From contig NZ_PPDK01000001.1 of assembly GCF_003074135.1 (NCBI RefSeq), positions 3,348,001-3,412,000 on the forward strand: a stretch of 64,000 nt of DNA. Reading direction: 5' to 3'. The position numbers and the translations under genes were made by a program. This DNA is from Euzebya tangerina (GTDB lineage: Bacteria > Actinomycetota > Nitriliruptoria > Euzebyales > Euzebyaceae). The notes under the pieces were generated by a model. That model searched no databases, had not been told where the DNA came from, and saw nothing but the letters and a program-made list of their open reading frames with translations. Numbering within the stretch: the first letter of the stretch is position 1; every line of letters starts with the position of its first letter. Positions 1-64,000 of the stretch are shown in pieces.

Positions 1-2
1 CC

Positions 3-1022
3 TTCACCATCACCCTGGTGGCCATCCTCGAGGCTGTCGCGGTCGCCAAGGTCTACGCACGACAGAACCGCTACGACCTCGACCCGAACCGGGAGCTCAT
101 CGCACTGGGCGCCGCCAACCTCGCCGGCGGGCTGTTCGGCGGGTACCCGCTGGGGGGCGCCTCCTCCCGCACCGCGGTCGCCGCCGACGCGGGCGCACGA
201 ACCCGGCTGGCCGGCATCGTCTCGGGGCTGACCGTCCTCGCCGTCCTCATCGCCCTCACACCCCTGTTCGAGCAACTCCCGCAGGCCACGCTCGGGGCCA
301 TCGTCCTCGTGGCGGTCGTCGGGCTGGTCGACCGCGACGCCATGCGCCGCATCCGACAGGTCAGCCGACAGGATGCGGCGACCATGGTCGGCGCCTTCGT
401 CGCCACACTCCTGCTGGGCGTCGACCTGGGGATCCTGGTCGCAATCGTCGGCTCGTTGGCCGTGGTCGCATACCGACTGATGGAGCCCCACGTCGCGGTG
501 CTGGGACACCTCCCCGACACCGGCCGCTGGCGCGACGTCGAGCGGTACGACGAGGCGTCCCAGGCGCCAGGCGTGACCGTGGTCCGCTTCGACACCTCGC
601 TGAACTACCTCAACGTCGAGGTCATGAAGGAGCAGATCAGACGGCTCCTGGCCCAGGATCCGCACGCACTCGTGCTGGACCTGTCGTCCGTCAACGGCAT
701 CGACACCTCGGCACTGGACACCCTCGACGAGCTCATGGACGAGATGGACGAGCTGGGCGTCGCGGTTCACCTCGCCACCTACCAAGGTCCGGTGACCGAG
801 ATCCTGCAGCGCTCGCACCTGCTCTCACGCGTCGCTGGACTCCACGACGACGTCGACACCGCGGCCAGGGCTGCGGCCACCGGTCCGCAGCCGCCCGGCG
901 CCACCACCGACCACGTCAACGCCCGCCTGGCCCCCGGACGATCAGTTCCCGGCCGGACCGTCAAGCGTCAACGCCCCGCGCATCCACCCGCTTCGGACCG
1001 CGACTCCGTCCCGACGGCCTAG
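3..1022 (+). CDS. SulP family anion transporter, C-terminal part (5' end outside window)
   Basis: The reading frame is open from the left edge, so the start and the first transmembrane helices lie outside the window. What remains has the last SulP membrane helices, with a typical stretch around NRELIALGAANLAGGLFGG, followed by a cytoplasmic STAS domain in roughly the last 140 residues (conserved VLDLSSVNGIDTSAL). SulP proteins move sulfate, bicarbonate or other anions across the membrane. The C-terminal ~50 residues after the STAS domain are low-complexity. A second, complete SulP gene follows 55 bp downstream on the same strand, so the two are probably co-transcribed. The substrate cannot be told from sequence. 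Confidence 0.9.
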   Translation, partial: FTITLVAILEAVAVAKVYARQNRYDLDPNRELIALGAANLAGGLFGGYPLGGASSRTAVAADAGARTRLAGIVSGLTVLAVLIALTPLFEQLPQATLGAIVLVAVVGLVDRDAMRRIRQVSRQDAATMVGAFVATLLLGVDLGILVAIVGSLAVVAYRLMEPHVAVLGHLPDTGRWRDVERYDEASQAPGVTVVRFDTSLNYLNVEVMKEQIRRLLAQDPHALVLDLSSVNGIDTSALDTLDELMDEMDELGVAVHLATYQGPVTEILQRSHLLSRVAGLHDDVDTAARAAATGPQPPGATTDHVNARLAPGRSVPGRTVKRQRPAHPPASDRDSVPTA

Positions 1023-1077
1023 CTCCCGAACACCACACAACCAACACCTCACCCGCCACCATCCTCCCGAAGGGACC

Positions 1078-2787
1078 ATGCCCGTGTCCACCGAACCAAC
1101 CACCTCGCCGAAGCGGCCGTCGTCCGCTTCCGCCCAATCATCGTCGTCACGCCTCCGCGGCGACCTCATCGGCGGTCTGGTCGCCGCGGTCGTTGCCCTT
1201 CCCCTGGCGCTCGCCTTCGGTGTCCAGTCAGGACTGGGCGCCGAAGCGGGCCTGTACGGGGCCATCGGAGCGGGGATCGTGGCCGCACTCTTCGGTGGCA
1301 CGCCGACACAGGTGACCGGCCCAACCGGTCCGATGACCGTGGTCAGCGCGACGGTCGTCTCGCTCGCCATCGCCGAGGCCGGATCCGTCGAGAGCGCCCT
1401 CGGCATCATCCTGCTCACATTCGCCGTGGGTGGCGTTCTGCAGATCGTGTTCGGGGTGCTCGGCGTCGCCAAGTACGTCCGCTACTTCCCCTATCCCGTC
1501 GTCTCCGGCTTCATGAGCGGGGTCGGACTGATCATCGTCGTGCTGCAGATCTGGCCCTTCCTCGGCTCAGACTCACCCAGCTCCACGCTCGAGGTGATCA
1601 CGCGGATCGGTGAACCCCTGTCCAACATCGACCCGGCCGCCGTCGGGATCGGCTTGTTCACCGTCGCCGCGTTCTACCTGCTGCCGAAGGTGACCACCAT
1701 CATCCCGCCCGCCCTCGGCGCGCTGCTGGCCGGCACCATCGCCGCGGTCGTCGCCGACCTCGACGTCCCCGTCATCGGGGACATCCCCCAGGGGCTGCCC
1801 ACCCTGCAGATCGGCGAGATGCTGACCGTCGACCCATCCATGTGGCTGCTGGTCGTCGAGTACGGCCTGATCCTGGCGATCCTCGGCTCCATCGACTCGC
1901 TGCTGACGTCGGTGATCGCCGACAACATCACGCGGACCAAGCACGACTCCAACCGAGAGCTGATCGGCCAGGGCCTCGGCAACCTCGCCGCGGCACTCAT
2001 CGGTGGCCTGCCCGGCGCCGGCGCCACGAAGGGCACCGTCGTCAACATCGACGCCGGCGGCACCACCCGCCTGTCCGGAACCTTCCACGGCGTCCTGCTG
2101 CTGGTGATGCTGCTGGGTGCGGGCTCGCTCGTCTCGGTCGTCCCGCTCGCGGTCCTGGCAGGGATCCTGATCCCCATCGGCTTCGCGATCGTCGACACCA
2201 AGGGCCTCAAGCACCTCCGCGACGTGCCCCGAGCCGACGCCATCGTCCTGGTGACGGTGTTGCTGATCACCGTCTTCGGGGACCTCATCATCGCCGTCGG
2301 AACCGGCCTGGTGATGGCGTGCGTGCTGTTCATGAAGAAGCTCGCCGACCTGGGCGAGGAGCGCGCTGTGCTGGTCCCGCTGTCCGATGACGGCACCGCG
2401 CTGTCCGACACCGCCCTGCAGACCATCGGTGACCACGTGCACCTCAAGCGCGTGTACGGGCCGCTGTTCTTCGGTGTGGTCGCCCGGTTCCGTGAGCTGT
2501 CCGAGCAGCTGCCCGAGGACGCCAGGGTCCTGATCATCGACCTGACCGAGGTCCCCTCGATCGACCAGTCCGGCCTGTACGCCATCGAGGACGTCGTCCT
2601 CGACCTCGAGCAGAGCGGCGTGGAGGTGCATCTGGTCGGGCTCGGTGACCAGCCCCTCGACATGCTGAAGGACACCGAACTCGTGGGTGCCCTCATCGCA
2701 CCCGACGAAGTCCACCCGACCCTGAACGACGCCGTGGCAGCAATCGGTGCGGCCACCGACACCAACGAAGGAGCACTGTCATCATGA
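1078..2787 (+). CDS. SulP family inorganic anion transporter with STAS domain (probable bicarbonate/sulfate transporter)
   Basis: Complete 569-residue SulP protein. It starts at ATG after a GAAGGGA ribosome site. Roughly residues 25-420 hold a dozen hydrophobic segments, including the family motif region TQVTGPTGPMTVV, and residues ~440-555 form the STAS domain (LIIDLTEVPSIDQSGLYAI). The stop codon overlaps the start of a beta-carbonic anhydrase by 4 bp. SulP transporters coupled to carbonic anhydrase are often BicA-like bicarbonate importers, so bicarbonate is the likeliest substrate. That is inference from context; sulfate or another anion is possible. The preceding gene is a second SulP member. 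Confidence 0.93.
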   Translation: MPVSTEPTTSPKRPSSASAQSSSSRLRGDLIGGLVAAVVALPLALAFGVQSGLGAEAGLYGAIGAGIVAALFGGTPTQVTGPTGPMTVVSATVVSLAIAEAGSVESALGIILLTFAVGGVLQIVFGVLGVAKYVRYFPYPVVSGFMSGVGLIIVVLQIWPFLGSDSPSSTLEVITRIGEPLSNIDPAAVGIGLFTVAAFYLLPKVTTIIPPALGALLAGTIAAVVADLDVPVIGDIPQGLPTLQIGEMLTVDPSMWLLVVEYGLILAILGSIDSLLTSVIADNITRTKHDSNRELIGQGLGNLAAALIGGLPGAGATKGTVVNIDAGGTTRLSGTFHGVLLLVMLLGAGSLVSVVPLAVLAGILIPIGFAIVDTKGLKHLRDVPRADAIVLVTVLLITVFGDLIIAVGTGLVMACVLFMKKLADLGEERAVLVPLSDDGTALSDTALQTIGDHVHLKRVYGPLFFGVVARFRELSEQLPEDARVLIIDLTEVPSIDQSGLYAIEDVVLDLEQSGVEVHLVGLGDQPLDMLKDTELVGALIAPDEVHPTLNDAVAAIGAATDTNEGALSS

Positions 2788-3449
2788 CAACAATGACCGA
2801 CGTCACACTCCCCCTGCCTGGCCAGGTACCGTCCGCCGAACAGCAAGCTGCCGCCACGCCCGAAGGGGTGCTGGAGTGGTTGCGGGCCGGAAACGAGCGT
2901 GTCCTCTCAAGCCAGACCGCGACCCGTGACCTCCTGGCGGACGCGGGCATCGGTGCCGGTGGGCAGTATCCGCTCGCAGCCGTGCTCGGCTGCGTCGACA
3001 GCCGCGTTCCGGTCGAGCAGGTGTTCGACCTCGGAATCGGAGACATCTTCGTCGCTCGGACAGCTGGCAACGTTGCCGGGCCCGACGTGCTCGGGTCCTT
3101 CGAGTTCGCCACGGCCGTGGCCGGTTCGAAAGCCATCCTGGTGCTGGGGCACTCCGCCTGCGGGGCCGTGAAGGGCGCCTGCGACGGTGTTGAGCTCGGA
3201 CACCTGACGGGCCTGCTGGCCAAGATCACACCAGCCGTGGAGGCTGTGACCGGCGAGACCGCTCCGGGTTCGGACGACGACTCGGTCGTCGCTCAGGTGG
3301 TGGAGCAGAACGTGCGCAACGTCATCGCCGGCCTGACTGCGGACAGCGAGGTGCTGGCCGACCGGGTCGAATCAGGCGAACTGCTGATCGCTGGCGCCGT
3401 GGTCGACCTGGCCACCGTGCAGGTGGACTGGTTGGAGGACGCCGCCTAG
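2784..3449 (+). CDS. beta-class carbonic anhydrase
   Basis: 221 residues, the usual size. Carbonic anhydrase interconverts CO2 and bicarbonate. The zinc ligands are visible: Cys70 in LGCVDSRVP, then His123 and Cys126 in GHSACGAV, with the Asp72-Arg74 dyad of the active site. The ATG overlaps the SulP stop by 4 bp (ATGA), implying translational coupling with the transporter. Together they look like a unit that imports anions and equilibrates inorganic carbon in the cytoplasm. The N-terminal ~25 residues extend beyond the conserved domain and carry no recognised signal peptide. Confidence 0.95.
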   Translation: MTTMTDVTLPLPGQVPSAEQQAAATPEGVLEWLRAGNERVLSSQTATRDLLADAGIGAGGQYPLAAVLGCVDSRVPVEQVFDLGIGDIFVARTAGNVAGPDVLGSFEFATAVAGSKAILVLGHSACGAVKGACDGVELGHLTGLLAKITPAVEAVTGETAPGSDDDSVVAQVVEQNVRNVIAGLTADSEVLADRVESGELLIAGAVVDLATVQVDWLEDAA

Positions 3450-3496
3450 CCCAACTCCCCGGGACAGTCGAGCGCGGCTGTGGTGATCGTGCACAC

Positions 3497-3514
3497 GTCC
3501 TGGCCGGCCAGGAC
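3497..3514. repeat. perfect 18-bp palindrome
   Basis: GTCCTGGCCGGCCAGGAC is a perfect inverted repeat in the 142-bp gap between the carbonic anhydrase and the AbrB-like gene. It could be an operator or the base of a transcript hairpin. No T-tract follows it, so it is not a classical terminator. Confidence 0.5.
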
Positions 3515-3528
3515 GATGACGACACCGA

Positions 3529-3566
3529 GGTGGGATGCGCACGCACACTGGCGCGCGCATCCCACC
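3529..3566 (+). terminator. hairpin with 12-bp perfect stem before the AbrB-like gene
   Basis: GGTGGGATGCGC (3529-3540) pairs perfectly with GCGCATCCCACC (3555-3566) across a 14-nt loop. It ends about 25 nt before the next start codon and just ahead of the ribosome site. It may be a terminator for the SulP-carbonic anhydrase unit or a leader hairpin controlling the next gene. There is no U-tract. Confidence 0.45.
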
Positions 3567-3591
3567 ATCGCTCTCGAAGGAACCACCACCC

Positions 3592-4080
3592 ATGTTGATC
3601 GCTCTGACCCTGCTGGCCGCTGCCGTCGTCGGGTTCGGCCTGGAGTGGCTGAACGTTCCCGGCGGACTGATCATCGGCGGCATGGTCGGAGCCGCTGTCG
3701 TGACACTCGCGGGCGGGGTTGAGGACCTCTCCCTGCCACGGCCGCTCGTGACCGGCGCCTACGTGGTGCTCGGAGCCCAGATCGGTACATCCATCACGCG
3801 GGAGTTCATCGGCGACCTGGGCCGGGTCGCCATCGGGGCGGTGCTGTCCGCCGCCATGTTCATCGCCTTGGGCCTGGCGGTCGCCTGGCTCCTCGGCGTC
3901 CTCGGCATCGCTCCCGAGGGATCGATCCTGGCCACCTCCCCCGGCGCACTGACGGTGATGTCCGCGGCAGCGGAGCAACAGGGAACTGGCCCCCAGGTCG
4001 CCGTCTTCCACCTCGTGCGGCTCGTGCTGGTGATCCTCTCGTTGCCGCTCCTGATCCGGCTCTCCACCCAGGCGGGCTGA
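3592..4080 (+). CDS. AbrB-type membrane protein, single-repeat (half-length) form
   Basis: 162 residues from the ATG at 3592, which has an upstream GAAGGAA ribosome site; an in-frame ATG at 3535 would put low-quality sequence at the N-terminus and lies inside a hairpin. The protein has about five hydrophobic helices and the pattern of the membrane AbrB duplication family (PF05145, unrelated to the DNA-binding AbrB): WLNVPGGLIIGGMVGAA, GAQIGTSITREF, ATSPGALTVM. Normal members are ~350 residues and carry this unit twice; here there is one copy, so it presumably dimerises. Function unknown. A hairpin terminator follows. Confidence 0.75.
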   Translation: MLIALTLLAAAVVGFGLEWLNVPGGLIIGGMVGAAVVTLAGGVEDLSLPRPLVTGAYVVLGAQIGTSITREFIGDLGRVAIGAVLSAAMFIALGLAVAWLLGVLGIAPEGSILATSPGALTVMSAAAEQQGTGPQVAVFHLVRLVLVILSLPLLIRLSTQAG

Positions 4081-4085
4081 GCCGG

Positions 4086-4110
4086 CCGCCTGACAGGTCC
4101 CGTCAGGCGG
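4086..4110. terminator. bidirectional terminator hairpin between convergent genes
   Basis: CCGCCTGAC (4086-4094) pairs perfectly with GTCAGGCGG (4102-4110) around a 7-nt loop. It occupies the 35-bp gap between the AbrB-like gene and the convergent beta-propeller gene, which is what a shared terminator would do. Confidence 0.65.
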
Positions 4111-4115
4111 CGGCG

Positions 4116-5213
4116 TCACCAACCAGGTTGACGCCCGCGCAAGCGGTAGGAGAGAACGGCCGGCCCCAGACTCGAGGGAGGCTCGGGGCCGAGCACGGCG
4201 TAGTTGGTCAGCAGCAGACGACTGCCGCGCCGCCGGGTCGGGTCCAGGGCCACGGATGCCGGATTCCACAGACCATCGTCCGCGTCGAGCAGCGTGACGA
4301 CTGCTCCGGTGCGGCCCTCGATTCGGACCAGCCGGTTCTGCAGCACCAGAGTCGCGTAGACCGTGCCGGTCCGGTCGACGGCGATGCCGTCGAGGCCGTA
4401 CAGGTCATCGCCGCCCTTGCAGTCCTCGTCCCCTGCCACGATGATGGGAGTGCCGGCCGCACCATCGGGGCGGATCGGGACGCGCAGCAGAAGCCCCCGC
4501 TCGCTGTTCGCGACGTACACCTGGCCACGACGCACGGCGATGCCGTTGGCCCCGACCTGCCCCGCCTCGCAGCCGGCCAGCAGCGGATGGGAGAGCCACG
4601 GTCCGGCCCTGCCGGTGGTGTCCCTGCCGACCCGTTCCCGCCACGGGATCCGCCAGATCTGCCCCAGGAGCGAATCGCTGACGAAGAGTGCGCCGCGATG
4701 CCCCAGCGCCAGGCCGTTGGGGACGGCCATGCCCTCCGTCCCGGCGATGCGGGTGGCGGACCCCTCTCGGCCCACGCGATAGACGCCGGCATCAGGTCCG
4801 CCCGGGTCGGGCACGGCGACGTAGACGCGCCGCCGGGCATCGACGACCACACCTGCGGGGGCCGGGCCATCCGGGAACTCGACGAGTGTCTCGTACCCAC
4901 CGTCCCGACCCAGCCGCACGACAGCGCCATACCCGCCGCCGGTGAAGAACGGTGGGCCCAGCGTGGCATAGATGTCTCCTCGGCGGTCGACCGCGACACC
5001 CTCCGGCAGATCGGTCGCGACGCCGGTGGGTCGTGGGTCGGCGAAGGCCACGACGGTTTGAAGGCGCCCGGGTGGTTCGCTCGGTCCGCCCGCCCCACCC
5101 CACGCCGTTGACAGGAGTGCTGCGATGAGGACGCCCCCAAGGCCGCGATGCCATCGTCGGGCTCGACGGACGGGGCGGCCCGCGGTTCCAGGGTCGGGGT
5201 TCCCGATCTGCAT
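4116..5213 (-). CDS. secreted SMP-30/NHL-type beta-propeller protein
   Basis: The ATG at 5213 is chosen because AAGGAG lies 6 nt upstream on the minus strand; a longer in-frame extension to 5261 lacks a site. The 365-residue product begins with an arginine-rich region and a hydrophobic segment (GGVLIAALLSTAWG), an export signal. The rest consists of repeated blades with motifs such as LPEGVAVDRRGDIYA and VPNGLALGHRGALFVSD, typical of SMP-30/gluconolactonase-like and ScyD-like propellers. These bind or hydrolyse small molecules outside the membrane, but no catalytic set can be assigned. A LuxR regulator gene ends 120 bp upstream on the same strand. Confidence 0.75.
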   Translation of the reverse strand: MQIGNPDPGTAGRPVRRARRWHRGLGGVLIAALLSTAWGGAGGPSEPPGRLQTVVAFADPRPTGVATDLPEGVAVDRRGDIYATLGPPFFTGGGYGAVVRLGRDGGYETLVEFPDGPAPAGVVVDARRRVYVAVPDPGGPDAGVYRVGREGSATRIAGTEGMAVPNGLALGHRGALFVSDSLLGQIWRIPWRERVGRDTTGRAGPWLSHPLLAGCEAGQVGANGIAVRRGQVYVANSERGLLLRVPIRPDGAAGTPIIVAGDEDCKGGDDLYGLDGIAVDRTGTVYATLVLQNRLVRIEGRTGAVVTLLDADDGLWNPASVALDPTRRRGSRLLLTNYAVLGPEPPSSLGPAVLSYRLRGRQPGW

Positions 5214-5333
5214 GACGTTCTCCTTTGTGCTGGTGCCCGTTGCTCGTGCTCGTACGGACACGCTGGCGCAGGAGGTGGCAGGTTGGAATACGACGAAAAG
5301 CGAACGCCGAGACGGATCACCCCGAGGCCGGGG

Positions 5334-6089
5334 TCAGCGTGCGGGAAGGGTTGCCGCCACTCGGGCAATCGCCTGGACCCGGCTGTGAACGCCGAGGCGC
5401 CGATACACGTGCTCCAGGTGCTTGCGAACCGTGCTCTCCGTGACCCCGAGGTGGCGTGCGACCTGTCGGTTGGTGGCGCCCGCCGCAACGGCGTGCAGCA
5501 GCTCCAACTGCCGAGGTGTCAGCAGAGCTGCGCCGTCCCGGTCGGACTGGATCCGGTCGCGGATCCCGGTCAGGTGTGGTCGCAGCAGACGAAGGAGCAG
5601 CTTGTCGCGATCTGTGAAGCCAGGCTCCCCGCGCTCCCGGCCGATCTGCAGGCGACGCTCCACCCCGCCACGCGGCGGAAGGCGCACCATCATGCGGTGA
5701 TACGTCCCCTGCCGTCGGTACAGCTCTGACATCTGCAGGGCCGAGAACGCGCGGTCGGAGTAGAAGTCCTGCCACGCACAGACCTGGCCGGCTTCATCCA
5801 GCGCGGCCAGGCCAGACACGGCAACGCACTCCTCGTAGCCGCCCCAGAACAGCTGCGCCATGCCATCATCCCAGCCAGGGTCGTCGGTGAAGGTCACCCG
5901 GTGACAGGTCAGGACCTCCCGCTTTCGTTCATCCCAGGCCGCGAAGCTCACGCCCGAGCACGGAATGAGTGTTCCCAGCCGACGGAGGACCTCCTCCGGC
6001 ATCTCAAGCACATCTGACGAGACCGCCTCTGGAGAGACGACGTCCATGACGCGACGAAGATCGCGCTCGCTCAGGCCCATGCTGGTCAC
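5334..6089 (-). CDS. LuxR family transcriptional regulator
   Basis: 251 residues. The C-terminal ~65 residues are a LuxR-type helix-turn-helix: LTPRQLELLHAVAAGATNRQ, then VARHLGVTESTVRKHLEHVY. The N-terminal ~180 residues have no recognised receiver or autoinducer domain but resemble a GAF-like sensory fold in length and predicted secondary structure (inference). It lies directly upstream of the secreted beta-propeller gene on the same strand and may control it. The start could be the ATG at 6089 or the in-frame ATG at 6080. Confidence 0.85.
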   Translation of the reverse strand: MTSMGLSERDLRRVMDVVSPEAVSSDVLEMPEEVLRRLGTLIPCSGVSFAAWDERKREVLTCHRVTFTDDPGWDDGMAQLFWGGYEECVAVSGLAALDEAGQVCAWQDFYSDRAFSALQMSELYRRQGTYHRMMVRLPPRGGVERRLQIGRERGEPGFTDRDKLLLRLLRPHLTGIRDRIQSDRDGAALLTPRQLELLHAVAAGATNRQVARHLGVTESTVRKHLEHVYRRLGVHSRVQAIARVAATLPAR

Positions 6090-6221
6090 CTCCAGATGCC
6101 CTGGGACGCTACGCCCCTCGCACGTGGTCGTAAAGGGCGTCTGCCCGCTGGCGCGCGTTCACACAGGCCCAGCCGAGGTGGCAGCACCTCCATGGGCCTG
6201 CCCCGCTGACACCCGCCCTCG

Positions 6222-7439
6222 TCAGGCGGCGGCGCAGCGATGGGCTGCCTCACGCAGACGGACCTGTCGCGGGTCCTCGGTCGGGTAGTAGTCCAGCCGG
6301 TTCATGGCGTAGCCGAAGCCGAGTCCGGTCTCCGGGTCGGCGAACCCGAGGGACCCGCCGGCGCCTGGCGTACCGAAGGCCTGGTCGGATCCGAAGTCGA
6401 ACGACGGCCACGGCTTGCAGAACCCCAGCGAGAACCGCGTCGACTCTCGCTGGACCACGTCGTACAACCCCTCGGTCGGATCAGGCGCAGCTCGTCGCAA
6501 GGACGCCAATGTGCGGTCGTCGAGATCGAGCACGCTCCCGCCGCACGCGAACTCGCCATAGGCCTTGGCGATGGCGCGAACCTCGCCGGTGCCGTTGGCT
6601 GCAGGCAGCTCGATACGGCGCATGGCCTCGTCGTTGTAGCGCGCGGGTTTGCCCAGCACCTTCGGGTTTGCGTACGTCCGCGCGGTGATCGATCGTGGAT
6701 TGAGGAAGCCAGCGACGAATGCTCGAGGCAGCTTCGCCAGGTTGAACAGCATCCGCAGTCGGTACCAGTCGGCCTGGATCTGGGCGATCCGTCGGCGGTC
6801 GACCTGTGCGGGGACCCCGATGTAGAACTCCACGTCCAGTGGCAGCGCCACTTCGTCGTTGAAGTACTGCCCGAGCGTTCGGGACTTGGGGTCCACACGT
6901 CGGATGAGCTCGGACTCGTAGAAGCCGAGGCTCAGCCCGTGGTAGCCATGTCTCACGCCGGGTTCCCATGCCGGCTCCTGCGCCGCGATCGCAGCGGCGA
7001 CAGCCTCCGGGTCGGCCAGTGCGTCGAGGTCCAATGGCTCGTCGATGGCGGGTAGTCCTGCCTGGTGCGACAGCAGTTGGCGGATCGTGATGTGATCCTT
7101 GCCGGCCTGACCGAACTCCGGCCAGTGCTCCACAACCAGGTCGTCGTACTCGAACAGCCCCCGGGAGTGAGCCAGGGCGACCGCAAGGGACGACATGCCC
7201 TTCGTCGTGGAGAACACGGTCACCAACGTGTCCTCCTCCCATGGCAATCCCCGCTTCGGGTCGCGCAGGCCACCCCACACATCCACGACCTTCCGGTCGC
7301 CCACGTACACCGCGCAGGCCGCGCCGACCTCCTCCCCCGACTCGAAGTTGGCGCGAAACGCGTCGGCGACCGCTCCCCAGCCGTCGTCGACGTCACCCTG
7401 CACGTGCACGCTCACGCCGGTCCCAGCAGGTGCCCGCAT
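6222..7439 (-). CDS. serine hydrolase, beta-lactamase/EstB-like family
   Basis: 405 residues from the ATG at 7439; a GTG at 7415 is an equally plausible start, while the open frame further upstream (to 7697) has no family similarity. The serine-acylation motif STTK (in VFSTTKGMSSLA) is the SxxK of class C beta-lactamase-like esterases, and RHGYHGLSLGFYESELIRR carries the Tyr-containing second motif. Family members are esterases or peptidases of unknown natural substrate. No signal peptide is evident, so it is probably cytoplasmic. Confidence 0.85.
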   Translation of the reverse strand: MRAPAGTGVSVHVQGDVDDGWGAVADAFRANFESGEEVGAACAVYVGDRKVVDVWGGLRDPKRGLPWEEDTLVTVFSTTKGMSSLAVALAHSRGLFEYDDLVVEHWPEFGQAGKDHITIRQLLSHQAGLPAIDEPLDLDALADPEAVAAAIAAQEPAWEPGVRHGYHGLSLGFYESELIRRVDPKSRTLGQYFNDEVALPLDVEFYIGVPAQVDRRRIAQIQADWYRLRMLFNLAKLPRAFVAGFLNPRSITARTYANPKVLGKPARYNDEAMRRIELPAANGTGEVRAIAKAYGEFACGGSVLDLDDRTLASLRRAAPDPTEGLYDVVQRESTRFSLGFCKPWPSFDFGSDQAFGTPGAGGSLGFADPETGLGFGYAMNRLDYYPTEDPRQVRLREAAHRCAAA

Positions 7440-7666
7440 CCCTGGTGGTGCGATCGAGCAACTCCCTGCCGTGCGTTCATCGCCTGAAGGTACAGGGCCA
7501 GAGCTCGCGGGGTCCACGGGGTGACGAGGCAGCCGTTGGCCACAGTCGCTCCAACCAGAGCACTCTGTTCGACCGCCGGTCCACCGAGCGGTGTCTCGCC
7601 GACGTGCTGGACGTACACCGCCAGCATCATGTTCCGAGCCGGATGATGTGACGTGCTCATGGTCAC
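7412..7666 (-). CDS. small hypothetical ORF upstream of the serine hydrolase
   Basis: 84-codon frame whose GTG start overlaps the stop of the preceding small ORF (GTGA) and whose 3' end overlaps the serine hydrolase start. The tight overlap on both sides suggests real translation, but the sequence resembles no family I know and an ATG start two codons later is equally possible. Codons look like coding sequence for the first ~60 residues. Confidence 0.35.
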   Translation of the reverse strand: MTMSTSHHPARNMMLAVYVQHVGETPLGGPAVEQSALVGATVANGCLVTPWTPRALALYLQAMNARQGVARSHHQGCGHLLGPA

Positions 7667-7827
7667 TCGTCCATCCCCGCCGGCGGGCGGCTGCCAAGCA
7701 CCGCGATCCCGACGATGCCGATGGCGAAGCCGATGCTTTCAGTCATGGTTCTTGGGAGGAGGAGCAGCGCTCCGAGGGGGGAGCTGCCGATGCCGAGGAC
7801 GGTCTGGTCACGCCGCGACAGCTTCAT
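7663..7827 (-). CDS. small membrane protein, 54 residues
   Basis: ATG at 7827 follows a GAAGGG ribosome site. The product starts with a basic stretch (MKLSRRDQTVLG) and has one or two hydrophobic segments, ESIGFAIGIVGIAVLG being the clearest. No family recognised. It leads a short run of overlapping minus-strand frames ending in the serine hydrolase, so it may be the first gene of that operon. Confidence 0.5.
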   Translation of the reverse strand: MKLSRRDQTVLGIGSSPLGALLLLPRTMTESIGFAIGIVGIAVLGSRPPAGMDE

Positions 7828-8073
7828 GGCGCGACCCTTCTTTACTCGGTGCGACATGGCGAGTCGCACGGCGTGCGGCTCGCCCTGCCATCCGTGGCCA
7901 TGCGCCGCGGTCGAGGCATGGCGCGTGAACCTGCACCAGCACCGGGCCAGGGCCTGGGATCGGTACCGGCTGGGGTGCGATGTCGATGCCGGCGGGCGGG
8001 CCGTACTGGTGCCGGACAGGAGCCAACGAATCTTCGGAGCGCGTTGGCACCACGTCGCGGGAGCCTGCCTCCG

Positions 8074-8817
8074 TCACTCCCATCGGAAGAAGCGGGCGGC
8101 GAGCCCGCCGGCCGTGGCAGCCGTGACCGCGAGCACGAGCAGGCTGGTACTGGTTGGTGCGGTCCCGGCCCATGCGTCACTGAGTGCGTTGACTGCAGCA
8201 CCCGGCGGGGTCCAGCTGCTGATGGCCTGCAGGCTGGCCGGCATGATCTCCAGTGGCAGGTAGATGCCCGCGAAGAACAGCATCGGGAAGTACAACAGCA
8301 TCCCGGCCCCGGCCCCGGCCTGCGCATTGGGGACCAGCGCCCCGACCAGCGCGCCGATTGCGAGCAGCGCCCAGGTCGACAGCACGAAGGACAGGACGAA
8401 CCAGCCCGGGCTCTGCGGGAGCGGAACGTCGAAGGCCAGCACCGCCACGAGGACCGCGCCAACCGTGGCGACCGTCACGGCGGCTGCTTGCACCGCGATG
8501 TGTGCGGTGACCAGCAACCCGGGGTGGGCGGGGGTCGCGGACAGCCGGCGGAGGATGCCGCGTTCACGGTCCAGGCCGAGCGCCTGGGGGAGCATCGCGA
8601 TACCGAGGGTGAGCAGCGCCATCACCGCGGCCGCTGGGGCGTAGATCTCGACCAGGCTCTGGTTGCCGAGTTCGGCGTTGACCTCGGTGGCCCCGGGGAA
8701 CACGTTGCCGATCACGAGCAGCAAGACGGCGGGGAAGACGAGCCCGAAGACCACCACCACGGGTTCACGGAGGAAGACCTTGGTCTGCGTACGGGTCAGG
8801 GTTGTCAGGGCGCTCAT
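8074..8817 (-). CDS. ABC-2 type transporter permease
   Basis: 247 residues with about six transmembrane helices and the ABC-2 membrane pattern: a cytoplasmic N-terminus (TLTRTQTKVFLREP), then a long extracytoplasmic loop and paired helices. It overlaps the upstream ATPase gene by 4 bp. It forms the membrane half of a Drr/Nod-type exporter for an unknown compound. Confidence 0.9.
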   Translation of the reverse strand: MSALTTLTRTQTKVFLREPVVVVFGLVFPAVLLLVIGNVFPGATEVNAELGNQSLVEIYAPAAAVMALLTLGIAMLPQALGLDRERGILRRLSATPAHPGLLVTAHIAVQAAAVTVATVGAVLVAVLAFDVPLPQSPGWFVLSFVLSTWALLAIGALVGALVPNAQAGAGAGMLLYFPMLFFAGIYLPLEIMPASLQAISSWTPPGAAVNALSDAWAGTAPTSTSLLVLAVTAATAGGLAARFFRWE

Positions 8818-9800
8818 CGGGCCACCTCCGGGGTGTTGTCATCGGCTGCGTGCAACGTGCGGCCGGCGAGGGCCACGAACGCGTCGTCGAGGGTGGGCTG
8901 GTCGACCTGCAACCGGCCGGGGACGATGTCGTGTGCCGCGAGCAGCGACACGACCGAGAACAGCATCCGCTCGTCGCCGGTGACGATGAACTCGTCATGG
9001 TCGCGTGCGACGCCGGAGACCTCCGGCAGACGGCGGATCCAGTCCTCGTCCAGCGACGCTGTGGTCGAGAACCGCAGCTGCTGCTCGAGGCCGGCGCCCG
9101 CGACCAGCCCCTCGGGGGTGTCAAGCGCGACGACGCGGCCACGGTCGATGAGGGCAAGACGGTCCGCCAGTCGCTCGGCCTCCTCCATGACGTGCGTCAC
9201 GAGCACGACGGTGACGCCGGTGTCGCGCAACTCCTCGACCAAGGTCCAGGTGTCCCGGCGGGACTGCGGGTCGAGGCCGGTGGTCAGCTCGTCGAGGATG
9301 ACGGCGCGTGGCCGTCCGACGAGCGCGACAGCGATTGACACGCGCTGCTGCTGGCCGCCGGAGAGCTTGGCGTAGCGGGTCCCCGCGGAGGGGCCGAGGC
9401 CCAACCGCTCCAGCAGCTCGTCGGTGGACAGCGGATCCGGGTACAGGCCGCGGTAGGTGTCGACGATCTCCCGGACGGTCAGCTTGTCCTGGAAGCTGCT
9501 CTCCTGGAGCTGCACGCCGAGCAGCTGCCGGACCGTGGCCCGATCGGCGAGTGGGTCGTGCCCGAACACGCGGACGACGCCGGTGTCGGGTGTGCGCAGC
9601 CCGGCGATCGACTCGACCGTGGTCGTCTTGCCGGCGCCGTTGGGTCCGAGGATGGCGAAGATCTCGCCCTGCTCGACCGAGAACGACACGCCGTCGACGA
9701 CAGTCCGCCCCGCGTAGACCTTGGTCAATCCCTCGACGACGACTGCCCTACTCGTTGTTGGTCGGTGAGCGATCGCGTCGCCGTGTTCCACGGCGGTCAT
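8814..9800 (-). CDS. ABC transporter ATP-binding protein (drug/daunorubicin-type exporter)
   Basis: 328 residues from ATG 9800, which overlaps the stop of the preceding membrane protein gene by 4 bp. Walker A is GPNGAGKTT (residues 52-60), the ABC signature is LSGGQQQRVSIA, and Walker B is AVILDELTTGLD, where a Leu replaces the usual Pro. The ~100-residue C-terminal extension is typical of DrrA/CcmA-like exporter ATPases. With the downstream ABC-2 permease it forms one exporter. The divergent MalT-like regulator is a candidate controller. Confidence 0.92.
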   Translation of the reverse strand: MTAVEHGDAIAHRPTTSRAVVVEGLTKVYAGRTVVDGVSFSVEQGEIFAILGPNGAGKTTTVESIAGLRTPDTGVVRVFGHDPLADRATVRQLLGVQLQESSFQDKLTVREIVDTYRGLYPDPLSTDELLERLGLGPSAGTRYAKLSGGQQQRVSIAVALVGRPRAVILDELTTGLDPQSRRDTWTLVEELRDTGVTVVLVTHVMEEAERLADRLALIDRGRVVALDTPEGLVAGAGLEQQLRFSTTASLDEDWIRRLPEVSGVARDHDEFIVTGDERMLFSVVSLLAAHDIVPGRLQVDQPTLDDAFVALAGRTLHAADDNTPEVAR

Positions 9801-10522
9801 CGGGCCACCGTGCGCGGCGTCGGGTGGACCAGCAGCTCTCGTCCGACCGCGGCGAACCAGACGATGCAGCCGAGGCCGAAGACCATCCCGACCTCGGTGA
9901 GAGCGGGGACGACGGTCACGATGCCGGCGACCGCTGTGACGGCGCCGAGGAGGTTCAGCCAGGCGGGCATTGTGCGGCCGCGCTGCGCCGCGACGCTGAC
10001 GAGCAGGATCCAGAGGCCGCCGACGAGCTCGTTGCCGCCCCCGAGTGCGTTGCCGACGGTGTCGATCGCGGTCCAGAGCGCCTGCGCCTGCTCCGCGTCG
10101 CCGGCCAGATCCGCGATTGCCCCCAGGCCGATGGTGAGGATCATCCCCGTGGCGAACATCAGCCCGATCCAGACGTGGCCGAATACGCTCGCGTGGGCGG
10201 CGAGCTCCGGCTGGGACCCTCGGACGCGCTGCTGCAGCGCGCGGACGAGCGGCACGATCGCGATGCCGAAGACGAGGTAGATGACGGCGTACCAGACGAA
10301 CAGGATCGACTCGTTGGCGACGAGGAACCGGACTGCGCTCGCCGGGGTTAGGTCGGCGGCGGTGTAGTCGGCAAGGCTGGTGACGGCGAGCGCGATTCCG
10401 AACACGAAGGAGGCGGTGGCCAGCAGCGCCCCGACGGCGCCTGCGCGAGCGGACGCGGTGGCGTCTCTCGGCTGGTCGCCCTGCCGGTGTGCACGAGCGG
10501 GTGTGGGGTGGGTGGGGGTCAT
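9797..10522 (-). CDS. multi-pass membrane protein of the ABC exporter operon
   Basis: 241 residues from ATG 10522. About six hydrophobic helices; residues 1-30 are polar. It resembles the DUF4386-type integral membrane proteins in length and helix pattern, but I cannot confirm the family. It overlaps both neighbours by 4 bp, so it is translated with the 93-residue protein before it and the ATPase after it. Role unknown; possibly an accessory to the exporter. Confidence 0.75.
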   Translation of the reverse strand: MTPTHPTPARAHRQGDQPRDATASARAGAVGALLATASFVFGIALAVTSLADYTAADLTPASAVRFLVANESILFVWYAVIYLVFGIAIVPLVRALQQRVRGSQPELAAHASVFGHVWIGLMFATGMILTIGLGAIADLAGDAEQAQALWTAIDTVGNALGGGNELVGGLWILLVSVAAQRGRTMPAWLNLLGAVTAVAGIVTVVPALTEVGMVFGLGCIVWFAAVGRELLVHPTPRTVAR

Positions 10523-10800
10523 GGCGTGTCCTTGCTGTTGGGATCTGTCTGGGCAGTTGCGTCGTCGTCGACGCGGTTGACGTGGTCGAGTTCGAGTGCA
10601 AACGACGTCAGGTGCTGGAGGACGCCGTGGAGCTGTGACGGATCCACGATGTTCCCGGTCAGTCGCGTGCGGCCGTCCGCGTGGGTGACCACGAAGTCGT
10701 CGAGGAGGGGGCGCAGGAGCCGGTGGCTCACGTGCCCGCGGATGACGATCTCGTAGTGACGCGGAGTGGCGTGCTCGACCATGTCCATACCGTCCGCCAT
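10519..10800 (-). CDS. small hypothetical protein, first gene of the exporter operon
   Basis: 93 residues beginning MADGMDMVEHATPRHYEIV. Its central part (GHVSHRLLRPLLDDFVVTHA) looks like a small alpha/beta domain rather than a membrane protein, and the last 20 residues are acidic and probably disordered. Its stop overlaps the next start (ATGA). It begins 88 bp from the divergent MalT-like regulator, so the promoter lies in that gap. Family not recognised. Confidence 0.7.
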   Translation of the reverse strand: MADGMDMVEHATPRHYEIVIRGHVSHRLLRPLLDDFVVTHADGRTRLTGNIVDPSQLHGVLQHLTSFALELDHVNRVDDDATAQTDPNSKDTP

Positions 10801-10888
10801 CGAGGCGCGCGGCGCCTCGCACGACCGCTCATCTCACCCGGGTGAGCCGTGCTTGACAGCCCCGATAGCGCCGTCGAGAGTTCTCGCC

Positions 10889-13078
10889 ATGGATAGAGGG
10901 TCCACGATCCCGTCGCTGGCGGCGACGAAGCTCAGCGCCCCGACCCCTCCTGTCCGGCTTGTCCAACGGGGTCGTCTCCACGCCGTGCTCGATGCCGCGG
11001 TGGCCGCGCGCGGACGTCGGACAGTGCTTGTGAGTGCCCCGGCCGGCGCCGGCAAGTCCACGCTGCTCTCCGACTGGCTCTCTCGTCGCGAGGAACGTGG
11101 AGCCTGGCTCCAGCTGGACCGGTTCGACCGCGACCCGGCGCGCTTCTGGGCCGCGGTGGTCGCGTCGCTCGACCGCGTCGTGGAGGGTCTGGACGATGCG
11201 GTGGGGGCGGCGACGAGCCAGGCCGCGCTCGACCCCTCCCCGGTCGTCGCCCGGATCGTGAACGCGATCGCGATCGACGCCCGTCCGCTCGTCCTCGTGC
11301 TCGACGACCTCCATCTGGTCGAGGAGCCGGCGGTCCTCGACGGCCTGGAGCACCTCCTGGCGATGGCGCCCCCGCAGCTGGTGGTCGTCCTGGCGACGCG
11401 GGTCGACCCCGCGCTGCCGCTCGGGCGGCTGCGCGTGCGCGGCGAGCTCGCCGAGGTGCGTGCAGCGGACCTCCGCTTCAACGCCGACGAGGCGAGGGCG
11501 CTCGTGGAGGTGGACGGCGACGCGCTCGACGTGGACGATCTCGCGACGCTCTGCGAGCGGACCGAGGGATGGGCCGCCGGCCTGGTACTGGCTTCGCTCT
11601 CTCTTGCGTCAGCGCAGGACCGCTCAGGCGTGGTGGCAGCGTTTAGGGGCGACGACCGCCTCGTCGTGGACTATCTCTCCGAGGAGTTTCTCTCCCAGCA
11701 GGAGTCCGGCGACCGCGATCGACTACTACGGACGTCAGTGCTCGAACGCTTCTCGGCTCCCCTGGTCGACGCGGTCTGCGGCACCGATGACGGGTGGGCA
11801 TGGCTGCGCCGGATGGCAGCCACCAATCAGATGGTCATCAGCCTCGACCGCACGGCCACATGGTTCCGGTACCACCACCTGCTCAGCGACCTGCTCTTGC
11901 TCGAGGCGCGGGCCGAGCTGGGCGACGAGCTCGAGGCGCTGCATCGCGCCGCGGCAACGTGGCACGAATCGTACGGCGACCCGCACGACGCCGTGGAGCA
12001 CCGCCTCGCGGCTGGCGACCTCGACATCGCCATCGATTTGCTCTGGGACCACGCCGCGGACCTCATGAACCGGGGACAGATCCGCACCGTGGTCGGTCAG
12101 CTCGAACGACTCGGCCCGCTCCGTCGCCGACACCCGCGCTCGCTGCTCATGGACGGCTGGATCGCACTGCTGGCCGGCCGGGCCGCCGACGCATGGCGCT
12201 GCCTGGACGCTGCCCGGGAGGAGGATCTCGACGAGGAGGAGGCCGGGCACGTCGTGGCGCTGACGATCATGCGCGGCCTGGCGGAGGGCGACGTCGCCGC
12301 AGCCCTGTCCGCCGCGGCCGCGTCGGGTCCGCCTGTTGATTCGACCCAGGCGATGGCGCTCGGCGGCGTGCTGGTTCACGCGGGGAAGCACGACGAGGCA
12401 CGAGGGCGGCTGGCCGAGGCCGCCGCCGCTGCGCTCGAGGAGCGCCACCTGTTCGTTCAGGCTGCCACCCCGATCTACCAGGCCATCTCGGACCTCGAGC
12501 AAGGGCGCGACGCGTCCGCCCTGCAGCACGCCCGCCAGTCGGTGGCCGTCGCGGAGCGAAACGCGCTCGAGCGCACGCCCCAGCTCGCGCTGGCCCACAG
12601 CATCATCGCAAGGACTGCCGACGACCCGGCCGAGTGCGCGGCGGCAGCCCGGCACGGCGCTGCGCTCGCCCGTGGGGCGCCAGGGCGGATCACGCTCGCC
12701 TACGCGCTGACGTCCGCCGCTGACGTCCTGTGCGACCTCGACGCCCCCGACGGTCCCGACATCCTGGCGGAGGCGCGGCGTGTCGTCGACCGCTGCGTGG
12801 ACCCGGGGATCACTGCCCCCTATCTCGGGCGCGTCGAAGCCCGTCTCGGGGACGTGGTCGTTCCGTCCGCAGCGCAAGCCATGGTCGAGCCCCCGACGGA
12901 GCGGGAGATCGCGGTCTTGCGGCACCTCCCCACGCGGCTCTCACAACGAGAGATCGCCGGCCAGCTGTTCGTGTCGCTCAACACGGTCAAAACACATACG
13001 CGGTCGCTCTACCGCAAGCTCGGCGTCGGCACTCGCAAGGAAGCCGTGCAGGCGGCAAGAGACGTCGGTCTCCTGTGA
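10889..13078 (+). CDS. MalT-like LuxR family ATP-dependent transcriptional regulator
   Basis: 729 residues from ATG 10889; an in-frame ATG at 10766 would overlap the divergent operon and adds no conserved sequence. Architecture: AAA/STAND ATPase (Walker A SAPAGAGKST, residues 49-58), a long helical TPR-like middle (~350-650), and a C-terminal LuxR helix-turn-helix (EIAVLRHLPTRLSQREIAGQ, then NTVKTHTRSLYRKL). MalT-type regulators bind an inducer in the helical part, oligomerise with ATP and activate transcription. Being divergent from the ABC exporter operon, it probably activates it (inference). Confidence 0.9.
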   Translation: MDRGSTIPSLAATKLSAPTPPVRLVQRGRLHAVLDAAVAARGRRTVLVSAPAGAGKSTLLSDWLSRREERGAWLQLDRFDRDPARFWAAVVASLDRVVEGLDDAVGAATSQAALDPSPVVARIVNAIAIDARPLVLVLDDLHLVEEPAVLDGLEHLLAMAPPQLVVVLATRVDPALPLGRLRVRGELAEVRAADLRFNADEARALVEVDGDALDVDDLATLCERTEGWAAGLVLASLSLASAQDRSGVVAAFRGDDRLVVDYLSEEFLSQQESGDRDRLLRTSVLERFSAPLVDAVCGTDDGWAWLRRMAATNQMVISLDRTATWFRYHHLLSDLLLLEARAELGDELEALHRAAATWHESYGDPHDAVEHRLAAGDLDIAIDLLWDHAADLMNRGQIRTVVGQLERLGPLRRRHPRSLLMDGWIALLAGRAADAWRCLDAAREEDLDEEEAGHVVALTIMRGLAEGDVAAALSAAAASGPPVDSTQAMALGGVLVHAGKHDEARGRLAEAAAAALEERHLFVQAATPIYQAISDLEQGRDASALQHARQSVAVAERNALERTPQLALAHSIIARTADDPAECAAAARHGAALARGAPGRITLAYALTSAADVLCDLDAPDGPDILAEARRVVDRCVDPGITAPYLGRVEARLGDVVVPSAAQAMVEPPTEREIAVLRHLPTRLSQREIAGQLFVSLNTVKTHTRSLYRKLGVGTRKEAVQAARDVGLL

Positions 13079-13288
13079 CCCCTGGTACCGACTCCTCCTG
13101 TCAGCATGCACTCGGACCACAGCGCTACCGCGGGGGCCCCGAGCCAGGCGCCGCACCGGCTCCTAGCGACGCGGGTCTCGCACGAGCTGCTTTGAGCGGT
13201 CACACTGCTCGGCTTGCTCTCGGCACGCACGCAGGATCCACGTCTCACGATGCTCACCCTAAATGCGTCTGACCTGCTGTTTCTCTGG

Positions 13289-13362
13289 TAGTCCCGACGG
13301 GATTCGAACCCGCGCCGCCGGCTTGAAAGGCCGGTATCCTAGGCCAGCTAGATGACGGGACC
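13289..13362 (-). tRNA. tRNA-Glu (anticodon TTC)
   Basis: On the minus strand the 74-nt sequence folds into a cloverleaf. The acceptor GGTCCCG pairs with CGGGACT (G1-T72 wobble, common in actinobacterial tRNA-Glu), discriminator A. The anticodon stem-loop CCGGC-CTTTCAA-GCCGG gives anticodon TTC, and the T-arm carries GGTTCGAATCC. No CCA is encoded. Confidence 0.95.
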
Positions 13363-13463
13363 AGGGTGCAGTCGGCAGCTCGGGGCCGCGGACTGACGGC
13401 CGACAGTGTAGCGCCCAGCACTCGATCGGTCGCACGACGTCACCTGGCAGACTGGGCTACCCG

Positions 13464-14006
13464 ATGACTGACCTGCCGTTCGCCCACGAGCCCGCCCCGC
13501 CGGTGGATGAGCCACCCCTGGCCGACCCGATCGACTCGCTGGACGAGGCCGGTCAGGAGCGCTACCGGAAGATGCAGGAGCTCTCCCATCTCCTGGACAA
13601 CCAGTTCCGCATCCCCGGCACGGACATCACCTTCGGGGTGGACGCCATCGTCGGGTTCATCCCCTGGTTCGGTGGCGCAACAGGACTCGCGATGGCCGCC
13701 GTGGTGATCGGCCACGGCATCATGATCGGTGCCCGCGGCGCCACCGTCGTCCGCATGGTCGTCAACGCGCTGTTCGACGCCGCGCTCAACGCCGTCCCCG
13801 TCCTTGGCTACGTCTCTGACCTGTTCTTCAAGGCCAACGAGCGCAATGTCAGGCTGCTGACCACCCACGCCATCGACCCCGACCGCACCCGGGCCGAGAG
13901 CCGCCGGATGCTCGTCATCACGGCCCTGTGCGTCCTCGGCGCGGGCATCCTGGCGCTGGCCGCCGCCCTCGGCGTGATCGTCTGGCTCATCAGCCTGATC
14001 GGGTGA
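13464..14006 (+). CDS. DUF4112 family membrane protein
   Basis: 180 residues. The family core is visible at residues ~45-140: DNQFRIPGTDITFGVDAIVG, then FIPWFGGATG, and further ALNAVPVLGYVSDLFFKANE. A second hydrophobic segment at the C-terminus (VLGAGILALAAALGVIVWLI) anchors it. Members are small membrane proteins of unknown function. It stands alone between a tRNA and the ribosomal protein operon. Confidence 0.85.
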   Translation: MTDLPFAHEPAPPVDEPPLADPIDSLDEAGQERYRKMQELSHLLDNQFRIPGTDITFGVDAIVGFIPWFGGATGLAMAAVVIGHGIMIGARGATVVRMVVNALFDAALNAVPVLGYVSDLFFKANERNVRLLTTHAIDPDRTRAESRRMLVITALCVLGAGILALAAALGVIVWLISLIG

Positions 14007-14029
14007 CGATCAGGCCCAGAGGCAGCGCG

Positions 14030-14058
14030 TTGCCGAGCGTGGGGTCCCCCGTCTACAC
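14030..14058 (+). promoter_or_regulatory. candidate promoter for the rpmB-rpmG-rpmE operon
   Basis: TTGCCG (14030-14035) and TACACT (14053-14058) are spaced by 17 nt and lie ~87 nt before rpmB. TACACT is also found before rpsN (21434-21439) and before the tRNA-Leu gene. No palindrome resembling a Zur operator is visible next to it. Confidence 0.35.
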
Positions 14059-14144
14059 TTGCGCACCCGCGCGGGAGCGCGTCTGCTTGCATGCTCCCCG
14101 GGAACCAGCTTCCAACTGTCCCCACCAATTCGAGGAGCCCTGCT

Positions 14145-14381
14145 GTGAGCAAGGTGTGTCAGGTCACGGGCAAGCGCCCGGTGTCCGGTAACAACGTGTC
14201 GTTCTCCAACCGCAAGACCAAGCGTCGGTTCGAGCCGAACCTGCAGACCAAGCGCTACTTCGTGCCGTCGGAGAACCGCTGGGTCACGCTCACGGTGTCG
14301 ACCAAGGGCATGAAGACGATCAACAAGCGCGGGATCGAGTCCGTTCTCGCCGAGATGAAGCGCCGAGGAGTGAAGGTCTGA
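14145..14381 (+). CDS. rpmB: 50S ribosomal protein L28, zinc-independent (C-) type
   Basis: 78 residues from GTG 14145, preceded by a GAGGAG ribosome site. The conserved L28 core is present ([20 protein letters not shown]). Zinc-binding L28 carries two CxxC pairs; this protein has a single Cys and neither pair, so it is the C- form that works without zinc. In other actinobacteria C- forms of L28, L33, L31 and S14 are made under Zur control in zinc shortage. It overlaps rpmG by one base. Confidence 0.95.
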
Positions 14382-14545
14382 TGGCTGCCGGAGACAACCG
14401 GATCAAGGTCAAGCTGCGTTCCACCGAAGGAACGGGCTACACCTACATGACCACGAAGAACAAGCAGACGCAGCGTGAGCGCATCACCATGAAGAAGTAC
14501 GACCCGGTGGTCCGGCGTCACGTCGAGTTCAAGGAAGAGAAGTAA
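14381..14545 (+). CDS. rpmG: 50S ribosomal protein L33, zinc-independent (C-) type
   Basis: 54 residues; start shares one base with the rpmB stop (TGATG). The L33 pattern is clear ([20 protein letters not shown], then [18 protein letters not shown]). The four zinc-ligand cysteines of the C+ paralogue are absent. Three bases separate it from the next gene, rpmE, so the three proteins are made from one transcript. Confidence 0.95.
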
Positions 14546-14548
14546 GCC

Positions 14549-14797
14549 ATGCGCCAGGGCATCCACCCCGAGTACCGGCCTGTGGTCTTCCAGGACCCCA
14601 GTGCAGAGTTCTCGTTCATCACCCGCTCCACGATCGAGACCTCCGAGACGATCGAGTGGACCGACGGCAACACCTACCCCCTGAAGCGGGTCGAGATCTC
14701 TGCCGCCAGCCACCCCTACTTCACCGGCAAGATGAAGATGGTCGACACCGCGGGTCGTGTGGACCGGTACAACCGCCGCTACGCGAAGAAGAAGTAG
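14549..14797 (+). CDS. rpmE: 50S ribosomal protein L31, type B (zinc-independent)
   Basis: 82 residues, start MRQGIHPEYRPVVFQD. This is the longer type B form lacking the CxxC zinc motif; conserved SAASHPYFTGKMKMVDTAGR confirms the family. Third gene of the C- ribosomal operon. Its last 19 bp overlap the 3' end of the convergent lnt gene. Confidence 0.95.
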   Translation: MRQGIHPEYRPVVFQDPSAEFSFITRSTIETSETIEWTDGNTYPLKRVEISAASHPYFTGKMKMVDTAGRVDRYNRRYAKKK

Positions 14798-16359
14798 CCC
14801 CGCTCGCGCACCGCGAGGATCAGGCCGACCAGGCTCGTCAGCAGCACCAGGCGCGCTGGCCACGGGCCCAGTCGGGTCGCGATCGTGACCTCGCGGATCA
14901 GCGGCACATCCCGCTGGATGGCTGCCGGTTCGAACAAGCCGGTCTCCTGCAGGATCTCACCCTCCGGTGAGATGAAGCCGGAGATGCCGGAGATGCCGGC
15001 ATGCACCACCCAGCGGCCGGTCTCGACCGCACGCACCTGGCTGAAGGCGACGTGCTGCGCTGACATCGGTGTGACGCCGAACGACGAGTTGTTCGTGGAG
15101 ACGACGAGAACGTCAGCACCCGCGTCCACCTGATCCCGGGCGAGTGCCGGGAAGGTGTTCTCGAAGCAGATGACCGGTCCGATGGTGGCGCCGGCCAGCT
15201 CGATGGTCTGCGGCCCCTCCCCCTGCAGGACGTCATTCGGGATCTGTTCGAGTGGTGGGATCCAGTCGAGGTATGAGCGCCCCGGGATGTACTCGGCGAA
15301 GGGGACAGGACGCCGCTTGTTGTAGGAGTCGCCGATCTCGACTTCGGCGCCCACAGCGCCGTCGTCCGAGGCGGCGGCCCGGAAGACGGTCATGCGATTC
15401 CACAAGGTCCCATCCCGCGGTCCCCGGGCCGTCTCACCACCCAGGATCGGGGTTGGCGCCACGCGATCCAGAGCGTCACGGAGCAACCCGGCCACCGTCT
15501 CCCCCCGCTCGGTACGGACGTCGCTGTCCAACGAGTTCTCGGGCCAGATGACCACATCGAGGTCCTCATCCTCGAGTTCACGCGTCCGCTCCTCCATCAG
15601 CTCGGTCACCCGGATGATCCGATCCGTGTCGATGCGATTCACGCCTGCCGCGGACGTCGCCCGCGTATCACCACCCTGCACGACGCCGATGGCCAACGTC
15701 TCGTCCGTTGGACCGGGCGGCTCAGCAGCGACGAGCACACTGATGGCCAGCACCGCCAGGATGGTCAAGAGGGGTGTCCTGATCGCCCCGAAGACCGCGT
15801 CGGCGGGAACATCGGTCTCACGGGCACCCTCCCAGCTGCGCAGCGCGCCTCGTATGGCTGCTTCGACCGCCACGGCCACGGCTGCGAGCAGGAGCGACAC
15901 GCCGACGGTTCCGACGGTCCTCGCCGCACCCAGCGCCAACCCGCCGTCCGCTTGGGTGTAGGCCACCACCCCCCAGGAGAACCCACCGAGGGGCCAGGAC
16001 CCGCGTACGACTTCGAGGGCGACCCACGAGGCGGCCGTCCAGACCCCTCGCCCAGGCATCTCGCCGAACAGGGCCACCAGGGCGACGAACGCTGCGGTGT
16101 AGAGCGCCTGGACGACCGACAGCAGACCGAACGCCAGGAAGCCGAACGGGATGAGCCAGTACAGCAGCAGGCCGTAGGTGATGACCCCGGCGAGCAGGCC
16201 GTACGGGAGGGCTCGCCGAACAGGGCCCGCGGAGAGGTTCCGGCCCAAGGCAACCAGCGGGGCGATGGCCACGAACCCTGCCCACCCGAAGCCGATCGGG
16301 GGGTGACCGACGACCAGGAGAAGACCACCGAGGAGCGCCAACCCGACGCTCGTGATCAC
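14779..16359 (-). CDS. lnt: apolipoprotein N-acyltransferase
   Basis: 526 residues. The N-terminal ~190 residues form the multi-helix membrane part (start MITSVGLALLGGLLLVVGHP), followed by a C-N hydrolase domain. The catalytic Glu-Lys-Cys residues are visible in VIWPENSLDSDV, SYNKRRPVPFAEYIPG and GPVICFENTFP. Lnt transfers a third acyl chain to diacylated lipoproteins. In mycobacteria Lnt is linked or fused to a polyprenol-phosphate mannose synthase; here a DPM-like synthase lies ~20 kb away. The stop lies inside the rpmE 3' end. Confidence 0.93.
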   Translation of the reverse strand: MITSVGLALLGGLLLVVGHPPIGFGWAGFVAIAPLVALGRNLSAGPVRRALPYGLLAGVITYGLLLYWLIPFGFLAFGLLSVVQALYTAAFVALVALFGEMPGRGVWTAASWVALEVVRGSWPLGGFSWGVVAYTQADGGLALGAARTVGTVGVSLLLAAVAVAVEAAIRGALRSWEGARETDVPADAVFGAIRTPLLTILAVLAISVLVAAEPPGPTDETLAIGVVQGGDTRATSAAGVNRIDTDRIIRVTELMEERTRELEDEDLDVVIWPENSLDSDVRTERGETVAGLLRDALDRVAPTPILGGETARGPRDGTLWNRMTVFRAAASDDGAVGAEVEIGDSYNKRRPVPFAEYIPGRSYLDWIPPLEQIPNDVLQGEGPQTIELAGATIGPVICFENTFPALARDQVDAGADVLVVSTNNSSFGVTPMSAQHVAFSQVRAVETGRWVVHAGISGISGFISPEGEILQETGLFEPAAIQRDVPLIREVTIATRLGPWPARLVLLTSLVGLILAVRERGYFFFA

Positions 16360-16395
16360 TCGGTTCGACCCCTCACCGGAGTGGGTCGCAGCACG

Positions 16396-16860
16396 TCACA
16401 CGCAGTCGAAGCACAACATGGCGTCGGCATCCGCCAGCTGTGACGGCTTCTTCACCAGGAAGCACGACCGACAGGTGAACTCGTCATCGTCGATCAGCTC
16501 CGGCTTGCGGCGCGGCTTGGACGGCCCGACCGGCCCGTCATCGGTGTCGAGCGGCTGGACCTCCTCGTCCTCCTCGAGCAGCTCGTCCAGTTCGTCGTCG
16601 CCGTCGCCATCGTCGTCGTCGTCCGACTCGTCTTCTTCATCCTCGTCGGAGTCGTCGTCCAGAGCCTCGTCGTCCTCGTCATTCAGGTCGACGTCGTCGT
16701 CGTCGAGGTAGTCCGCGTCGTCGTCATCGTCGACCCCGAGCTCCTCCTCCTCCAGGGCCTCGAGCGACTCGTCAGCGTCGAGGTCGTCGTCGAGGTCGTC
16801 ATCCTCGAGATCGTCGAGGTCGTCCGCAGCGGCGCTGGACTGCAGGTCCTGCTCTGACAA
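16396..16860 (-). CDS. DUF4193 family protein with long acidic region
   Basis: The TTG at 16860 is chosen because GGAGG lies 8 nt upstream on the minus strand. The C-terminal ~30 residues are the actinobacterial DUF4193 signature with a four-cysteine zinc-ribbon-like motif (FTCRSCFLVKKPSQLADADA, then MLCFDC). The ~110 residues before it are almost wholly Asp/Glu, longer than in the ~100-residue members I know. Such a stretch could bind basic proteins or metal. Function is unknown. It is 36 bp upstream of lnt on the same strand. Confidence 0.85.
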   Translation of the reverse strand: MSEQDLQSSAAADDLDDLEDDDLDDDLDADESLEALEEEELGVDDDDDADYLDDDDVDLNDEDDEALDDDSDEDEEDESDDDDDGDGDDELDELLEEDEEVQPLDTDDGPVGPSKPRRKPELIDDDEFTCRSCFLVKKPSQLADADAMLCFDCV

Positions 16861-17346
16861 AGGGAATCCTCCGTGGTCGTGGTCAACCGGCGCGGGCGCA
16901 TGTGTACTCGCTGGGCGGTGCCGACGCAATAACCACCCCCGAAAGCGCGGGCTCAGGGTGCGGTCTGCACCCTGAGCCCGATGTTTCGAAGCTTCGCTCG
17001 GGCAGTTGGTACCGATAGGCACATCAGCAGAGCTGATCACACCCACGTTCTCTACTACGCCCGGTCCAGCTCCGAAGTGACGATGCTGATTCGTACACAA
17101 ACATCACACTCAGTAGTGAGGCATCGCTGCCGAGCCCGGTTGCCCGGTCACGCCGCGAGCCACCCCTACTGCTGGACCAGGCACGCCGTCGCGGCTGGTC
17201 CGAATCGGTGATGTGAGTCGACACGCTACGGTCCGTTCACCTGTCCGTCAACTGGCCAATAGCGCCCGGCCGGTCAGCTGACCAGGTCTTTTGCACGAGG
17301 CTAGCCCGCTGACCTGCACAAACGAGTGGCAGAAAAAAGTGCGGGC
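16861..17346. other. 486-bp intergenic region without a supported gene
   Basis: Small open frames here lack ribosome sites and family similarity. It contains a strong hairpin (16949-16979), the palindrome GGTCAGCTGACC (17272-17283), and a segment that is less GC-rich than its surroundings (about 17085-17120 and 17325-17340). It includes the promoter of the DUF4193 gene and the 3' flank of the next minus-strand gene. A small RNA is possible but not shown. Confidence 0.5.
16949..16979. terminator. 13-bp perfect hairpin
   Basis: GGGCTCAGGGTGC (16949-16961) pairs perfectly with GCACCCTGAGCCC (16967-16979) around a 5-nt loop. There is no T-tract on either side, so it may be a factor-assisted terminator or part of a structured RNA. 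No gene ends right beside it. Confidence 0.5.
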
Positions 17347-17769
17347 CTACGGGTGTCCGTCGTCTGGCCCTGACCCCGCTGGTGTCGTCGGCCCGACGTG
17401 GAAGGGCGAGCGCGTCAGCTCGGAAGCGGACGACCACTCCTTACGGTCAGTGCCGTGCGACCCCGATGAGTCATCAGCTGGGGAGTAGGACGCCACCAGC
17501 TCGACCAGGTCGGACTCCGCCTCCTCAGCAGCGGCCCGCAACTCGAAGTCGGAGAAGGCGGCGCCGAGTCGGCGGCCGTCGGCCACATCCCGTGCCGCAG
17601 CCGCCATCTCCACGCCCCAACGTGCGGCCAAGGCGGTGCTGACCGTTGCCACCCCGTGGGTCAACCACCCCTGGTCCTCCAGCGTGCTGACCACCGCTCG
17701 AGCCGCCTCGTCGTCCAGCCCGAGTAGCCGCCCGACGGCGACCTCGTCGTCGCGACTGATCAGGCTCAC
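17347..17769 (-). CDS. hypothetical protein coupled to the amidohydrolase
   Basis: 140 residues from GTG 17769, which overlaps the amidohydrolase stop by 4 bp (GTGA). Residues ~8-45 (VGRLLGLDDEAARAVVSTLE) resemble a small winged-helix, and the rest is mostly helical and Ala/Glu-rich. No family recognised. The coupling implies a shared process with the amidohydrolase. A TTTTTT run on the minus strand (17333-17338) lies just beyond the stop. Confidence 0.65.
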   Translation of the reverse strand: MSLISRDDEVAVGRLLGLDDEAARAVVSTLEDQGWLTHGVATVSTALAARWGVEMAAAARDVADGRRLGAAFSDFELRAAAEEAESDLVELVASYSPADDSSGSHGTDRKEWSSASELTRSPFHVGPTTPAGSGPDDGHP

Positions 17770-19322
17770 GCGGCGGTGTCCAGCAGCGCCGCGCCGTGCA
17801 CCACGGTGCCGGCGACCATCGTCAACACGCACTTGCCCGGCCCTTCGCCCTGGGCCTCGAATGCCGCCAGATCGGCTCGATTGCCGGGTCGCAGCGCCCC
17901 CACGCTCCCCTGCCGCGCTGCCGCTCGCCCACCGATGGTCGCAGCCTGCAGCGCCTGGTCCCAGGTCATCCTGCTGTCCGGTTCGTGGTGGGCTCCGGCC
18001 GCGCGAACCCAGGCCCAGGGATCGAACGCGCCGATGTCGTCCGCCCCGAACGCCATCTGCACGCCGGCCCGTGAGAGCAAGCCCAGCGGGTTGGCCGCGC
18101 GGGCTCGGCCCGCACCCAGGCGCCGTTCGTACGAACCGCCCGACCGCCCCAGGCCCAGGTCGCTGACGGGTTGTGCCGTCACGACGATCCCGAGCTCGGC
18201 CAGCACCGCCACGTCACCCTCGTCGACCAGCGCCGCGTACTCGAGTCGGTGCCGACTGTTCCGCAGCTGCTCCGGCCCGGCATCCTCCGCGGCCGCCATA
18301 AAGACCCGGATGGCCTGATGGACCGCCCGGTCCCCGATGGCGTGCAGCCCGACCTGCATGCCACGACGCGTGGCGTTCTGGACGAACTCGATCAGCTCAG
18401 CGGTGTCGCGGTACAGCTGTCCTGATCCTGGTCGGTCCGCGTACGGGGACTCCAAGGCGGCGCTGTGCGCCCCGATCGTCCCGTCGAGCAGCAGCGATCC
18501 GCCGGCCTGGCGAAGTCCCCGAGCTGCTGCGAAGTCGAGGTCGGTGTCGCCCCAGTAGGGCACCACCTCGATGGCCCATTGACCGTCGAGCCACGCGTCG
18601 AAGTCGTCGGCGCCCATGCGGTGGGGGCCGCCCATCTCGTGGGCCGACGCAACACCGGCGGCCGCCAGTTCTCGGGCAGCCGCCCGTCTGGCACGGTGGA
18701 GCGTGGCCTCTGGCAGGAGCGCACCGAACCAGCGCCGCGCCACGTGTGCGGCCTCCTGACGGAGCAGGCCGGTCGGCTGCCCGGTGGCGTCCCGCTCCAC
18801 GCCGCGAGAGCGGGCCAGCGGCAGCGCTCTGAGCGACTCGGCGTCGACCAGGACGCAGTGCCCGTCGGAGCGGGTCAGGATCACCGGGCGGCCTTGGCCA
18901 GCCGCCTTCAACTCCTCCGCAGATGGCAGGCGCTGGTCCGGCCAGGCGGTCTCGTCCCACCCCGCACCCCAGATGACGGGATCGGTGGTCACGTCGATGC
19001 TGACCCGGATCGCGGCAAGGCAGTCCTCGAGTGAGGTGGCGACCCCGACGTCGAGGGAGTCCAGGATGAGACCCAGCCCGGTGAGGTGGGTGTGCGCGTT
19101 CACGAAGGCGGGCTGCAGCGTGACTCCGGGCAGCTCGACCCGCCACCTCGCCTCGTCGGCAACCTCGTTCGGATCGTCCCCGAGCCACGTGAGGCGGCGA
19201 CGCTGGACCAAGACGGCGCGTGCCGCCGGACGGGCCGGGTCCATGGTGATGATGCGGTCGGCCACGATGAGGAGTGGATCGTCGCCCACGGGTACGCCGT
19301 CGAACGGGGACTGCATCACCAC
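17766..19322 (-). CDS. amidohydrolase family protein (YtcJ-like)
   Basis: 518 residues. The metal-binding HxH of the amidohydrolase TIM barrel is at His77/His79 (FVNAHTHLTGLG); further family features are VGLHAIGDRAVHQAI with a metal His and an Asp in MAFGADDIGAFDPW. The YtcJ-like branch hydrolyses uncharacterised amides or cyclic substrates. N-terminal LIVADRIITMDPARP is the usual beta-sandwich strand of this superfamily. It is followed without a gap by the small ORF at 17347-17769. Confidence 0.9.
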   Translation of the reverse strand: MVMQSPFDGVPVGDDPLLIVADRIITMDPARPAARAVLVQRRRLTWLGDDPNEVADEARWRVELPGVTLQPAFVNAHTHLTGLGLILDSLDVGVATSLEDCLAAIRVSIDVTTDPVIWGAGWDETAWPDQRLPSAEELKAAGQGRPVILTRSDGHCVLVDAESLRALPLARSRGVERDATGQPTGLLRQEAAHVARRWFGALLPEATLHRARRAAARELAAAGVASAHEMGGPHRMGADDFDAWLDGQWAIEVVPYWGDTDLDFAAARGLRQAGGSLLLDGTIGAHSAALESPYADRPGSGQLYRDTAELIEFVQNATRRGMQVGLHAIGDRAVHQAIRVFMAAAEDAGPEQLRNSRHRLEYAALVDEGDVAVLAELGIVVTAQPVSDLGLGRSGGSYERRLGAGRARAANPLGLLSRAGVQMAFGADDIGAFDPWAWVRAAGAHHEPDSRMTWDQALQAATIGGRAAARQGSVGALRPGNRADLAAFEAQGEGPGKCVLTMVAGTVVHGAALLDTAA

Positions 19323-19398
19323 AGATCCTACGACGTTTCCTCCGATCGATGTCGGAGGTGTGTTCAGATCGGCGCTGAACCCACAGGACGCGGCGAAC

Positions 19399-19890
19399 TC
19401 AGAGGACGTCGCGGAGGTAGGCCGTGGACAACGCGTCGGCGTACTCGTTCCACCGGTTGCCCGAGTGGGCCTTGATCCACTCCAGGGTGACCTCGGGTCG
19501 CGCCTCGACGATCTCGAACAGCGGTCGGACCAGATCGAGGTTCTGGATCGCTCCTCCCTTGCGACGCCAGCCCCGCTTGCGCCAGCCGTAGGCCCAGTTG
19601 GTGAGCGTGTCGACCGCCAACTTCGAGTCGGTGTAGACGACGGTCGAGGTCCCGTCCGGGATCAGGTCGTAGGCGGCTCGGATCGCAGTCAGTTCCATCC
19701 GATTGTTGGTCGTGTCGGGATCGTGCCCGTAGGCCTGCTGGATGACCTCATCGTCGCGGACGTAGACCGCGCCCCAACCACCTGGGCCCGGATTCGGGGT
19801 TGCGCTGCCGTCGGTGAACACACCGGTCGTCGGACCCCTGGTGTAGCGCCGGAGGACCTCGGCCACGGTCAGGTTCTCGGGTTGGATCAC
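19399..19890 (-). CDS. rnhA: ribonuclease H (type 1)
   Basis: 163 residues. RNase HI removes RNA from RNA-DNA hybrids. The DEDD acid set is visible: Asp27 in GVFTDGSATPNPGPGGWG, Glu in NNRMELTAIRAA, Asp in VVYTDSKLAVD, and a C-terminal Asp in NEYADALS. A short N-terminal extension (~20 residues) precedes the fold. It lies 7 bp downstream of the small membrane protein gene. Confidence 0.95.
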   Translation of the reverse strand: MIQPENLTVAEVLRRYTRGPTTGVFTDGSATPNPGPGGWGAVYVRDDEVIQQAYGHDPDTTNNRMELTAIRAAYDLIPDGTSTVVYTDSKLAVDTLTNWAYGWRKRGWRRKGGAIQNLDLVRPLFEIVEARPEVTLEWIKAHSGNRWNEYADALSTAYLRDVL

Positions 19891-19897
19891 GTCGCCC

Positions 19898-20227
19898 TCA
19901 CTGTTCGGCGATCACCTGCAGCATCGCCGCGGGGAGGATCGGTGACACGAAGGCGACGGCGAAGGCGATCCCCGCGGGGATCAGGCGCCCGCGCCCAGGC
20001 ACCTCGCCGGCCAACAGATCCAGGATGACGGAGAGGATCAGCCAGCCTGCCGTCACCAGGGTTCCGACCACGACCGAGCTGAGCACCCAGACCATGGCCG
20101 TCTGCCCGTCACCGCCGAAGGCCAGGTTGCCGATCACCGTCAGGACCGAGAGCACCCCCGCGCTCCACAGGCCGGCTCGGATCGCCCGGCCGGTGGTCCG
20201 GCGGTCCGCTTCCGGATCGTGACTCAT
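19898..20227 (-). CDS. small membrane protein (109 residues)
   Basis: ATG 20227 overlaps the stop of the M24 peptidase gene by 4 bp. After a polar N-terminus (MSHDPEADRRTTGRAIRAG) there are three hydrophobic segments (e.g. SVVVGTLVTAGWLILSVILD). No family recognised. Placed between pepP-like and rnhA genes in a minus-strand operon. Confidence 0.75.
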   Translation of the reverse strand: MSHDPEADRRTTGRAIRAGLWSAGVLSVLTVIGNLAFGGDGQTAMVWVLSSVVVGTLVTAGWLILSVILDLLAGEVPGRGRLIPAGIAFAVAFVSPILPAAMLQVIAEQ

Positions 20228-21363
20228 GAACGGCCTGCCTCGACGCTCACCAGATCCGTGGAGGTGCAATTGAGTCGCTCGACCCCGGTGTCGGTGACGG
20301 CCACGATGTCCTCGATGCGCATCCCGAATCTCCCGGCGAGGTAGATGCCGGGTTCGACGGAGAACGTCATCCCGGGCTCCAGGATGAGGTCGTTGCCGGC
20401 GGTGATGTAGGGCTCCTCATGGACGTCGAGGCCGATCCCATGCCCCGTCCGATGGATGAAGGCCGCGCCATAGCCGGCCGCCTCGATGTGCTGCCGGGCC
20501 ACCGCATCGACCGACTCGGCGGTCACACCGGGTCGGACGTGCTCGACCGCGGCACGCTGTGCCGCTTGGAGGACCTCGAAGGCCGTCAGGTACGCCTCGT
20601 CGGGCGTGCCGATCACGTAGTTCCTGGTGCAATCGCTGAACCACCCGCTCACAGGCCCGCCGATGTCGATCACGATGCCCTCCCCGGCCTGCAGCGGGCG
20701 GTCGGAGATCCCGTGGTGCGGCGAGGCGCCGTTCGGGCCCCCGGCAACGATCACGAAGTCCACGGCGTCGTGACCGGCGGCTCGCATCGCCGCGTCGATG
20801 TCCCGGCCCACCTCCCGTTCCGTACGACCCGCCACCAGCAGGTCGGGGATCTGGCGGTGGACCGCATCGATGGCCGCTGCGGCAGCCCGCAGACCGGCCA
20901 CACCGGCCGCGTCCTTGACCATCCGAAGTGCGCGCGTCACGGCCGAGCCTCGCGTCCACACCGCCTCCGGCAGGTGGCCCTGCAGAGCGAGGAGGAACTG
21001 TGACCAGAGTTGGTCGCCCACCGCAATCGCCCCACTGCCCAGGTGGTGGCCGATCAGCTCCGCCGCCAGCAACGCGGAGTCGTCGGACTCGCCGAAGGTC
21101 CGCAGGGGAATGCCCGGCGCACCGGTGGCCGCTGCCGCCTCCTCCAACTCGGGCACGACCATGACCGGATCACCGGCCCGTGGGACGACCAGCAGCGTCA
21201 TCCGCTCGGAGGCGTGTGCGTCGTACCCGCACGCAGCCTGCAGGTCCGAGCCGGGACCGAGCACGAGGACGTCGACGTCCGCCGCGTCCATGCTCCGGCG
21301 GAGCACCGCGACGGCTCGGTCGGTCCCGCTGCCATCAACCACCTGCGCGATCGAGCTGTTCAC
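20224..21363 (-). CDS. M24 family metallopeptidase, Xaa-Pro aminopeptidase-like
   Basis: 379 residues: an N-terminal creatinase-like domain (~1-150) and a C-terminal pita-bread catalytic domain. Metal ligands are visible as Asp in VIDIGGPVSGWFSDCTRNY (two Asp), His in HRTGHGIGLDVHE, Glu in SVEPGIYL and Glu in MRIEDIVAV. Members cleave N-terminal residues before proline. Cytoplasmic; no signal peptide. First gene of the pepP-membrane protein-rnhA operon. Confidence 0.93.
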   Translation of the reverse strand: MNSSIAQVVDGSGTDRAVAVLRRSMDAADVDVLVLGPGSDLQAACGYDAHASERMTLLVVPRAGDPVMVVPELEEAAAATGAPGIPLRTFGESDDSALLAAELIGHHLGSGAIAVGDQLWSQFLLALQGHLPEAVWTRGSAVTRALRMVKDAAGVAGLRAAAAAIDAVHRQIPDLLVAGRTEREVGRDIDAAMRAAGHDAVDFVIVAGGPNGASPHHGISDRPLQAGEGIVIDIGGPVSGWFSDCTRNYVIGTPDEAYLTAFEVLQAAQRAAVEHVRPGVTAESVDAVARQHIEAAGYGAAFIHRTGHGIGLDVHEEPYITAGNDLILEPGMTFSVEPGIYLAGRFGMRIEDIVAVTDTGVERLNCTSTDLVSVEAGRS

Positions 21364-21526
21364 GCGGCTATCGTAGTGGCCACGCTGCCGCCATCACCGG
21401 GGTGAGCTCCGTGCATGAACGCCGTGCCCCACCTACACTCTCGGGTCGGTCCGCGCACCGCCGTGTGCCTGCGTTTCTCCACGCGACCACCACCTCTACT
21501 TCACCAGCCGAGACAGGGAGGCCTTC

Positions 21527-21832
21527 GTGGCCAAGAAGAGCAAGATCGCCCGCAACCAGCAGCGCGCCGTCATGGTCGCGCGGCAGGCCGAGAAGCGCGC
21601 CGAACTGAAGGCCATCATCAAGAACGAGGACACCCCGTTCGAGGAGAAGCTGCTGGCCCGCGATCAGCTGAACAAGATGAAGGTCAACGGCAGCCCGGTC
21701 CGGCTCCGCAAGCGTGATCGCCTCGACGGCCGCCCTCGTGGCCACGTCGGCTTCGCCGGCCTCTCCCGTGTGAACTTCCGTGAGATGGCGCACGAAGGCG
21801 AGTTGCCCGGGATCACCAAGTCCTCCTGGTAG
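21527..21832 (+). CDS. rpsN: 30S ribosomal protein S14, zinc-independent (C-) type
   Basis: 101 residues from GTG 21527 after a GGGAGG ribosome site. It is the long S14 form ([57 protein letters not shown]) without the CxxC pairs of the short zinc-binding S14. It stands alone, followed by a strong terminator. Together with rpmB-rpmG-rpmE it makes four C- ribosomal proteins within 7.5 kb. Confidence 0.95.
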
Positions 21833-21854
21833 ATCCCGCAAACGACACCACCCG

Positions 21855-21890
21855 AAGCGCTGCCGGTCCCGCCGGCGGCGCTTGTTGTTT
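21855..21890 (+). terminator. rho-independent terminator of rpsN
   Basis: AAGCGCTGCCGG (21855-21866) pairs with CCGGCGGCGCTT (21872-21883), a 12-bp stem with one T-G wobble, loop TCCCG, followed by GTTGTTT. Confidence 0.8.
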
Positions 21891-21935
21891 CTCTGCCCGT
21901 CGCCATCGCGCGGACAGACCACTAGCGTCGTCCGG

Positions 21936-24900
21936 GTGCCTGCGCCCTTCTACCTCCGCCACCCCGCCGTCATCGGCGACCAGGTCGTGGTCGTCGCCGA
22001 CGACGACCTCTGGCTGACCGCACTGTCCGGCGGCCGCGCCCACCGGATCACCGACGGTCGGGCCGCCGCCAGCCATCCGATCCCGAGTCCGGACGGGACG
22101 ACCGTGGCCTTCACCGGGCTCGACGCCCACCACCCGGAGGCGTTCGTGGCCCCATTGGAGGGTGGCCCCATGGATCGCCTGAGCTACCTCGGGGCCACGG
22201 TGACCGTCACCCGAGCGTGGGATCGGGAGGGGCGCCCGGTGGTCTCCACCAACGCCGGCCTGCCCTTCTCGCGTGATGCGCAGCTCGTGGCCCTCGGACC
22301 GCAGCCCGGCCATCGGGAGCCGTTGGGGTACGGCAGCGCCCACGAGATCGCGTTCGGGAAGAGGGCCACCCTGCTCGGCCGGCACACCACCAACCAGGGC
22401 CGCTGGAAGCGCTACCGCGGTGGCACGGCGGGGCAGCTGTGGGTGGACGCCGACGGTGACGGCGCGTTCCAGCGGCTGCTGCCTGACCTGGCGGCGGACA
22501 TCGCCTCACCCATGCTGATCGGCGACCGTGCCTACTTCATCGCCGATCACACCGGCGTCGGCAACATCTGGTCCTGTGCGCTGGACGGCTCCGACCTGCA
22601 GCAGCACACCCACCACGACACCTTCTACGCTCGCTTCGCCAGCACGGACGGCCACCACATCGTCTACACCTGTGGCGGTGACCTGTACCGACTGGATCCC
22701 GCCCGTGAGGATCCCGAGCCGGTCGACGTGGAGGTCCACGCCCCCAGGACGGCACGAGCCGCCACCTATGTGCCCGCGGCCAGCTGGCTGCAGTCCTACG
22801 AGGTTCACCCCCGGGGCACGCACATCGCTGCCCGCGTGCGCGGCCAGGCGATCGTCCTGCCGCTGCACGACGGCCCGGCAACCCACATCGGCCAGCGCTC
22901 CGGGGCCAGCCACCGGCTGATCACCTGGCTGGCCGACGGCGAGACCGTCGTGCTCCTCAGCGACAGCTCTGGTGAGGAGCGACTTGAGGTGTTCACGGCC
23001 GACGGGACCATGACCGTCCTGGACCGCGAGATCGGTGTTGTGGTGGACCTCGTGGCCGCACCCACCAACTCGTCGGTGGCGCTGACCAACCAGGACGGCG
23101 AGCTGGTGGTCATCGACCTGGCCGACCCGAGTAGCCCCGGCATCACCGAGGTGGCCACCTCCATCTACGGCATCGACGGTCCATCGTGGTCAGCCGACGG
23201 CCGGTGGCTGGCCTACAGCGAGCGGACCAGCAACTGGTACACGGCACGGGTCGCGATCTGGGACAGCCAGGACCCGGAGTCCGAGCCGATCGCCGTCAGC
23301 CCGGGCGATTCGGCCAACCGCAGTCCGTCGTTCGATCCCGCAGGTCGCCACCTCTACTGGATCGCCTCCACACGCTTCTTTCCCACGGTCGACGGGGTCT
23401 ACTTCGACCGCTCGTTCGCTCACCCCGACGTCATCATGGCGTGCGTGCTGCGGGAGGCGGACCATCCGCCGCTGCATCGGGAGCCACGGAGCCCGGGTGG
23501 TCGCCCACCGCGGTCATCCCGCCCGAACGGGCCCGAGGACGCCGACGCGACGGAAGAGGTCCCCTCGGATCCGGCCAAGACACCAGACACCACATCCGAC
23601 ACCACGTCGGGAACCGGCACGTCCACGCCCGTCGAGGTCGACCTCGACGGACTGCAGGAGCGCACCGTCACACTGCCCTTCCCCAGTGGCCGCTACCGCG
23701 CCGTCGTCGGCCTCCACGGCAAGGTCCAGGCGTTGGCACTGCCCCTCCGCCCCCCACGCCTGCCGCACCACGGGCCACGCGAGCAGCCACCGACCGGCCA
23801 ACTCGAGGTGCTCGACCTCGACACCGGGAAGCACGAGGTCATCGTCAGTCGGGTCAGCTCGGTTGCGGTCTCCGCGGACCGGAAGACCACGGTGTACGCC
23901 TCGAAGAAGCGGCTTCGGGCCGTCCGCGCAGGCGTGAAGCCGCCTGAGGGGCCTGCAGCCGAGGGGCCCACTCGCATCAGCGGCTGGATCGACCTGGGAC
24001 GCGTCTCCGTCCGTGTCGACCCGCCGGCGGAGTGGCGCCAACTGTTCGACGAAGCCTGGCGGCTGCAGCGGGACCTGTTCTGGCACCACCAGATGCCCGG
24101 CGTGGACTGGGACAGCGTCCGAGACCGCTACCGTGCGCTGATCGATCGCATCGCCACCCGTGGCGAGCTCACCGATCTGCTGTGGGAGATGTTCGGGGAG
24201 CTGGGGACCGGCCACGCCTACGTCCGCGGTGGCGATCACCCCAAGGCGCCGAAGATGCCCCTGGGATTCCTCGGAGCGGACCTGGTCTGGGGGCCGGATG
24301 GCTGGCGTGTCGACCGGATCCTGCGCGCCGAGTCCACCGATCCGCTCCGTCGCCGTCCGCTGCTGGAGCCCGGTGTGCGGATCCGCGAGGGCGACATCAT
24401 CACCGCGATCGACGGGGTTGCACTGGGTGCCGACGTCTCCCCCTGGGAGCAGCTGGTCAACCGGTCCGACAGCGAGGTCCGCGTCGCCGTGACCCGGGCG
24501 GACGACACGGCGCGGGAGGTCACGGTGCGCACCCTCAGCAGTGACCAGCCGCTGCGCTACGCGGACTGGGTGATCGGCAACCGCACGCTGGTGGCCGAGG
24601 CGTCGAACGGCCGGGTCGGGTACGTCCACATCCCCGACATGGGGCCGCTCGGGTTCGCCGAGTTCCACCGTCAGTACCTCGCCGAGGCGCACGCCGACGC
24701 CCTCGTCGTCGATGTGCGCTTCAACGGCGGGGGCAACGTCTCCTCACTCCTGCTGGAGAAGCTCGCGAGCCGCCGGATCGGGTATCAGATGCGACGCTCC
24801 GGCGCTCTTGAGCCCTACCCGCACCATGCACCAGCGGGCCCCCTGGTGGCCGTGACCAACGAGAAGTGCGGCTCCGACGGCGACATCTTCACCCACGCGT

Positions 24901-25199
24901 GGAAGCGACTGGATCTCGGCCCGGTGGTCGGGACCCGAACGTGGGGCGGCGTCATCGGCATCCAGCCACGTCTGACGGCGGCCGATGGCATGGTCACCAC
25001 CCAACCAGCCTTCGCCTTCTGGTTCGATGACGTCGGCTGGGGGGTCGAGAACTACGGGACCGACCCGACGCACCCGGTGGAGATCACACCGCAGGACGCG
25101 GTGGCTGGACATGATCCGCAACTGGCCACCGCAGTGGATCTGGCCCTGTCCGCGCTGGACACCGAGCCTCCCAGGGACCGCCCGACCCGTCCGGCCTGA
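21936..25199 (+). CDS. Tricorn protease homologue (peptidase S41B family)
   Basis: 1087 residues from GTG 21936; the frame is open further upstream but the family begins at PAPFYLRHPAVIGDQ. Order: a six- then a seven-bladed beta-propeller region (to ~residue 680), core domain C1 with the catalytic His (~759, in GELGTGHAYVRGGD), a PDZ domain (~800-880), and C2 with the catalytic Ser (~980, in NEKCGSDGDIFTHA). A proline/Asp/Thr-rich insert lies around 510-560. Tricorn trims peptides released by the proteasome, so it fits with the proteasome genes ~16-23 kb to the right. Cytoplasmic. Confidence 0.92.
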   Translation: MPAPFYLRHPAVIGDQVVVVADDDLWLTALSGGRAHRITDGRAAASHPIPSPDGTTVAFTGLDAHHPEAFVAPLEGGPMDRLSYLGATVTVTRAWDREGRPVVSTNAGLPFSRDAQLVALGPQPGHREPLGYGSAHEIAFGKRATLLGRHTTNQGRWKRYRGGTAGQLWVDADGDGAFQRLLPDLAADIASPMLIGDRAYFIADHTGVGNIWSCALDGSDLQQHTHHDTFYARFASTDGHHIVYTCGGDLYRLDPAREDPEPVDVEVHAPRTARAATYVPAASWLQSYEVHPRGTHIAARVRGQAIVLPLHDGPATHIGQRSGASHRLITWLADGETVVLLSDSSGEERLEVFTADGTMTVLDREIGVVVDLVAAPTNSSVALTNQDGELVVIDLADPSSPGITEVATSIYGIDGPSWSADGRWLAYSERTSNWYTARVAIWDSQDPESEPIAVSPGDSANRSPSFDPAGRHLYWIASTRFFPTVDGVYFDRSFAHPDVIMACVLREADHPPLHREPRSPGGRPPRSSRPNGPEDADATEEVPSDPAKTPDTTSDTTSGTGTSTPVEVDLDGLQERTVTLPFPSGRYRAVVGLHGKVQALALPLRPPRLPHHGPREQPPTGQLEVLDLDTGKHEVIVSRVSSVAVSADRKTTVYASKKRLRAVRAGVKPPEGPAAEGPTRISGWIDLGRVSVRVDPPAEWRQLFDEAWRLQRDLFWHHQMPGVDWDSVRDRYRALIDRIATRGELTDLLWEMFGELGTGHAYVRGGDHPKAPKMPLGFLGADLVWGPDGWRVDRILRAESTDPLRRRPLLEPGVRIREGDIITAIDGVALGADVSPWEQLVNRSDSEVRVAVTRADDTAREVTVRTLSSDQPLRYADWVIGNRTLVAEASNGRVGYVHIPDMGPLGFAEFHRQYLAEAHADALVVDVRFNGGGNVSSLLLEKLASRRIGYQMRRSGALEPYPHHAPAGPLVAVTNEKCGSDGDIFTHAWKRLDLGPVVGTRTWGGVIGIQPRLTAADGMVTTQPAFAFWFDDVGWGVENYGTDPTHPVEITPQDAVAGHDPQLATAVDLALSALDTEPPRDRPTRPA

Positions 25200-25210
25200 C
25201 ACACCAGAAC

Positions 25211-25257
25211 CAATGTGGCCCTTGATTGGCCACTAGTGGCTGAGCAATGGTTGGCCC
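25211..25257 (+). promoter_or_regulatory. candidate MocR operator/promoter region
   Basis: The gap before the MocR gene holds direct repeats CAATGTGGCCC (25211-25221) and CAATGGTTGGCCC (25245-25257), with the perfect palindrome GCCACTAGTGGC (25229-25240) between them. MocR/PdxR regulators often bind direct repeats near their own promoter, so this is probably an autoregulatory site. Confidence 0.5.
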
Positions 25258-26817
25258 ATGGCTCGCGCACTGACCACCATGGCCCAGACCACTGTCGACC
25301 AGTCGTTCGTCAGCGACGAGTGGATGGCGGAGCGGCTGCACGATTGGCCCGACGGCACAGGCCCCATGTACGCCCGGCTTGCCGGCGCCATCACCCGTCT
25401 GCTCGACAGCGGTGAGGTCTGCAAGGGCGCCAGGCTTCCGGCAGAGCGACAGCTGTCAGCCGTCCTCCGAGTGTCCCGGACCACCGTGGCGTCGGCCTAC
25501 GACATGCTGGCCGACGCGAGCGTGGTCGAGCGTCGCCACGGGAGCGGCACTTACGTCAACCGGGTTGCCGAGTCGACCCCCAGCCCACCGCGCGAGTCGG
25601 TCTTGATGCGCAGTCTGGAGCGCAACGAGATCTTCGACGGCCTGCTCGACCCACCCCGCCAACTGCTGGACTTCCGCGCCGCGGCGTTGGTCGACACCGA
25701 CCCGTTGCCGCAGGAGGCGCTCGACGGGCTGGCGGAGGAGTTCGCCATGGCCAGCGCGAGCCACGGCTACGTGCCGGCCGGGCTCCTCGCGCTCCGGGCC
25801 GCCATCGCCGATCGGTACACCGCTCGCGGACTGCCGACCACACCCGAGCAGGTGCTCGTGACGACCGGTGCTCAGCAGGCCATCGCCGTGGTCAGCATGC
25901 TGCACGTGCGGCCGGACGACCTGATCGTGACCGAGGCGCTCACCCACACCGGCGCCATCGACCTGTTCGGTGCGGCTGGCGCGGACATCCACACCGTGCC
26001 CGTGGGACACGACGGTGCCGACGTCGATGCCATCGCCGAGGCGCTCGAGCGGACGCCACGGATGCTGTACCTGATCCCGTCGATCCACAACCCGGTCGGC
26101 GGCGTCATGTCCGCTCGATCTCGTCGGCGGCTTGCGGCGCTGGTCGGCGATCACCCGGACGTGGTGGTCATCGCGGATGACACGCTGGCCGACACCTACC
26201 GTGACCGGCGTCCGCCCGCGCCGTTGGCCACCTTCCCCGGTGCTGAGTCGGTGCTGCACATCGGCAGTCTGAGCAAGCTGTTCTGGGCGGGTCTCCGGAT
26301 CGGCTGGGTTCGCGGTCCGGCGCAGACCATTCGGCGGCTGGCCAGGCTGAAGGCGCTCAGCGACCTCGGGACGAGCGTGCCGAGTCAGATGCTGGCGCTC
26401 CGTGTCCTCGGCCTGGGTGAGGTGTTCGAGGACTCTCGCCGTGAGATGCTCGCGGCTCGAGGGCGGGCGCTCGAGGGCCTGCTCGCACAGGAGCTCCCCA
26501 GCTGGCGGTTCTCGACGCCGGAGGGCGGGGTGTGCCTGTGGATCCACCTGCCGCAGTCGGACACCGACGTCGAAGTCGCCCGGGCCCCGATCACCGCCCG
26601 CGACGTCGCCATGGCCGCCAGCCGGCACGGCATCGCTCTGGCGCCAGGCAGCATCCAATCACCGGACCGCGCCTTCGAAGACTGCCTGCGCCTGCCCTAC
26701 GGCTATCCCGAGCCGGTCCTGGCCGATGCCGTCGGGCGCTTGTCCGCTGCCTGGTCCGCCCTCGTCGACGGTGCCCGTCCCGGCGCACCCCTGGACGAGA
26801 TGTGTGTGGTGGTCTAG
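25258..26817 (+). CDS. MocR-like regulator: GntR DNA-binding domain fused to aminotransferase fold
   Basis: 519 residues. Residues ~35-105 are a GntR-type winged helix (RLLDSGEVCKGARLPAERQL, then SRTTVASAYDMLADASVVER). From ~150 it is a fold-type I PLP-dependent aminotransferase with the PLP lysine in IGSLSKLFWAGLRIGWV. MocR proteins use PLP or an amino compound as ligand to control vitamin B6, GABA, taurine or transport genes. The target here is unclear because the neighbours are unrelated. An ATG at 25279 is an alternative start; neither has a clear ribosome site. Confidence 0.92.
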   Translation: MARALTTMAQTTVDQSFVSDEWMAERLHDWPDGTGPMYARLAGAITRLLDSGEVCKGARLPAERQLSAVLRVSRTTVASAYDMLADASVVERRHGSGTYVNRVAESTPSPPRESVLMRSLERNEIFDGLLDPPRQLLDFRAAALVDTDPLPQEALDGLAEEFAMASASHGYVPAGLLALRAAIADRYTARGLPTTPEQVLVTTGAQQAIAVVSMLHVRPDDLIVTEALTHTGAIDLFGAAGADIHTVPVGHDGADVDAIAEALERTPRMLYLIPSIHNPVGGVMSARSRRRLAALVGDHPDVVVIADDTLADTYRDRRPPAPLATFPGAESVLHIGSLSKLFWAGLRIGWVRGPAQTIRRLARLKALSDLGTSVPSQMLALRVLGLGEVFEDSRREMLAARGRALEGLLAQELPSWRFSTPEGGVCLWIHLPQSDTDVEVARAPITARDVAMAASRHGIALAPGSIQSPDRAFEDCLRLPYGYPEPVLADAVGRLSAAWSALVDGARPGAPLDEMCVVV

Positions 26818-27746
26818 ATCTTCAGTTGGAGTGGCGTGGAGAGCAGGCTGAACCTGGCGGGCGTCCGGCCGAGGAACTCGCCGTCGGCCTCGACCAGCAT
26901 CGGTGTCTCGGGCGCAACAGCGGCGGTCGCCGACTGCCACTCGGCGATGTGTGGATCTGGCAGGTGTTCGCCGGCGTAGAGCTTGGGGGTGAGGGTGAAC
27001 ACCTGGCTTCTGGTCCCGGTGAAGGCGAGGACGTTGAACAGACCGTCGTCCGGTAGGGCACGCGGGGCGACCTTCATGCCGCCACCGAAGAACTGGCCGT
27101 TGGCCACGACCAGCTCGACCAGCGGGACCGTGGCGGTGGTGCGCTGGAGTTCCAGTGCCACCTCCTGCCGGTTGACCGCCCGGATCGCGGACCAAGCGGC
27201 CAGCAGGTAGCGGACCCGGCCGGTGAATCGTGGGAGTCGAGCGGCGCGGCGCACCACCTGGGCACCCCACCCGACCTGGGCGATGTTGGCGAAGAAGCGG
27301 GTGGTCTCCTCCCCCGTCGCGGGATCGGTGAACGTGGCGACCCCGACGTCCATGCCAACGCTGTCGGTGGTGGTCAGGTGCCGTCGGACCAGTCGCTCGA
27401 TCGGCAGATCGAGCCCGTAGGTGCGCACCAGGTCACAGCCGGAGCCGGCGGCCACCACGGCCAGCACGACATCGGCGGCCCGCGCGCGTCCGTCCTGATC
27501 CAGCAAGCCGTTGACGACCTCGTTTACCGTGCCGTCCCCACCGACAGCGAGGACGTAGCGGCCCCCGTCATCCACGATCTGCCGGGCGAGCTCGGTCGCG
27601 TGTCCGGCGCGGGTGGTCGTGTGCACCCGGTGGTCCAGCCCCTCCGCGTCGAGCTGCCGGGTCAGCTGCGGGATCGTCCGCTTGACGGCGCCTCGCCCCG
27701 CGCGGGGGTTGACGATCAGGTGCAGCGTGCCGAACGGGTGACTCAT
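26814..27746 (-). CDS. diacylglycerol/lipid kinase family protein (YegS/DgkB-like)
   Basis: 310 residues from ATG 27746. The nucleotide-binding motif GGDGTVNEVVNG and the start LHLIVNPRAGRG are diagnostic for the lipid kinase catalytic domain; NGQFFGGGMKVAPRALPDDG is a second conserved block. It phosphorylates diacylglycerol or a related lipid at the membrane. The 3' end overlaps the convergent MocR gene stop by 4 bp. The helicase gene ends 26 bp upstream on the same strand. Confidence 0.9.
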   Translation of the reverse strand: MSHPFGTLHLIVNPRAGRGAVKRTIPQLTRQLDAEGLDHRVHTTTRAGHATELARQIVDDGGRYVLAVGGDGTVNEVVNGLLDQDGRARAADVVLAVVAAGSGCDLVRTYGLDLPIERLVRRHLTTTDSVGMDVGVATFTDPATGEETTRFFANIAQVGWGAQVVRRAARLPRFTGRVRYLLAAWSAIRAVNRQEVALELQRTTATVPLVELVVANGQFFGGGMKVAPRALPDDGLFNVLAFTGTRSQVFTLTPKLYAGEHLPDPHIAEWQSATAAVAPETPMLVEADGEFLGRTPARFSLLSTPLQLKI

Positions 27747-27771
27747 CAGCCCCTCAGGATAGGTGGGGCGA

Positions 27772-30537
27772 CTAGTAGGCGACGACGCCGCGGACCAGCG
27801 ACCGGTTGGCCTCCGCCGCCGTCCGGGCGACATCGCCATCAGCCGCCTCCCGGATCTGGCGAACCAAGTCGGCGACCATCTTGACGGAGCGAACGAAGTC
27901 GCCCGGCGTGAGGTCTGCGGTGCCGAGCGCGGTGTCGAGGTCCGCGCCACGGGCCCAGCGGTACACAACGGCCGCCAGTCCCGCATCGAGGTCCCGCGTT
28001 GCTGGCAGACCGAACTGCGTCTCCAGGTCCACGATGCGCTGGAGGTGGGTCTCGACGGTGTCGACGCGTTCATCGAGCAGCCGGGTGGGGATGTGGGCAG
28101 GCTGCGGCTCCGGCGAGCGGGACTCGAAGGTGAAGATGCTGACGAGCGCGGCCAGCTCGGGGGCGCTCAGTCCGTCGAAGACACCCCATCGGAGGCACTC
28201 GGCCAGGACGAGGTCGGTCTCGCTGTACAGCCCCGCAAGCCGGAGCCCGTGACCGGTCGGGGTGGGCTCGTCATCCAGGTAGTCGAGCTCCTGCAGCAGC
28301 TCGACGATCAGGTTGAAGCGGGTGACCAGGGTCGTCGTGCGGCGGCGGAGGTTGCGTTCCAGCCGGTTCGTGGTCTCCTCCAACTCGTCATGGCGGCGCG
28401 CCCACACGGCGATCTCGGGCAGCTCGGGGTCGCTGTGCACCGGGTGGGCCTTCATGCGCTCCCGGAGCTCGGCGACCTGCCGCGCTGTCGCGTCTTCGAC
28501 GGGAACGTCCTCGCCGCGGCCGTCGCCGGCCGGGGTCACGTCGAAGAGCAGCCGTTGCACCCTCTTGCGGAAGGCCGGTTGCCGGTGCCCGCCATCGGCC
28601 GGCAGTCGCACACGGCCGACCGAGACCGGCGGTCGATCGAACTCGCGAGGACCAACCCGGCTGGATCGGCGGTCATCCGTCACGACCGTGGCCAGCGGTG
28701 TCCCGGACTTCGAGTTGGAGAGCGCCACCACCGCCGCCAGGCGTGTGCTGCCTCGTCGGCCGCCGTCGAGCACGATCACATCCCCTGGGGTCAATGCGTC
28801 GATGGCGTTCTCGATCGCGGTTGATCGTCGGGCCCGGCGGTTCTTGGCGGCGGAGGACTCGATACGAGAGATCTCCTTGCGGATGGCCCAGTACTCGGCA
28901 AAGTCGCCCCGGTCGGAGTGCAGGTGTTTGGCGTACCCCTCCAGCGCCTGCAGGTTCTTCTGGATCTCCGCTCCCTGCCCGCCGGACTGGGCGTCGGCCT
29001 GGAACTGGGCGAAGGACTGCTCCAGCAGATCCACGGCGTCGTCCACCCGGGTCCGTCCCGGTGCGGACGGCGGGGGGCGCCGCAGCAGGTTGACCGCCAT
29101 GTTGTAGGACGGCGCGAAGCGCGAGACCAGCCGTTCCGTGCGACGGCCGACCAGCCCGGCCACCACGGGGAACTCGACGTCGCGCTGGTAGCAGACCACC
29201 GCATGACCCAGCTTGTCCTTGCCGCGACGGCCGGCCCGTCCGGTCAGCTGGGTGAACTGCCCCGGGGTGAGCAGTTCGTGACGCTGGCCGTTCCACTTCT
29301 CCAGTCGTTCGATGACGACGGTCCGGGCGGGCATGTTGATGCCGAGCGCCAGCGTCTCGGTGGCGTAGACCATCTTGACCAGACCGGCGGCGAAGAGCTC
29401 CTCCACCGTCTCCTTGAACGCCGGAACCATGCCGGCATGATGGGCCGCGACGCCCTTCTCCAGCGCGTAGGCCCAGGGGCCGTAGCCGAGGACCTCGAGG
29501 TCCTCTGGCGCCAGATCCGTGGTCCGGCGGTCGATGACCTGGCGGATCTTGCTGCGCTCCTTGTCGGTGGTCAACTCGACCCCGGAGCGGATGACCTGAT
29601 CGACGGCGTCGTCACACCCCTGGCGGCTGAAGATGAAGGTGATGGCAGGCAGCCAGCGACGGTCGGCCAGCATCCGGATCAGGTCGCTGCGACGGGGGTA
29701 GCGCAGCCGCTGACCGGAGGAGACTCGCCGGCCCTTCCGTGTTACGCGGTTCCGTTGGCCGGCCCGACGCTCCATCATCAGGATCTCGGGGTTCGGCTTG
29801 CCGCCGCGGGCCTGCCGGGCCGCTGCCTGGTCGTCGCTGTCCGCCTTCTTGCCGCCGGCGCCCTTGGACCCCTTGCGGAACACCGGATAGAGCTGTTCGT
29901 TGATGGCGTAGTGGTGTTCCAGCGGCACCGGCCGGACCTCCGAGATGACCACGTCACAGCCGCCGCGCACCTCCGCCATCCAGGCCCCGAACTCCTCCGC
30001 ATTCGACACGGTCGCCGAGAGTGCGGCGACGCTGACCGCTGGGGGGAGTTGGACGATGACCTCTTCCCACACCGCGCCGCGTGACCGGTCGCCCAGGTAG
30101 TGCACCTCGTCGAGGACGACGTGCGACAGGCCCTGGAGGGTCGAGGAGCTCTCGTACAGCATGTTGCGGAGGACCTCGGTGGTCATCACCACGATGGGCG
30201 CCTCACCGTTGATCACGTTGTCGCCGGTCAGCAGTCCGACGTTCTGTGCACCGTGGACGGCTTTGAGGTCGCCGTACTTCTGGTTGGACAGCGCCTTGAT
30301 CGGTGTGGTGTAGAAGGCCTTGCGACCGTGCTGCAGCGCCAGCCACAGCGCGAACTCCCCGACCACGGTCTTGCCGGCCCCGGTGGGGGCGGCGACCAGG
30401 ACGCTCCGACCCTCCACCAGGGCCGTGTTGGCCGTGATCTGGAAGTGGTCGAGCGGGTGGTCCAACTGCTCGGCGAACGTGGCCAGCAGTCGGTCGTCAG
30501 CCGGCGCGTCGGCGCCGTGATCGTGAGAGGTGCTCAC
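27772..30537 (-). CDS. DEAD/DEAH box RNA helicase, HelY/Mtr4-like
   Basis: 921 residues from GTG 30537, which overlaps the tatC stop by 4 bp. Walker A is APTGAGKTVV (50-59), Walker B/DEVH is HVVLDEVHYLGD, and motif VI is QLTGRAGRRGKDKLGHAV. The C-terminal ~200 residues match the Ski2-like helical domain. Actinobacterial HelY-type helicases sit after tatAC in the paf cluster, as here. A basic insert at ~220-280 carries RNA-binding-like sequence (RVTRKGRRVSSGQRLR). Probably acts in RNA turnover. Confidence 0.92.
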   Translation of the reverse strand: MSTSHDHGADAPADDRLLATFAEQLDHPLDHFQITANTALVEGRSVLVAAPTGAGKTVVGEFALWLALQHGRKAFYTTPIKALSNQKYGDLKAVHGAQNVGLLTGDNVINGEAPIVVMTTEVLRNMLYESSSTLQGLSHVVLDEVHYLGDRSRGAVWEEVIVQLPPAVSVAALSATVSNAEEFGAWMAEVRGGCDVVISEVRPVPLEHHYAINEQLYPVFRKGSKGAGGKKADSDDQAAARQARGGKPNPEILMMERRAGQRNRVTRKGRRVSSGQRLRYPRRSDLIRMLADRRWLPAITFIFSRQGCDDAVDQVIRSGVELTTDKERSKIRQVIDRRTTDLAPEDLEVLGYGPWAYALEKGVAAHHAGMVPAFKETVEELFAAGLVKMVYATETLALGINMPARTVVIERLEKWNGQRHELLTPGQFTQLTGRAGRRGKDKLGHAVVCYQRDVEFPVVAGLVGRRTERLVSRFAPSYNMAVNLLRRPPPSAPGRTRVDDAVDLLEQSFAQFQADAQSGGQGAEIQKNLQALEGYAKHLHSDRGDFAEYWAIRKEISRIESSAAKNRRARRSTAIENAIDALTPGDVIVLDGGRRGSTRLAAVVALSNSKSGTPLATVVTDDRRSSRVGPREFDRPPVSVGRVRLPADGGHRQPAFRKRVQRLLFDVTPAGDGRGEDVPVEDATARQVAELRERMKAHPVHSDPELPEIAVWARRHDELEETTNRLERNLRRRTTTLVTRFNLIVELLQELDYLDDEPTPTGHGLRLAGLYSETDLVLAECLRWGVFDGLSAPELAALVSIFTFESRSPEPQPAHIPTRLLDERVDTVETHLQRIVDLETQFGLPATRDLDAGLAAVVYRWARGADLDTALGTADLTPGDFVRSVKMVADLVRQIREAADGDVARTAAEANRSLVRGVVAY

Positions 30538-31355
30538 GCGGCAGCGACATCCCGTCGTCCGCGTCCCCGTTCGATCACCTTGGCGAACACGATGCAGATC
30601 TCGTAGAAGCCGGCCAACGGGAGCGCCATCACGCACATCGTGAAGGGGTCCTGCGACGGCGTGATGATCGCTGCGGCGACGAATGCGGAGAAGAAGGCGT
30701 GTCGCCGGTACTTCTTGAGCAGGTCGTGGCTGACGATGTCCATCAGGACCAGGATGGCGATGACCAGGGGGTACTCGAAGCTGATGCCGAAGGCCAGCAT
30801 GGTGCGGATGAGGAAGGTGATGTAGGCCTCGGCGTCGAGCACCGGAACGAAGTCGTCACCGGCGAACTGCAGCAGGAACTCGAGGCCCCGGGGGATGATG
30901 AACAGGCTGAATGCCGCGCCGGCCAGGAACAGCACCTGCGTGAGGATGACGAAGGGGGCGGCGTACTTCTTCTCCTTCGCCTTCAGACCCGGCACGATGA
31001 ACGCCCACAGTTGATAGAACATGATCGGGGCGCCGAAGGTGATGGCGACGATCAGGGCGCCCTTGAGCCGGACGACGAACCCCCCGAGCACGTTGATGAA
31101 GATCAGCTGGCACTCGCCACTGGAGTCCGTCCCGATGCCACCGCGGACCTCCTCGGGCAGTTGGCAGTAGGGGTCGGTGAGAATCTCGGTGACGATGTCG
31201 TTGAAGATGAAGCCGATGACGAAGAAGAAGCCGAAGCCGAGGGTGGCCTTGATCAGGCGACTGCGGAGCTCGGCGAGGTGCTCGAAGAGCGTCATCTCCT
31301 CGCCCTGGTAGTCGTCCCCGTCGGAGGGGACGGCAGGGTCGGCGGTTGCGGTCAT
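30534..31355 (-). CDS. tatC: twin-arginine translocase subunit TatC
   Basis: 273 residues with six transmembrane helices and the family signatures MTLFEHLAELRSRLI and FGISFEYPLVIAI. TatC recognises twin-arginine signal peptides and with TatA exports folded proteins. It has an N-terminal acidic extension (~20 residues). It follows tatA and overlaps the helicase start. Confidence 0.97.
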   Translation of the reverse strand: MTATADPAVPSDGDDYQGEEMTLFEHLAELRSRLIKATLGFGFFFVIGFIFNDIVTEILTDPYCQLPEEVRGGIGTDSSGECQLIFINVLGGFVVRLKGALIVAITFGAPIMFYQLWAFIVPGLKAKEKKYAAPFVILTQVLFLAGAAFSLFIIPRGLEFLLQFAGDDFVPVLDAEAYITFLIRTMLAFGISFEYPLVIAILVLMDIVSHDLLKKYRRHAFFSAFVAAAIITPSQDPFTMCVMALPLAGFYEICIVFAKVIERGRGRRDVAAA

Positions 31356-31405
31356 CGCGTCACGTCGGATCGCCCGCCCGGACGGACGGTGTGTCGAGCG
31401 GCGCT

Positions 31406-31627
31406 CTAGCTCTGGTCGGCCGTGCGGTCGGTCTCTGCCTCGGCGGTGGAGTCGGAGGAGGCTTCGACCTGCAGTGCCTCGTCCTCCTCTCGGGCGTCGG
31501 CAAGGCCACGCTTGAAGCTCGTGATGGTCTTGCCCACCGAGCTGCCGAGTTCAGGCAGCTTGCGGCTCCCGAACAGGAGCAGCGCAAGGACGATAATGCC
31601 GATGATCTCTGGTGCACCAAGACTCAT
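31406..31627 (-). CDS. tatA: twin-arginine translocase subunit TatA
   Basis: 73 residues: one N-terminal transmembrane helix (PEIIGIIVLALLLFG), the FGSRKLPELGSSVGKTI hinge and amphipathic helix, then an acidic tail. Forms the Tat pore. Fifty bases upstream of tatC. No separate tatB is seen nearby. Confidence 0.97.
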   Translation of the reverse strand: MSLGAPEIIGIIVLALLLFGSRKLPELGSSVGKTITSFKRGLADAREEDEALQVEASSDSTAEAETDRTADQS

Positions 31628-31749
31628 GCCGGGATCCTTGTGTGGTCTGGCCGCCTGGAAAGCAGTTCGGGCCGGCGATGACGCCGACCCGGGGATGATG
31701 AATGACTGGTGTGTTGGCGGCTGCCGCCGAGTGTAGCGCCGCTGGGCCG

Positions 31750-32091
31750 CTACTGGTTGGTGAGGTCGGTGAGCTCGTGGAACCAGTCGTCGCTCTTGAG
31801 CGCCTGGTGGAAGTCCAGCAGGTCGTCGTGGGTCAGACGGGGGTGGTCGAAGCGGTCACGCAGACGAACGCGGACGGGCTCCGGCACCACGGGGAGCGCC
31901 GGGACGCCACCGCTGACGAGGAGGCGGACGACACGCTCGTCGGCCGGCTTGCGGACCTCGGAGGCGCAGCTGGGGCAGGCGAACCCGTAGAACGATCCGT
32001 CGGACGCGGAATCATCGACACGAAGCTCGATGTCATCCGGGGTCAGCGCCACCTCACCGCAGGTGGGGCACGTTGCCTTGATCGTGGTCAT
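31750..32091 (-). CDS. zinc-ribbon hypothetical protein between pafC and tatA
   Basis: 113 residues from ATG 32091. An N-terminal zinc ribbon with two CxxC pairs (KATCPTCGEVAL and GFACPSCASEVR) is followed by a basic/hydrophobic segment and a C-terminal part DLLDFHQALKSDDWFHEL. That tail is common in small actinobacterial proteins of unknown function. It occupies the spot between pafC and tatA in the paf-tat cluster and could be a nucleic-acid-binding or regulatory protein (inference). Confidence 0.7.
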   Translation of the reverse strand: MTTIKATCPTCGEVALTPDDIELRVDDSASDGSFYGFACPSCASEVRKPADERVVRLLVSGGVPALPVVPEPVRVRLRDRFDHPRLTHDDLLDFHQALKSDDWFHELTDLTNQ

Positions 32092-32231
32092 GGGGGTCGG
32101 TTTCCTTCTACTCAGCAGGGGTCTGGGGCTGTGTAGAGAGAATCGGCCCGGCGGGTAGCCACCTTGAGGGCTGAAATCGGAAGTTCTTCGCATGGCGCGT
32201 GCGGCCTGCTCAGGCGGCCATCGGACCAGCT

Positions 32232-33164
32232 TCAGGGGTAGGCATCCCGGATGGCTCCGGCCTGCTCCAACCAGCGGTCCACCAGCGCCGGGGGGCGCAC
32301 CACGCGTGCGGATCGCCCCAGCCGCATGAGCAACGAGACGGCCCAATCCAGGCCGGCCGTGCGGAACGACAGCCTGGTCCAGCCGTCATCGGTGACCTCC
32401 CGATCGTCCAGGACCACGTGGTCGCCGACCCAGGCGGCGTGCGGCTGGACGTCGATCACGACCTGTGGGTCGTCGTCGGAGGGGCGGTACAGCGGAGGAG
32501 GGACGTGGTCCGGTGGGGCGGGGGCCCGCTCGGAGGTAACCTCCAGCGCTTGGATCCGGTCGAGCCTGAATGACCGCTGGTGCTGGGCTCGACGACAGAA
32601 GCCCTGCAGGTACCAGGCGCCGCCGACCGACCGGACCGTCCACGGCTCGACCGCTCGATCGGTCACCTCGTCCCTCGTCGGTGACCAGTACCGCAGGTTG
32701 ACGACCCGTGGGTCCGATACCAGAGGCCAGAGCTGGGCCAGGTGATCCTCACCCTCGGTCCGGAGATCCATCGCGACGGGAACCGCGGCCTCCGCGCCCA
32801 GATGTGTCTCCAACTTCTCTATGGCCGTCGACAGCGCCTCGAAGTCAGCCAGAACGCCACTGTCCCGCGCGGCTCGCGCAGCCAACAGCAGCGACAGCCC
32901 CTCCCGCATCGAGATGGCCAGGGGCCGTGAGAAGAACTCGGCCATGCGGACGACGACCTGGCCACCGCTGACCGAGGCTTCGATCAGGTCCCCTCCCCCA
33001 TACCCCGGCAGGCCGCAGTACCCCAGCACATCCAGGTCGTCGAGCACCTCGTTGGGGGTCACCTCGAACCGTCGTGCAACCTCCTCGACGCTGACGCCGG
33101 GGTGCTCCAGCAGCCACGGGACCATGACCAGCACCCGACGCAGCCGGACCAGCGTGGCGTTCAC
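32232..33164 (-). CDS. pafC: WYL-domain regulator PafC
   Basis: 310 residues from GTG 33164, overlapping the pafB stop by 4 bp. N-terminal winged helix (VSVEEVARRFEVTPNEVLDD), then a WYL domain (VEPWTVRSVGGAWYLQGFCR) and a C-terminal WCX-like part. PafB and PafC form a heterodimer that activates the LexA-independent DNA-damage response in mycobacteria; the genes sit with the Pup ligase there too. Confidence 0.93.
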   Translation of the reverse strand: MNATLVRLRRVLVMVPWLLEHPGVSVEEVARRFEVTPNEVLDDLDVLGYCGLPGYGGGDLIEASVSGGQVVVRMAEFFSRPLAISMREGLSLLLAARAARDSGVLADFEALSTAIEKLETHLGAEAAVPVAMDLRTEGEDHLAQLWPLVSDPRVVNLRYWSPTRDEVTDRAVEPWTVRSVGGAWYLQGFCRRAQHQRSFRLDRIQALEVTSERAPAPPDHVPPPLYRPSDDDPQVVIDVQPHAAWVGDHVVLDDREVTDDGWTRLSFRTAGLDWAVSLLMRLGRSARVVRPPALVDRWLEQAGAIRDAYP

Positions 33165-34201
33165 GATGGCGCCCCCGACGGGTGCTCCGCCACAGGAACG
33201 GGCTCGGCCAGGATCTGATCCAGGTGCTCGACCAGGCGGTTGCGAACCGGGTCGGGTCCGACCAGCCGAACGCCAGGTCCGAGCGTGAGCAGCCAGCCGA
33301 TCAGCTCGTCGGGATCCCAGGTGCGGATGGTGAAGCGGCGCCAGCTGCCGGCGCCACCCCCATCGGGCGCCGGAACGCCGGCGCCATCCCGATCGGGCGC
33401 CGGAACGCCGGCGCCACTGCTGCGGCGCGCCACCTGCCACGCGGTCGCCTCATCCGCATCCACCACAGCATCGATGGGCTCACCTGTGGCACCAGGCACC
33501 ACCTCGGCCGGATCCGGGGGGACGTCGGGGACGTCCACGACCCCAGGGTCGCCGGTGGGACGGACCTCGCCGTCGATCCGGTCCAGCCGGAAGGTCCGCT
33601 CCGCGGCCTTGTCGACGTCGACGCCCCGGAGATACCAGCGGCCACGCCAGTGCAGGAGGGCGTGTGGCTCGACCAGCCGTGTGGTCGCCGTGGCTGCCGT
33701 CGCAGTCTGCGCCACCGACCGGTAGGCGAACCGGACACGCTGCTTGGCCAGCAACGCATCGGTCAGCACCGCCCGGTTGGGGGCGTCCATGCCGAGTTCG
33801 AGCGGCACGCGCTGCTGGACGCGCTGCTCCCCGACCAGGTTCGCGTCCACGGCCAGCTTGTCGAGGGCTGGCGCGGCCTCGTCTGCCAGGCCGGTGAGCT
33901 GCACCGACAACGCCAACGCCGTCAGCTCCGTCGGGTCCAGTGCGATCGGCGAGAGGTCGTAGTCCTTCGGGTCGATCCGGTATCCCAGGGTCTCGTCGAA
34001 GCGGTCCAACTTCTCGGTCTCCAGCGGGATTCCCAGTGCACGCAGGTCGGCCTTGTCACGCTCGAACATGCGTCGCCAGGCCGAGTCGCGCTCACCCTGG
34101 TAGCCGGCCACGCGCTGGTTGATCTGATCCACCGTCAGCGGTCGCCGAGTCTCACGCAGGGCAATCACAAGATTTACTAAGCGTTCAAGACGGTCAACCA
34201 C
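33161..34201 (-). CDS. pafB: WYL-domain regulator PafB
   Basis: 346 residues; GTG at 34201 begins VDRLERLVNLVIALRETRRP. N-terminal helix-turn-helix (~1-80), WYL domain around RLVEPHALLHWRGRWYLRGV, and a C-terminal domain. Residues ~270-290 contain a duplicated element (APDRDGAGVPAPDGGGAG) matching a visible tandem DNA repeat (around 33360-33415). Its start is immediately divergent from the class A PBP open frame, so the pafB promoter overlaps that gene's upstream region. Confidence 0.93.
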   Translation of the reverse strand: MVDRLERLVNLVIALRETRRPLTVDQINQRVAGYQGERDSAWRRMFERDKADLRALGIPLETEKLDRFDETLGYRIDPKDYDLSPIALDPTELTALALSVQLTGLADEAAPALDKLAVDANLVGEQRVQQRVPLELGMDAPNRAVLTDALLAKQRVRFAYRSVAQTATAATATTRLVEPHALLHWRGRWYLRGVDVDKAAERTFRLDRIDGEVRPTGDPGVVDVPDVPPDPAEVVPGATGEPIDAVVDADEATAWQVARRSSGAGVPAPDRDGAGVPAPDGGGAGSWRRFTIRTWDPDELIGWLLTLGPGVRLVGPDPVRNRLVEHLDQILAEPVPVAEHPSGAPS

Positions 34202-34288
34202 ATGGTGAAGGGTAGTCGCGGCGGTGGAAGGTTCCGACGTACCGTTGCACCATGGGGGCAGGACCTGCCCGGAGAGTCAAGGGAAACC

Positions 34289-36880
34289 GTGACCACCGTC
34301 GATACTCGTGACCTTGCTACGCGCGCCGCCAAGGGCGGCGCGTTGATTCTGCTGCGGACGAGTGCACTCTTCGCCGGGCTGGTCGTCGGCTTCCTCATCC
34401 TCGGGTGGGTCGCAACGATGCTGCTCACCCCGGCGACGACGGGGTTCGCCAACAGCGTCGGGTACGGCTTCCAGGTCCCCCCGGCGGTCCAGCTCGCCGG
34501 GCTCGACCAGACGTCCACGGTGTACGCCGCCGACGGCAGCATCATCGCCGTGCTCCACGACGAGGTCGACCGGACCATCGTCGACCTCGACTCCGTCCCA
34601 CCCCACGTCCAGAACGCCGTCCTGGCGGCCGAGGACCGGCGCTTCTACCAGCACGAGGGCTACGACGTCGAGGGCCTGGGCCGCGCCCTCTTCCAGAACG
34701 TCCGCAGTGGTGACATCAACCAGGGTGGGTCGACGATCACCCAACAGCTCGCCAAGAGCGAGGTCGGTGATGAGCTGTCGCTGCAGCGCAAGCTGACCGA
34801 GATCGCCTTCGCCCGTGCGCTGGAGGCACAGCTGACCAAGGAGGAGATCCTCGAGCGGTACCTCAACCAGGTCTACTTCGGCAGCGGCGCCTACGGCATC
34901 GCTGCGGCCGCGGAGGAGTTCTTCCGGGTGGACGTGGCGGACCTCACGCCATCGCAGGCCGCAACCCTGGCCGGCCAGATCCGCTCACCCGGTGCAACGA
35001 ACCCTCGCAGCTTCCCCGACATCGCCCTCCGTCGTCGTGACGAGATCCTGGTCGCGATGGTCGAGGAGGGGTGGCTCGAGGAGGGCCGTCTGGCCGCCGA
35101 GTTGGACACCCCCCTGGAGATCGCGCCGCAGATCATCGAGCAGCCCTCCGACCCCTACATCGCGGAGGCCGTCAAGCAGGAGTTCTACACCCTCGAGGCG
35201 TTCGGCGACAACCGGCTCGAGCGCAACGACGCGCTGCTCAACGGCGGCCTCGAGATCGAGACGTCCTTCGACCCCCGCCTGCAGGCCATCGCCCGCGACG
35301 CCGTCCTGCGCTACATGCCCGAGCAGAGCCCGACCGCAGCGCTCAGCTCCGTGGATCCCCGGACCGGTCAGATCCGTGCCATCTTCGGCGGCACCGACTT
35401 CGAGCAGGAGCAGTTCAACTTCGCCACGCAGGGTCGGCGGCAGCCAGGGTCGGGCTGGAAGCCGTTCGTCATGGCGACGGCGCTCGAGATCGGCTTCTCC
35501 CCCTCCATGGCACTGCCGGGCACCAGCCCGATGACCTTCCCCACCGGGGACACCTGGGAGACGCGCGGCGTCAAGAACTTCGGCAACGCCAGCTACGGCA
35601 ACCTGACCATGAGCAGCGCCCTCGTGCGATCGGTCAACACCGCGTTCGCCCAACTGATGCTGATCGTCGGTCCGGAGAACGTGGTGTCGTTGACCGAGGA
35701 GCTCGGCGTCAACGTCGAAGCCGCACTTCGCAACCCCGACACCGGCGAGATGATCATCAATCCTTCCATCGCCCTGGGGGGCCTGAGCGTGGGCGTCACG
35801 ACCTTGGAGATGGCCGGGGCGTACGGCGCGTTCGCCAACGCTGGCGCCTTCATCCGGCCGACCCTGATCGACCGCGTGACCGACCAGCAGGGCAACGTGT
35901 TGTACGAGCGGGACCTCACCCCTCAGCAGGTCCACGACCCCGTGGTCAATCAGATCATGGTCGACACCATGCAAGGTGTGGTCTCCGGCGGGACGGCCAC
36001 GCGGGCCAGCATCGCCAACCTTGGCTGGCGCGCAGCCGGCAAGACCGGCACCTCGCAGTCCAACGCCGACGCCTGGTTCACCGGGTACACGCCGGTCCTG
36101 TCGACCTCGGTGTGGGTCGGCCGGCCCGAGGGTCAGATCGCCATGAGTGGGGTCTCCAGCGGCCGGCAGCCGGCCCAGATCTGGCACGACTTCATGGAGC
36201 AGGCCCTGGCCGGGGTCGAGCCGATCCCGTTCCCCACAGAGCCACCCGGCGGGTTCGAGCAGGCCGAGGCCGAAGAGGGGGAGGTCGAGGTCCCCGACGT
36301 TCGTCAGCTGCAGGAGTTCGACGCGCTGCGGGAGCTGGCCGACATCGGCTTGTCCGCCTCCACCACTGAGGTGGACAGCGCGCGGCCGGCGGGCAGTGTG
36401 GTGTGGCAGCAGCCTCGTGGCGGGACCGTGGTGAACACCGGGGAGCAGGTCGTCCTCGGGATCTCCACCGGGCGGGCACCCCCGACCCCCGTCCCCGTCG
36501 CGGCAACCGAGGAGCCCACGGAGGAGCCGGAGGAGACCGAGGTCCCCGAACCGGTCGTCACGCCTCCCCCGGAGGCACCACCGGTCGACGCGGCACCACC
36601 ACCTCCGCCGCCAGCGGACCCTGCACCACCACCGAACAACAACCCGCCACCGGGTGAGCAGGCGCCGGGCAACCCCGAGCCACCTCCGCCGGAGGAGCCG
36701 GCTCCGCTCCCACCGGAGCCCGAACCGCAGCCGGAGCCCGAGCCGCAGCCGGAGCCCGAACCGGCGCCTCCGCCCGAGGCCCCACCGGCCGCGCCACCTC
36801 CCGAGGCTCCGGCACCCGAGCCGCCACCGCCTGATCCGGCCGGGGCGGGCCGTGACGGTGCTGCCGGCGGCGGGGCTTGA
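34289..36880 (+). CDS. class A penicillin-binding protein (glycosyltransferase + transpeptidase) with PASTA domain
   Basis: 863 residues from GTG 34289 (AAGGGA upstream); the open frame reaches 34202 but its first 29 codons abut the divergent pafB start. A transmembrane helix lies at ~15-45. The GT51 glycosyltransferase has its Glu near 115 (AAEDRRFYQHEGYD). The transpeptidase has the Ser nucleophile at ~388 (PGSGWKPF), then SVNTAF and KTGTS. A PASTA domain follows (~667-727) and then a ~130-residue Pro/Glu-rich repetitive tail. It builds peptidoglycan at the membrane. The next gene overlaps its stop. Confidence 0.95.
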   Translation: MTTVDTRDLATRAAKGGALILLRTSALFAGLVVGFLILGWVATMLLTPATTGFANSVGYGFQVPPAVQLAGLDQTSTVYAADGSIIAVLHDEVDRTIVDLDSVPPHVQNAVLAAEDRRFYQHEGYDVEGLGRALFQNVRSGDINQGGSTITQQLAKSEVGDELSLQRKLTEIAFARALEAQLTKEEILERYLNQVYFGSGAYGIAAAAEEFFRVDVADLTPSQAATLAGQIRSPGATNPRSFPDIALRRRDEILVAMVEEGWLEEGRLAAELDTPLEIAPQIIEQPSDPYIAEAVKQEFYTLEAFGDNRLERNDALLNGGLEIETSFDPRLQAIARDAVLRYMPEQSPTAALSSVDPRTGQIRAIFGGTDFEQEQFNFATQGRRQPGSGWKPFVMATALEIGFSPSMALPGTSPMTFPTGDTWETRGVKNFGNASYGNLTMSSALVRSVNTAFAQLMLIVGPENVVSLTEELGVNVEAALRNPDTGEMIINPSIALGGLSVGVTTLEMAGAYGAFANAGAFIRPTLIDRVTDQQGNVLYERDLTPQQVHDPVVNQIMVDTMQGVVSGGTATRASIANLGWRAAGKTGTSQSNADAWFTGYTPVLSTSVWVGRPEGQIAMSGVSSGRQPAQIWHDFMEQALAGVEPIPFPTEPPGGFEQAEAEEGEVEVPDVRQLQEFDALRELADIGLSASTTEVDSARPAGSVVWQQPRGGTVVNTGEQVVLGISTGRAPPTPVPVAATEEPTEEPEETEVPEPVVTPPPEAPPVDAAPPPPPPADPAPPPNNNPPPGEQAPGNPEPPPPEEPAPLPPEPEPQPEPEPQPEPEPAPPPEAPPAAPPPEAPAPEPPPPDPAGAGRDGAAGGGA

Positions 36881-37617
36881 GCCGCGCAAAGCCGGCTGCT
36901 GATCGGCGGATCCTGATGGTCGTGCCGACGCTCAACGAGGACGCGTCGGTCGAGAAGGTGCTCAGCGGGGTGCTGGACACCGGGGCCGATGTCCTGGTTG
37001 TGGATGATGGCTCGCAGGACCAGACCGTGCCGATCGTGGAGCGTGTGGCTGCCAGTCGGCCGGGGGTCCACCTGATGCAGCGGGGGCGGAAGCTGGGTCT
37101 GGGCTCGGCCTACCGCGACGGGTTCCGGTGGGGGATGCGGCGTGGCTACGACGTGTTCGGGGAGATGGACGCCGACCTGTCCCACGACCCTGGCAGTCTG
37201 CCCGATCTGATCGCGGGGCTCGAGGTCGCGGACCTCGTCATCGGCTCGCGGTACGTGGCCGGCGGGGCAGTTGAGGCCTGGCCGGTCTCACGACGCTGGC
37301 TGTCGCAGGGTGGCAACGCCTACGTGCGGCTGTGGACCGGTCTGCCGGTGCGGGACTGCACCGCCGGGTTTCGGCTGTACCACCGCGAGGTCATCCAGGC
37401 GATCGACATGGCCTTGGTCCACTCCGAGGGGTACGCCTTCCAGATCGAGATGGGCCTGCGGACCTGGCGGCTGGGGTTCGACATCCTCGAGGTTCCGATC
37501 ACCTTCACCGAACGGCAGGAGGGCGTGTCGAAGATGAGCAAGGCGATCGTGGCCGAAGCGCTCTGGCGGGTCCCGATGTGGGCCCGCCACCGTGGCGTCC
37601 GCCAGCGGCGTCGCTGA
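36877..37617 (+). CDS. polyprenol-phosphate mannosyltransferase-like glycosyltransferase (DPM1/Ppm1 type, GT2)
   Basis: 246 residues; TTG start overlaps the PBP stop by 4 bp. GT2 core: ILMVVPTLNEDASVEKV, VVDDGSQD, and the catalytic EMDADLSHDP; then DCTAGFRLYHREV, characteristic of dolichol/polyprenol-phosphate mannose synthases. The product would make polyprenol-phosphate-mannose for protein or lipid mannosylation. No C-terminal membrane domain. Repeat array A-left begins within 20 bp of its stop codon. Confidence 0.9.
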   Translation: MSRAKPAADRRILMVVPTLNEDASVEKVLSGVLDTGADVLVVDDGSQDQTVPIVERVAASRPGVHLMQRGRKLGLGSAYRDGFRWGMRRGYDVFGEMDADLSHDPGSLPDLIAGLEVADLVIGSRYVAGGAVEAWPVSRRWLSQGGNAYVRLWTGLPVRDCTAGFRLYHREVIQAIDMALVHSEGYAFQIEMGLRTWRLGFDILEVPITFTERQEGVSKMSKAIVAEALWRVPMWARHRGVRQRRR

Positions 37618-37632
37618 TCCGGGGGCCGCTCT

Positions 37633-37792
37633 ACTCCCGGTACACGGTCGCTGATCCGGGGCCCGCTCTACTTTCGGTACACGGTCTCGCCGGCCCACTC
37701 TCGGTACACGATCTCATCGGCCCACTTTCGGTACACGATCTCGCCGGCCCACTCTCGGTACACGATCTCATCGGCCCCACTTTCGGTACGCA
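37633..37792 (+). repeat. locus A left array: 27-bp tandem repeats of motif ACTYTCGGTACACG
   Basis: Six copies start at 37633, 37670, 37697, 37724, 37751 and 37779. From the second copy on the period is 27-28 bp. ACTTTC copies (followed by ...CTCGCCGGCCC) and ACTCTC copies (followed by ...CTCATCGGCCC) alternate, giving a 54-bp higher-order unit. All copies point the same way, toward the nuclease gene. No ORF or spacer variety is present. Confidence 0.9.
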
Positions 37793-37901
37793 AGTGGCGG
37801 CGGCTCACGGCTCGGTGTGCTGAGAGTTCTCCCTGAGCCGCACCCTTCGAACTCTGGGAACACGCTGTGAGACGAGCAGCCGCCTGTCGTGTACCGAAAG
37901 T
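37779..37901. repeat. two imperfect inverted-arm pairs downstream of nuclease A
   Basis: The arm at 37779 faces a degenerate inverted arm GGTGTGCTGAGAGT (37814-37827; weak, 9 of 14). A clearer pair is ACTCTGGGAACACG (37851-37864) against CGTGTACCGAAAGT (37888-37901), 11 of 14 positions pairing across 23 bp. They lie between the tandem array and the 3' end of the nuclease A gene. Confidence 0.6.
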
Positions 37902-37944
37902 CCTCGTCACCCCTGCCCGTCCGCTAGGTGGGGTGTGGGGTGCG

Positions 37945-38943
37945 CTACCCCGTCGGAGCCAACGTGTGGAGGTCGGTACGCCGAAGCTCGGACGCAGGGA
38001 GTGCCGGACAGACGAGTTCGCCTTTGAGGATCTGCTGTTCCCTCCAACGCCGGACTCCGTGGATGAACTCAGCCAGGCCAGCTGGATCTTGGAGCATGGA
38101 CTTCGTGACGACGATCACTCGGTACCCAAGGCGCTCGAGTGCGTAGCGTCGGGAGGCGTCCCGATCCGCCGAACCGTCATGGGGGCTTCCGTCGTACTCG
38201 ATGATCAAGCCCGCGGAGAGGAAGACGAAGTCCACCCGGAGCTTCCCGTGAACGGTGACCTGACAGTCGGGCAGGGGCGGGAACGGCTCGAACACCTCGC
38301 GGAACAGTCGTCGTTCGCCCTCGCTCTCCTGGTTGAACGCCCCGGAGGACCAGAAGTCCAGCAGCCGTTTCGCTCCTGCTCCGGGGAGACTTCGCCAGTG
38401 CTCCACCGCCTCCTCGAGGCGAAGCACTCGCGCGCTGCGCAACGAGTCGACCGCTGAGCGGACCGCGGGGTCTGACAGTTGGCCGGGCAGCGCCGCGTCC
38501 GCCAACGCCCGGGCAGGACTCGCGAGCGGTAGCCCTCGGACTCGCCAGACATCTACGTCGTCCATGCGGACCCTCCGGGGTCGGTACACCTCCGGCGCGG
38601 TGCGTGGACTTCGAGAACGGTCCACCAGGACCAGGGGTCTCATCGGAAGGGTGAAGCCGGCCGCGTCGAAGAGTGCCAGAGCGGCCCCGCCGGTGATCGC
38701 GACCGCATCCTTGCCCTCAACAGCTCGCTGGGAGAGGTAGCGGACCGGAACGTGGAGGCACTGATCAGGTGGGCGGCGACCCTGAGCCAATCGGTAGATG
38801 CCGTGCAGGAGCCGCTCGGTGTCTCCGTCATGGGCCCACGAGGCCGCCACGAGTCGATTGACCCCCACCCGTCTCAGCTGTGCGGCGGAGAGGATGCGGC
38901 CGGGATCGGCCTTGAATGCGTCGATGACGTGCTTTGGAATCAT
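37945..38943 (-). CDS. nuclease A: AbiEi-like N-terminus plus DUF559/Vsr-like endonuclease C-terminus
   Basis: 332 residues. Residues 1-55 form an AbiEi/type IV antitoxin-like winged helix (SAAQLRRVGVNRLVAASWAH...LLHGIYRLA). A central region includes ITGGAALALFDAAGF and GLPLASPARALADAALPG. Residues ~205-300 resemble DUF559/Vsr nucleases, with acids Glu208/Glu210, Asp238 in RVDFVF, Glu249 and Asp251 in LIIEYDGSPH, and His255. ATG at 38943 has no strong ribosome site. There is no adjacent AbiEii toxin. Both flanks carry repeat arrays of one private motif. A paralogue of the same design lies at 47250-48161. Confidence 0.7.
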   Translation of the reverse strand: MIPKHVIDAFKADPGRILSAAQLRRVGVNRLVAASWAHDGDTERLLHGIYRLAQGRRPPDQCLHVPVRYLSQRAVEGKDAVAITGGAALALFDAAGFTLPMRPLVLVDRSRSPRTAPEVYRPRRVRMDDVDVWRVRGLPLASPARALADAALPGQLSDPAVRSAVDSLRSARVLRLEEAVEHWRSLPGAGAKRLLDFWSSGAFNQESEGERRLFREVFEPFPPLPDCQVTVHGKLRVDFVFLSAGLIIEYDGSPHDGSADRDASRRYALERLGYRVIVVTKSMLQDPAGLAEFIHGVRRWREQQILKGELVCPALPASELRRTDLHTLAPTG

Positions 38944-39053
38944 GCTGTCAGGGTGCGCGATCGCAGGCGACGTCCGAGGCGCCCTGTGGACAACCTGTGA
39001 ATAACCGAGCCCACGCGGTCGCCGCAGGCGTTCTGGCGACTTGGCCCCATCTG

Positions 39054-39178
39054 ACTCTCAGTACACGATTCGACCCCACTCGCGCCCTGCCCGTGCACCC
39101 AGAGTCACAGATGAGCAGGTCAGAGGGGCCCTCTCGGTACAGGCACCGGTGATGTTGCAGACGTGGTGCACCGAGAGT
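39054..39178. repeat. two inverted-arm pairs upstream of nuclease A
   Basis: Pair 1: ACTCTCAGTACACG (39054-39067) with CGTGCACCCAGAGT (39092-39105), 11 of 14 pairing. Pair 2: CTCTCGGTACA (39131-39141) with TGCACCGAGAG (39167-39177), where CTCTCGGT/ACCGAGAG is a perfect 8-bp stem. The spans (48-52 bp) match the pair on the other side of the gene. Confidence 0.75.
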
Positions 39179-39313
39179 CGGCAGCACGGCCACGATGTAC
39201 CGAGAGTCGGCCCTGAAGGCCGCGATGTACTCAGAGTCGGCCACGGCGCACCGAAAGTCGGCAGCACGGCCAGTACCCAGAGTTGGCCCCGAAGACCACC
39301 GTGTACCGAGAGT
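39165..39313 (-). repeat. locus A right array: inverted copies of the same motif
   Basis: Six copies of CGTGTACCGAGAGT-like sequence at 39165, 39194, 39224, 39245, 39270 and 39300, at intervals of 21-30 bp, mostly followed by CGGCC or CGGCA. The orientation is opposite to the left array, so both arrays face the nuclease gene. The last copy ends 28 bp before the 3' end of the SCO6745 gene. Confidence 0.88.
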
Positions 39314-39340
39314 CGGGATCAGGGCCCGGAGTGGACCGGC

Positions 39341-40192
39341 TCAGCCAGGCCGGCTGGGCAGCGGATACGGACGGGGGTAGGCCTCCCCCTCGTTCAAGGC
39401 CGCCGCCAAGGGAGCGAGCAGGTCCCACAGCCGGAGCGAGTCCTCCTCCCCCAGCGCAGCCCACGGCCGGGACGCGAGTTGGTCGGTCCGCTGTTCGATC
39501 TCCTCGCGTAGTGCCCGCCCGGCGTCGGTCAGACCATCGCCGTCGTGCAGAGCCCGGGCCTGCAGGGCCGCCACGGCGGCACCCCACGCCTCGTCGTCCC
39601 AGAAGCGCGACTTCTGCAGGAAGCGCTGTGACACCCGGTCCTGCCACCCCGTATAGAGAACCAGGGCCTCGACGGCCCCGACCCCCTCCCCCACCAGGGC
39701 GGCGATGTGCCCGTCGCCGCGGTACTCCCGCAGCATCGTCACCCGTTGGAAGAGGTCCGCGAACGGCGTACCCGGCAACTCGACACCCGCATTGGCGGCC
39801 GCCAGCGGTCGGCCTTCGAAGCTGCAGGCGGCCACGGCTCGCCCGGCCAACTCGGTTGCCTCCTCCAGTCCATCCGTCGGTGCGTCCACCCGCTCATACA
39901 CCGCCTCGATTCCCGCGGCGCGGGCGGTCAGCAGATCATCCGGCGAGGCCACGGACCACGTCGCGGGCAGCGCCTGCTGGAAGAGCAACGGGTTGAAGTT
40001 GTAGAAGGTCGCCGCTGCCACCTCCGGTCCCACGGGCCCCATCGGCGCTGCCCGACCGGCGATGTACCCCTGCCCGCGGGGCTCGAGTCCCATCACGGCG
40101 TACCGCTCCTGCACCTCCGCCGCGAAGTAGAGGATGGCGTGGACGGGTTCGATGACACCGTGCATGGCACGGGCCAGCTCTGCGGGGGTCAC
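39341..40192 (-). CDS. SCO6745 family protein
   Basis: 283 residues; beginning MTPAELARAMHGVIEPVHAI, with FYNFNPLLFQQALPATW and VLYTGWQDRVSQRFLQKSRF. These are typical of the all-helical actinobacterial SCO6745-type family with a predicted winged-helix part. Function unknown. Thirty bases downstream of pafA on the same strand, so probably in the proteasome-paf operon. Confidence 0.75.
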   Translation of the reverse strand: MTPAELARAMHGVIEPVHAILYFAAEVQERYAVMGLEPRGQGYIAGRAAPMGPVGPEVAAATFYNFNPLLFQQALPATWSVASPDDLLTARAAGIEAVYERVDAPTDGLEEATELAGRAVAACSFEGRPLAAANAGVELPGTPFADLFQRVTMLREYRGDGHIAALVGEGVGAVEALVLYTGWQDRVSQRFLQKSRFWDDEAWGAAVAALQARALHDGDGLTDAGRALREEIEQRTDQLASRPWAALGEEDSLRLWDLLAPLAAALNEGEAYPRPYPLPSRPG

Positions 40193-40221
40193 AGTGGCTC
40201 CTCAGATGGTGATGACTCGAC

Positions 40222-41577
40222 TCACATCGAGTTGATCAGCTTGGCGACCCGCTCGTCGGAGGACTGGAACGGGTCCTTGCAGAGCACCGTCCGCTGCGCC
40301 TGGTCGTTCAGCTTCAGGTGCACCCAGTCCACGGTGAAGTCCCGCCGTTTTGCCTTGGCCTGCCGGATGAAGTCACCCCGGAGCTTCGCACGCGTGGTCT
40401 GTGGCGGCATGGACATCGCGGTGGAGATCTCGTGATCGTCCGTGACCCGGTCCACCTTGTTGTTCCGCTGGAGGACGTAGTACAGGCCCCTGCTGGTGTT
40501 CACGTCATGGAACTGCAGGTCGAGCATTGCGATCTTGGGATCCGACAGCTCCAACCCACGCTTGGTGCGGTAGTCCTGGATCAGCTGGTACTTGGTGACC
40601 CAGTCGACCTCTCTGGACAGCTTGAGCGGGTCGTCGGACAGCGTGTCCAGGATCCGACCCCACTCGGCCAGGACGTGGTCGGTCTCGGGATCCGACCCGG
40701 TGGACTGCACGAATTGGCTGACCCGCGCGTGGTACTCCCGCTGGATCTGCAGCGCCGACATCTCGCGCCCGCCCGCGAGCTTCACGCGGCGGCGACAGGT
40801 CATGTCGTGGGAGATCTCACGGATGGCCCGGATGGGGTTGTCGAGCGATAGGTCGCGCATCACCGCCCCCGACTCGATCATCCGCAGCACCAGGTCACAG
40901 GTCGCGACCTTCAACCAGGTGGTGTACTCCCCCATGTTGGAGTCGCCGACGATCACGTGGAGGCGGCGGAACCGCTCGGCGTCGGCGTGTGGCTCGTCGC
41001 GGGAGTTGATGATTGGGCGCGACCGCGTCGTGGCGGAGGACAACCCCTCCCAGATGTGCTCCGCGCGCTGGGAGATCGAGTAGACCGCGCCGCGGGGCGT
41101 CTGCAGGACCTTGCCGGCCCCGGCGAAGATCTGGCGGCTGACCAGGAACGGAATCAGCGTGTCGGCGAGCTTCTGGAACTCGCCGAAGCGGGCGACGAGG
41201 TAGTTCTCATGGCTGCCGTAGGAGTTCCCCGCGGAGTCGGTGTTGTTCTTGAAGAGGTAGATGGTTCCGGCGATCCCCTCCTCGTGCAGCCGCTCCTCCG
41301 CCTGGGCGACGAGCCCCTCGAGGATCCGCTCGCCGGCCTTGTCGTGGGCGACAACGGAGCGGACGGTGTCGCACTCGGCCGTTGCGTACTCGGGGTGGGA
41401 TCCGACATCGAGGTACAGGCGTGCACCGTTCTCGAGGAAGACGTTCGAGCTTCGACCCCATGAGACGACGCGGCGGAAGAGGTACCGGGCGACCTCGTCG
41501 GGTGAGAGCCGCCGCTGTCCGCGGAACGTGCAGGTGACGCCGTACTCGCACTCGATGCCGAAGATCCGACGGTGCAT
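40222..41577 (-). CDS. pafA: Pup-protein ligase PafA
   Basis: 451 residues, standard length. PafA couples the C-terminal Glu of Pup to substrate lysines in the cytoplasm. The glutamine-synthetase-like fold shows in [14 protein letters not shown] (Glu9/Glu11 metal ligands), the catalytic Asp57 in [14 protein letters not shown], and [20 protein letters not shown]. It follows a Ser/Thr kinase gene by 42 bp on the same strand. Confidence 0.97.
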
Positions 41578-41619
41578 GAGGGGAGAGGTCCTGACGTCGC
41601 TGCGGGTGGTGAGGAGATC

Positions 41620-43668
41620 CTACTGGCTGGGTGTCGGACTTGGCGTCGGCGTGGGCGTCGCCTCGGGGAGGATGAAGAAGGTGTCGAGCACCGTCTGCAA
41701 GGCGGCGTCGTCGCGAGGCTCGAGGCCTTGGAACTGCACCAGGAGGATGGTGTCCTGCTCCGGTGGTTCTGCGGCCACGATCACGTAATCAGCATCGGTG
41801 GCGCCGCAGTTGATGTAGTCATCACGGAATCCGGTGTAGGCCTGGTCCTCGTACGGGGTCCGACCGGTGTACTCGCACTGGTTGGAGAAGTCGAGAGCGT
41901 CCAGGACCGCATTCGGGTCGAGGTTCGCTCGAAGTTGCTCGCTGACACCGAAGATGACGCCGGGCTCGGCCCAGGTGGTCCGGAACCGCTCCAGGTCGGT
42001 TGACGCCTCGATCTGCTGCCCGACCGGCTCGTCGTTGATGATCCAGGGACCGCCGTTCACGTCGGACCATGGCCGCGGCACGTCGACGGTGATGGCATCG
42101 GTGTCGTCGCGCAGCCGTTCGAACGCGGCGTACTCGGGGGCTGGCTCCGCGGTGGGCTCCTCGGTGACGGGGTCCGGATCACGGGTCTCTGCCGGCATCA
42201 GCGGCGCGGCCGGTGTCGTCTGGGTTGCCGGCGGGGTCGTGACCTCGGGCGCCGTGGTGACCTCGGGAGGGGTCGGATCACCCGCTACCACCGGGGTCGG
42301 ATCATCATCGGGTTCGTCGTCCCCGCCAGCGAGGAAGAAGAGGCCCCCGATGATCACGATCGCGACCGCTCCGACGCCCGCCAGGATCTTGGGGAGCGCG
42401 GAGGACTGGGCCGGTGGGGGTGGCTGGGCGGTTCGATTGCCGAAGGCGCCTTGTTGCGGGACGTAGCCCGCCGGTCCCGACGCGTACTGCGGCTGGTGCT
42501 GGCGTGGTTGGACGGCCGCTGGCTGGTGGGGCCCAGGGCCCTGGGCGCCAGGCGAGGTTGGCGTGCCGGGGCCCGGTGGGCGGGTGCCGGCGCCGGCCGC
42601 GGACCAGCCGGGCGGCGGCGCTTGATCGGCCGGTGGCGGCGAGGGTTGCGGTGGCGCGTGTTGCGGTGGCTGGCCCTTCGGTCCGATGTCGGTGGTGCCA
42701 CGCTGATCGGCGCCGGCTCGCAGCGCGCTGATGCCCTCGATCGAGCGGGCGATGTCATCGGAGTGGATGGTCCGGGTCGACTCGCGAACCGCTGCGGCTT
42801 CGTCCTCTCGGACGGGCAACGGCGTCACCGGGTGTCCCATCCGCGTCTGCGCGTCACGGATGGCGTGCCCCATCTGGGCTGCCGAGCCGAAGCGCTGATC
42901 TTGCCGCTTGGCCATGGCTCGTTCAACCAGGGCGGCCACGTCGTCGGGGATGCCCTTGGCCCGCAGGTCGGGAACCGGGTCGTCCTTGATCCGGCTGAGC
43001 GCCGGCACGATCGACTGGTCCGTCGAGTGGACGAACGCCGCCTCGCCGATCAACAGCTTGTACATCGTGGACCCGAGTGCGTACAGGTCGGTGGCCGCGT
43101 CCGGGGGCTTGGCCTCCAGCAACTCAGGCGCCACGTGTTCGATCGAGGCGGTGAGGCTGGAGGTCTGGGTCTCAGGCCCGCCCTTGAGGCGGGCGATGCC
43201 GAAGTCACCCAGCTTGGGCTCGCCGTACCCGCTGACCAGGATGTTCTCGGGCTTCAGGTCCCGATGGAGGATGCCGGCTTGGTGCGCCGTCTCGAGTGCC
43301 CCGCAGACCTTGACCATCATGGTCAACACCTCGGCCGGGGGGATCGCCCCCGTCTTCTCCAGCCGGTCGCCCAAGGAGCCGCGCTCCATGAAGTCCATCA
43401 GGATGTAGGGCTTGCCCTGCTCGGTGAAGCCCGAGTCGTACACCGTGACGATGTTGGGGTGTCCCGAGAGCATCCCCATCGCCTGGATCTCCCGCTCGAA
43501 GCGGATGCGGACCTTGCGGTCCTTCACGGTGTTGGTGACGACCTTGACGGCCACGTCGCGGCGCAGTGACTCCTGCCGGGCCTTGTAGACCGTGCCGAAC
43601 CCGCCTTCACCGACGACGACCGCGTCGGTGAGGTCGTCTATGCCCAGCTCTACAACGTCGTCACTCAT
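41620..43668 (-). CDS. PknB-type Ser/Thr protein kinase with extracytoplasmic domain
   Basis: 682 residues. Kinase domain 1-280: VGEGGFGTVYKA, Lys42, HRDLKPENIL and DFGIARL. A Pro/Gln-rich linker follows, a transmembrane helix at ~430-450 (AGVGAVAIVIIGGLFFLAG), a Thr/Pro/Asp-rich stalk, and a ~150-residue outer domain with two Cys and no PASTA repeats. It is inserted between prcA and pafA with short gaps, so it is co-transcribed with the proteasome. Mycobacterial PknA/PknB can phosphorylate PrcA, making the proteasome a plausible target (inference). Confidence 0.93.
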   Translation of the reverse strand: MSDDVVELGIDDLTDAVVVGEGGFGTVYKARQESLRRDVAVKVVTNTVKDRKVRIRFEREIQAMGMLSGHPNIVTVYDSGFTEQGKPYILMDFMERGSLGDRLEKTGAIPPAEVLTMMVKVCGALETAHQAGILHRDLKPENILVSGYGEPKLGDFGIARLKGGPETQTSSLTASIEHVAPELLEAKPPDAATDLYALGSTMYKLLIGEAAFVHSTDQSIVPALSRIKDDPVPDLRAKGIPDDVAALVERAMAKRQDQRFGSAAQMGHAIRDAQTRMGHPVTPLPVREDEAAAVRESTRTIHSDDIARSIEGISALRAGADQRGTTDIGPKGQPPQHAPPQPSPPPADQAPPPGWSAAGAGTRPPGPGTPTSPGAQGPGPHQPAAVQPRQHQPQYASGPAGYVPQQGAFGNRTAQPPPPAQSSALPKILAGVGAVAIVIIGGLFFLAGGDDEPDDDPTPVVAGDPTPPEVTTAPEVTTPPATQTTPAAPLMPAETRDPDPVTEEPTAEPAPEYAAFERLRDDTDAITVDVPRPWSDVNGGPWIINDEPVGQQIEASTDLERFRTTWAEPGVIFGVSEQLRANLDPNAVLDALDFSNQCEYTGRTPYEDQAYTGFRDDYINCGATDADYVIVAAEPPEQDTILLVQFQGLEPRDDAALQTVLDTFFILPEATPTPTPSPTPSQ

Positions 43669-43692
43669 GGCTGCTCACCCAGCCTACCGAGG

Positions 43693-44373
43693 TCACTCTG
43701 CGTCGAGGAGCTCCGCAACGCCGCGCTCATCCAATCGAAAGAACTTCCGCCGTCCCAGCGACCGGTCAAGACCCGCCACCTCCAGCCGGTCGGCGTCCAT
43801 CGTCCGCTCCTCGACCTGCTCCAGAGCGGCCACCGTGGTGCGGAGCGCCGCAGCCCGGTCCATGTCGGGCTGGTAGGTCTGGCCCAGCGCCTCGTTGATC
43901 GCCTCGGCGCGGCCACCGATGGCGACGAAGCTGTCCTCGTCGGTGATCGAGCCGTCGAACAGGATGTGGTACAGCTCGACGTGCTCGGCGGCGACCTCGG
44001 CGACGACCAGCTCCACCTCCAGCGGCTTGGGTGAGTCGGTGAACGTCGCCCCCATGGCGTTGGCGTAGGCGTTGGCCAGCGCCCGACCGGTCACGTCTTG
44101 CCGGGAGTACTGGTAGCCCTTCACGTCTGCCAGCCGGATGCCGGCGACGCGCAGCTGCTCAAACTCGTTGTACTTACCGACGGCGGCGAAGGCGATGCAG
44201 TCGTAGATCTCGCTGACCTTGTGCAGCGTGGCGGAGGGGTTCTCGGCGACGAACAGGACCCCACTGGCGGTGGTCAGCGCCACGACGGACCGGCCGCGAC
44301 TGATGCCCTTGCGGGCGAAGTCGGCCTTGTCCTTCATCGCCTGCTCGGGCGAGACGTAGGGCATCATCGGCAT
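43693..44373 (-). CDS. prcA: 20S proteasome alpha subunit
   Basis: 226 residues. N-terminus MPMMPYVSPEQAMKDKADFA, then RKGISRGRSVVALTTASGVL and IGGRAEAINEALGQTYQPD. Forms the outer rings and gate of the bacterial 20S proteasome. The in-frame ATG at 44364 is an alternative start. It follows prcB by 44 bp. The C-terminus ends LLDAE. Confidence 0.96.
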   Translation of the reverse strand: MPMMPYVSPEQAMKDKADFARKGISRGRSVVALTTASGVLFVAENPSATLHKVSEIYDCIAFAAVGKYNEFEQLRVAGIRLADVKGYQYSRQDVTGRALANAYANAMGATFTDSPKPLEVELVVAEVAAEHVELYHILFDGSITDEDSFVAIGGRAEAINEALGQTYQPDMDRAAALRTTVAALEQVEERTMDADRLEVAGLDRSLGRRKFFRLDERGVAELLDAE

Positions 44374-44417
44374 GTCGTGGGTCCTTGCGGGTTGGTGGTC
44401 GCGGGTGAGTCAAGCAC

Positions 44418-45260
44418 TCAGGCGGGCGCGTCGGGGCGGGGGTTGCGGTCGGCGATGGCGGACCCGGCCGACAACCGGTCGCCCCGGGCGTCGGCCACCT
44501 GACGGGCGCGCTCGGCCACCTCGTCCTCCTCACGCTCGGCGTATCCGTCGGCGTCGATCTGGGCGACGATCGGGTAGAGGCCGCGAACGGTGTCGGGTCC
44601 ACCGGTGGCGGAGTCCTCGTCGGCCGCATCCCACAGGGCCGATATGGTCAGGTCGACGGCCTCATCGGCGCCCATGCCGCGTTCCCAACGGGCCTTCAAC
44701 GATGCGCGGGCGTGCAGTCCTCCCGAGCCGGTCGCCGAGAACCGGCGCTCCTCATACCGGCCGCCGGCCACGTCGAAGTCGAAGATCCGGCCCACCTCGG
44801 AGCGGCGGTCGTAGCCCGCGAAAAGCGGGACGATGACCAGACCCTGCATGGCCATCGGGAGGTTGCCGCGGACCATGCTCGCCAGCTTGTTGGCCTTGCC
44901 CTCCAGTGACAGCTCGCTGCCCTCGACCTTCTCATAGTGCTCGAGCTCCGTGGCGAACACCTTGGCCAGTTCGATCGCCGGGCCGGCTGAGCCGGAGATC
45001 CCGACCGCCGACACGCGGTCGGTCTGGAAGATCTTGCGCATGTCCCGCTTGGAGATCAGGTTGCCGGCGGTCGCCCGACGGTCACCGGCGATCACCACAC
45101 CACCCTCGTAGACCGCGGCGACGATCGTCGTGCCCTCGACGTGCGGGAGGTGACCAGCCGGCTCACCGGGCCAGTCGAGTGGGGAGATCCGGCGGATCAG
45201 GTCGCTGAAGGATGAGCCGGAGTAGTCGAACGGATCGGTGCGGGCCAGCCGGTCGGTCAT
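44418..45260 (-). CDS. prcB: 20S proteasome beta subunit (with propeptide)
   Basis: 280 residues. The propeptide is 43 residues; autocleavage in HVEGTTIVAAV would free the nucleophile Thr44 (mature Thr1). The partner residues Asp60 (mature 17, GDRRAT) and Lys76 (mature 33, RDMRKIF) are present, as is VSAVGISGSAGPAIE. Catalytic subunit of the proteasome. It follows pup by 28 bp. Confidence 0.97.
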   Translation of the reverse strand: MTDRLARTDPFDYSGSSFSDLIRRISPLDWPGEPAGHLPHVEGTTIVAAVYEGGVVIAGDRRATAGNLISKRDMRKIFQTDRVSAVGISGSAGPAIELAKVFATELEHYEKVEGSELSLEGKANKLASMVRGNLPMAMQGLVIVPLFAGYDRRSEVGRIFDFDVAGGRYEERRFSATGSGGLHARASLKARWERGMGADEAVDLTISALWDAADEDSATGGPDTVRGLYPIVAQIDADGYAEREEDEVAERARQVADARGDRLSAGSAIADRNPRPDAPA

Positions 45261-45288
45261 AGATGCCGAACGCTACCGCCGGGTTGAA

Positions 45289-45477
45289 CTACTCGCCGCC
45301 CTTCTGGACGTAGTTCTTGACGAACTCCTCGGCGTTCTCCTCGAGCACACCATCGATCTCATCGAGCAGGTCATCGACGTCGGAGGTGTCGACTTCGGGG
45401 CTCTCGCTGTCGACCGTGGCGTCCTGCTCCTCGGTCTGCTTGCCCTTCTGCTTGCGGACCTGACCGCCGTCGCTCAT
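45289..45477 (-). CDS. pup: prokaryotic ubiquitin-like protein Pup (ends GGE)
   Basis: 62 residues, acidic and probably unstructured, with the helical Mpa-binding part ...VDDLLDEIDGVLEENAEEFV and the C-terminus YVQKGGE. It encodes a terminal Glu directly (GAG then TAG), so deamidation by Dop is not needed for conjugation. Located between dop and prcB, the usual order. Confidence 0.97.
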   Translation of the reverse strand: MSDGGQVRKQKGKQTEEQDATVDSESPEVDTSDVDDLLDEIDGVLEENAEEFVKNYVQKGGE

Positions 45478-45515
45478 GGGGTCTCCTCTGCGTCGTCGTC
45501 TGCTACACGACCAGT

Positions 45516-47015
45516 CTAGCCGCGGAGCCGGTCCAGGAGGTCTCTTGCCGTGTCGGCGTTGTCGATCAGTTCACCCACCATGGCCTCGGTCCCACGGGTC
45601 GGGTCCATCATGGGGACGCGCTGGAGGGTCTCCCCGCCGACGTCGAAGATCATCGAGTCCCAGCCTGCGGCAGTCACGTTGTCGCGGTACTTCTCGAGGC
45701 AGCGACCGCGGAAGTAGGCGCGGGTATCGCGGGGTGGGTTGGCGATCGCGTGCTGGACGTCGTCCTCGCTGACCATGGTCTCGACCCGGCCGGTGGCGAC
45801 GAGGCGGTTGTACAGGCCCTTGTCGCGCCGGACATCGGAGTACTGGATGTCGATCAGCTTGAGCTTCTGGTCGTCCCAGTTCAGGCCGTCCCGCTCGACG
45901 TAGCGCTGCATGATCCGGTACTTCGTGACCCAGTCGACCACGCCGTCCAGGCTCATGGGGTCGTCCTCGATGGCGGTGATGAGGCGGTCCCAGACCGACA
46001 GGACCTCATTCGCCCAGTCGGGGGCGTCGTGGCTCGCGACCCACTTCTGGGCCCACTCGAGGTAATGCCACTGCAGTTCCATGGGTCGGACCTTGCGGCC
46101 GTCGACCAGACTGACCGTCTTGCGGCACGTGAGGTCGTGGGAGACGGCGTGCAGCGTCGTGACCGGACTCGAGATGGCCGGGGCGGCGGGGAGGAACCCG
46201 TCCTCGATCATCCCGAGGACCAGCGCGGTCTGACCAACCTTGAGGAAGGTGCAGATCTCGCTCATGTTGGCGTCGCCGATGATCACGTGGAGGCGGCGGA
46301 AGCGGTCGGGGTCGGCGTGCGGCTCGTCGCGGGTGTTGATGATTGGCCGCTTGAGGGTCGTCTCCAGCCCGACCTCCACTTCGAAGAAGTCGGCACGCTG
46401 GGTGACCTGGTAGTCGACCTCCGCGCCGGGGAACTCGGTGCCGACACGGCCCGCCCCCACGAGGGCCTGGCGGGTGATGAACAGCGGGGTGAGCTGCCGG
46501 ACGATCTCGCCGAACGGCGTCTCCCGGGCGACGATGTAGTTCTCGTGCATCCCGTAGGCGGCACCCTTGCCATCGGTGTTGTTCTTGGTGATCAGGATCC
46601 GGCCGGGGTTGGCGTGGTCGTGGCCGGGGATGAGCGGGGCGGCCTTCTCGGCGGCGATCTCGAGGACCCGCTCACCGGCTTTGTCCCAGATGACGGCATC
46701 CCGCGGGTTGGTGACCTCGGGGGAGGAGTACTCCGGGTGGGCGTGGTCGACGTAGAACCGGGCGCCGTTGGTTAGGATCGAGTTGGCCAGCCCGATGTCG
46801 TCGTCGAGGGCTGGATCGTGGGCGTCCTGCTGGGTGTAGCCGCGGGCGTCCTGGAGGGGGTCTTCGTCCTCGTAGTCCCACTTGGCCCGGCTGCGGCCGT
46901 CGGCGTTGTAGGCGTTGACGACCAGTGATGAGGCCAGCACCGGGTTGAACTCGGGCCGCCCGATGACGGAGATGCCGAACTCGGTCTCGATGCCGATGGT
47001 TGGGGGGAGGGCCAT
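45516..47015 (-). CDS. dop: depupylase/deamidase Dop
   Basis: 499 residues; starts MALPPTIGIETEFGISV with the metal Glu10/Glu12 and the nucleophilic Asp90 in ARFYVDHAHPEYSSPEVTNP. Contains the Dop-specific insertion after ~residue 40 (SRAKWDYEDEDPLQDARGYT). Because Pup here already ends in Glu, its main job must be depupylation. It lies 38 bp upstream of pup. Confidence 0.97.
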   Translation of the reverse strand: MALPPTIGIETEFGISVIGRPEFNPVLASSLVVNAYNADGRSRAKWDYEDEDPLQDARGYTQQDAHDPALDDDIGLANSILTNGARFYVDHAHPEYSSPEVTNPRDAVIWDKAGERVLEIAAEKAAPLIPGHDHANPGRILITKNNTDGKGAAYGMHENYIVARETPFGEIVRQLTPLFITRQALVGAGRVGTEFPGAEVDYQVTQRADFFEVEVGLETTLKRPIINTRDEPHADPDRFRRLHVIIGDANMSEICTFLKVGQTALVLGMIEDGFLPAAPAISSPVTTLHAVSHDLTCRKTVSLVDGRKVRPMELQWHYLEWAQKWVASHDAPDWANEVLSVWDRLITAIEDDPMSLDGVVDWVTKYRIMQRYVERDGLNWDDQKLKLIDIQYSDVRRDKGLYNRLVATGRVETMVSEDDVQHAIANPPRDTRAYFRGRCLEKYRDNVTAAGWDSMIFDVGGETLQRVPMMDPTRGTEAMVGELIDNADTARDLLDRLRG

Positions 47016-47048
47016 AGATCGAGCCTACCGGCGCCCTGTGCCATTCCG

Positions 47049-47092
47049 GGTGTGTCGGCTCTGCGTGGGCCTCCACGCGGACCCGACACAGC
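47049..47092. repeat. locus B 44-bp element, copy 1 (upstream side)
   Basis: Arms GGTGTGTC (47049-47056) and GACACAGC (47085-47092). TGTGTCGG pairs perfectly with CCGACACA, and an inner stem GCGTGG/CCACGC (47063-47068/47073-47078) closes a 4-nt loop. The result is a near-cruciform hairpin. Exactly 44 bp, as are the other three copies. Confidence 0.85.
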
Positions 47093-47116
47093 TCCCATCG
47101 ACTGGCCCGGCCACGG

Positions 47117-47160
47117 GGTGTGTCATGTCTGAGCGCCTGCGCACGCTGACCTGACACGCC
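47117..47160. repeat. locus B 44-bp element, copy 2 (upstream side)
   Basis: Arms GGTGTGTC (47117-47124) and GACACGCC (47153-47160), enclosing 28 bp with an inner AGCG/CGCT stem (47132-47135/47144-47147). It lies ~90 bp before the nuclease B start codon. Confidence 0.85.
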
Positions 47161-47249
47161 CACGACTCGACACGACTTCGTCAACGGGTTGTCCACAGAT
47201 CGGCAGAGAAAGCTCTCGCCGAGCCGCCCACATCCGGGACTCTGCTGCT

Positions 47250-48161
47250 GTGAACAAGGCTGAGCGAGACACGGTTGACCGACTCATGCGAACGCACCGC
47301 GGCGTGATCACACCTGAGGTGGCGCGTCGTGGTGGCCTGACGCGACACAAGCTCGTGAACGCGCACGTTTCAGGCGAACTCGTCCGGGTCCGGCACCGCG
47401 TCTACACGACCAGGGGCGCGATAGTCAACTGGGACGACGAGCTCTTCGCCGACCTCGAGGCCTGCTGGCGCAACGCCTACGCCTCGCACTCCGCTGCTCT
47501 GGCGCTCCATGGGCTGCGACACCAGGAGCTCCCGCTTCGGCGAGAGCTCGTCGTCCACGGGAGTGCCCGTCCAACCGTCGCACAGAACGTGGTGGTCCAC
47601 CGGACTCGCCGCCTCGAACGCTTCGACCTCACGAAGATCAACGGGATCCCGTGCACGACGGTGGAGCGGGCGCTCATCGATGTCGCAGGACGGCTGTCGG
47701 AGCGGGCGCGCCTCGAGCTGATGGACGATGCAGTGATGAAGGGCTTGGCTGACCGAGACCTGCTGCACGGCCGGTGCCTCGACCTCGTCAGTGGGCGTTC
47801 TGGCGTCAGAACGCTGCTGGAGGCAACTCGACCCGGGGCTGAGCTGGCATTCAAGTCCAGCTTGGAGAAGGCGGGCCTCGAGCTGCTTCACCGGGCGGGG
47901 GTGCGGGACATGCGCATCAACGTGATCCCCGAACGAGCGCCCGCCGCGGGGGTCACGGATGTGGTGTCGGAGACCGATCGACTGATCGTGGACTGGGACG
48001 GTCTGCGCTTCCACAGCTCCCGCCGTGCGCGCGAGCGCGACAACGAGAAGTCCAACCAGTGCGCTCTTGCCGGCTATACGTTGCTGCGTTTCACCTGGAA
48101 CCACGTTCACCATCAGCCGGTCTACGTGATCGACCTGGCGCGGCGGACGGTGGATGCCTGA
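47250..48161 (+). CDS. nuclease B: AbiEi-like N-terminus plus DUF559/Vsr-like C-terminus
   Basis: 303 residues from GTG 47250. The same design as nuclease A: N-terminal winged helix (THRGVITPEVARRGGLTRHK...VRVRHRVYTT), a middle with SAALALHGLRHQELPLR and GIPCTTVERALIDVAGRL, and a C-terminal ~110 residues resembling DUF559/Vsr nucleases. Candidate active-site acids are Asp237 (GVTDVVSET), Asp248/Asp250 (LIVDWDGLRFH) and His255. It lacks the IIEYDG form of A (Asp replaces Glu), so activity is uncertain. Flanked by two 44-bp elements on each side. It interrupts the space between dop and arc. Confidence 0.7.
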   Translation: MNKAERDTVDRLMRTHRGVITPEVARRGGLTRHKLVNAHVSGELVRVRHRVYTTRGAIVNWDDELFADLEACWRNAYASHSAALALHGLRHQELPLRRELVVHGSARPTVAQNVVVHRTRRLERFDLTKINGIPCTTVERALIDVAGRLSERARLELMDDAVMKGLADRDLLHGRCLDLVSGRSGVRTLLEATRPGAELAFKSSLEKAGLELLHRAGVRDMRINVIPERAPAAGVTDVVSETDRLIVDWDGLRFHSSRRARERDNEKSNQCALAGYTLLRFTWNHVHHQPVYVIDLARRTVDA

Positions 48162-48202
48162 GGTGCCGGGCCCCATTCGAGAGGTGCCGGGCCCCCATTC
48201 GA
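48159..48202 (+). repeat. tandem 21/22-bp repeat (two copies) after nuclease B
   Basis: GAGGTGCCGGGCCCCATTCGA occurs at 48160-48180 and again, with one extra C, at 48181-48202, overlapping the nuclease stop codon. Each copy begins GAGGTG like the arms of the following 44-bp elements. Confidence 0.8.
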
Positions 48203-48246
48203 GGTGTGTCGTCTCGGCGTGACAGCACACTCGGAGATGACACACC
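48203..48246. repeat. locus B 44-bp element, copy 3 (downstream side)
   Basis: Perfect arms GGTGTGTC (48203-48210) and GACACACC (48239-48246) enclose 28 bp containing GGCGTGACAGCAC, shared with copy 4. Confidence 0.88.
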
Positions 48247-48273
48247 TGGGGCGTTTCACCAGCCAGCAGCGGA

Positions 48274-48317
48274 GGTGTGTCGGACGTTGGCGTGACAGCA
48301 CGCGGAGTCGACACACC
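48274..48317. repeat. locus B 44-bp element, copy 4 (downstream side)
   Basis: Perfect arms GGTGTGTC (48274-48281) and GACACACC (48310-48317), inner stem GCGTG/CACGC with loop ACAG. The core GGCGTGACAGCAC is identical to copy 3; starts are 71 bp apart. Confidence 0.88.
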
Positions 48318-48365
48318 CCACGTTCGACCGGCCACCGGCCGGCCAACCGGATCGAGCCTACTCAG

Positions 48366-49073
48366 CTAGACCGGAGCTGGGAGCGGGACCGCGACCCCGT
48401 CCGGAAAGCCCTCCCCTTTCGCGCCGGTGCCCGAGAGCAGGTAGACCCGTCCCGCCCCGTGCGACCGCCACTCCCCCGTCCCCGGTTCCCAGACCACGGC
48501 GGTCTCCTCATCCACGCCCACGACCGCCACGCCGCTCGAGACCAACTGGGCTGCCAATCCCGCGAGCCGCTGCGCGAATCCGAACTTGTCGAAGTGCGGG
48601 ATGGTGGTGATCGCTCCCGCCAGGCCCAACCCCTCCACCGTCCCACCACGCATGGACAGGGTCTGCGATCCCAGCGCCATCGCCCCCGCCGAGCACCCCG
48701 CCAGCGCGGCCCCAGCCGCCCATTGCTGCGCGATCGCCGCCGCCAGCGCCGTCCCCCGGAGCGTCTCGGCGAGGAACGCCGGATTCCCACCGGAGAGGTA
48801 GATCAGGCCACAGCCCTCCAGCGCCTCGACCGACTGATCCCCGTCGGCATCCTCGGCGGTCCGGACGTCGACCTCGACGACCTCAGCCCCCAGCGCGTCG
48901 TAGTGGCGGTGAGCCAGGTCGAACCAGCGGCGGACACTGCGGTCACCCTCCGGGGCTGCGGCTGTCGGGATCACGGCCACACGGGCCGGCGCACCCTCGA
49001 GCAGGATCGTGTCCACCACCGACATGGCCGGGAGGAACTCGCCGCTCCCGACCAGGGCCAGTCGGCCACTCAT
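48366..49073 (-). CDS. peptidase S51/cyanophycinase-like protein
   Basis: 235 residues from ATG 49073 (the upstream open frame is low-complexity). It shows the S51 flavodoxin-like fold with the nucleophile elbow AGCSAGAMALG (Ser in GCSAG), LIYLSGGNPAFLAETL, and VVGVDEETAVVW. Related enzymes are alpha-aspartyl dipeptidase and cyanophycinase; the exact substrate is unknown. No signal peptide. It sits between arc and nuclease locus B on the minus strand. Confidence 0.85.
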   Translation of the reverse strand: MSGRLALVGSGEFLPAMSVVDTILLEGAPARVAVIPTAAAPEGDRSVRRWFDLAHRHYDALGAEVVEVDVRTAEDADGDQSVEALEGCGLIYLSGGNPAFLAETLRGTALAAAIAQQWAAGAALAGCSAGAMALGSQTLSMRGGTVEGLGLAGAITTIPHFDKFGFAQRLAGLAAQLVSSGVAVVGVDEETAVVWEPGTGEWRSHGAGRVYLLSGTGAKGEGFPDGVAVPLPAPV

Positions 49074-49143
49074 GCCATCGGACTCGCCCGAACCCGACTG
49101 GCCCGAACCCGACGAGACGGAACTCGGGCCGGCGGCGAGAGGA

Positions 49144-50952
49144 TCACAGGTACTGACCGGTCTGGACGCTCTCGATGGATTTGCCCGGCTCGGCGCCATC
49201 GCCGATCAGCGTGCGGACGTAGACGATCCGCTCGCCCTTCTTCCCGCTGATCCGCGCCCAGTCGTCGGGGTTGGTGGTGTTGGGGAGGTCCTCGTTCTCC
49301 TTGAACTCGTCGCGAATGGCCACCCGCAGGTCCTCCTCCCGGATGCCCTTCTGCCCCTCGTCAAGGAAGCGCTTGATGGCGAGCTTCTTCGCCCGGGCGA
49401 CGACGTTCTCGATCATGGCGCCGGAGTTGAAGTCCTTGAAGTACAGGACCTCCTTGTCCCCGTTGGCGTAGGTGACCTCGAGGAAGCGGTTGGACTCGTC
49501 GTCGGCGTACATCCGCTCGACCGTGGCATCCACCAGGGCGTCGCAGGCCCGCGACTCCTCCCCCTCGTGCTGCTTCACCAGATCGGGGTGGAGGGGCAGT
49601 CCCTCGTGGAGGTAGATGCGGAAGATCTCGCGGGCGGCCTCCTTGTCGGGTCGCTCGATCTTGATCTTCACGTCCAGCCGGCCGGGCCGCAGGATGGCGG
49701 GATCGATCATGTCCTCGCGGTTGGAGGCCCCGATCACGATGACGTCCTTCAGGGTCTCGACGCCGTCGATCTCGCTGAGCAGCTGCGGCACGATCGTCGT
49801 CTCGACGTCGGAGGACACACCCGACCCTCGGGTCCGGAAGATCGAGTCCATCTCGTCGAAGAACACGATGACGGGGTGGCCCTCGGCGACCTTCTCGCGT
49901 GCGCGGTGGAAGATCATCCGGATCTGCCGCTCGGTCTCCCCCACGTACTTGTTGAGGAGTTCGGGACCCTTGATGTTGAGGAAGTAGCTCTTGGGCGGGA
50001 TGGGGTCACCGTTCTCGTCACGATCGTCGACCCGGCCCTCCTTCTCGGCCACCCGCTTGGCCAGCGAGTTGGCGACCGCCTTGGCGATCATCGTCTTCCC
50101 GCAGCCGGGCGGCCCGTACAGCAGGATCCCCTTGGGCGGGCGCAGCTCGTGCTCGATGAAGAGGTCGGCGTGCAGGAAGGGCAGTTCCACCGCGTCCTGG
50201 ATGGCTTCGATCTGCGGCCCGAGGCCACCGATGTCGGTGTAGTCGATGTCGGGAACCTCCTCCAGCACCAGCTCCTCGACCTCGGGCCGCACCATCTTCT
50301 CCAGGGCATACCCCGACCGGCCATCGACCAGCACGTGGTCACCCGCGCGGAGCGGCACGTCCACGAGCGTGTCGGCCATGCGCACGACCTGCTCGTCGTC
50401 GGTGTGGCCGATGACCACCACACGGCCGTCGATCATGACATCCTTGACGGACATGACTTCGCCGACGACCTCGAAGGTGGCGGCCTCCACGACGTTCATC
50501 GCCTCGTTGAGCACGACCTCCTGACCCTGGCGGAGGGCACTTCGATCGACCTCGGGACTCAGGTTGACCCGCAGCTTGCGGTTCTGGCTGAAGATCTCCA
50601 CCGTGTCGTCGTCGGGCCCGACACCGAGGTAGACGCCGTAGCCACTCGGCGGACTGGCAAGCTTTTCCACTTGCTCTCGGAGACCGATGATCTGCTCTCT
50701 GGCCTCCCGCAACGTGTCAGCGAGCTTGGCATTCTGAGCGGCGGTTCCGGTGGCCTGCGCCTTGGCCTCCATGAGGCGTTCCTCCAGCACCCGAACGCGA
50801 CTGGGAGAATCTTCCAGTCGACGTCGTAGGGTGGCCGCCTCATCCTCCAGCAATTGGATCTTCTGCTGCAACTGGGTCGCGTCGACACCCACGTCCTCGG
50901 CCGCAGCACGTTCCCGTGACTCACCGCCACTTGATGACGATCCGGTCGACAT
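49144..50952 (-). CDS. arc: proteasome-associated AAA ATPase ARC/Mpa
   Basis: 602 residues. An N-terminal coiled coil (~25-100) binds Pup, OB domains follow (~105-225), then the AAA domain with Walker A GPPGCGKT (280-287) and Walker [11 protein letters not shown]. The last residues TGQYL carry the proteasome-activating QYL-type tail that docks into the 20S ring. It unfolds pupylated proteins into the proteasome. It is separated from dop by two genes. Confidence 0.97.
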
Positions 50953-51016
50953 GCTGATCGCGCCTCCTCAAAGACTCATCTGGGAGACCGACAGTACGTC
51001 GACCGATCAACTCTGA

Positions 51017-53587
51017 CTAGCAGCCCGTGCCGGCCAGGACATCGCCCGCGGCCAGCGCACCGGCGTCGGTGACCACGTCCCGGCCGCCGACCACGATGAG
51101 GGGTCCGCCGAAGTCGCAGAAGGCCTGCTGGACGGCAGGAGTGACGATCGAGCCGTCCTCCCCCTCCAGCGGCAGGAAGAGGCTCCGGTTGCCGCCGAGG
51201 AGCGATGCGGCAAGCACATCGTTGAAGTTGTTGCGCAAGTTGACGGCCACGACGTTGGGCCGCCCACTGGGCCCGGCCGCGCTGATGTCGCTGACCTGCT
51301 CGTCCACGTAGAGGCTGGCGATCTGGATGGCGGTGTCGACCCGCGATCCGCCCGCCGCCCGCTCGACCGCGTACCCGCGCTGTGCGATCTCCTGGACGAT
51401 GGCGTCACTCACCACGGCGGTGCCACCGAGGACGATCACGCGGTCTGGCTGCAGGCGAGCCAGCTCGGTCACCGTCTCCGGGTGCAGCGGGGCCTGGGTG
51501 TTGGTCAGCAGGACCGGGATGCCGTAGTAGGCCGACATCTGGCCGGCAGCCACCGCGTCGGCAAAGCCCCGTCCGTAGGCCACGAACGCGTAGTTCCTGG
51601 TGATGCGGGCCGAGGTCTGCGTGAGGCGCTCGATCTCCGCGGAGGCCAGTGCCGCCGTCTGCTCCCGACCCGTCCCGGCCAGTCGGACCACCCGGGCGCC
51701 CAGTGCCTCGAGCTCCCCGTCAACGCCAGCGGGGATGGCCGAGACGCCCCCCATCACGTACACGGTGGGCGGCGCCCCGCTGAAGTCGAGAACGCGACGG
51801 AGCTCGGCGGCCGTCGCCGGGTCCAGCGAGCCCGTGCTGGAGGTGTACAGCAGTGGTCCGAGGCCGAACCCAAGACCTGACCCCGCCAGCGCGTCGGCGA
51901 AGTCGTCCACCCGCGCGAGGACCGCCTGGGGCGCGGCGCCGGCGGGGATGACGGCCTGCGAGATGGCGACCGCCTGCGTCACGGGAGCCGTCGTGTCGCC
52001 ACCGGCGGCCGCGACCCGGATGATCTCGACGCCGGGCCCGCTACCGCGGCACGTTCCTGTCCCGATCGGGGCATCGACCTCCGGCGTCGGGCGTGAGCCG
52101 CTCTGCACGGCCGCCATGGCCGCCGGGAGGTCCAGCAGCCCCCAGCCGAAGCTGCAGTCGCGACCGGGATCGCCGAGATCGGTGGCGGTCTGCTCCAGCA
52201 CCCCCTCGACCTGGTCGACGCTCAGCGCGTTCCCGGCATCGGCGGCCACCTGGCGCAGCAGCCCCACCGCCGCCGTCACGTAGGGCGCGGCGAAGGAGGT
52301 GCCGGTGATGCCGCGCAGTCGGTGGCTGGTGGGGTCGGTCTGGGAGCAGCCCGGGACCAGCTGGGTGGAGTTGTCCAGCCCGACGGTGACGACGGTCTCG
52401 GCCACGAGTTGCTCGAATGTGGGGCACGACGTCGCCGTCAGGTTCCCTCCGGGTGCCACCAGGTCCACCTGCGGGTTGCGTTGTGAGTAACCAGCGAGGT
52501 CGCGGGTCAGGTCGGTGGCTCCGACGGAGATGACCCCGTCGCAGGACGCCGGGATGGAGGTGCCCGAGGAGCCGTCGTTGCCCGCCGCCGCGACCACGAC
52601 GATCCCTGCGGCTCGCGCGCGGTCCACGGCGGTCTGGTAGCCGATGCTGCAGCCCGGTCGGGTCGAACCCAGGCTCAGGTTGAGTGCCAGCGGCGGCTCG
52701 GGCAGCGAGCTGACGTAGTTGATCGCGGCGATCGTGTCCGCGTCGCTGGGGCCGGGCGGGCAGTTGTTCTCCGGCGACGTGAGGGCGACGTCGATCACCC
52801 GTGAGGACCACAGGACCCCGGCCACCCCGTAGCCGTTGTCGCCCTCCGCGGCGGCAACCCCGCCGACCGCGGTGCCGTGTCCGATGCCGCAGGGGTCGTT
52901 GCTCGCGGCGCCCTGGATGATCTGGCCGTTGGCGGATCGCAGGGAGGAGATGACGACGTCGTCGAGGTCGGGGTGGGTGGCGTCGATCCCCGAGTCGAGA
53001 ATGGCGATCAGCGGCCGCGTTGTCTGGCCCGTCGCGATGTCCCAGGCCTGCTCGATCCCGGTCTGCTGGTGTGCCCACTGCAGGTCGTAGCTGGTGTCGT
53101 TCGGGACGGCCAGGTAGCGGCGGCGGACGTTCGGCTCGACGGCAACGACGCCTTCGTCACCTCGCAGCGCGGCGGTCACTCGGTCCGCGTCGTCGTCGCT
53201 CACCGAGATCAAGGCCGCGTGACCACCCAACTCGGTGACCTCCTGAACGCCTGCCGCAGCCCAGGCAGGTGCGCCCAGGAACCCGTTTTGCGCCTCTGCG
53301 CTCAGGGTCACGATCAGCTCGCCCGGAATGACTTCGTCGGTCTCCGCGTCGGCGTCAGAGGTCCACGCACGGTCCGCCAGGCTCCCGCTGCGGACGACGC
53401 CTCCATCACGAGCGAGCGGCTCGTCGGAGTCGCCCGTCTCGGCCACCGCCACCGTCGGCACGAGTGACGCCAGCACCGCGATGACACCACATCCGGCGAT
53501 CAGCAGGCGGTGCCATCGGGGTGAACGGAGCCATCGGGGTGAACGGAGCCATCGAGGAGGGCGGACGAGAGGGGGAAGGGGGCGCAT
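51017..53587 (-). CDS. secreted S8 subtilisin-like protease with C-terminal cell-wall-binding repeats
   Basis: 856 residues. Signal peptide around residues 25-50 (LLIAGCGVIAVLASLVPTVAVA) preceded by a repeated PRWLRS element. An N-terminal prodomain-like region (~65-150) leads to the S8 domain: Asp in LIAILDSGIDATHPDLDD, His in GIGHGTAVGGVAAAEGD, Ser in GTSFAAPYVTAA. From ~520 on there are CWB2-type repeats (e.g. VYVMGGVSAIPAGVDGEL, RVIVLGGTAVVSDAIVQE) that anchor to the cell wall. Such a fused domain set is unusual but seen in actinobacteria. Placed between arc and trmI. Confidence 0.92.
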   Translation of the reverse strand: MRPLPPLVRPPRWLRSPRWLRSPRWHRLLIAGCGVIAVLASLVPTVAVAETGDSDEPLARDGGVVRSGSLADRAWTSDADAETDEVIPGELIVTLSAEAQNGFLGAPAWAAAGVQEVTELGGHAALISVSDDDADRVTAALRGDEGVVAVEPNVRRRYLAVPNDTSYDLQWAHQQTGIEQAWDIATGQTTRPLIAILDSGIDATHPDLDDVVISSLRSANGQIIQGAASNDPCGIGHGTAVGGVAAAEGDNGYGVAGVLWSSRVIDVALTSPENNCPPGPSDADTIAAINYVSSLPEPPLALNLSLGSTRPGCSIGYQTAVDRARAAGIVVVAAAGNDGSSGTSIPASCDGVISVGATDLTRDLAGYSQRNPQVDLVAPGGNLTATSCPTFEQLVAETVVTVGLDNSTQLVPGCSQTDPTSHRLRGITGTSFAAPYVTAAVGLLRQVAADAGNALSVDQVEGVLEQTATDLGDPGRDCSFGWGLLDLPAAMAAVQSGSRPTPEVDAPIGTGTCRGSGPGVEIIRVAAAGGDTTAPVTQAVAISQAVIPAGAAPQAVLARVDDFADALAGSGLGFGLGPLLYTSSTGSLDPATAAELRRVLDFSGAPPTVYVMGGVSAIPAGVDGELEALGARVVRLAGTGREQTAALASAEIERLTQTSARITRNYAFVAYGRGFADAVAAGQMSAYYGIPVLLTNTQAPLHPETVTELARLQPDRVIVLGGTAVVSDAIVQEIAQRGYAVERAAGGSRVDTAIQIASLYVDEQVSDISAAGPSGRPNVVAVNLRNNFNDVLAASLLGGNRSLFLPLEGEDGSIVTPAVQQAFCDFGGPLIVVGGRDVVTDAGALAAGDVLAGTGC

Positions 53588-53698
53588 CGAGTTGGACCTC
53601 TGGGCGAGAGACTGCGAGTGTGACGATCGGGTTCGACTGCGGAGGTGCGATGCTTTAGTCGGGACGGCGTGCGCCCGGCGTGCAAGGCCCTCCAGGCT

Positions 53699-54505
53699 CT
53701 ATCCCTGCGGCACCATCCGGCGGGCGGTGGTGATGAAGGCGGTGTGGGCCACCATGCGGTGGTCGGGGCGGACGGAGAGGCCGTCGACGTTCCAGGTGCG
53801 ATGCAGGGTCTCGCTGGTGGAGGTGAGGCCGAACCGCTCGTCCGCGGCCATCGCCTCGCGCAGCCGCATGACCTGGGTGATCGTCGGGGTGTAGGCGATC
53901 ACCAGACCGCCGGGGTTGACGGCCTGGGCGGCGCTCTCCAGGTGGGACCACGGATCAAGCATGTCCAGCACCAGCCGGTCACAGGTCAGTCCGGCCAGTC
54001 CGTCCGCCAGATCGCCGACCGTGAGGGTCCAGTTGGCGGGCTCCTCCCCCATCCGGCGGACCACGTTCTTGCGGGCGACGGCGGCGTGGTCCTCGCGGAT
54101 CTCGAAGGACAGGACCTGACCTCCCGTCCCGACGGCCCGGAGCAGCGCACACGTCAGCGCCCCCGAGCCGGCGCCGGCCTCTACGACGGTGCTCCCGGGC
54201 ACGACGTCGCCCAGGGTGACGATCATGGCCTGGTCCTTGGGGTAGACGACCTGGGCGCCCCGGGGCGCCTTCAACGTCCAATCGGTCGTCGTCGGACGGA
54301 CCGCCGTCAACTTGGCTCCCATGGTCGAGGCGACGGTCGACCCCTCCGGCAGACCGATCAGCTGGTCGTGGTGGACGATGCCGCGGTGGAAGTGGTAGTC
54401 CTCGCCAGCCGTCAACTCGAGCATGAACCGTCGGCCCTTGCGGTCCATGAGGATCACGGTGTCGCCGACGCTGAGGGGATCGGGGTGGCCGGCGTGACGG
54501 GTCAT
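53699..54505 (-). CDS. trmI: tRNA (adenine-58-N1)-methyltransferase TrmI
   Basis: 268 residues from ATG 54505. The SAM motif EAGAGSGALTCALLRAVG and GDTVILMDRKGRRFMLEL identify TrmI, which makes m1A58 in tRNA. trmI lies next to the proteasome ATPase gene in many actinobacteria. It is divergent from the DUF1802 gene with ~35 bp between starts. Confidence 0.95.
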   Translation of the reverse strand: MTRHAGHPDPLSVGDTVILMDRKGRRFMLELTAGEDYHFHRGIVHHDQLIGLPEGSTVASTMGAKLTAVRPTTTDWTLKAPRGAQVVYPKDQAMIVTLGDVVPGSTVVEAGAGSGALTCALLRAVGTGGQVLSFEIREDHAAVARKNVVRRMGEEPANWTLTVGDLADGLAGLTCDRLVLDMLDPWSHLESAAQAVNPGGLVIAYTPTITQVMRLREAMAADERFGLTSTSETLHRTWNVDGLSVRPDHRMVAHTAFITTARRMVPQG

Positions 54506-54540
54506 GAGCGGATGGTAGCCAGGGAACCTAGCGTTGAGTT

Positions 54541-55137
54541 GTGACATCTTTGAGGCAACCGGAACGGTCGACGGACACACCCGCCATCAGGCGTTTGGCC
54601 CTGAAGGAGTGGTCGGCCGCGGTGCACGCGCTGCTGCAGGGGCGCCAGCAGATCCTGCTCCGCAAGGGCGGCATCCACGAGAAGGCCTTCGAGACCCCTG
54701 ACCACGACGGCGGGTTCCTGCTGTTCCCAACCGTGGCCCACGCCCATGCCGAGCGGACGAGAGCAGAGCACCAGGACCTGATCGCCCTCGGCGCCGCGGA
54801 CGTCACCGACGACGCCGTGGTCATTCGCGCTGGCGTCCACCTGGTCGGCACGGTGGAGGTGCAGGATCCCACCCGGCTCCCGGACCTGGAGGACCTGCAC
54901 ATCTGGACCTCGGAGTCGATCCAGCGCGACCGCGTGGCGTTCCGACCGACGAAGCCGTTGACGGTGATGGTGGTGCAGGTGACCGCCCTGCCGACACCGC
55001 TCACGCTGCCGCGGCGGGACAGCTACGGGGGCTGCACCTCCTGGCTCGACCTCCACACCGACGCCGACCTCCCTCCACTAGAGCCGAGCCAGGATCTGCT
55101 GGATGTGCTCGAGCGCGTTCAGACAACGCTCAGATGA
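54541..55137 (+). CDS. DUF1802 family protein
   Basis: 198 residues from GTG 54541. The family pattern is clear: ALKEWSAAVHALLQGRQQIL, LRKGGIHE, FLLFPTVAHAHAE. No catalytic role known. A GTG start close to trmI suggests a shared divergent promoter region. Confidence 0.85.
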   Translation: MTSLRQPERSTDTPAIRRLALKEWSAAVHALLQGRQQILLRKGGIHEKAFETPDHDGGFLLFPTVAHAHAERTRAEHQDLIALGAADVTDDAVVIRAGVHLVGTVEVQDPTRLPDLEDLHIWTSESIQRDRVAFRPTKPLTVMVVQVTALPTPLTLPRRDSYGGCTSWLDLHTDADLPPLEPSQDLLDVLERVQTTLR

Positions 55138-55236
55138 GCCGATAGGGGTGACGGATCGGTCACGCGGACACCCCATCGACCGAGACGGCCCACACACGGC
55201 GATACAGTTGCCGGAGGTCACCTGACCAGCGGATCC

Positions 55237-56844
55237 ATGCCACCTTCCAACCCTTCCCGAGACCGACCGGCGCGTCCTGCGATCGCCGTCTGCTCGGCTG
55301 TGCTCGCGGTGCTGACCGTGCTGGGTACGGCGCCGGTCGGGACCATCGATCAGGTCTCGGTCCCCACGCCCGTCGGCGATGTCGACCTGGACTCGGCCAC
55401 CTTCGCCGAACTGTTCGAGGAGATGCGTGCGCCCGAGACGGCCGGTGAGGGCGTCGGGGCCGTGGCGGTGGCCGCTGCGCCGCCGGAGCTGCCCGCCGGG
55501 CCAGCCGTGGCGGGGGCCGCAGACGAGGGAGTGGCTGATGGCTCCGACTCGGCGGCGGAGGCGACGACGCCCACGGACGAGGCGAACCCCGGTGGCGCGG
55601 ACCCTGGCAGCGCGGACCCGGCCGCCGAGGATGGTGCCGCAGCGGCGCCCGGCCTCCCGGAGGAGACACCCGAGCCGGCGGCCGCGACGGTCCAGCCGGT
55701 CCAGCCCCGAGTCGTGGTCCGCGGCGTGGACCCGGCGATGGTCGGACAGATCGCGCAGGCGGAGGGGGTGGCGGCTGCCGCCTCGGCAACGGTGGGGGCC
55801 GTGACCGTCGAGGCGCCCGACGGGCCCAGGGAGGTGACGGTCGCGGCGGTTGATCCGGTGGCCTTCCGGCCGCTGACGCCAGAGATCACGGCCGCCGAGG
55901 CCGGCGTGTGGGACCGGATCGCTGCCGGGGACGCGGCGTTCACGCACGATGCGGGCAACCGGCTGGCCGTGCCGCTGGGCGCCACGGTGACTGCCGAGGA
56001 CGGCGAGGGTGCCGAGGCCGACCCCCTGGGTACGACGGCGGGGACCGGCACCGTCTCCTCCAGCAGCGTCCTGACCGGTGCCGCCATCCAGAGCGAGACG
56101 GCACCCGTGAGTGATGGACTGGCGCTGCGGATCGGGGCCCTGGCATCCAATGGGATCCCACCTGTGGCCGACGCGCTCGTGTCGACCCAGACCGGCGCGG
56201 CGCTCGGTGTGGACGGGCCGGCCGACGTGTACGTGGCGTTGGCCGACGGCGCGGACTCCGTCGCCGTCGAGCAGGAGTTGGCGGCGCTGACCGGGGCTGC
56301 CGTCGAAGCGCTCGAGATGCCCGAGACCCAGACCAACACCTTCGGCGCGTTCCTGGTCGGGGCGGACGCACGCAACTTCTTCGAGCCGTTCGACTACATC
56401 GACCACGGTGACGGCCTGATCACCATCGACCCCGACTGGGTCAGCCGGAACATCGCGTCAACCCGGATGATGCCGGTGCTGAACGGGACGGTGACGTGTC
56501 ACCGGCAGATGCTCATCCAGATGTATGGGGCGCTGTCGGAGGTCGAGGCGGCGGGGCTGAGCGATCTGATCGACACCTCGCAGTACGGCGGGTGCTGGGT
56601 GGCTCGGCACATCGACTTCAACCCGAGCAAGCCGATCTCGATGCACGGCTGGGGCCTCGCCGTGGACCTCAACGTCTCGACCAACGGGCTGGGGCAGCCG
56701 CCGACGATGGACCCGCGGATCGTGGAGATCTTCGACCGGTGGGGCTTCGTCTGGGGCGGCCGCTGGTCCCGCCCCGACGGCATGCACTTCGAGATCGGGG
56801 CCGTCGTGGACGTCCCCGTGCCGGACGGCTTCTTCGCCGGGTAG
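55237..56844 (+). CDS. secreted protein with C-terminal M15-type D,D-peptidase (VanY-like) domain
   Basis: 535 residues. A signal-like hydrophobic segment (~17-38, IAVCSAVLAVLTVLGTAP) leads to an Ala/Glu/Asp-rich region (~70-165). A ~220-residue middle part of unknown fold follows. The C-terminal ~130 residues resemble peptidase M15: HGWGLAVDLNVSTNG with the metal His/Asp and RPDGMHFEIGAVV with the metal His. M15 enzymes cleave D-Ala-D-Ala or the peptide stem of peptidoglycan. The full active-site set is present, so it is probably active outside the membrane. Confidence 0.8.
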   Translation: MPPSNPSRDRPARPAIAVCSAVLAVLTVLGTAPVGTIDQVSVPTPVGDVDLDSATFAELFEEMRAPETAGEGVGAVAVAAAPPELPAGPAVAGAADEGVADGSDSAAEATTPTDEANPGGADPGSADPAAEDGAAAAPGLPEETPEPAAATVQPVQPRVVVRGVDPAMVGQIAQAEGVAAAASATVGAVTVEAPDGPREVTVAAVDPVAFRPLTPEITAAEAGVWDRIAAGDAAFTHDAGNRLAVPLGATVTAEDGEGAEADPLGTTAGTGTVSSSSVLTGAAIQSETAPVSDGLALRIGALASNGIPPVADALVSTQTGAALGVDGPADVYVALADGADSVAVEQELAALTGAAVEALEMPETQTNTFGAFLVGADARNFFEPFDYIDHGDGLITIDPDWVSRNIASTRMMPVLNGTVTCHRQMLIQMYGALSEVEAAGLSDLIDTSQYGGCWVARHIDFNPSKPISMHGWGLAVDLNVSTNGLGQPPTMDPRIVEIFDRWGFVWGGRWSRPDGMHFEIGAVVDVPVPDGFFAG

Positions 56845-56911
56845 GCGTGGGAGGCTGGCCCGGTGGCCTGGTGGCCCGGCGCTGGCCCCTCCGCTACACT
56901 GCCCGTTCCCT

Positions 56912-56994
56912 GTCGGCGTGGCGGAATTGGTAGACGCGTACGGTTGAGGGCCGTATGAGCTTTGCTCGTGGAGGTTCAAGTCCTCTCGCCGACA
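56912..56994 (+). tRNA. tRNA-Leu (anticodon GAG)
   Basis: 83-nt class II cloverleaf: acceptor GTCGGCG with CGCCGAC, anticodon stem TACGG-TTGAGGG-CCGTA giving GAG (reads CTC/CTT), a short variable arm, T-arm GGTTCAAGTCC and discriminator A. No CCA is encoded. A TACACT box lies at 56895-56900. Confidence 0.96.
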
Positions 56995-57015
56995 CTCTCC
57001 CCCACATCGCACCAC

Positions 57016-57825
57016 TCAAGTGCGGCTCAAGTGTGCGAGGCCGTAGGAGGCCGACAGGTCCACGCCATGTGCCGCAGGCGTGGGGAACCGATCGACGTGC
57101 TCGATGAGTGCCTGCTGCCCAGCTTCCTCTGTCCCGTGTCCGGCAAGCGCCTCGAACAGCATCATCCAGCCGCATGACAGCGCGCGCATCTGCGAGACCG
57201 CGTCATCCACGGAGGGGAACGGCATGTCGACGGTGCGAATCTCCACCCCATGGAGGCGCACGTCCATCTGCGGGTCCCGCTCCTGCAGTTCCGCGAGGAT
57301 GGACGCCAGCCCCGACGTCGTGGCCCACCGGCCCCGATCCGGCCCCTCGCCCATCGGTGGCAGCAGCCCTTCGATGCCCGGGAAGGGAAACCCCAGGAGG
57401 CCCTCGGGGTGCCAGGATGCGATCACGGCCCTGCCGCCGGGACGGAGCGTTCGCATTACCTCTCCGGCCATGGCCGCCTGATCCTCCGCGAACATCACCC
57501 CGAATGCGGACGTCGCCACATCGAAGTCACGGTAGGCGGCGAGGTCGGTGAACGAGCCCTCGGCGAACCGGATCTCCACACCAGCAAGCCGTGCCCGCTG
57601 GCTCGCCTCCTCCAGCATGCGCGGCGTGATGTCGAGGGCCGTCACCTCCGCGCCTCGCCCTGCGGCCTCGATAGCTACGGCTCCCGTCCCACACGCGATG
57701 TCCAGGACCTTGCGACCGGTGAGCTCCATTCCGGTGAGACAGGACCGCGATGCCTCACCAAACCAGTCCCCGACGATCCCGTAGTCGCCACGACTCCACA
57801 TCGACGCGATCGCTTCGTTGTCCAC
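57016..57825 (-). CDS. class I SAM-dependent methyltransferase
   Basis: 269 residues. The SAM-binding motif is VLDIACGTGAVAIEAAGRG with AEVTALDITPRMLEEA; motif FDVATSAFGVMFAEDQAAM follows. Resembles UbiE/COQ5-type small-molecule methyltransferases; substrate unknown. It stands alone, convergent with the tRNA-Leu gene. Confidence 0.9.
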   Translation of the reverse strand: MDNEAIASMWSRGDYGIVGDWFGEASRSCLTGMELTGRKVLDIACGTGAVAIEAAGRGAEVTALDITPRMLEEASQRARLAGVEIRFAEGSFTDLAAYRDFDVATSAFGVMFAEDQAAMAGEVMRTLRPGGRAVIASWHPEGLLGFPFPGIEGLLPPMGEGPDRGRWATTSGLASILAELQERDPQMDVRLHGVEIRTVDMPFPSVDDAVSQMRALSCGWMMLFEALAGHGTEEAGQQALIEHVDRFPTPAAHGVDLSASYGLAHLSRT

Positions 57826-57850
57826 TTCATCCTCCTCTGACGTGACACGG

Positions 57851-58720
57851 TCACGTCTGCATCATCGGTCGGTGATCCCGTCCGCGGCGTGCCCGCAGGT
57901 TCAGCGCCACCTTGGTCATCATGAACTGGCCGACCGCCCAGAGCGCGATCGCGCCACCGGCGGCCAGGTCGGCGTGATAGCTCAAGAACAACCCCGCCAC
58001 CACCGACGTCCACGCCAACAGCACCGCCGCTGTCATCATCCGCACCACACTCCCGGTGATGAGCGCGGCAGTGGCGGCCGGCGCGATCAGGAGCGCGAAG
58101 ACCAACAGCGCCCCAACGGTCTGGAACGACGACACCACCGCCAGGGCAACCAGGGCCAGCAGAACCGTTGCTGTCACCCCGGGCCGCAGACCGAGGAGTT
58201 CAGCCTGGCGGGGATCCATGGCCATGGCGAGGAGCGGCCGGTAGGCCACGACGGAGATCATGACCACGACGACGGCAGCGACTGCCGCAAGGACCAGGTC
58301 GGCATCCTCCACGCCGAGAACCGCCCCGAACAGCAGCGCCGTCACATCGACGGCGAAGGTGCCGGATCGGGAGATGATGATCACGCCGAGGGCCAGCAAG
58401 CCGACGAACCACAGCCCGATCCCGGTGTCCTCGCCCACTCGTTCGTCCCGCGCCAACACGCTTATCCCGACGACCATGAGCGCAGCAGCGACGGCGGCAC
58501 CGAGGGTCGGTGACACACCGAGCAGGACGGCAACCGCCACACCCGGCACGATGCCGTGACCCAGGGCGTCACCCAGGAACGCGATGCGTCGTAGGACGAC
58601 CCAGGTGCCCACGATTCCGCACACCAGACCCGCCAGCACTCCCCCCACCAGCGCCCGGCGCAGGAACGAGAAGCTCAGCGGCTCGAGGGCAACCTGCACC
58701 CAGTTGCTGATGACATCCAT
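57851..58720 (-). CDS. aztB: zinc ABC transporter permease, AztB-like
   Basis: 289 residues from ATG 58720; eight to nine hydrophobic helices of the ABC-3 (ZnuB/MntB) family, with AFLGDALGHGIVPGVAVAVL as the characteristic cytoplasmic loop. The divergent neighbours encode an AztD-like chaperone, an AztC-like binding protein and an AztA-like ATPase, so it is their permease. The C-terminal tail is basic. Confidence 0.88.
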   Translation of the reverse strand: MDVISNWVQVALEPLSFSFLRRALVGGVLAGLVCGIVGTWVVLRRIAFLGDALGHGIVPGVAVAVLLGVSPTLGAAVAAALMVVGISVLARDERVGEDTGIGLWFVGLLALGVIIISRSGTFAVDVTALLFGAVLGVEDADLVLAAVAAVVVVMISVVAYRPLLAMAMDPRQAELLGLRPGVTATVLLALVALAVVSSFQTVGALLVFALLIAPAATAALITGSVVRMMTAAVLLAWTSVVAGLFLSYHADLAAGGAIALWAVGQFMMTKVALNLRARRGRDHRPMMQT

Positions 58721-58727
58721 TCTCAAT

Positions 58728-58739
58728 CAGGCTAGCCTG
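58728..58739. promoter_or_regulatory. perfect 12-bp palindrome between divergent aztB and aztD
   Basis: CAGGCTAGCCTG sits in the 25-bp gap between the two start codons. Its core AGGCTAGCCT resembles half-site arrangements bound by DtxR/IdeR/MntR-type metalloregulators. It could control both directions at once. Confidence 0.5.
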
Positions 58740-58745
58740 CTCGAC

Positions 58746-60206
58746 ATGAACACGCGAACTCGATCGCCGCAACTCATCCTGTCCCTCGTCCTTGCTCTGG
58801 CTCTCCTCGCGACGGCTTGCGCAGGAACGTCCGAGGACGACACCGCCGAAGCAGATCCAACCGCCGCCATTGAAGCGTCTGAGGAGCCTGCCGCCTCCTC
58901 CAGCCCTTCCCCAACCGAGACCCCCTCCCCCGACGACGAGGCGACGGATGCCGACGAGGAGGAGGCACACGACGCAGATGATCACGCCGAGGACGGGCAG
59001 CCCGACTCCGATGATCACGACGACCATGACCACGACGAGGACGATCCCAGCCACGACCATGAGGGCGAAGAGCTCCCCGAGGGTGAGACGGTGGAGGAGG
59101 TTGACAACCCGCAACCACGGCTCGCCATCGCCGACGCGGAGGCCGGCATCGTCCGCATCCTCGACCTGGCCAGCGAAGAGATCCTGGCCGAGGTCCAGAC
59201 CACCGGACCGGCTCGCCTGACGGAGACCGATGGCGGCCGCTATCTGGTGGCGTCGATGTACGACGACGACGAGGTGGCATTCATCGATGGTGGCGCGTGG
59301 GGCGTCGACCATGGCGACCACGTGCACTACTACACCGCCAACCCCGAACCAGTCGGTCAACCGGTCGAACTGGCGAGCCCCGCCCACGTCGTCGTGACGG
59401 ACGAGTCGGTCGCCATCTTCGCCGACGGCGATGGCCGCGCAGCTCTCTTCGACGAGGCAGATCTGCAGGAGGGAGACATCGAGGAGGTCGACAGCGTCGA
59501 GACCGGCACCCCCCACCACGGCGTCATCGCGGACTTCGGTCAGACCCGGATCGCGACGGTGCCACACGACGACATCGATGGCGGACTACCCAACGCCATC
59601 GGCGTCGCCGACGGCGATGAGGTGACCCAGCTCGCCGAGTGCCCCGCGATGCACGGCGAACACATCACCTCAGACGGCATCGTCATCGCCTGCGAGGACC
59701 GCATCGTGGACATCGACGTCACCTCCACCGGCGCGGAGGCACGGACGATCAACTATCCCGACACCTTCGCAGCTGAGCGAGTCTGGACCCTGACTGCCGC
59801 ACATGAGAGCGATCTGATTGCTGCGGTCAACGAGACCGGCCTCCTGTTGCTCGACACCGACGGGGGCGAGCCGACCGCGCTGGAGCTGCCGGCCGATGCC
59901 GTGACCATGGCTCCAGGTCCCGACGACACCGCCGTCCTGCTGACCGCCGACGGCAGCGTGCACCTGATCGACCTCGCGGAAGGAGCCATCACGGCGACCG
60001 CACCCGCCGGCCCCGCCGTCGACCTCGAGGACGAAGATGCCATCCGTCCGACGATCGCCGTCGGGGACGACCGGGCCTACCTGACCGACCCGGCCGCTGG
60101 CACCGTGCTCGAGCTGGCAACCAACGACAACTTCCGGGTTGCTCGCACCATCACGGTAGACGGGGTCCCAGGATCGATGCTGCACCTGGGCGACGACCCC
60201 CGCTGA
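58746..60206 (+). CDS. aztD: zinc metallochaperone, AztD-like
   Basis: 486 residues. A lipoprotein-type signal ends LALLATACAG. Residues ~30-115 are a Asp/Glu/His-rich linker (e.g. DDHDDHDHDEDDPSHDHEGE) able to bind zinc. The rest is a seven-bladed-propeller-like domain with His motifs (GDHVHYYTANP; GTPHHGVIADFG; CPAMHGEHITSDG). AztD hands zinc to the binding protein AztC in Paracoccus. It begins 25 bp from the divergent aztB start. The gene order supports the assignment. Confidence 0.82.
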   Translation: MNTRTRSPQLILSLVLALALLATACAGTSEDDTAEADPTAAIEASEEPAASSSPSPTETPSPDDEATDADEEEAHDADDHAEDGQPDSDDHDDHDHDEDDPSHDHEGEELPEGETVEEVDNPQPRLAIADAEAGIVRILDLASEEILAEVQTTGPARLTETDGGRYLVASMYDDDEVAFIDGGAWGVDHGDHVHYYTANPEPVGQPVELASPAHVVVTDESVAIFADGDGRAALFDEADLQEGDIEEVDSVETGTPHHGVIADFGQTRIATVPHDDIDGGLPNAIGVADGDEVTQLAECPAMHGEHITSDGIVIACEDRIVDIDVTSTGAEARTINYPDTFAAERVWTLTAAHESDLIAAVNETGLLLLDTDGGEPTALELPADAVTMAPGPDDTAVLLTADGSVHLIDLAEGAITATAPAGPAVDLEDEDAIRPTIAVGDDRAYLTDPAAGTVLELATNDNFRVARTITVDGVPGSMLHLGDDPR

Positions 60207-60208
60207 GG

Positions 60209-61198
60209 TTGGCAGGTGCAATCCGGTCGGCCCGGCTGCTCGTCGCAGTCGGGCTGGCCGCCCTCATCCTCCTCGGGTGTTCCGGTCAGACCGGCACTGC
60301 AGTTGGCCCCGAGCCGACAGGAGGACGACCGCCCGCAACGGAGAACGCCGCTGAACGGCCGACCGTGGTGGCCACCACCAACGTGATCGGCTCGGTGCTG
60401 CGTGAGGGCCTCGGCGCACACGTCGACGTCATCGACGTCATGCCGCGTGTGTCCGACCCGCACAGTTTCGAGGTCTCCGCCGCCACGACGGTGGAGATGG
60501 CCCAGGCCGACCTGGTCGTCGCCAACGGCCTGGGCCTGGAGGCTGGTCTCTCCCCGGTCCTCGAATCCATCGCTGATGAGGTGAACGTGATCGAGATCGC
60601 CCCGCAACTCGACCCGCAGACATACGGCGAGGTCAGCACCGAGGCGGAGACGGGCACGGCGGATCCTCATGTCTGGACCGACCCGTCTCGGATGGCCGAC
60701 GTGCCTGCGCTGGTCGTGGAGGCGCTTTCAGCTGACACCACACTCGACCTGGACCTCGACACGCTTCGCGGCGCCGCCGACGATGCACGCGAGGCGTTGG
60801 AGGCCCTGGACAGCGAGGTGGCCGGACAGCTGGGGGAGCTACCCCCCGACCGTCGACAGCTGGTGACCAGCCACCACGGGCTGGCCTACTACGCCGACCG
60901 GTACGACCTGACCGTTCTGGGCGTCGTGTTGCCGTCTGGCGCCGCCCTTGCCGCCCCGAGTGCTGCCGACCTGGCTGACCTCACCACGGCCCTAGAGACC
61001 GCTGACGTGGACGCGATCTTCGCCGACCCGACCCATCCGGCCCCGCTGGCGGAGGCGCTGGCCAGGGAGCGTGGCGGGCAGGTCCAGATCGTCGACCTGC
61101 CAGTCGAGTCTCTCGGCGAGGATGGCAGTTCCGCCGACTCCTATCCCGACATGATCCGAACCATCACCGAGAGGATCGTCGATGCACTATCCGCGTGA
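60209..61198 (+). CDS. aztC: zinc ABC transporter substrate-binding protein, AztC-like
   Basis: 329 residues from TTG 60209, 2 bp after the aztD stop. The lipobox is ALILLGCSG. Metal ligands of the cluster A-1 family are visible: His in VSDPHSFEVS, His in TADPHVWTDPSR, His in VTSHHGLAYYADRY, and an acid near the C-terminus. There is no His-rich loop, as in AztC. It captures zinc outside the membrane and delivers it to the permease. Confidence 0.88.
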   Translation: MAGAIRSARLLVAVGLAALILLGCSGQTGTAVGPEPTGGRPPATENAAERPTVVATTNVIGSVLREGLGAHVDVIDVMPRVSDPHSFEVSAATTVEMAQADLVVANGLGLEAGLSPVLESIADEVNVIEIAPQLDPQTYGEVSTEAETGTADPHVWTDPSRMADVPALVVEALSADTTLDLDLDTLRGAADDAREALEALDSEVAGQLGELPPDRRQLVTSHHGLAYYADRYDLTVLGVVLPSGAALAAPSAADLADLTTALETADVDAIFADPTHPAPLAEALARERGGQVQIVDLPVESLGEDGSSADSYPDMIRTITERIVDALSA

Positions 61199-61880
61199 CG
61201 CAGCCAGGCATGCGGCGGCCGCCGTTGTCCTCAAGGACGTCGAACTCGGATACGCCAGCCACCCGCCGGTCCTGACCATCCCATCACTCGAGCTGCCCGG
61301 CCATGGCCTGGTGGCGCTGGTCGGGCCGAATGGCGGCGGCAAGTCAACGCTCCTCGCGGCGATCGCGGGGCTTCACCCCCCACGTCGCGGCACGATCACC
61401 CGGAGCGCAGCGGTCGCCTGTGCGTTCCAGCAGCAGCCCGCCCAGGATGCCCTGCCCCTGACCGTCGCGGGCCTGGTCGGCATGGGACGTTGGGGCCGAA
61501 TCGGCTTGGTGCACCGCCCTGGCCAGGCTGACCGACGGGCCGTCGAGACGGCGATGGAGCAACTCGGCATCCTCGACCTTCGTCGGTCCCAACTCCGGGA
61601 GTTGTCGGTCGGCCAACGCCGTCGCGCCCACATCGCGATGGCACTGGCGCAGGACACGCCGATCCTCCTCCTCGATGAACCGACCGCCGGGCTTGATGCT
61701 GACTCCAGAGAGCGAGTTGCCGTTGTCCTAGTCGAGGAAGCTCGCCACCGACTCGTCGTGGTGGCGACTCACGACCAGGCCGAGGGGGACCTCGCCGACA
61801 TGGTCGTGACCGTCGCCGACAGCACCTGCACCCTCCACACGACGCCGGTTCTGCCGACGGGCGATCTCACTGCGTCCTGA
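61182..61880 (+). CDS. aztA: zinc ABC transporter ATP-binding protein, AztA-like
   Basis: 232 residues; ATG 61182 lies within the aztC 3' end. Walker A VGPNGGGKST (48-57), signature LSVGQRRRAHIA, Walker B ILLLDEPTAGLDAD. Powers zinc import with AztB/AztC. It follows aztC, completing aztD-aztC-aztA on one strand opposite aztB. Confidence 0.9.
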   Translation: MHYPRDAARHAAAAVVLKDVELGYASHPPVLTIPSLELPGHGLVALVGPNGGGKSTLLAAIAGLHPPRRGTITRSAAVACAFQQQPAQDALPLTVAGLVGMGRWGRIGLVHRPGQADRRAVETAMEQLGILDLRRSQLRELSVGQRRRAHIAMALAQDTPILLLDEPTAGLDADSRERVAVVLVEEARHRLVVVATHDQAEGDLADMVVTVADSTCTLHTTPVLPTGDLTAS

Positions 61881-61889
61881 GGGCCCGCG

Positions 61890-62243
61890 TCACGCTTCGG
61901 CGGATTCGGACGCCGGCGCCCCGGCGCGCACGAACGGGACCTGAAGCGCGGCCAGATCCGGATCGCGCGGAGCCGGTGCCCCGCCCAGCAGGAGCCAGTC
62001 GGCCAGGAGATCGACCTGATCCCGTGTGGTGATGGGCCAGAAGGCCTCCGCCCCGCCGGACTGCCCAGACCGAGGATCGTGCTCGGCGACCACGACCAGG
62101 CCGCTGGGGCCCTCCGCTGACACCAACACCCCTCCACGACTTCGGCGGACGACCGGACGCAGCACATCCATCGTCGTGTGGGCAGGCCCATCCGGATCGT
62201 CATGATCGCCGTAGACCACGGCCAGGAACCCAGGCGTCTTCAT
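61890..62243 (-). CDS. small hypothetical protein with metal-regulator-like promoter
   Basis: 117 residues beginning MKTPGFLAVVYGDHDDPDGP, with GLVVVAEHDPRSGQSGGAEA and a C-terminus rich in Pro/Ala/Glu. No family recognised; a few His/Asp clusters could bind metal. It lies between two zinc transport units. Its promoter overlaps a perfect 17-bp palindrome, and the -10 box is so close to the ATG that the mRNA is probably leaderless. Function unknown. Confidence 0.7.
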   Translation of the reverse strand: MKTPGFLAVVYGDHDDPDGPAHTTMDVLRPVVRRSRGGVLVSAEGPSGLVVVAEHDPRSGQSGGAEAFWPITTRDQVDLLADWLLLGGAPAPRDPDLAALQVPFVRAGAPASESAEA

Positions 62244-62251
62244 CGTCTGCC

Positions 62252-62281
62252 ATTATATGACAACAGTTGTCATTATCGCAA
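62252..62281 (-). promoter_or_regulatory. promoter with palindromic operator inside the spacer
   Basis: On the minus strand TTGCGA (62281-62276), an 18-nt spacer and TATAAT (62257-62252) form a strong sigma-70-type promoter. The perfect 17-bp palindrome ATGACAACAGTTGTCAT (62257-62273) fills nearly the whole spacer, where a bound repressor would block the polymerase. Its form fits a Fur/Zur-family site. Transcription would begin about at the ATG at 62243. Confidence 0.75.
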
Positions 62282-62319
62282 TCCGTCTCGTCGGGTGTGC
62301 ACTTCCCGGAGGGCGGCGG

Positions 62320-63168
62320 TCAGGCTGACGCAGCCGCCACGCGCCGTGTCCGCCACGCCTCGCGGACCGTGCGCCATGCCAGGACGATGAAGAAGAGCGC
62401 CACGGACGTGGCCGACATGCTCGCCGCCCCCGCCAGGTCGAGGTGGTAGCTGAGTTCAAGACCGATGACCACGGCCGTGATCCCGAATCCGAGGCTCACG
62501 GCCATGATGACGGGGATACGGCGGGCGACCAGGGTTGCGGCAGCCGGTGGTGCCACCAGCATCCCGAAGATCAGCAAGGTACCGACGGTGCGAAACGATG
62601 TGACGACGGTCATGCCCACCAGGCCAAGCAGCACAGCACGGGCCAAGCGCGGCCGCAGGCCCAGGAGAGCCGCTTTGTCCTCGTCGAATGAGAGCGTCAG
62701 GAACGCGCGATACCCCACCACGGACACGAGGATCGCAACGACGGCTGCGACGCCCTGCACGAGGAGGTCGTCACTGGTCACACCGAGCACATCACCGAAC
62801 AGGAATCCGGTCACGTCGACGGCGAACGATCCAGAGCGGGAGATGATGAGGATGCCCAGCGAGAGCATCCCCACGAACAAGAGGCCCGTACTGGTGTCCT
62901 CGGGCAGACCTGACCTGTTGGTGACCCACGACACGCCACCGACCGTCACCAACGCCGCGAGCGCCGCCCCGATGGAGGGGTCGAAGCCGACCAAGGCTGC
63001 GATGGCGATACCCGGGATCACGCCATGAGCCAGCGCATCCCCCATGAAGGCCAGCGACCGCAACACGACCCACACCCCGACCGTGGAGCAGGTGATCGCC
63101 ACCAGCACCCCAGCGATGAGTGCTCGCTGGGTGAAGCCGGCCGCGAACGGTTCGAGGAGGAAGTCCAC
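62320..63168 (-). CDS. second zinc ABC transporter permease (ZnuB-like)
   Basis: 282 residues, ABC-3 family, paralogous to the AztB-like protein (AFMGDALAHGVIPGIAIAAL in place of AFLGDALGHGIVPGVAVAVL). It follows the second binding protein by 13 bp on the minus strand. The partner ATPase is not in the window; it may lie past the right edge. Confidence 0.88.
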   Translation of the reverse strand: MDFLLEPFAAGFTQRALIAGVLVAITCSTVGVWVVLRSLAFMGDALAHGVIPGIAIAALVGFDPSIGAALAALVTVGGVSWVTNRSGLPEDTSTGLLFVGMLSLGILIISRSGSFAVDVTGFLFGDVLGVTSDDLLVQGVAAVVAILVSVVGYRAFLTLSFDEDKAALLGLRPRLARAVLLGLVGMTVVTSFRTVGTLLIFGMLVAPPAAATLVARRIPVIMAVSLGFGITAVVIGLELSYHLDLAGAASMSATSVALFFIVLAWRTVREAWRTRRVAAASA

Positions 63169-63181
63169 CGAGGAGTTTGCG

Positions 63182-64000
63182 TCAGCTCAGGGCGTCAGCG
63201 ATCCGCTCCGTATTGGTTCGCATGAACTCGGCGTAGGTGGCCGCGGGACCGTCTTCCTCGGACAGCGAGCCGGTGTAGAGGTCAACGACGGTGATGTCCT
63301 GTCCGGCCTCTTCGGCCACGACCTCGGCCAGCCGAGAGTTCTCGATCGTCTCAGCGAATACCGCGGGTGTGCTCGTGTCCTGCACGGTCTCGATCAACTC
63401 CTCGAGGTCCGCCGCGCTGGGCTCGGCCAGCGTGCTTCCGCCCGGGATGACGGTGCCGACGACCTCGAAGTCATAGGCGTCGGCGAAGTAGCCCAACGCA
63501 TCGTGGTTGGTGACAAGGAGGCGCTGCTCGTCGGGGACGGCTGAGAGGGTCTCAGCCACCTCGCCATCGAGGGCAACCAGGTCCTCGCGCATGGACTCGG
63601 CACGCGCCGTCCACTCCTCGTCGTCGATGGTGTCGTCGATCGTGGCCAACTCCTCAGCCAGAGCGTCGACGACGTCGGCAACGCGCATCGGATCGAACCA
63701 GAAGTGCGGGTCCGCGCCACTGTGGTCGTGGTCGTGTCCCTCCTCGTGGGAGTGCTCCTCATCCGAGTGCTCCTCGTCAGAGTGCTCCTCGTCAGAGTGC
63801 TCCTCGTCCTCCGAGTGGTCCTCATCCTCCTCTGTTCCGGCTACCAGCCGGACGGGCTTGGCGGCGTCCTCGTCGTCGGAGTGCTCCTCCTCGTCATGGG
63901 AGTGCTCCTCCTCATCGGAGTGCCCCTCCTCATCATGAGAGTGCTCCTCCTCATCGTGGGAGTGCTCCTCCTCATCGGAGTGCCCCTCCTCATCATGAGA
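63182..64000 (-). CDS. ZnuA-like zinc substrate-binding protein, C-terminal part (5' end outside window)
   Basis: The minus-strand frame is open to the right edge. The C-terminal ~175 residues are a metal-binding A-1 protein: ADPHFWFDPMRVADVV, VTNHDALGYFADAYDF, VFAETIENSRLAEVV. The ~90 residues before that are a long chain of His, Glu, Asp and Ser (units such as EEHSDEEHSDEEHS and HSHDEEEHSDDED), the His-rich loop of ZnuA proteins, here much enlarged. The start lies outside the window. Confidence 0.88.
   Translation of the reverse strand, partial: SHDEEGHSDEEEHSHDEEEHSHDEEGHSDEEEHSHDEEEHSDDEDAAKPVRLVAGTEEDEDHSEDEEHSDEEHSDEEHSDEEHSHEEGHDHDHSGADPHFWFDPMRVADVVDALAEELATIDDTIDDEEWTARAESMREDLVALDGEVAETLSAVPDEQRLLVTNHDALGYFADAYDFEVVGTVIPGGSTLAEPSAADLEELIETVQDTSTPAVFAETIENSRLAEVVAEEAGQDITVVDLYTGSLSEEDGPAATYAEFMRTNTERIADALS
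63901..64000 (-). repeat. 60-bp tandem repeat coding for the His/Glu-rich loop
   Basis: The unit at 63901-63960 recurs from 63961 to the edge with very few changes and may continue beyond. A 15-bp tandem repeat (GAGTGCTCCTCGTCA type) at 63750-63809 codes for the shorter EEHSD units. These probably grow and shrink by slippage or recombination. Confidence 0.8.

Follow-up and report, generated by a model that had tools for sequence, protein, structure and literature searches.

In the actinobacterium Euzebya tangerina, a gene encoding a DUF559 nuclease is bracketed by palindromic elements of precisely 44 bp, two on each side, and these B-type elements almost certainly constitute a real dispersed family tied to the DUF559 nuclease class. 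The bracketing of paralogous genes, the co-occurrence of elements and nucleases in the genus, and the fold predicted for the enzyme make putative recognition or substrate elements of the enclosed protein, nuclease B, the best reading of these sequences. A complete mechanism, in which REP-like elements would be bound, cleaved and copied in partnership with a homing-type nuclease, is given a probability of about 0.55. The features at locus B, numbered within the window (the whole 64-kb stretch of DNA analysed), are the following.

47049..47092, no strand assigned: B-type element 1, 44 bp, upstream of nuclease B, with divergent genes on either side
47117..47160, no strand assigned: B-type element 2, 44 bp, upstream of nuclease B, 68 bp after element 1
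47250..48161, forward strand: nuclease B, 303 aa, GTG start; predicted AbiEi-type N-terminal two thirds followed by a DUF559/EDxHD-type nuclease
48203..48246, no strand assigned: B-type element 3, 44 bp, 41 bp past the nuclease B stop codon
48274..48317, no strand assigned: B-type element 4, 44 bp, 71 bp after element 3

The preliminary description of this DNA had reported four such elements, two per side of the DUF559 gene, with 8-bp arms around 28 bp, and all were found where it had placed them. All four share the left arm GGTGTGTC, and the only departures in the right arm are one change in copy 1 and one in copy 2, copies 3 and 4 being perfect. The inner stem with a 4-nt loop described for copies 1 and 4 is likewise present, as GCGTGG-GCCT-CCACGC and GCGTG-ACAG-CACGC, respectively. 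When folded as single-stranded DNA, all four elements scored better than their shuffles (z from -2.3 to -5.8; -5.6 for the element 1 hairpin), and the exact B-type pattern has two matches in the window and none in shuffled sequence. A scan of genome contigs with a three-row alignment returned one weak relative, and a BLAST-type search found no second copy of the locus as a whole.

The family became apparent at the scale of the genome. The pattern TGTGTCN{16,46}GACACA, which permits 31 interior spacings, occurs at 20 places in the 4.78-Mb genome, 16 of them with exactly 28 bp inside, and the reversed pattern, searched as a control, has no match in the whole genome. With a few arm changes permitted there were 22 copies, four at locus B and 18 at 13 other sites, with several of the dispersed copies paired 60-72 bp apart; since these element counts were taken from pattern searches, they are lower bounds. 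An alignment of the copies that includes flanking sequence shows most arm columns at an identity of about 0.9-1.0, falling sharply to about 0.3 directly beyond the element ends; with so abrupt a limit, the unit is a precisely bounded 44-mer. According to gene calls based on base composition only, 15 dispersed copies are distributed among convergent (eight), tandem (three) and divergent (two) intergenic regions and the interior of predicted ORFs (two), and 10 of the 15 lie 8-18 bp from a stop codon. The preliminary description held that its proposal would fail if the copies were due to chance or were ordinary terminators; many loci proved to carry further copies, and the search for terminator-like sites came back empty. 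Chance was rejected as an origin, the exact pattern being absent from shuffles and the reversed pattern from the genome, and ordinary terminators and known RNA families were rejected as well, given that no intrinsic terminator composed of a stem-loop and a T-run was found in 46900-48500 and no Rfam family was found at locus B.

The predicted architecture of nuclease B joins an AbiEi DNA-binding module to an EDxHD/Vsr-like nuclease. The AbiEi profile from PADLOC matches residues 5-179 (2.7e-22) and DUF559 matches residues 235-295 (5.9e-6). In a structure model built from 30 homologues (mean pLDDT 92.5), the N-terminal two thirds match AbiEi (6y8q, E 2.4e-7) and Rv2827c (1zel), and the C-terminal domain matches 3r3p, the catalytic domain of I-Bth0305I, with a probability of 1.00 and a weak E of 0.023, as well as 3hrl. 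D237, H255 and D264 are invariant among the homologues and E206 is nearly so, and therefore the protein is likely to be an active nuclease. No partner DUF1814 nucleotidyltransferase toxin was found beside nuclease B, the adjacent genes encoding a Pup ligase (45516-47015, by Pfam) and an S51 peptidase. The surrounding segment, 44418-50952 of the window, reads as a Pup-proteasome gene region and also holds ORFs that we take, by sequence reading, to be proteasome-subunit-like and AAA-ATPase-like.

The association between nuclease and palindromes extends to the paralogues. The genome encodes four DUF559 proteins, each bracketed by a different palindrome family (A, B, C and D). The second of these loci in the window, locus A (37610-39320), holds a DUF559 paralogue with its own ACTYTCGGTACAC repeat family on both sides.

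37628..37901, no strand assigned: A-type repeats on one side of nuclease A, ACTYTCGGTACAC half-sites with a mostly 27-bp period and an inverted copy at 37888-37901
37945..38943, reverse strand: nuclease A, 332 aa, DUF559 paralogue
39049..39320, no strand assigned: A-type repeats on the other side of nuclease A, mostly inverted, TGTACCGAGAGT

The A family of palindromes (ACTYTCGGTACACG) spans 37628-39320 of the window; the C family (CACGATCG...CGATCGTG) has copies about 72 bp apart at L025, and the D family (ACGCATGCGTGA...TCACGCATGCGT) is found at L026. A flank-against-flank comparison of 30 long window ORFs singled out the two DUF559 genes (z 14.0 and 8.3), with every other ORF at 2.9 or below. 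Four genomes of the genus together have 11 DUF559 loci, and at 10 of these loci repeats were present on both sides by alignment or inspection; at L029, where the DUF559 gene is truncated, a 72-bp-period array lies on one side only. Taking a flank-similarity z>5 as the threshold, which L171, L179 and L180 pass with flanks that by eye are not palindrome arrays, bracketing was scored for 20/27 and 10/15 class homologues in two further sets, for 11/23 homologues outside the class and for 6/116 control genes (1/116 at z>8). About a quarter to a half of the homologues tested gave no sign of bracketing repeats. One control gene (L244:4517-5770, in G195) has flanks that share a repeat as strongly as those of the nuclease loci (z 13.1).

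Co-occurrence was assessed in a sample of four genomes from one genus (G000, G001, G002 and G003). A-type half-sites number 33 in G000 and 12 in G003 and are absent from G001 and G002, and nuclease A was seen in G000 and G003 only (L019 and L028); the A-type sequence itself differs between genomes, being mostly GGTACA in G000 and GGTGCA in G003. For the D type, the outcome was written down before the search, which returned 16 matches, all in G000, of which 14 enclose exactly 25 bp; G001-G003 had no match, and nuclease D is likewise confined to G000. In each of the four genomes C-type elements are accompanied by a C-type nuclease, intact or truncated. Exceptions were encountered in two genomes. 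A strongly palindromic TGTGTCGG..CCGACACA family in G003 (L081, L089 and L101) has no bracketing nuclease that could be found, and its nuclease may have been lost or be absent from the assembly; G001 carries a subfamily resembling that of the G002 nuclease, for which no bracketing nuclease was found in G001. The partnership of element families with nucleases is well supported.

It had also been claimed that covariation in the inner sequence reveals selection for a two-tier hairpin. This does not hold for the B-type family, in which 74.5% of cells pair as against 74.8% after the 3' letters are shuffled (n=21); against redealt 3' letters, the covariation score of these 21 copies is at chance level. 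Here and in the sister-family tests below, relatedness among copies was left in the data. The B-type inner stem most plausibly arises as a side effect of the similarity between two half-sites, and the independent variation of the two halves fits a dyad of protein half-sites. In the sister families covariation holds only in part. In the 60 C family copies that G001 and G002 provide, Watson-Crick pairing at inner columns 15-20 is 0.67 versus 0.575 when shuffled (p about 0.0005), an excess that is lost once G-T pairs are counted (p 0.15), and pairing in columns 7-13 is mostly below expectation. For the B type of G001 and G002, columns 7-12, which extend the arm, covary, and the core is asymmetrical. 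Thus, of the earlier proposal that the elements are recognition or substrate elements of the enclosed protein, the tie to that protein stands, through the bracketing of paralogues and the two families that track their nuclease, whereas conservation of the hairpin by compensatory changes is not supported in the B-type family.

Several known systems share features with the one described here. REP palindromes are short, extragenic, clustered or tandem sequences with tens of dispersed copies, which bracket one enzyme gene (PMC3116915, PMC3733652), and as in REPIN-RAYT systems, or REPtrons, the palindromes reported here are dispersed and extragenic and bracket an enzyme gene. Mobilisation by a RAYT was rejected, because the Y1/HUH tyrosine transposase family PF01797 was found in none of the four genus genomes and was detected in the E. 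coli positive control. The GTAG (or CGTC) end tag is also absent by reading, the ends being GGTGTGTC/GACACACC and other arms; instead of a Y1/HUH transposase there is a fixed 44-bp layout of two halves and an AbiEi-EDxHD protein. With the overall resemblance and both of these differences in view, the system was filed as REP-like with an unrelated enzyme, and it looks like an enzyme-plus-repeat partnership of a second kind, comparable but unrelated to REP/RAYT. The AbiEi target is a pair of 23-bp inverted repeats with 3 bp between them, and Rv2827c binds two such pairs (PMC7319586). Nuclease B resembles these antitoxins (Streptococcus agalactiae AbiEi and Rv2827c) in the predicted fold of its N-terminal two thirds and contains the AbiEi DNA-binding and C-terminal domains of type IV toxin-antitoxin systems; it differs from them in being fused to a nuclease domain and in having palindromes that lie on both sides of its gene and are dispersed. 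With the EDxHD/Vsr-like nucleases, such as I-Bth0305I and VsrA, it shares a C-terminal fold of PD-(D/E)XK type with conserved acidic and histidine catalytic residues, but unlike the EDxHD homing endonucleases it lies outside any intron or intein, has an AbiEi module and is flanked on both sides by palindromes of its own. For I-Bth0305I itself, dimers form on a target almost 60 bp long (PMC3943268).

Other explanations of the palindromes were weighed. The AbiEi module could act as an autorepressor on palindromes around its own gene, with the dispersed copies being regulatory and the nuclease domain acting elsewhere. Inverted repeats in the promoters of AbiEi and Rv2827c do mediate their autoregulation (PMC7319586), elements 1 and 2 are located in a divergent promoter region, and the B-type halves vary independently, as half-sites would; yet an operator function is unlikely, for the elements occupy both sides of the nuclease gene, the dispersed copies close to stop codons (10/15) sit mostly between convergent genes and outside promoters, and near-identical scattered copies point to copying. 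It is improbable that the nuclease serves in defence, attacking incoming DNA while the palindromes on the host's own chromosome mark it or keep it in check: the AbiEi models come from a phage-defence family, and the DUF559 protein VsrA of Caulobacter triggers a DNA-damage response if its motif lacks methylation (PMC12907096), but tens of copies clustered after genes would be sparse for a protective mark and the neighbours of nuclease B are the Pup ligase and S51 peptidase genes. That the elements are mainly host-maintained, factor-independent bidirectional terminators or mRNA-end hairpins fits their stable folding and their sites just past stop codons between convergent genes, but is very improbable, as such structures would need neither invariant arms, a fixed 28-bp interior nor a cognate nuclease, would not be missing from sister species and would not explain elements 1 and 2 between divergent genes or the lack of a T-run terminator at locus B.

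Under the favoured reading, a partnership of REP-like elements with a homing-type nuclease, the 44-bp elements would be a REP-like population of precisely bounded palindromes whose partner is the protein encoded between them. Each element may consist of two abutting half-sites of about 22 bp with one protein on each, an arrangement that we infer to fit the AbiEi and I-Bth0305I precedents, and the AbiEi module probably binds them. The nuclease would cut or nick, and host repair would then copy elements to intergenic positions, mainly just past stop codons; such copying would also keep the nuclease gene bracketed. That the nuclease drives the copying is a proposition with even or marginally better odds. 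For enzyme-dependent mobility of the palindromes the signs in the genus are indirect, namely the co-occurrence described above and near-identical copies at scattered sites. Scattered elements of G001 (L184, L185, L186 and L187) are identical at 36-39 of 39 positions with unrelated flanks, and the tandem copies at L192 share the spacer too, as after duplication of a 73-bp unit. The elements at L031 and L033, which appear to adjoin the same gene in two species (presumably nusB-like, by reading), are alike within a locus and different between species, a pattern that suggests concerted change.

The phylum sample of 149 genomes contains 84 with AbiEi-EDxHD matches, and one genome has as many as 16. 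In the open-access literature covered, nothing relevant was found on DUF559 together with palindromes or inverted repeats, nor a role assigned to AbiEi/DUF559 fusions. For these fusions, common in Actinobacteria, their own extragenic palindrome families offer a testable partner sequence, and naturally varied pairs of protein and element could reveal how AbiEi modules read DNA. The system also bears on the spread and persistence of short palindromes in bacterial genomes, so far studied mainly with RAYTs. It is tentatively proposed, at slightly less than even odds, that AbiEi-EDxHD proteins form a separate, non-HUH class of REP-type enzymes, each propagating its own palindromes by cleavage and repair and co-evolving with them; if nuclease-driven copying is true, REP-type systems arose more than once, from unrelated enzymes.

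Some individual loci of G001 add to the diversity of these arrangements. L029 (G001:C1:2672183-2675365) holds a C-type nuclease gene lacking its N-terminal part, downstream of which the four-copy array persists with its 72-bp period; the ORF that precedes it is, by reading, presumably IstB-type transposition ATPase-like. A third G001 subfamily (GTGTCGGATCAGTCGACCC...), at L193 and L194, is arranged in tandem with a period of 50 bp instead of 72, and arms similar to those of this subfamily stand on both sides of G001's second B-type nuclease (L172).
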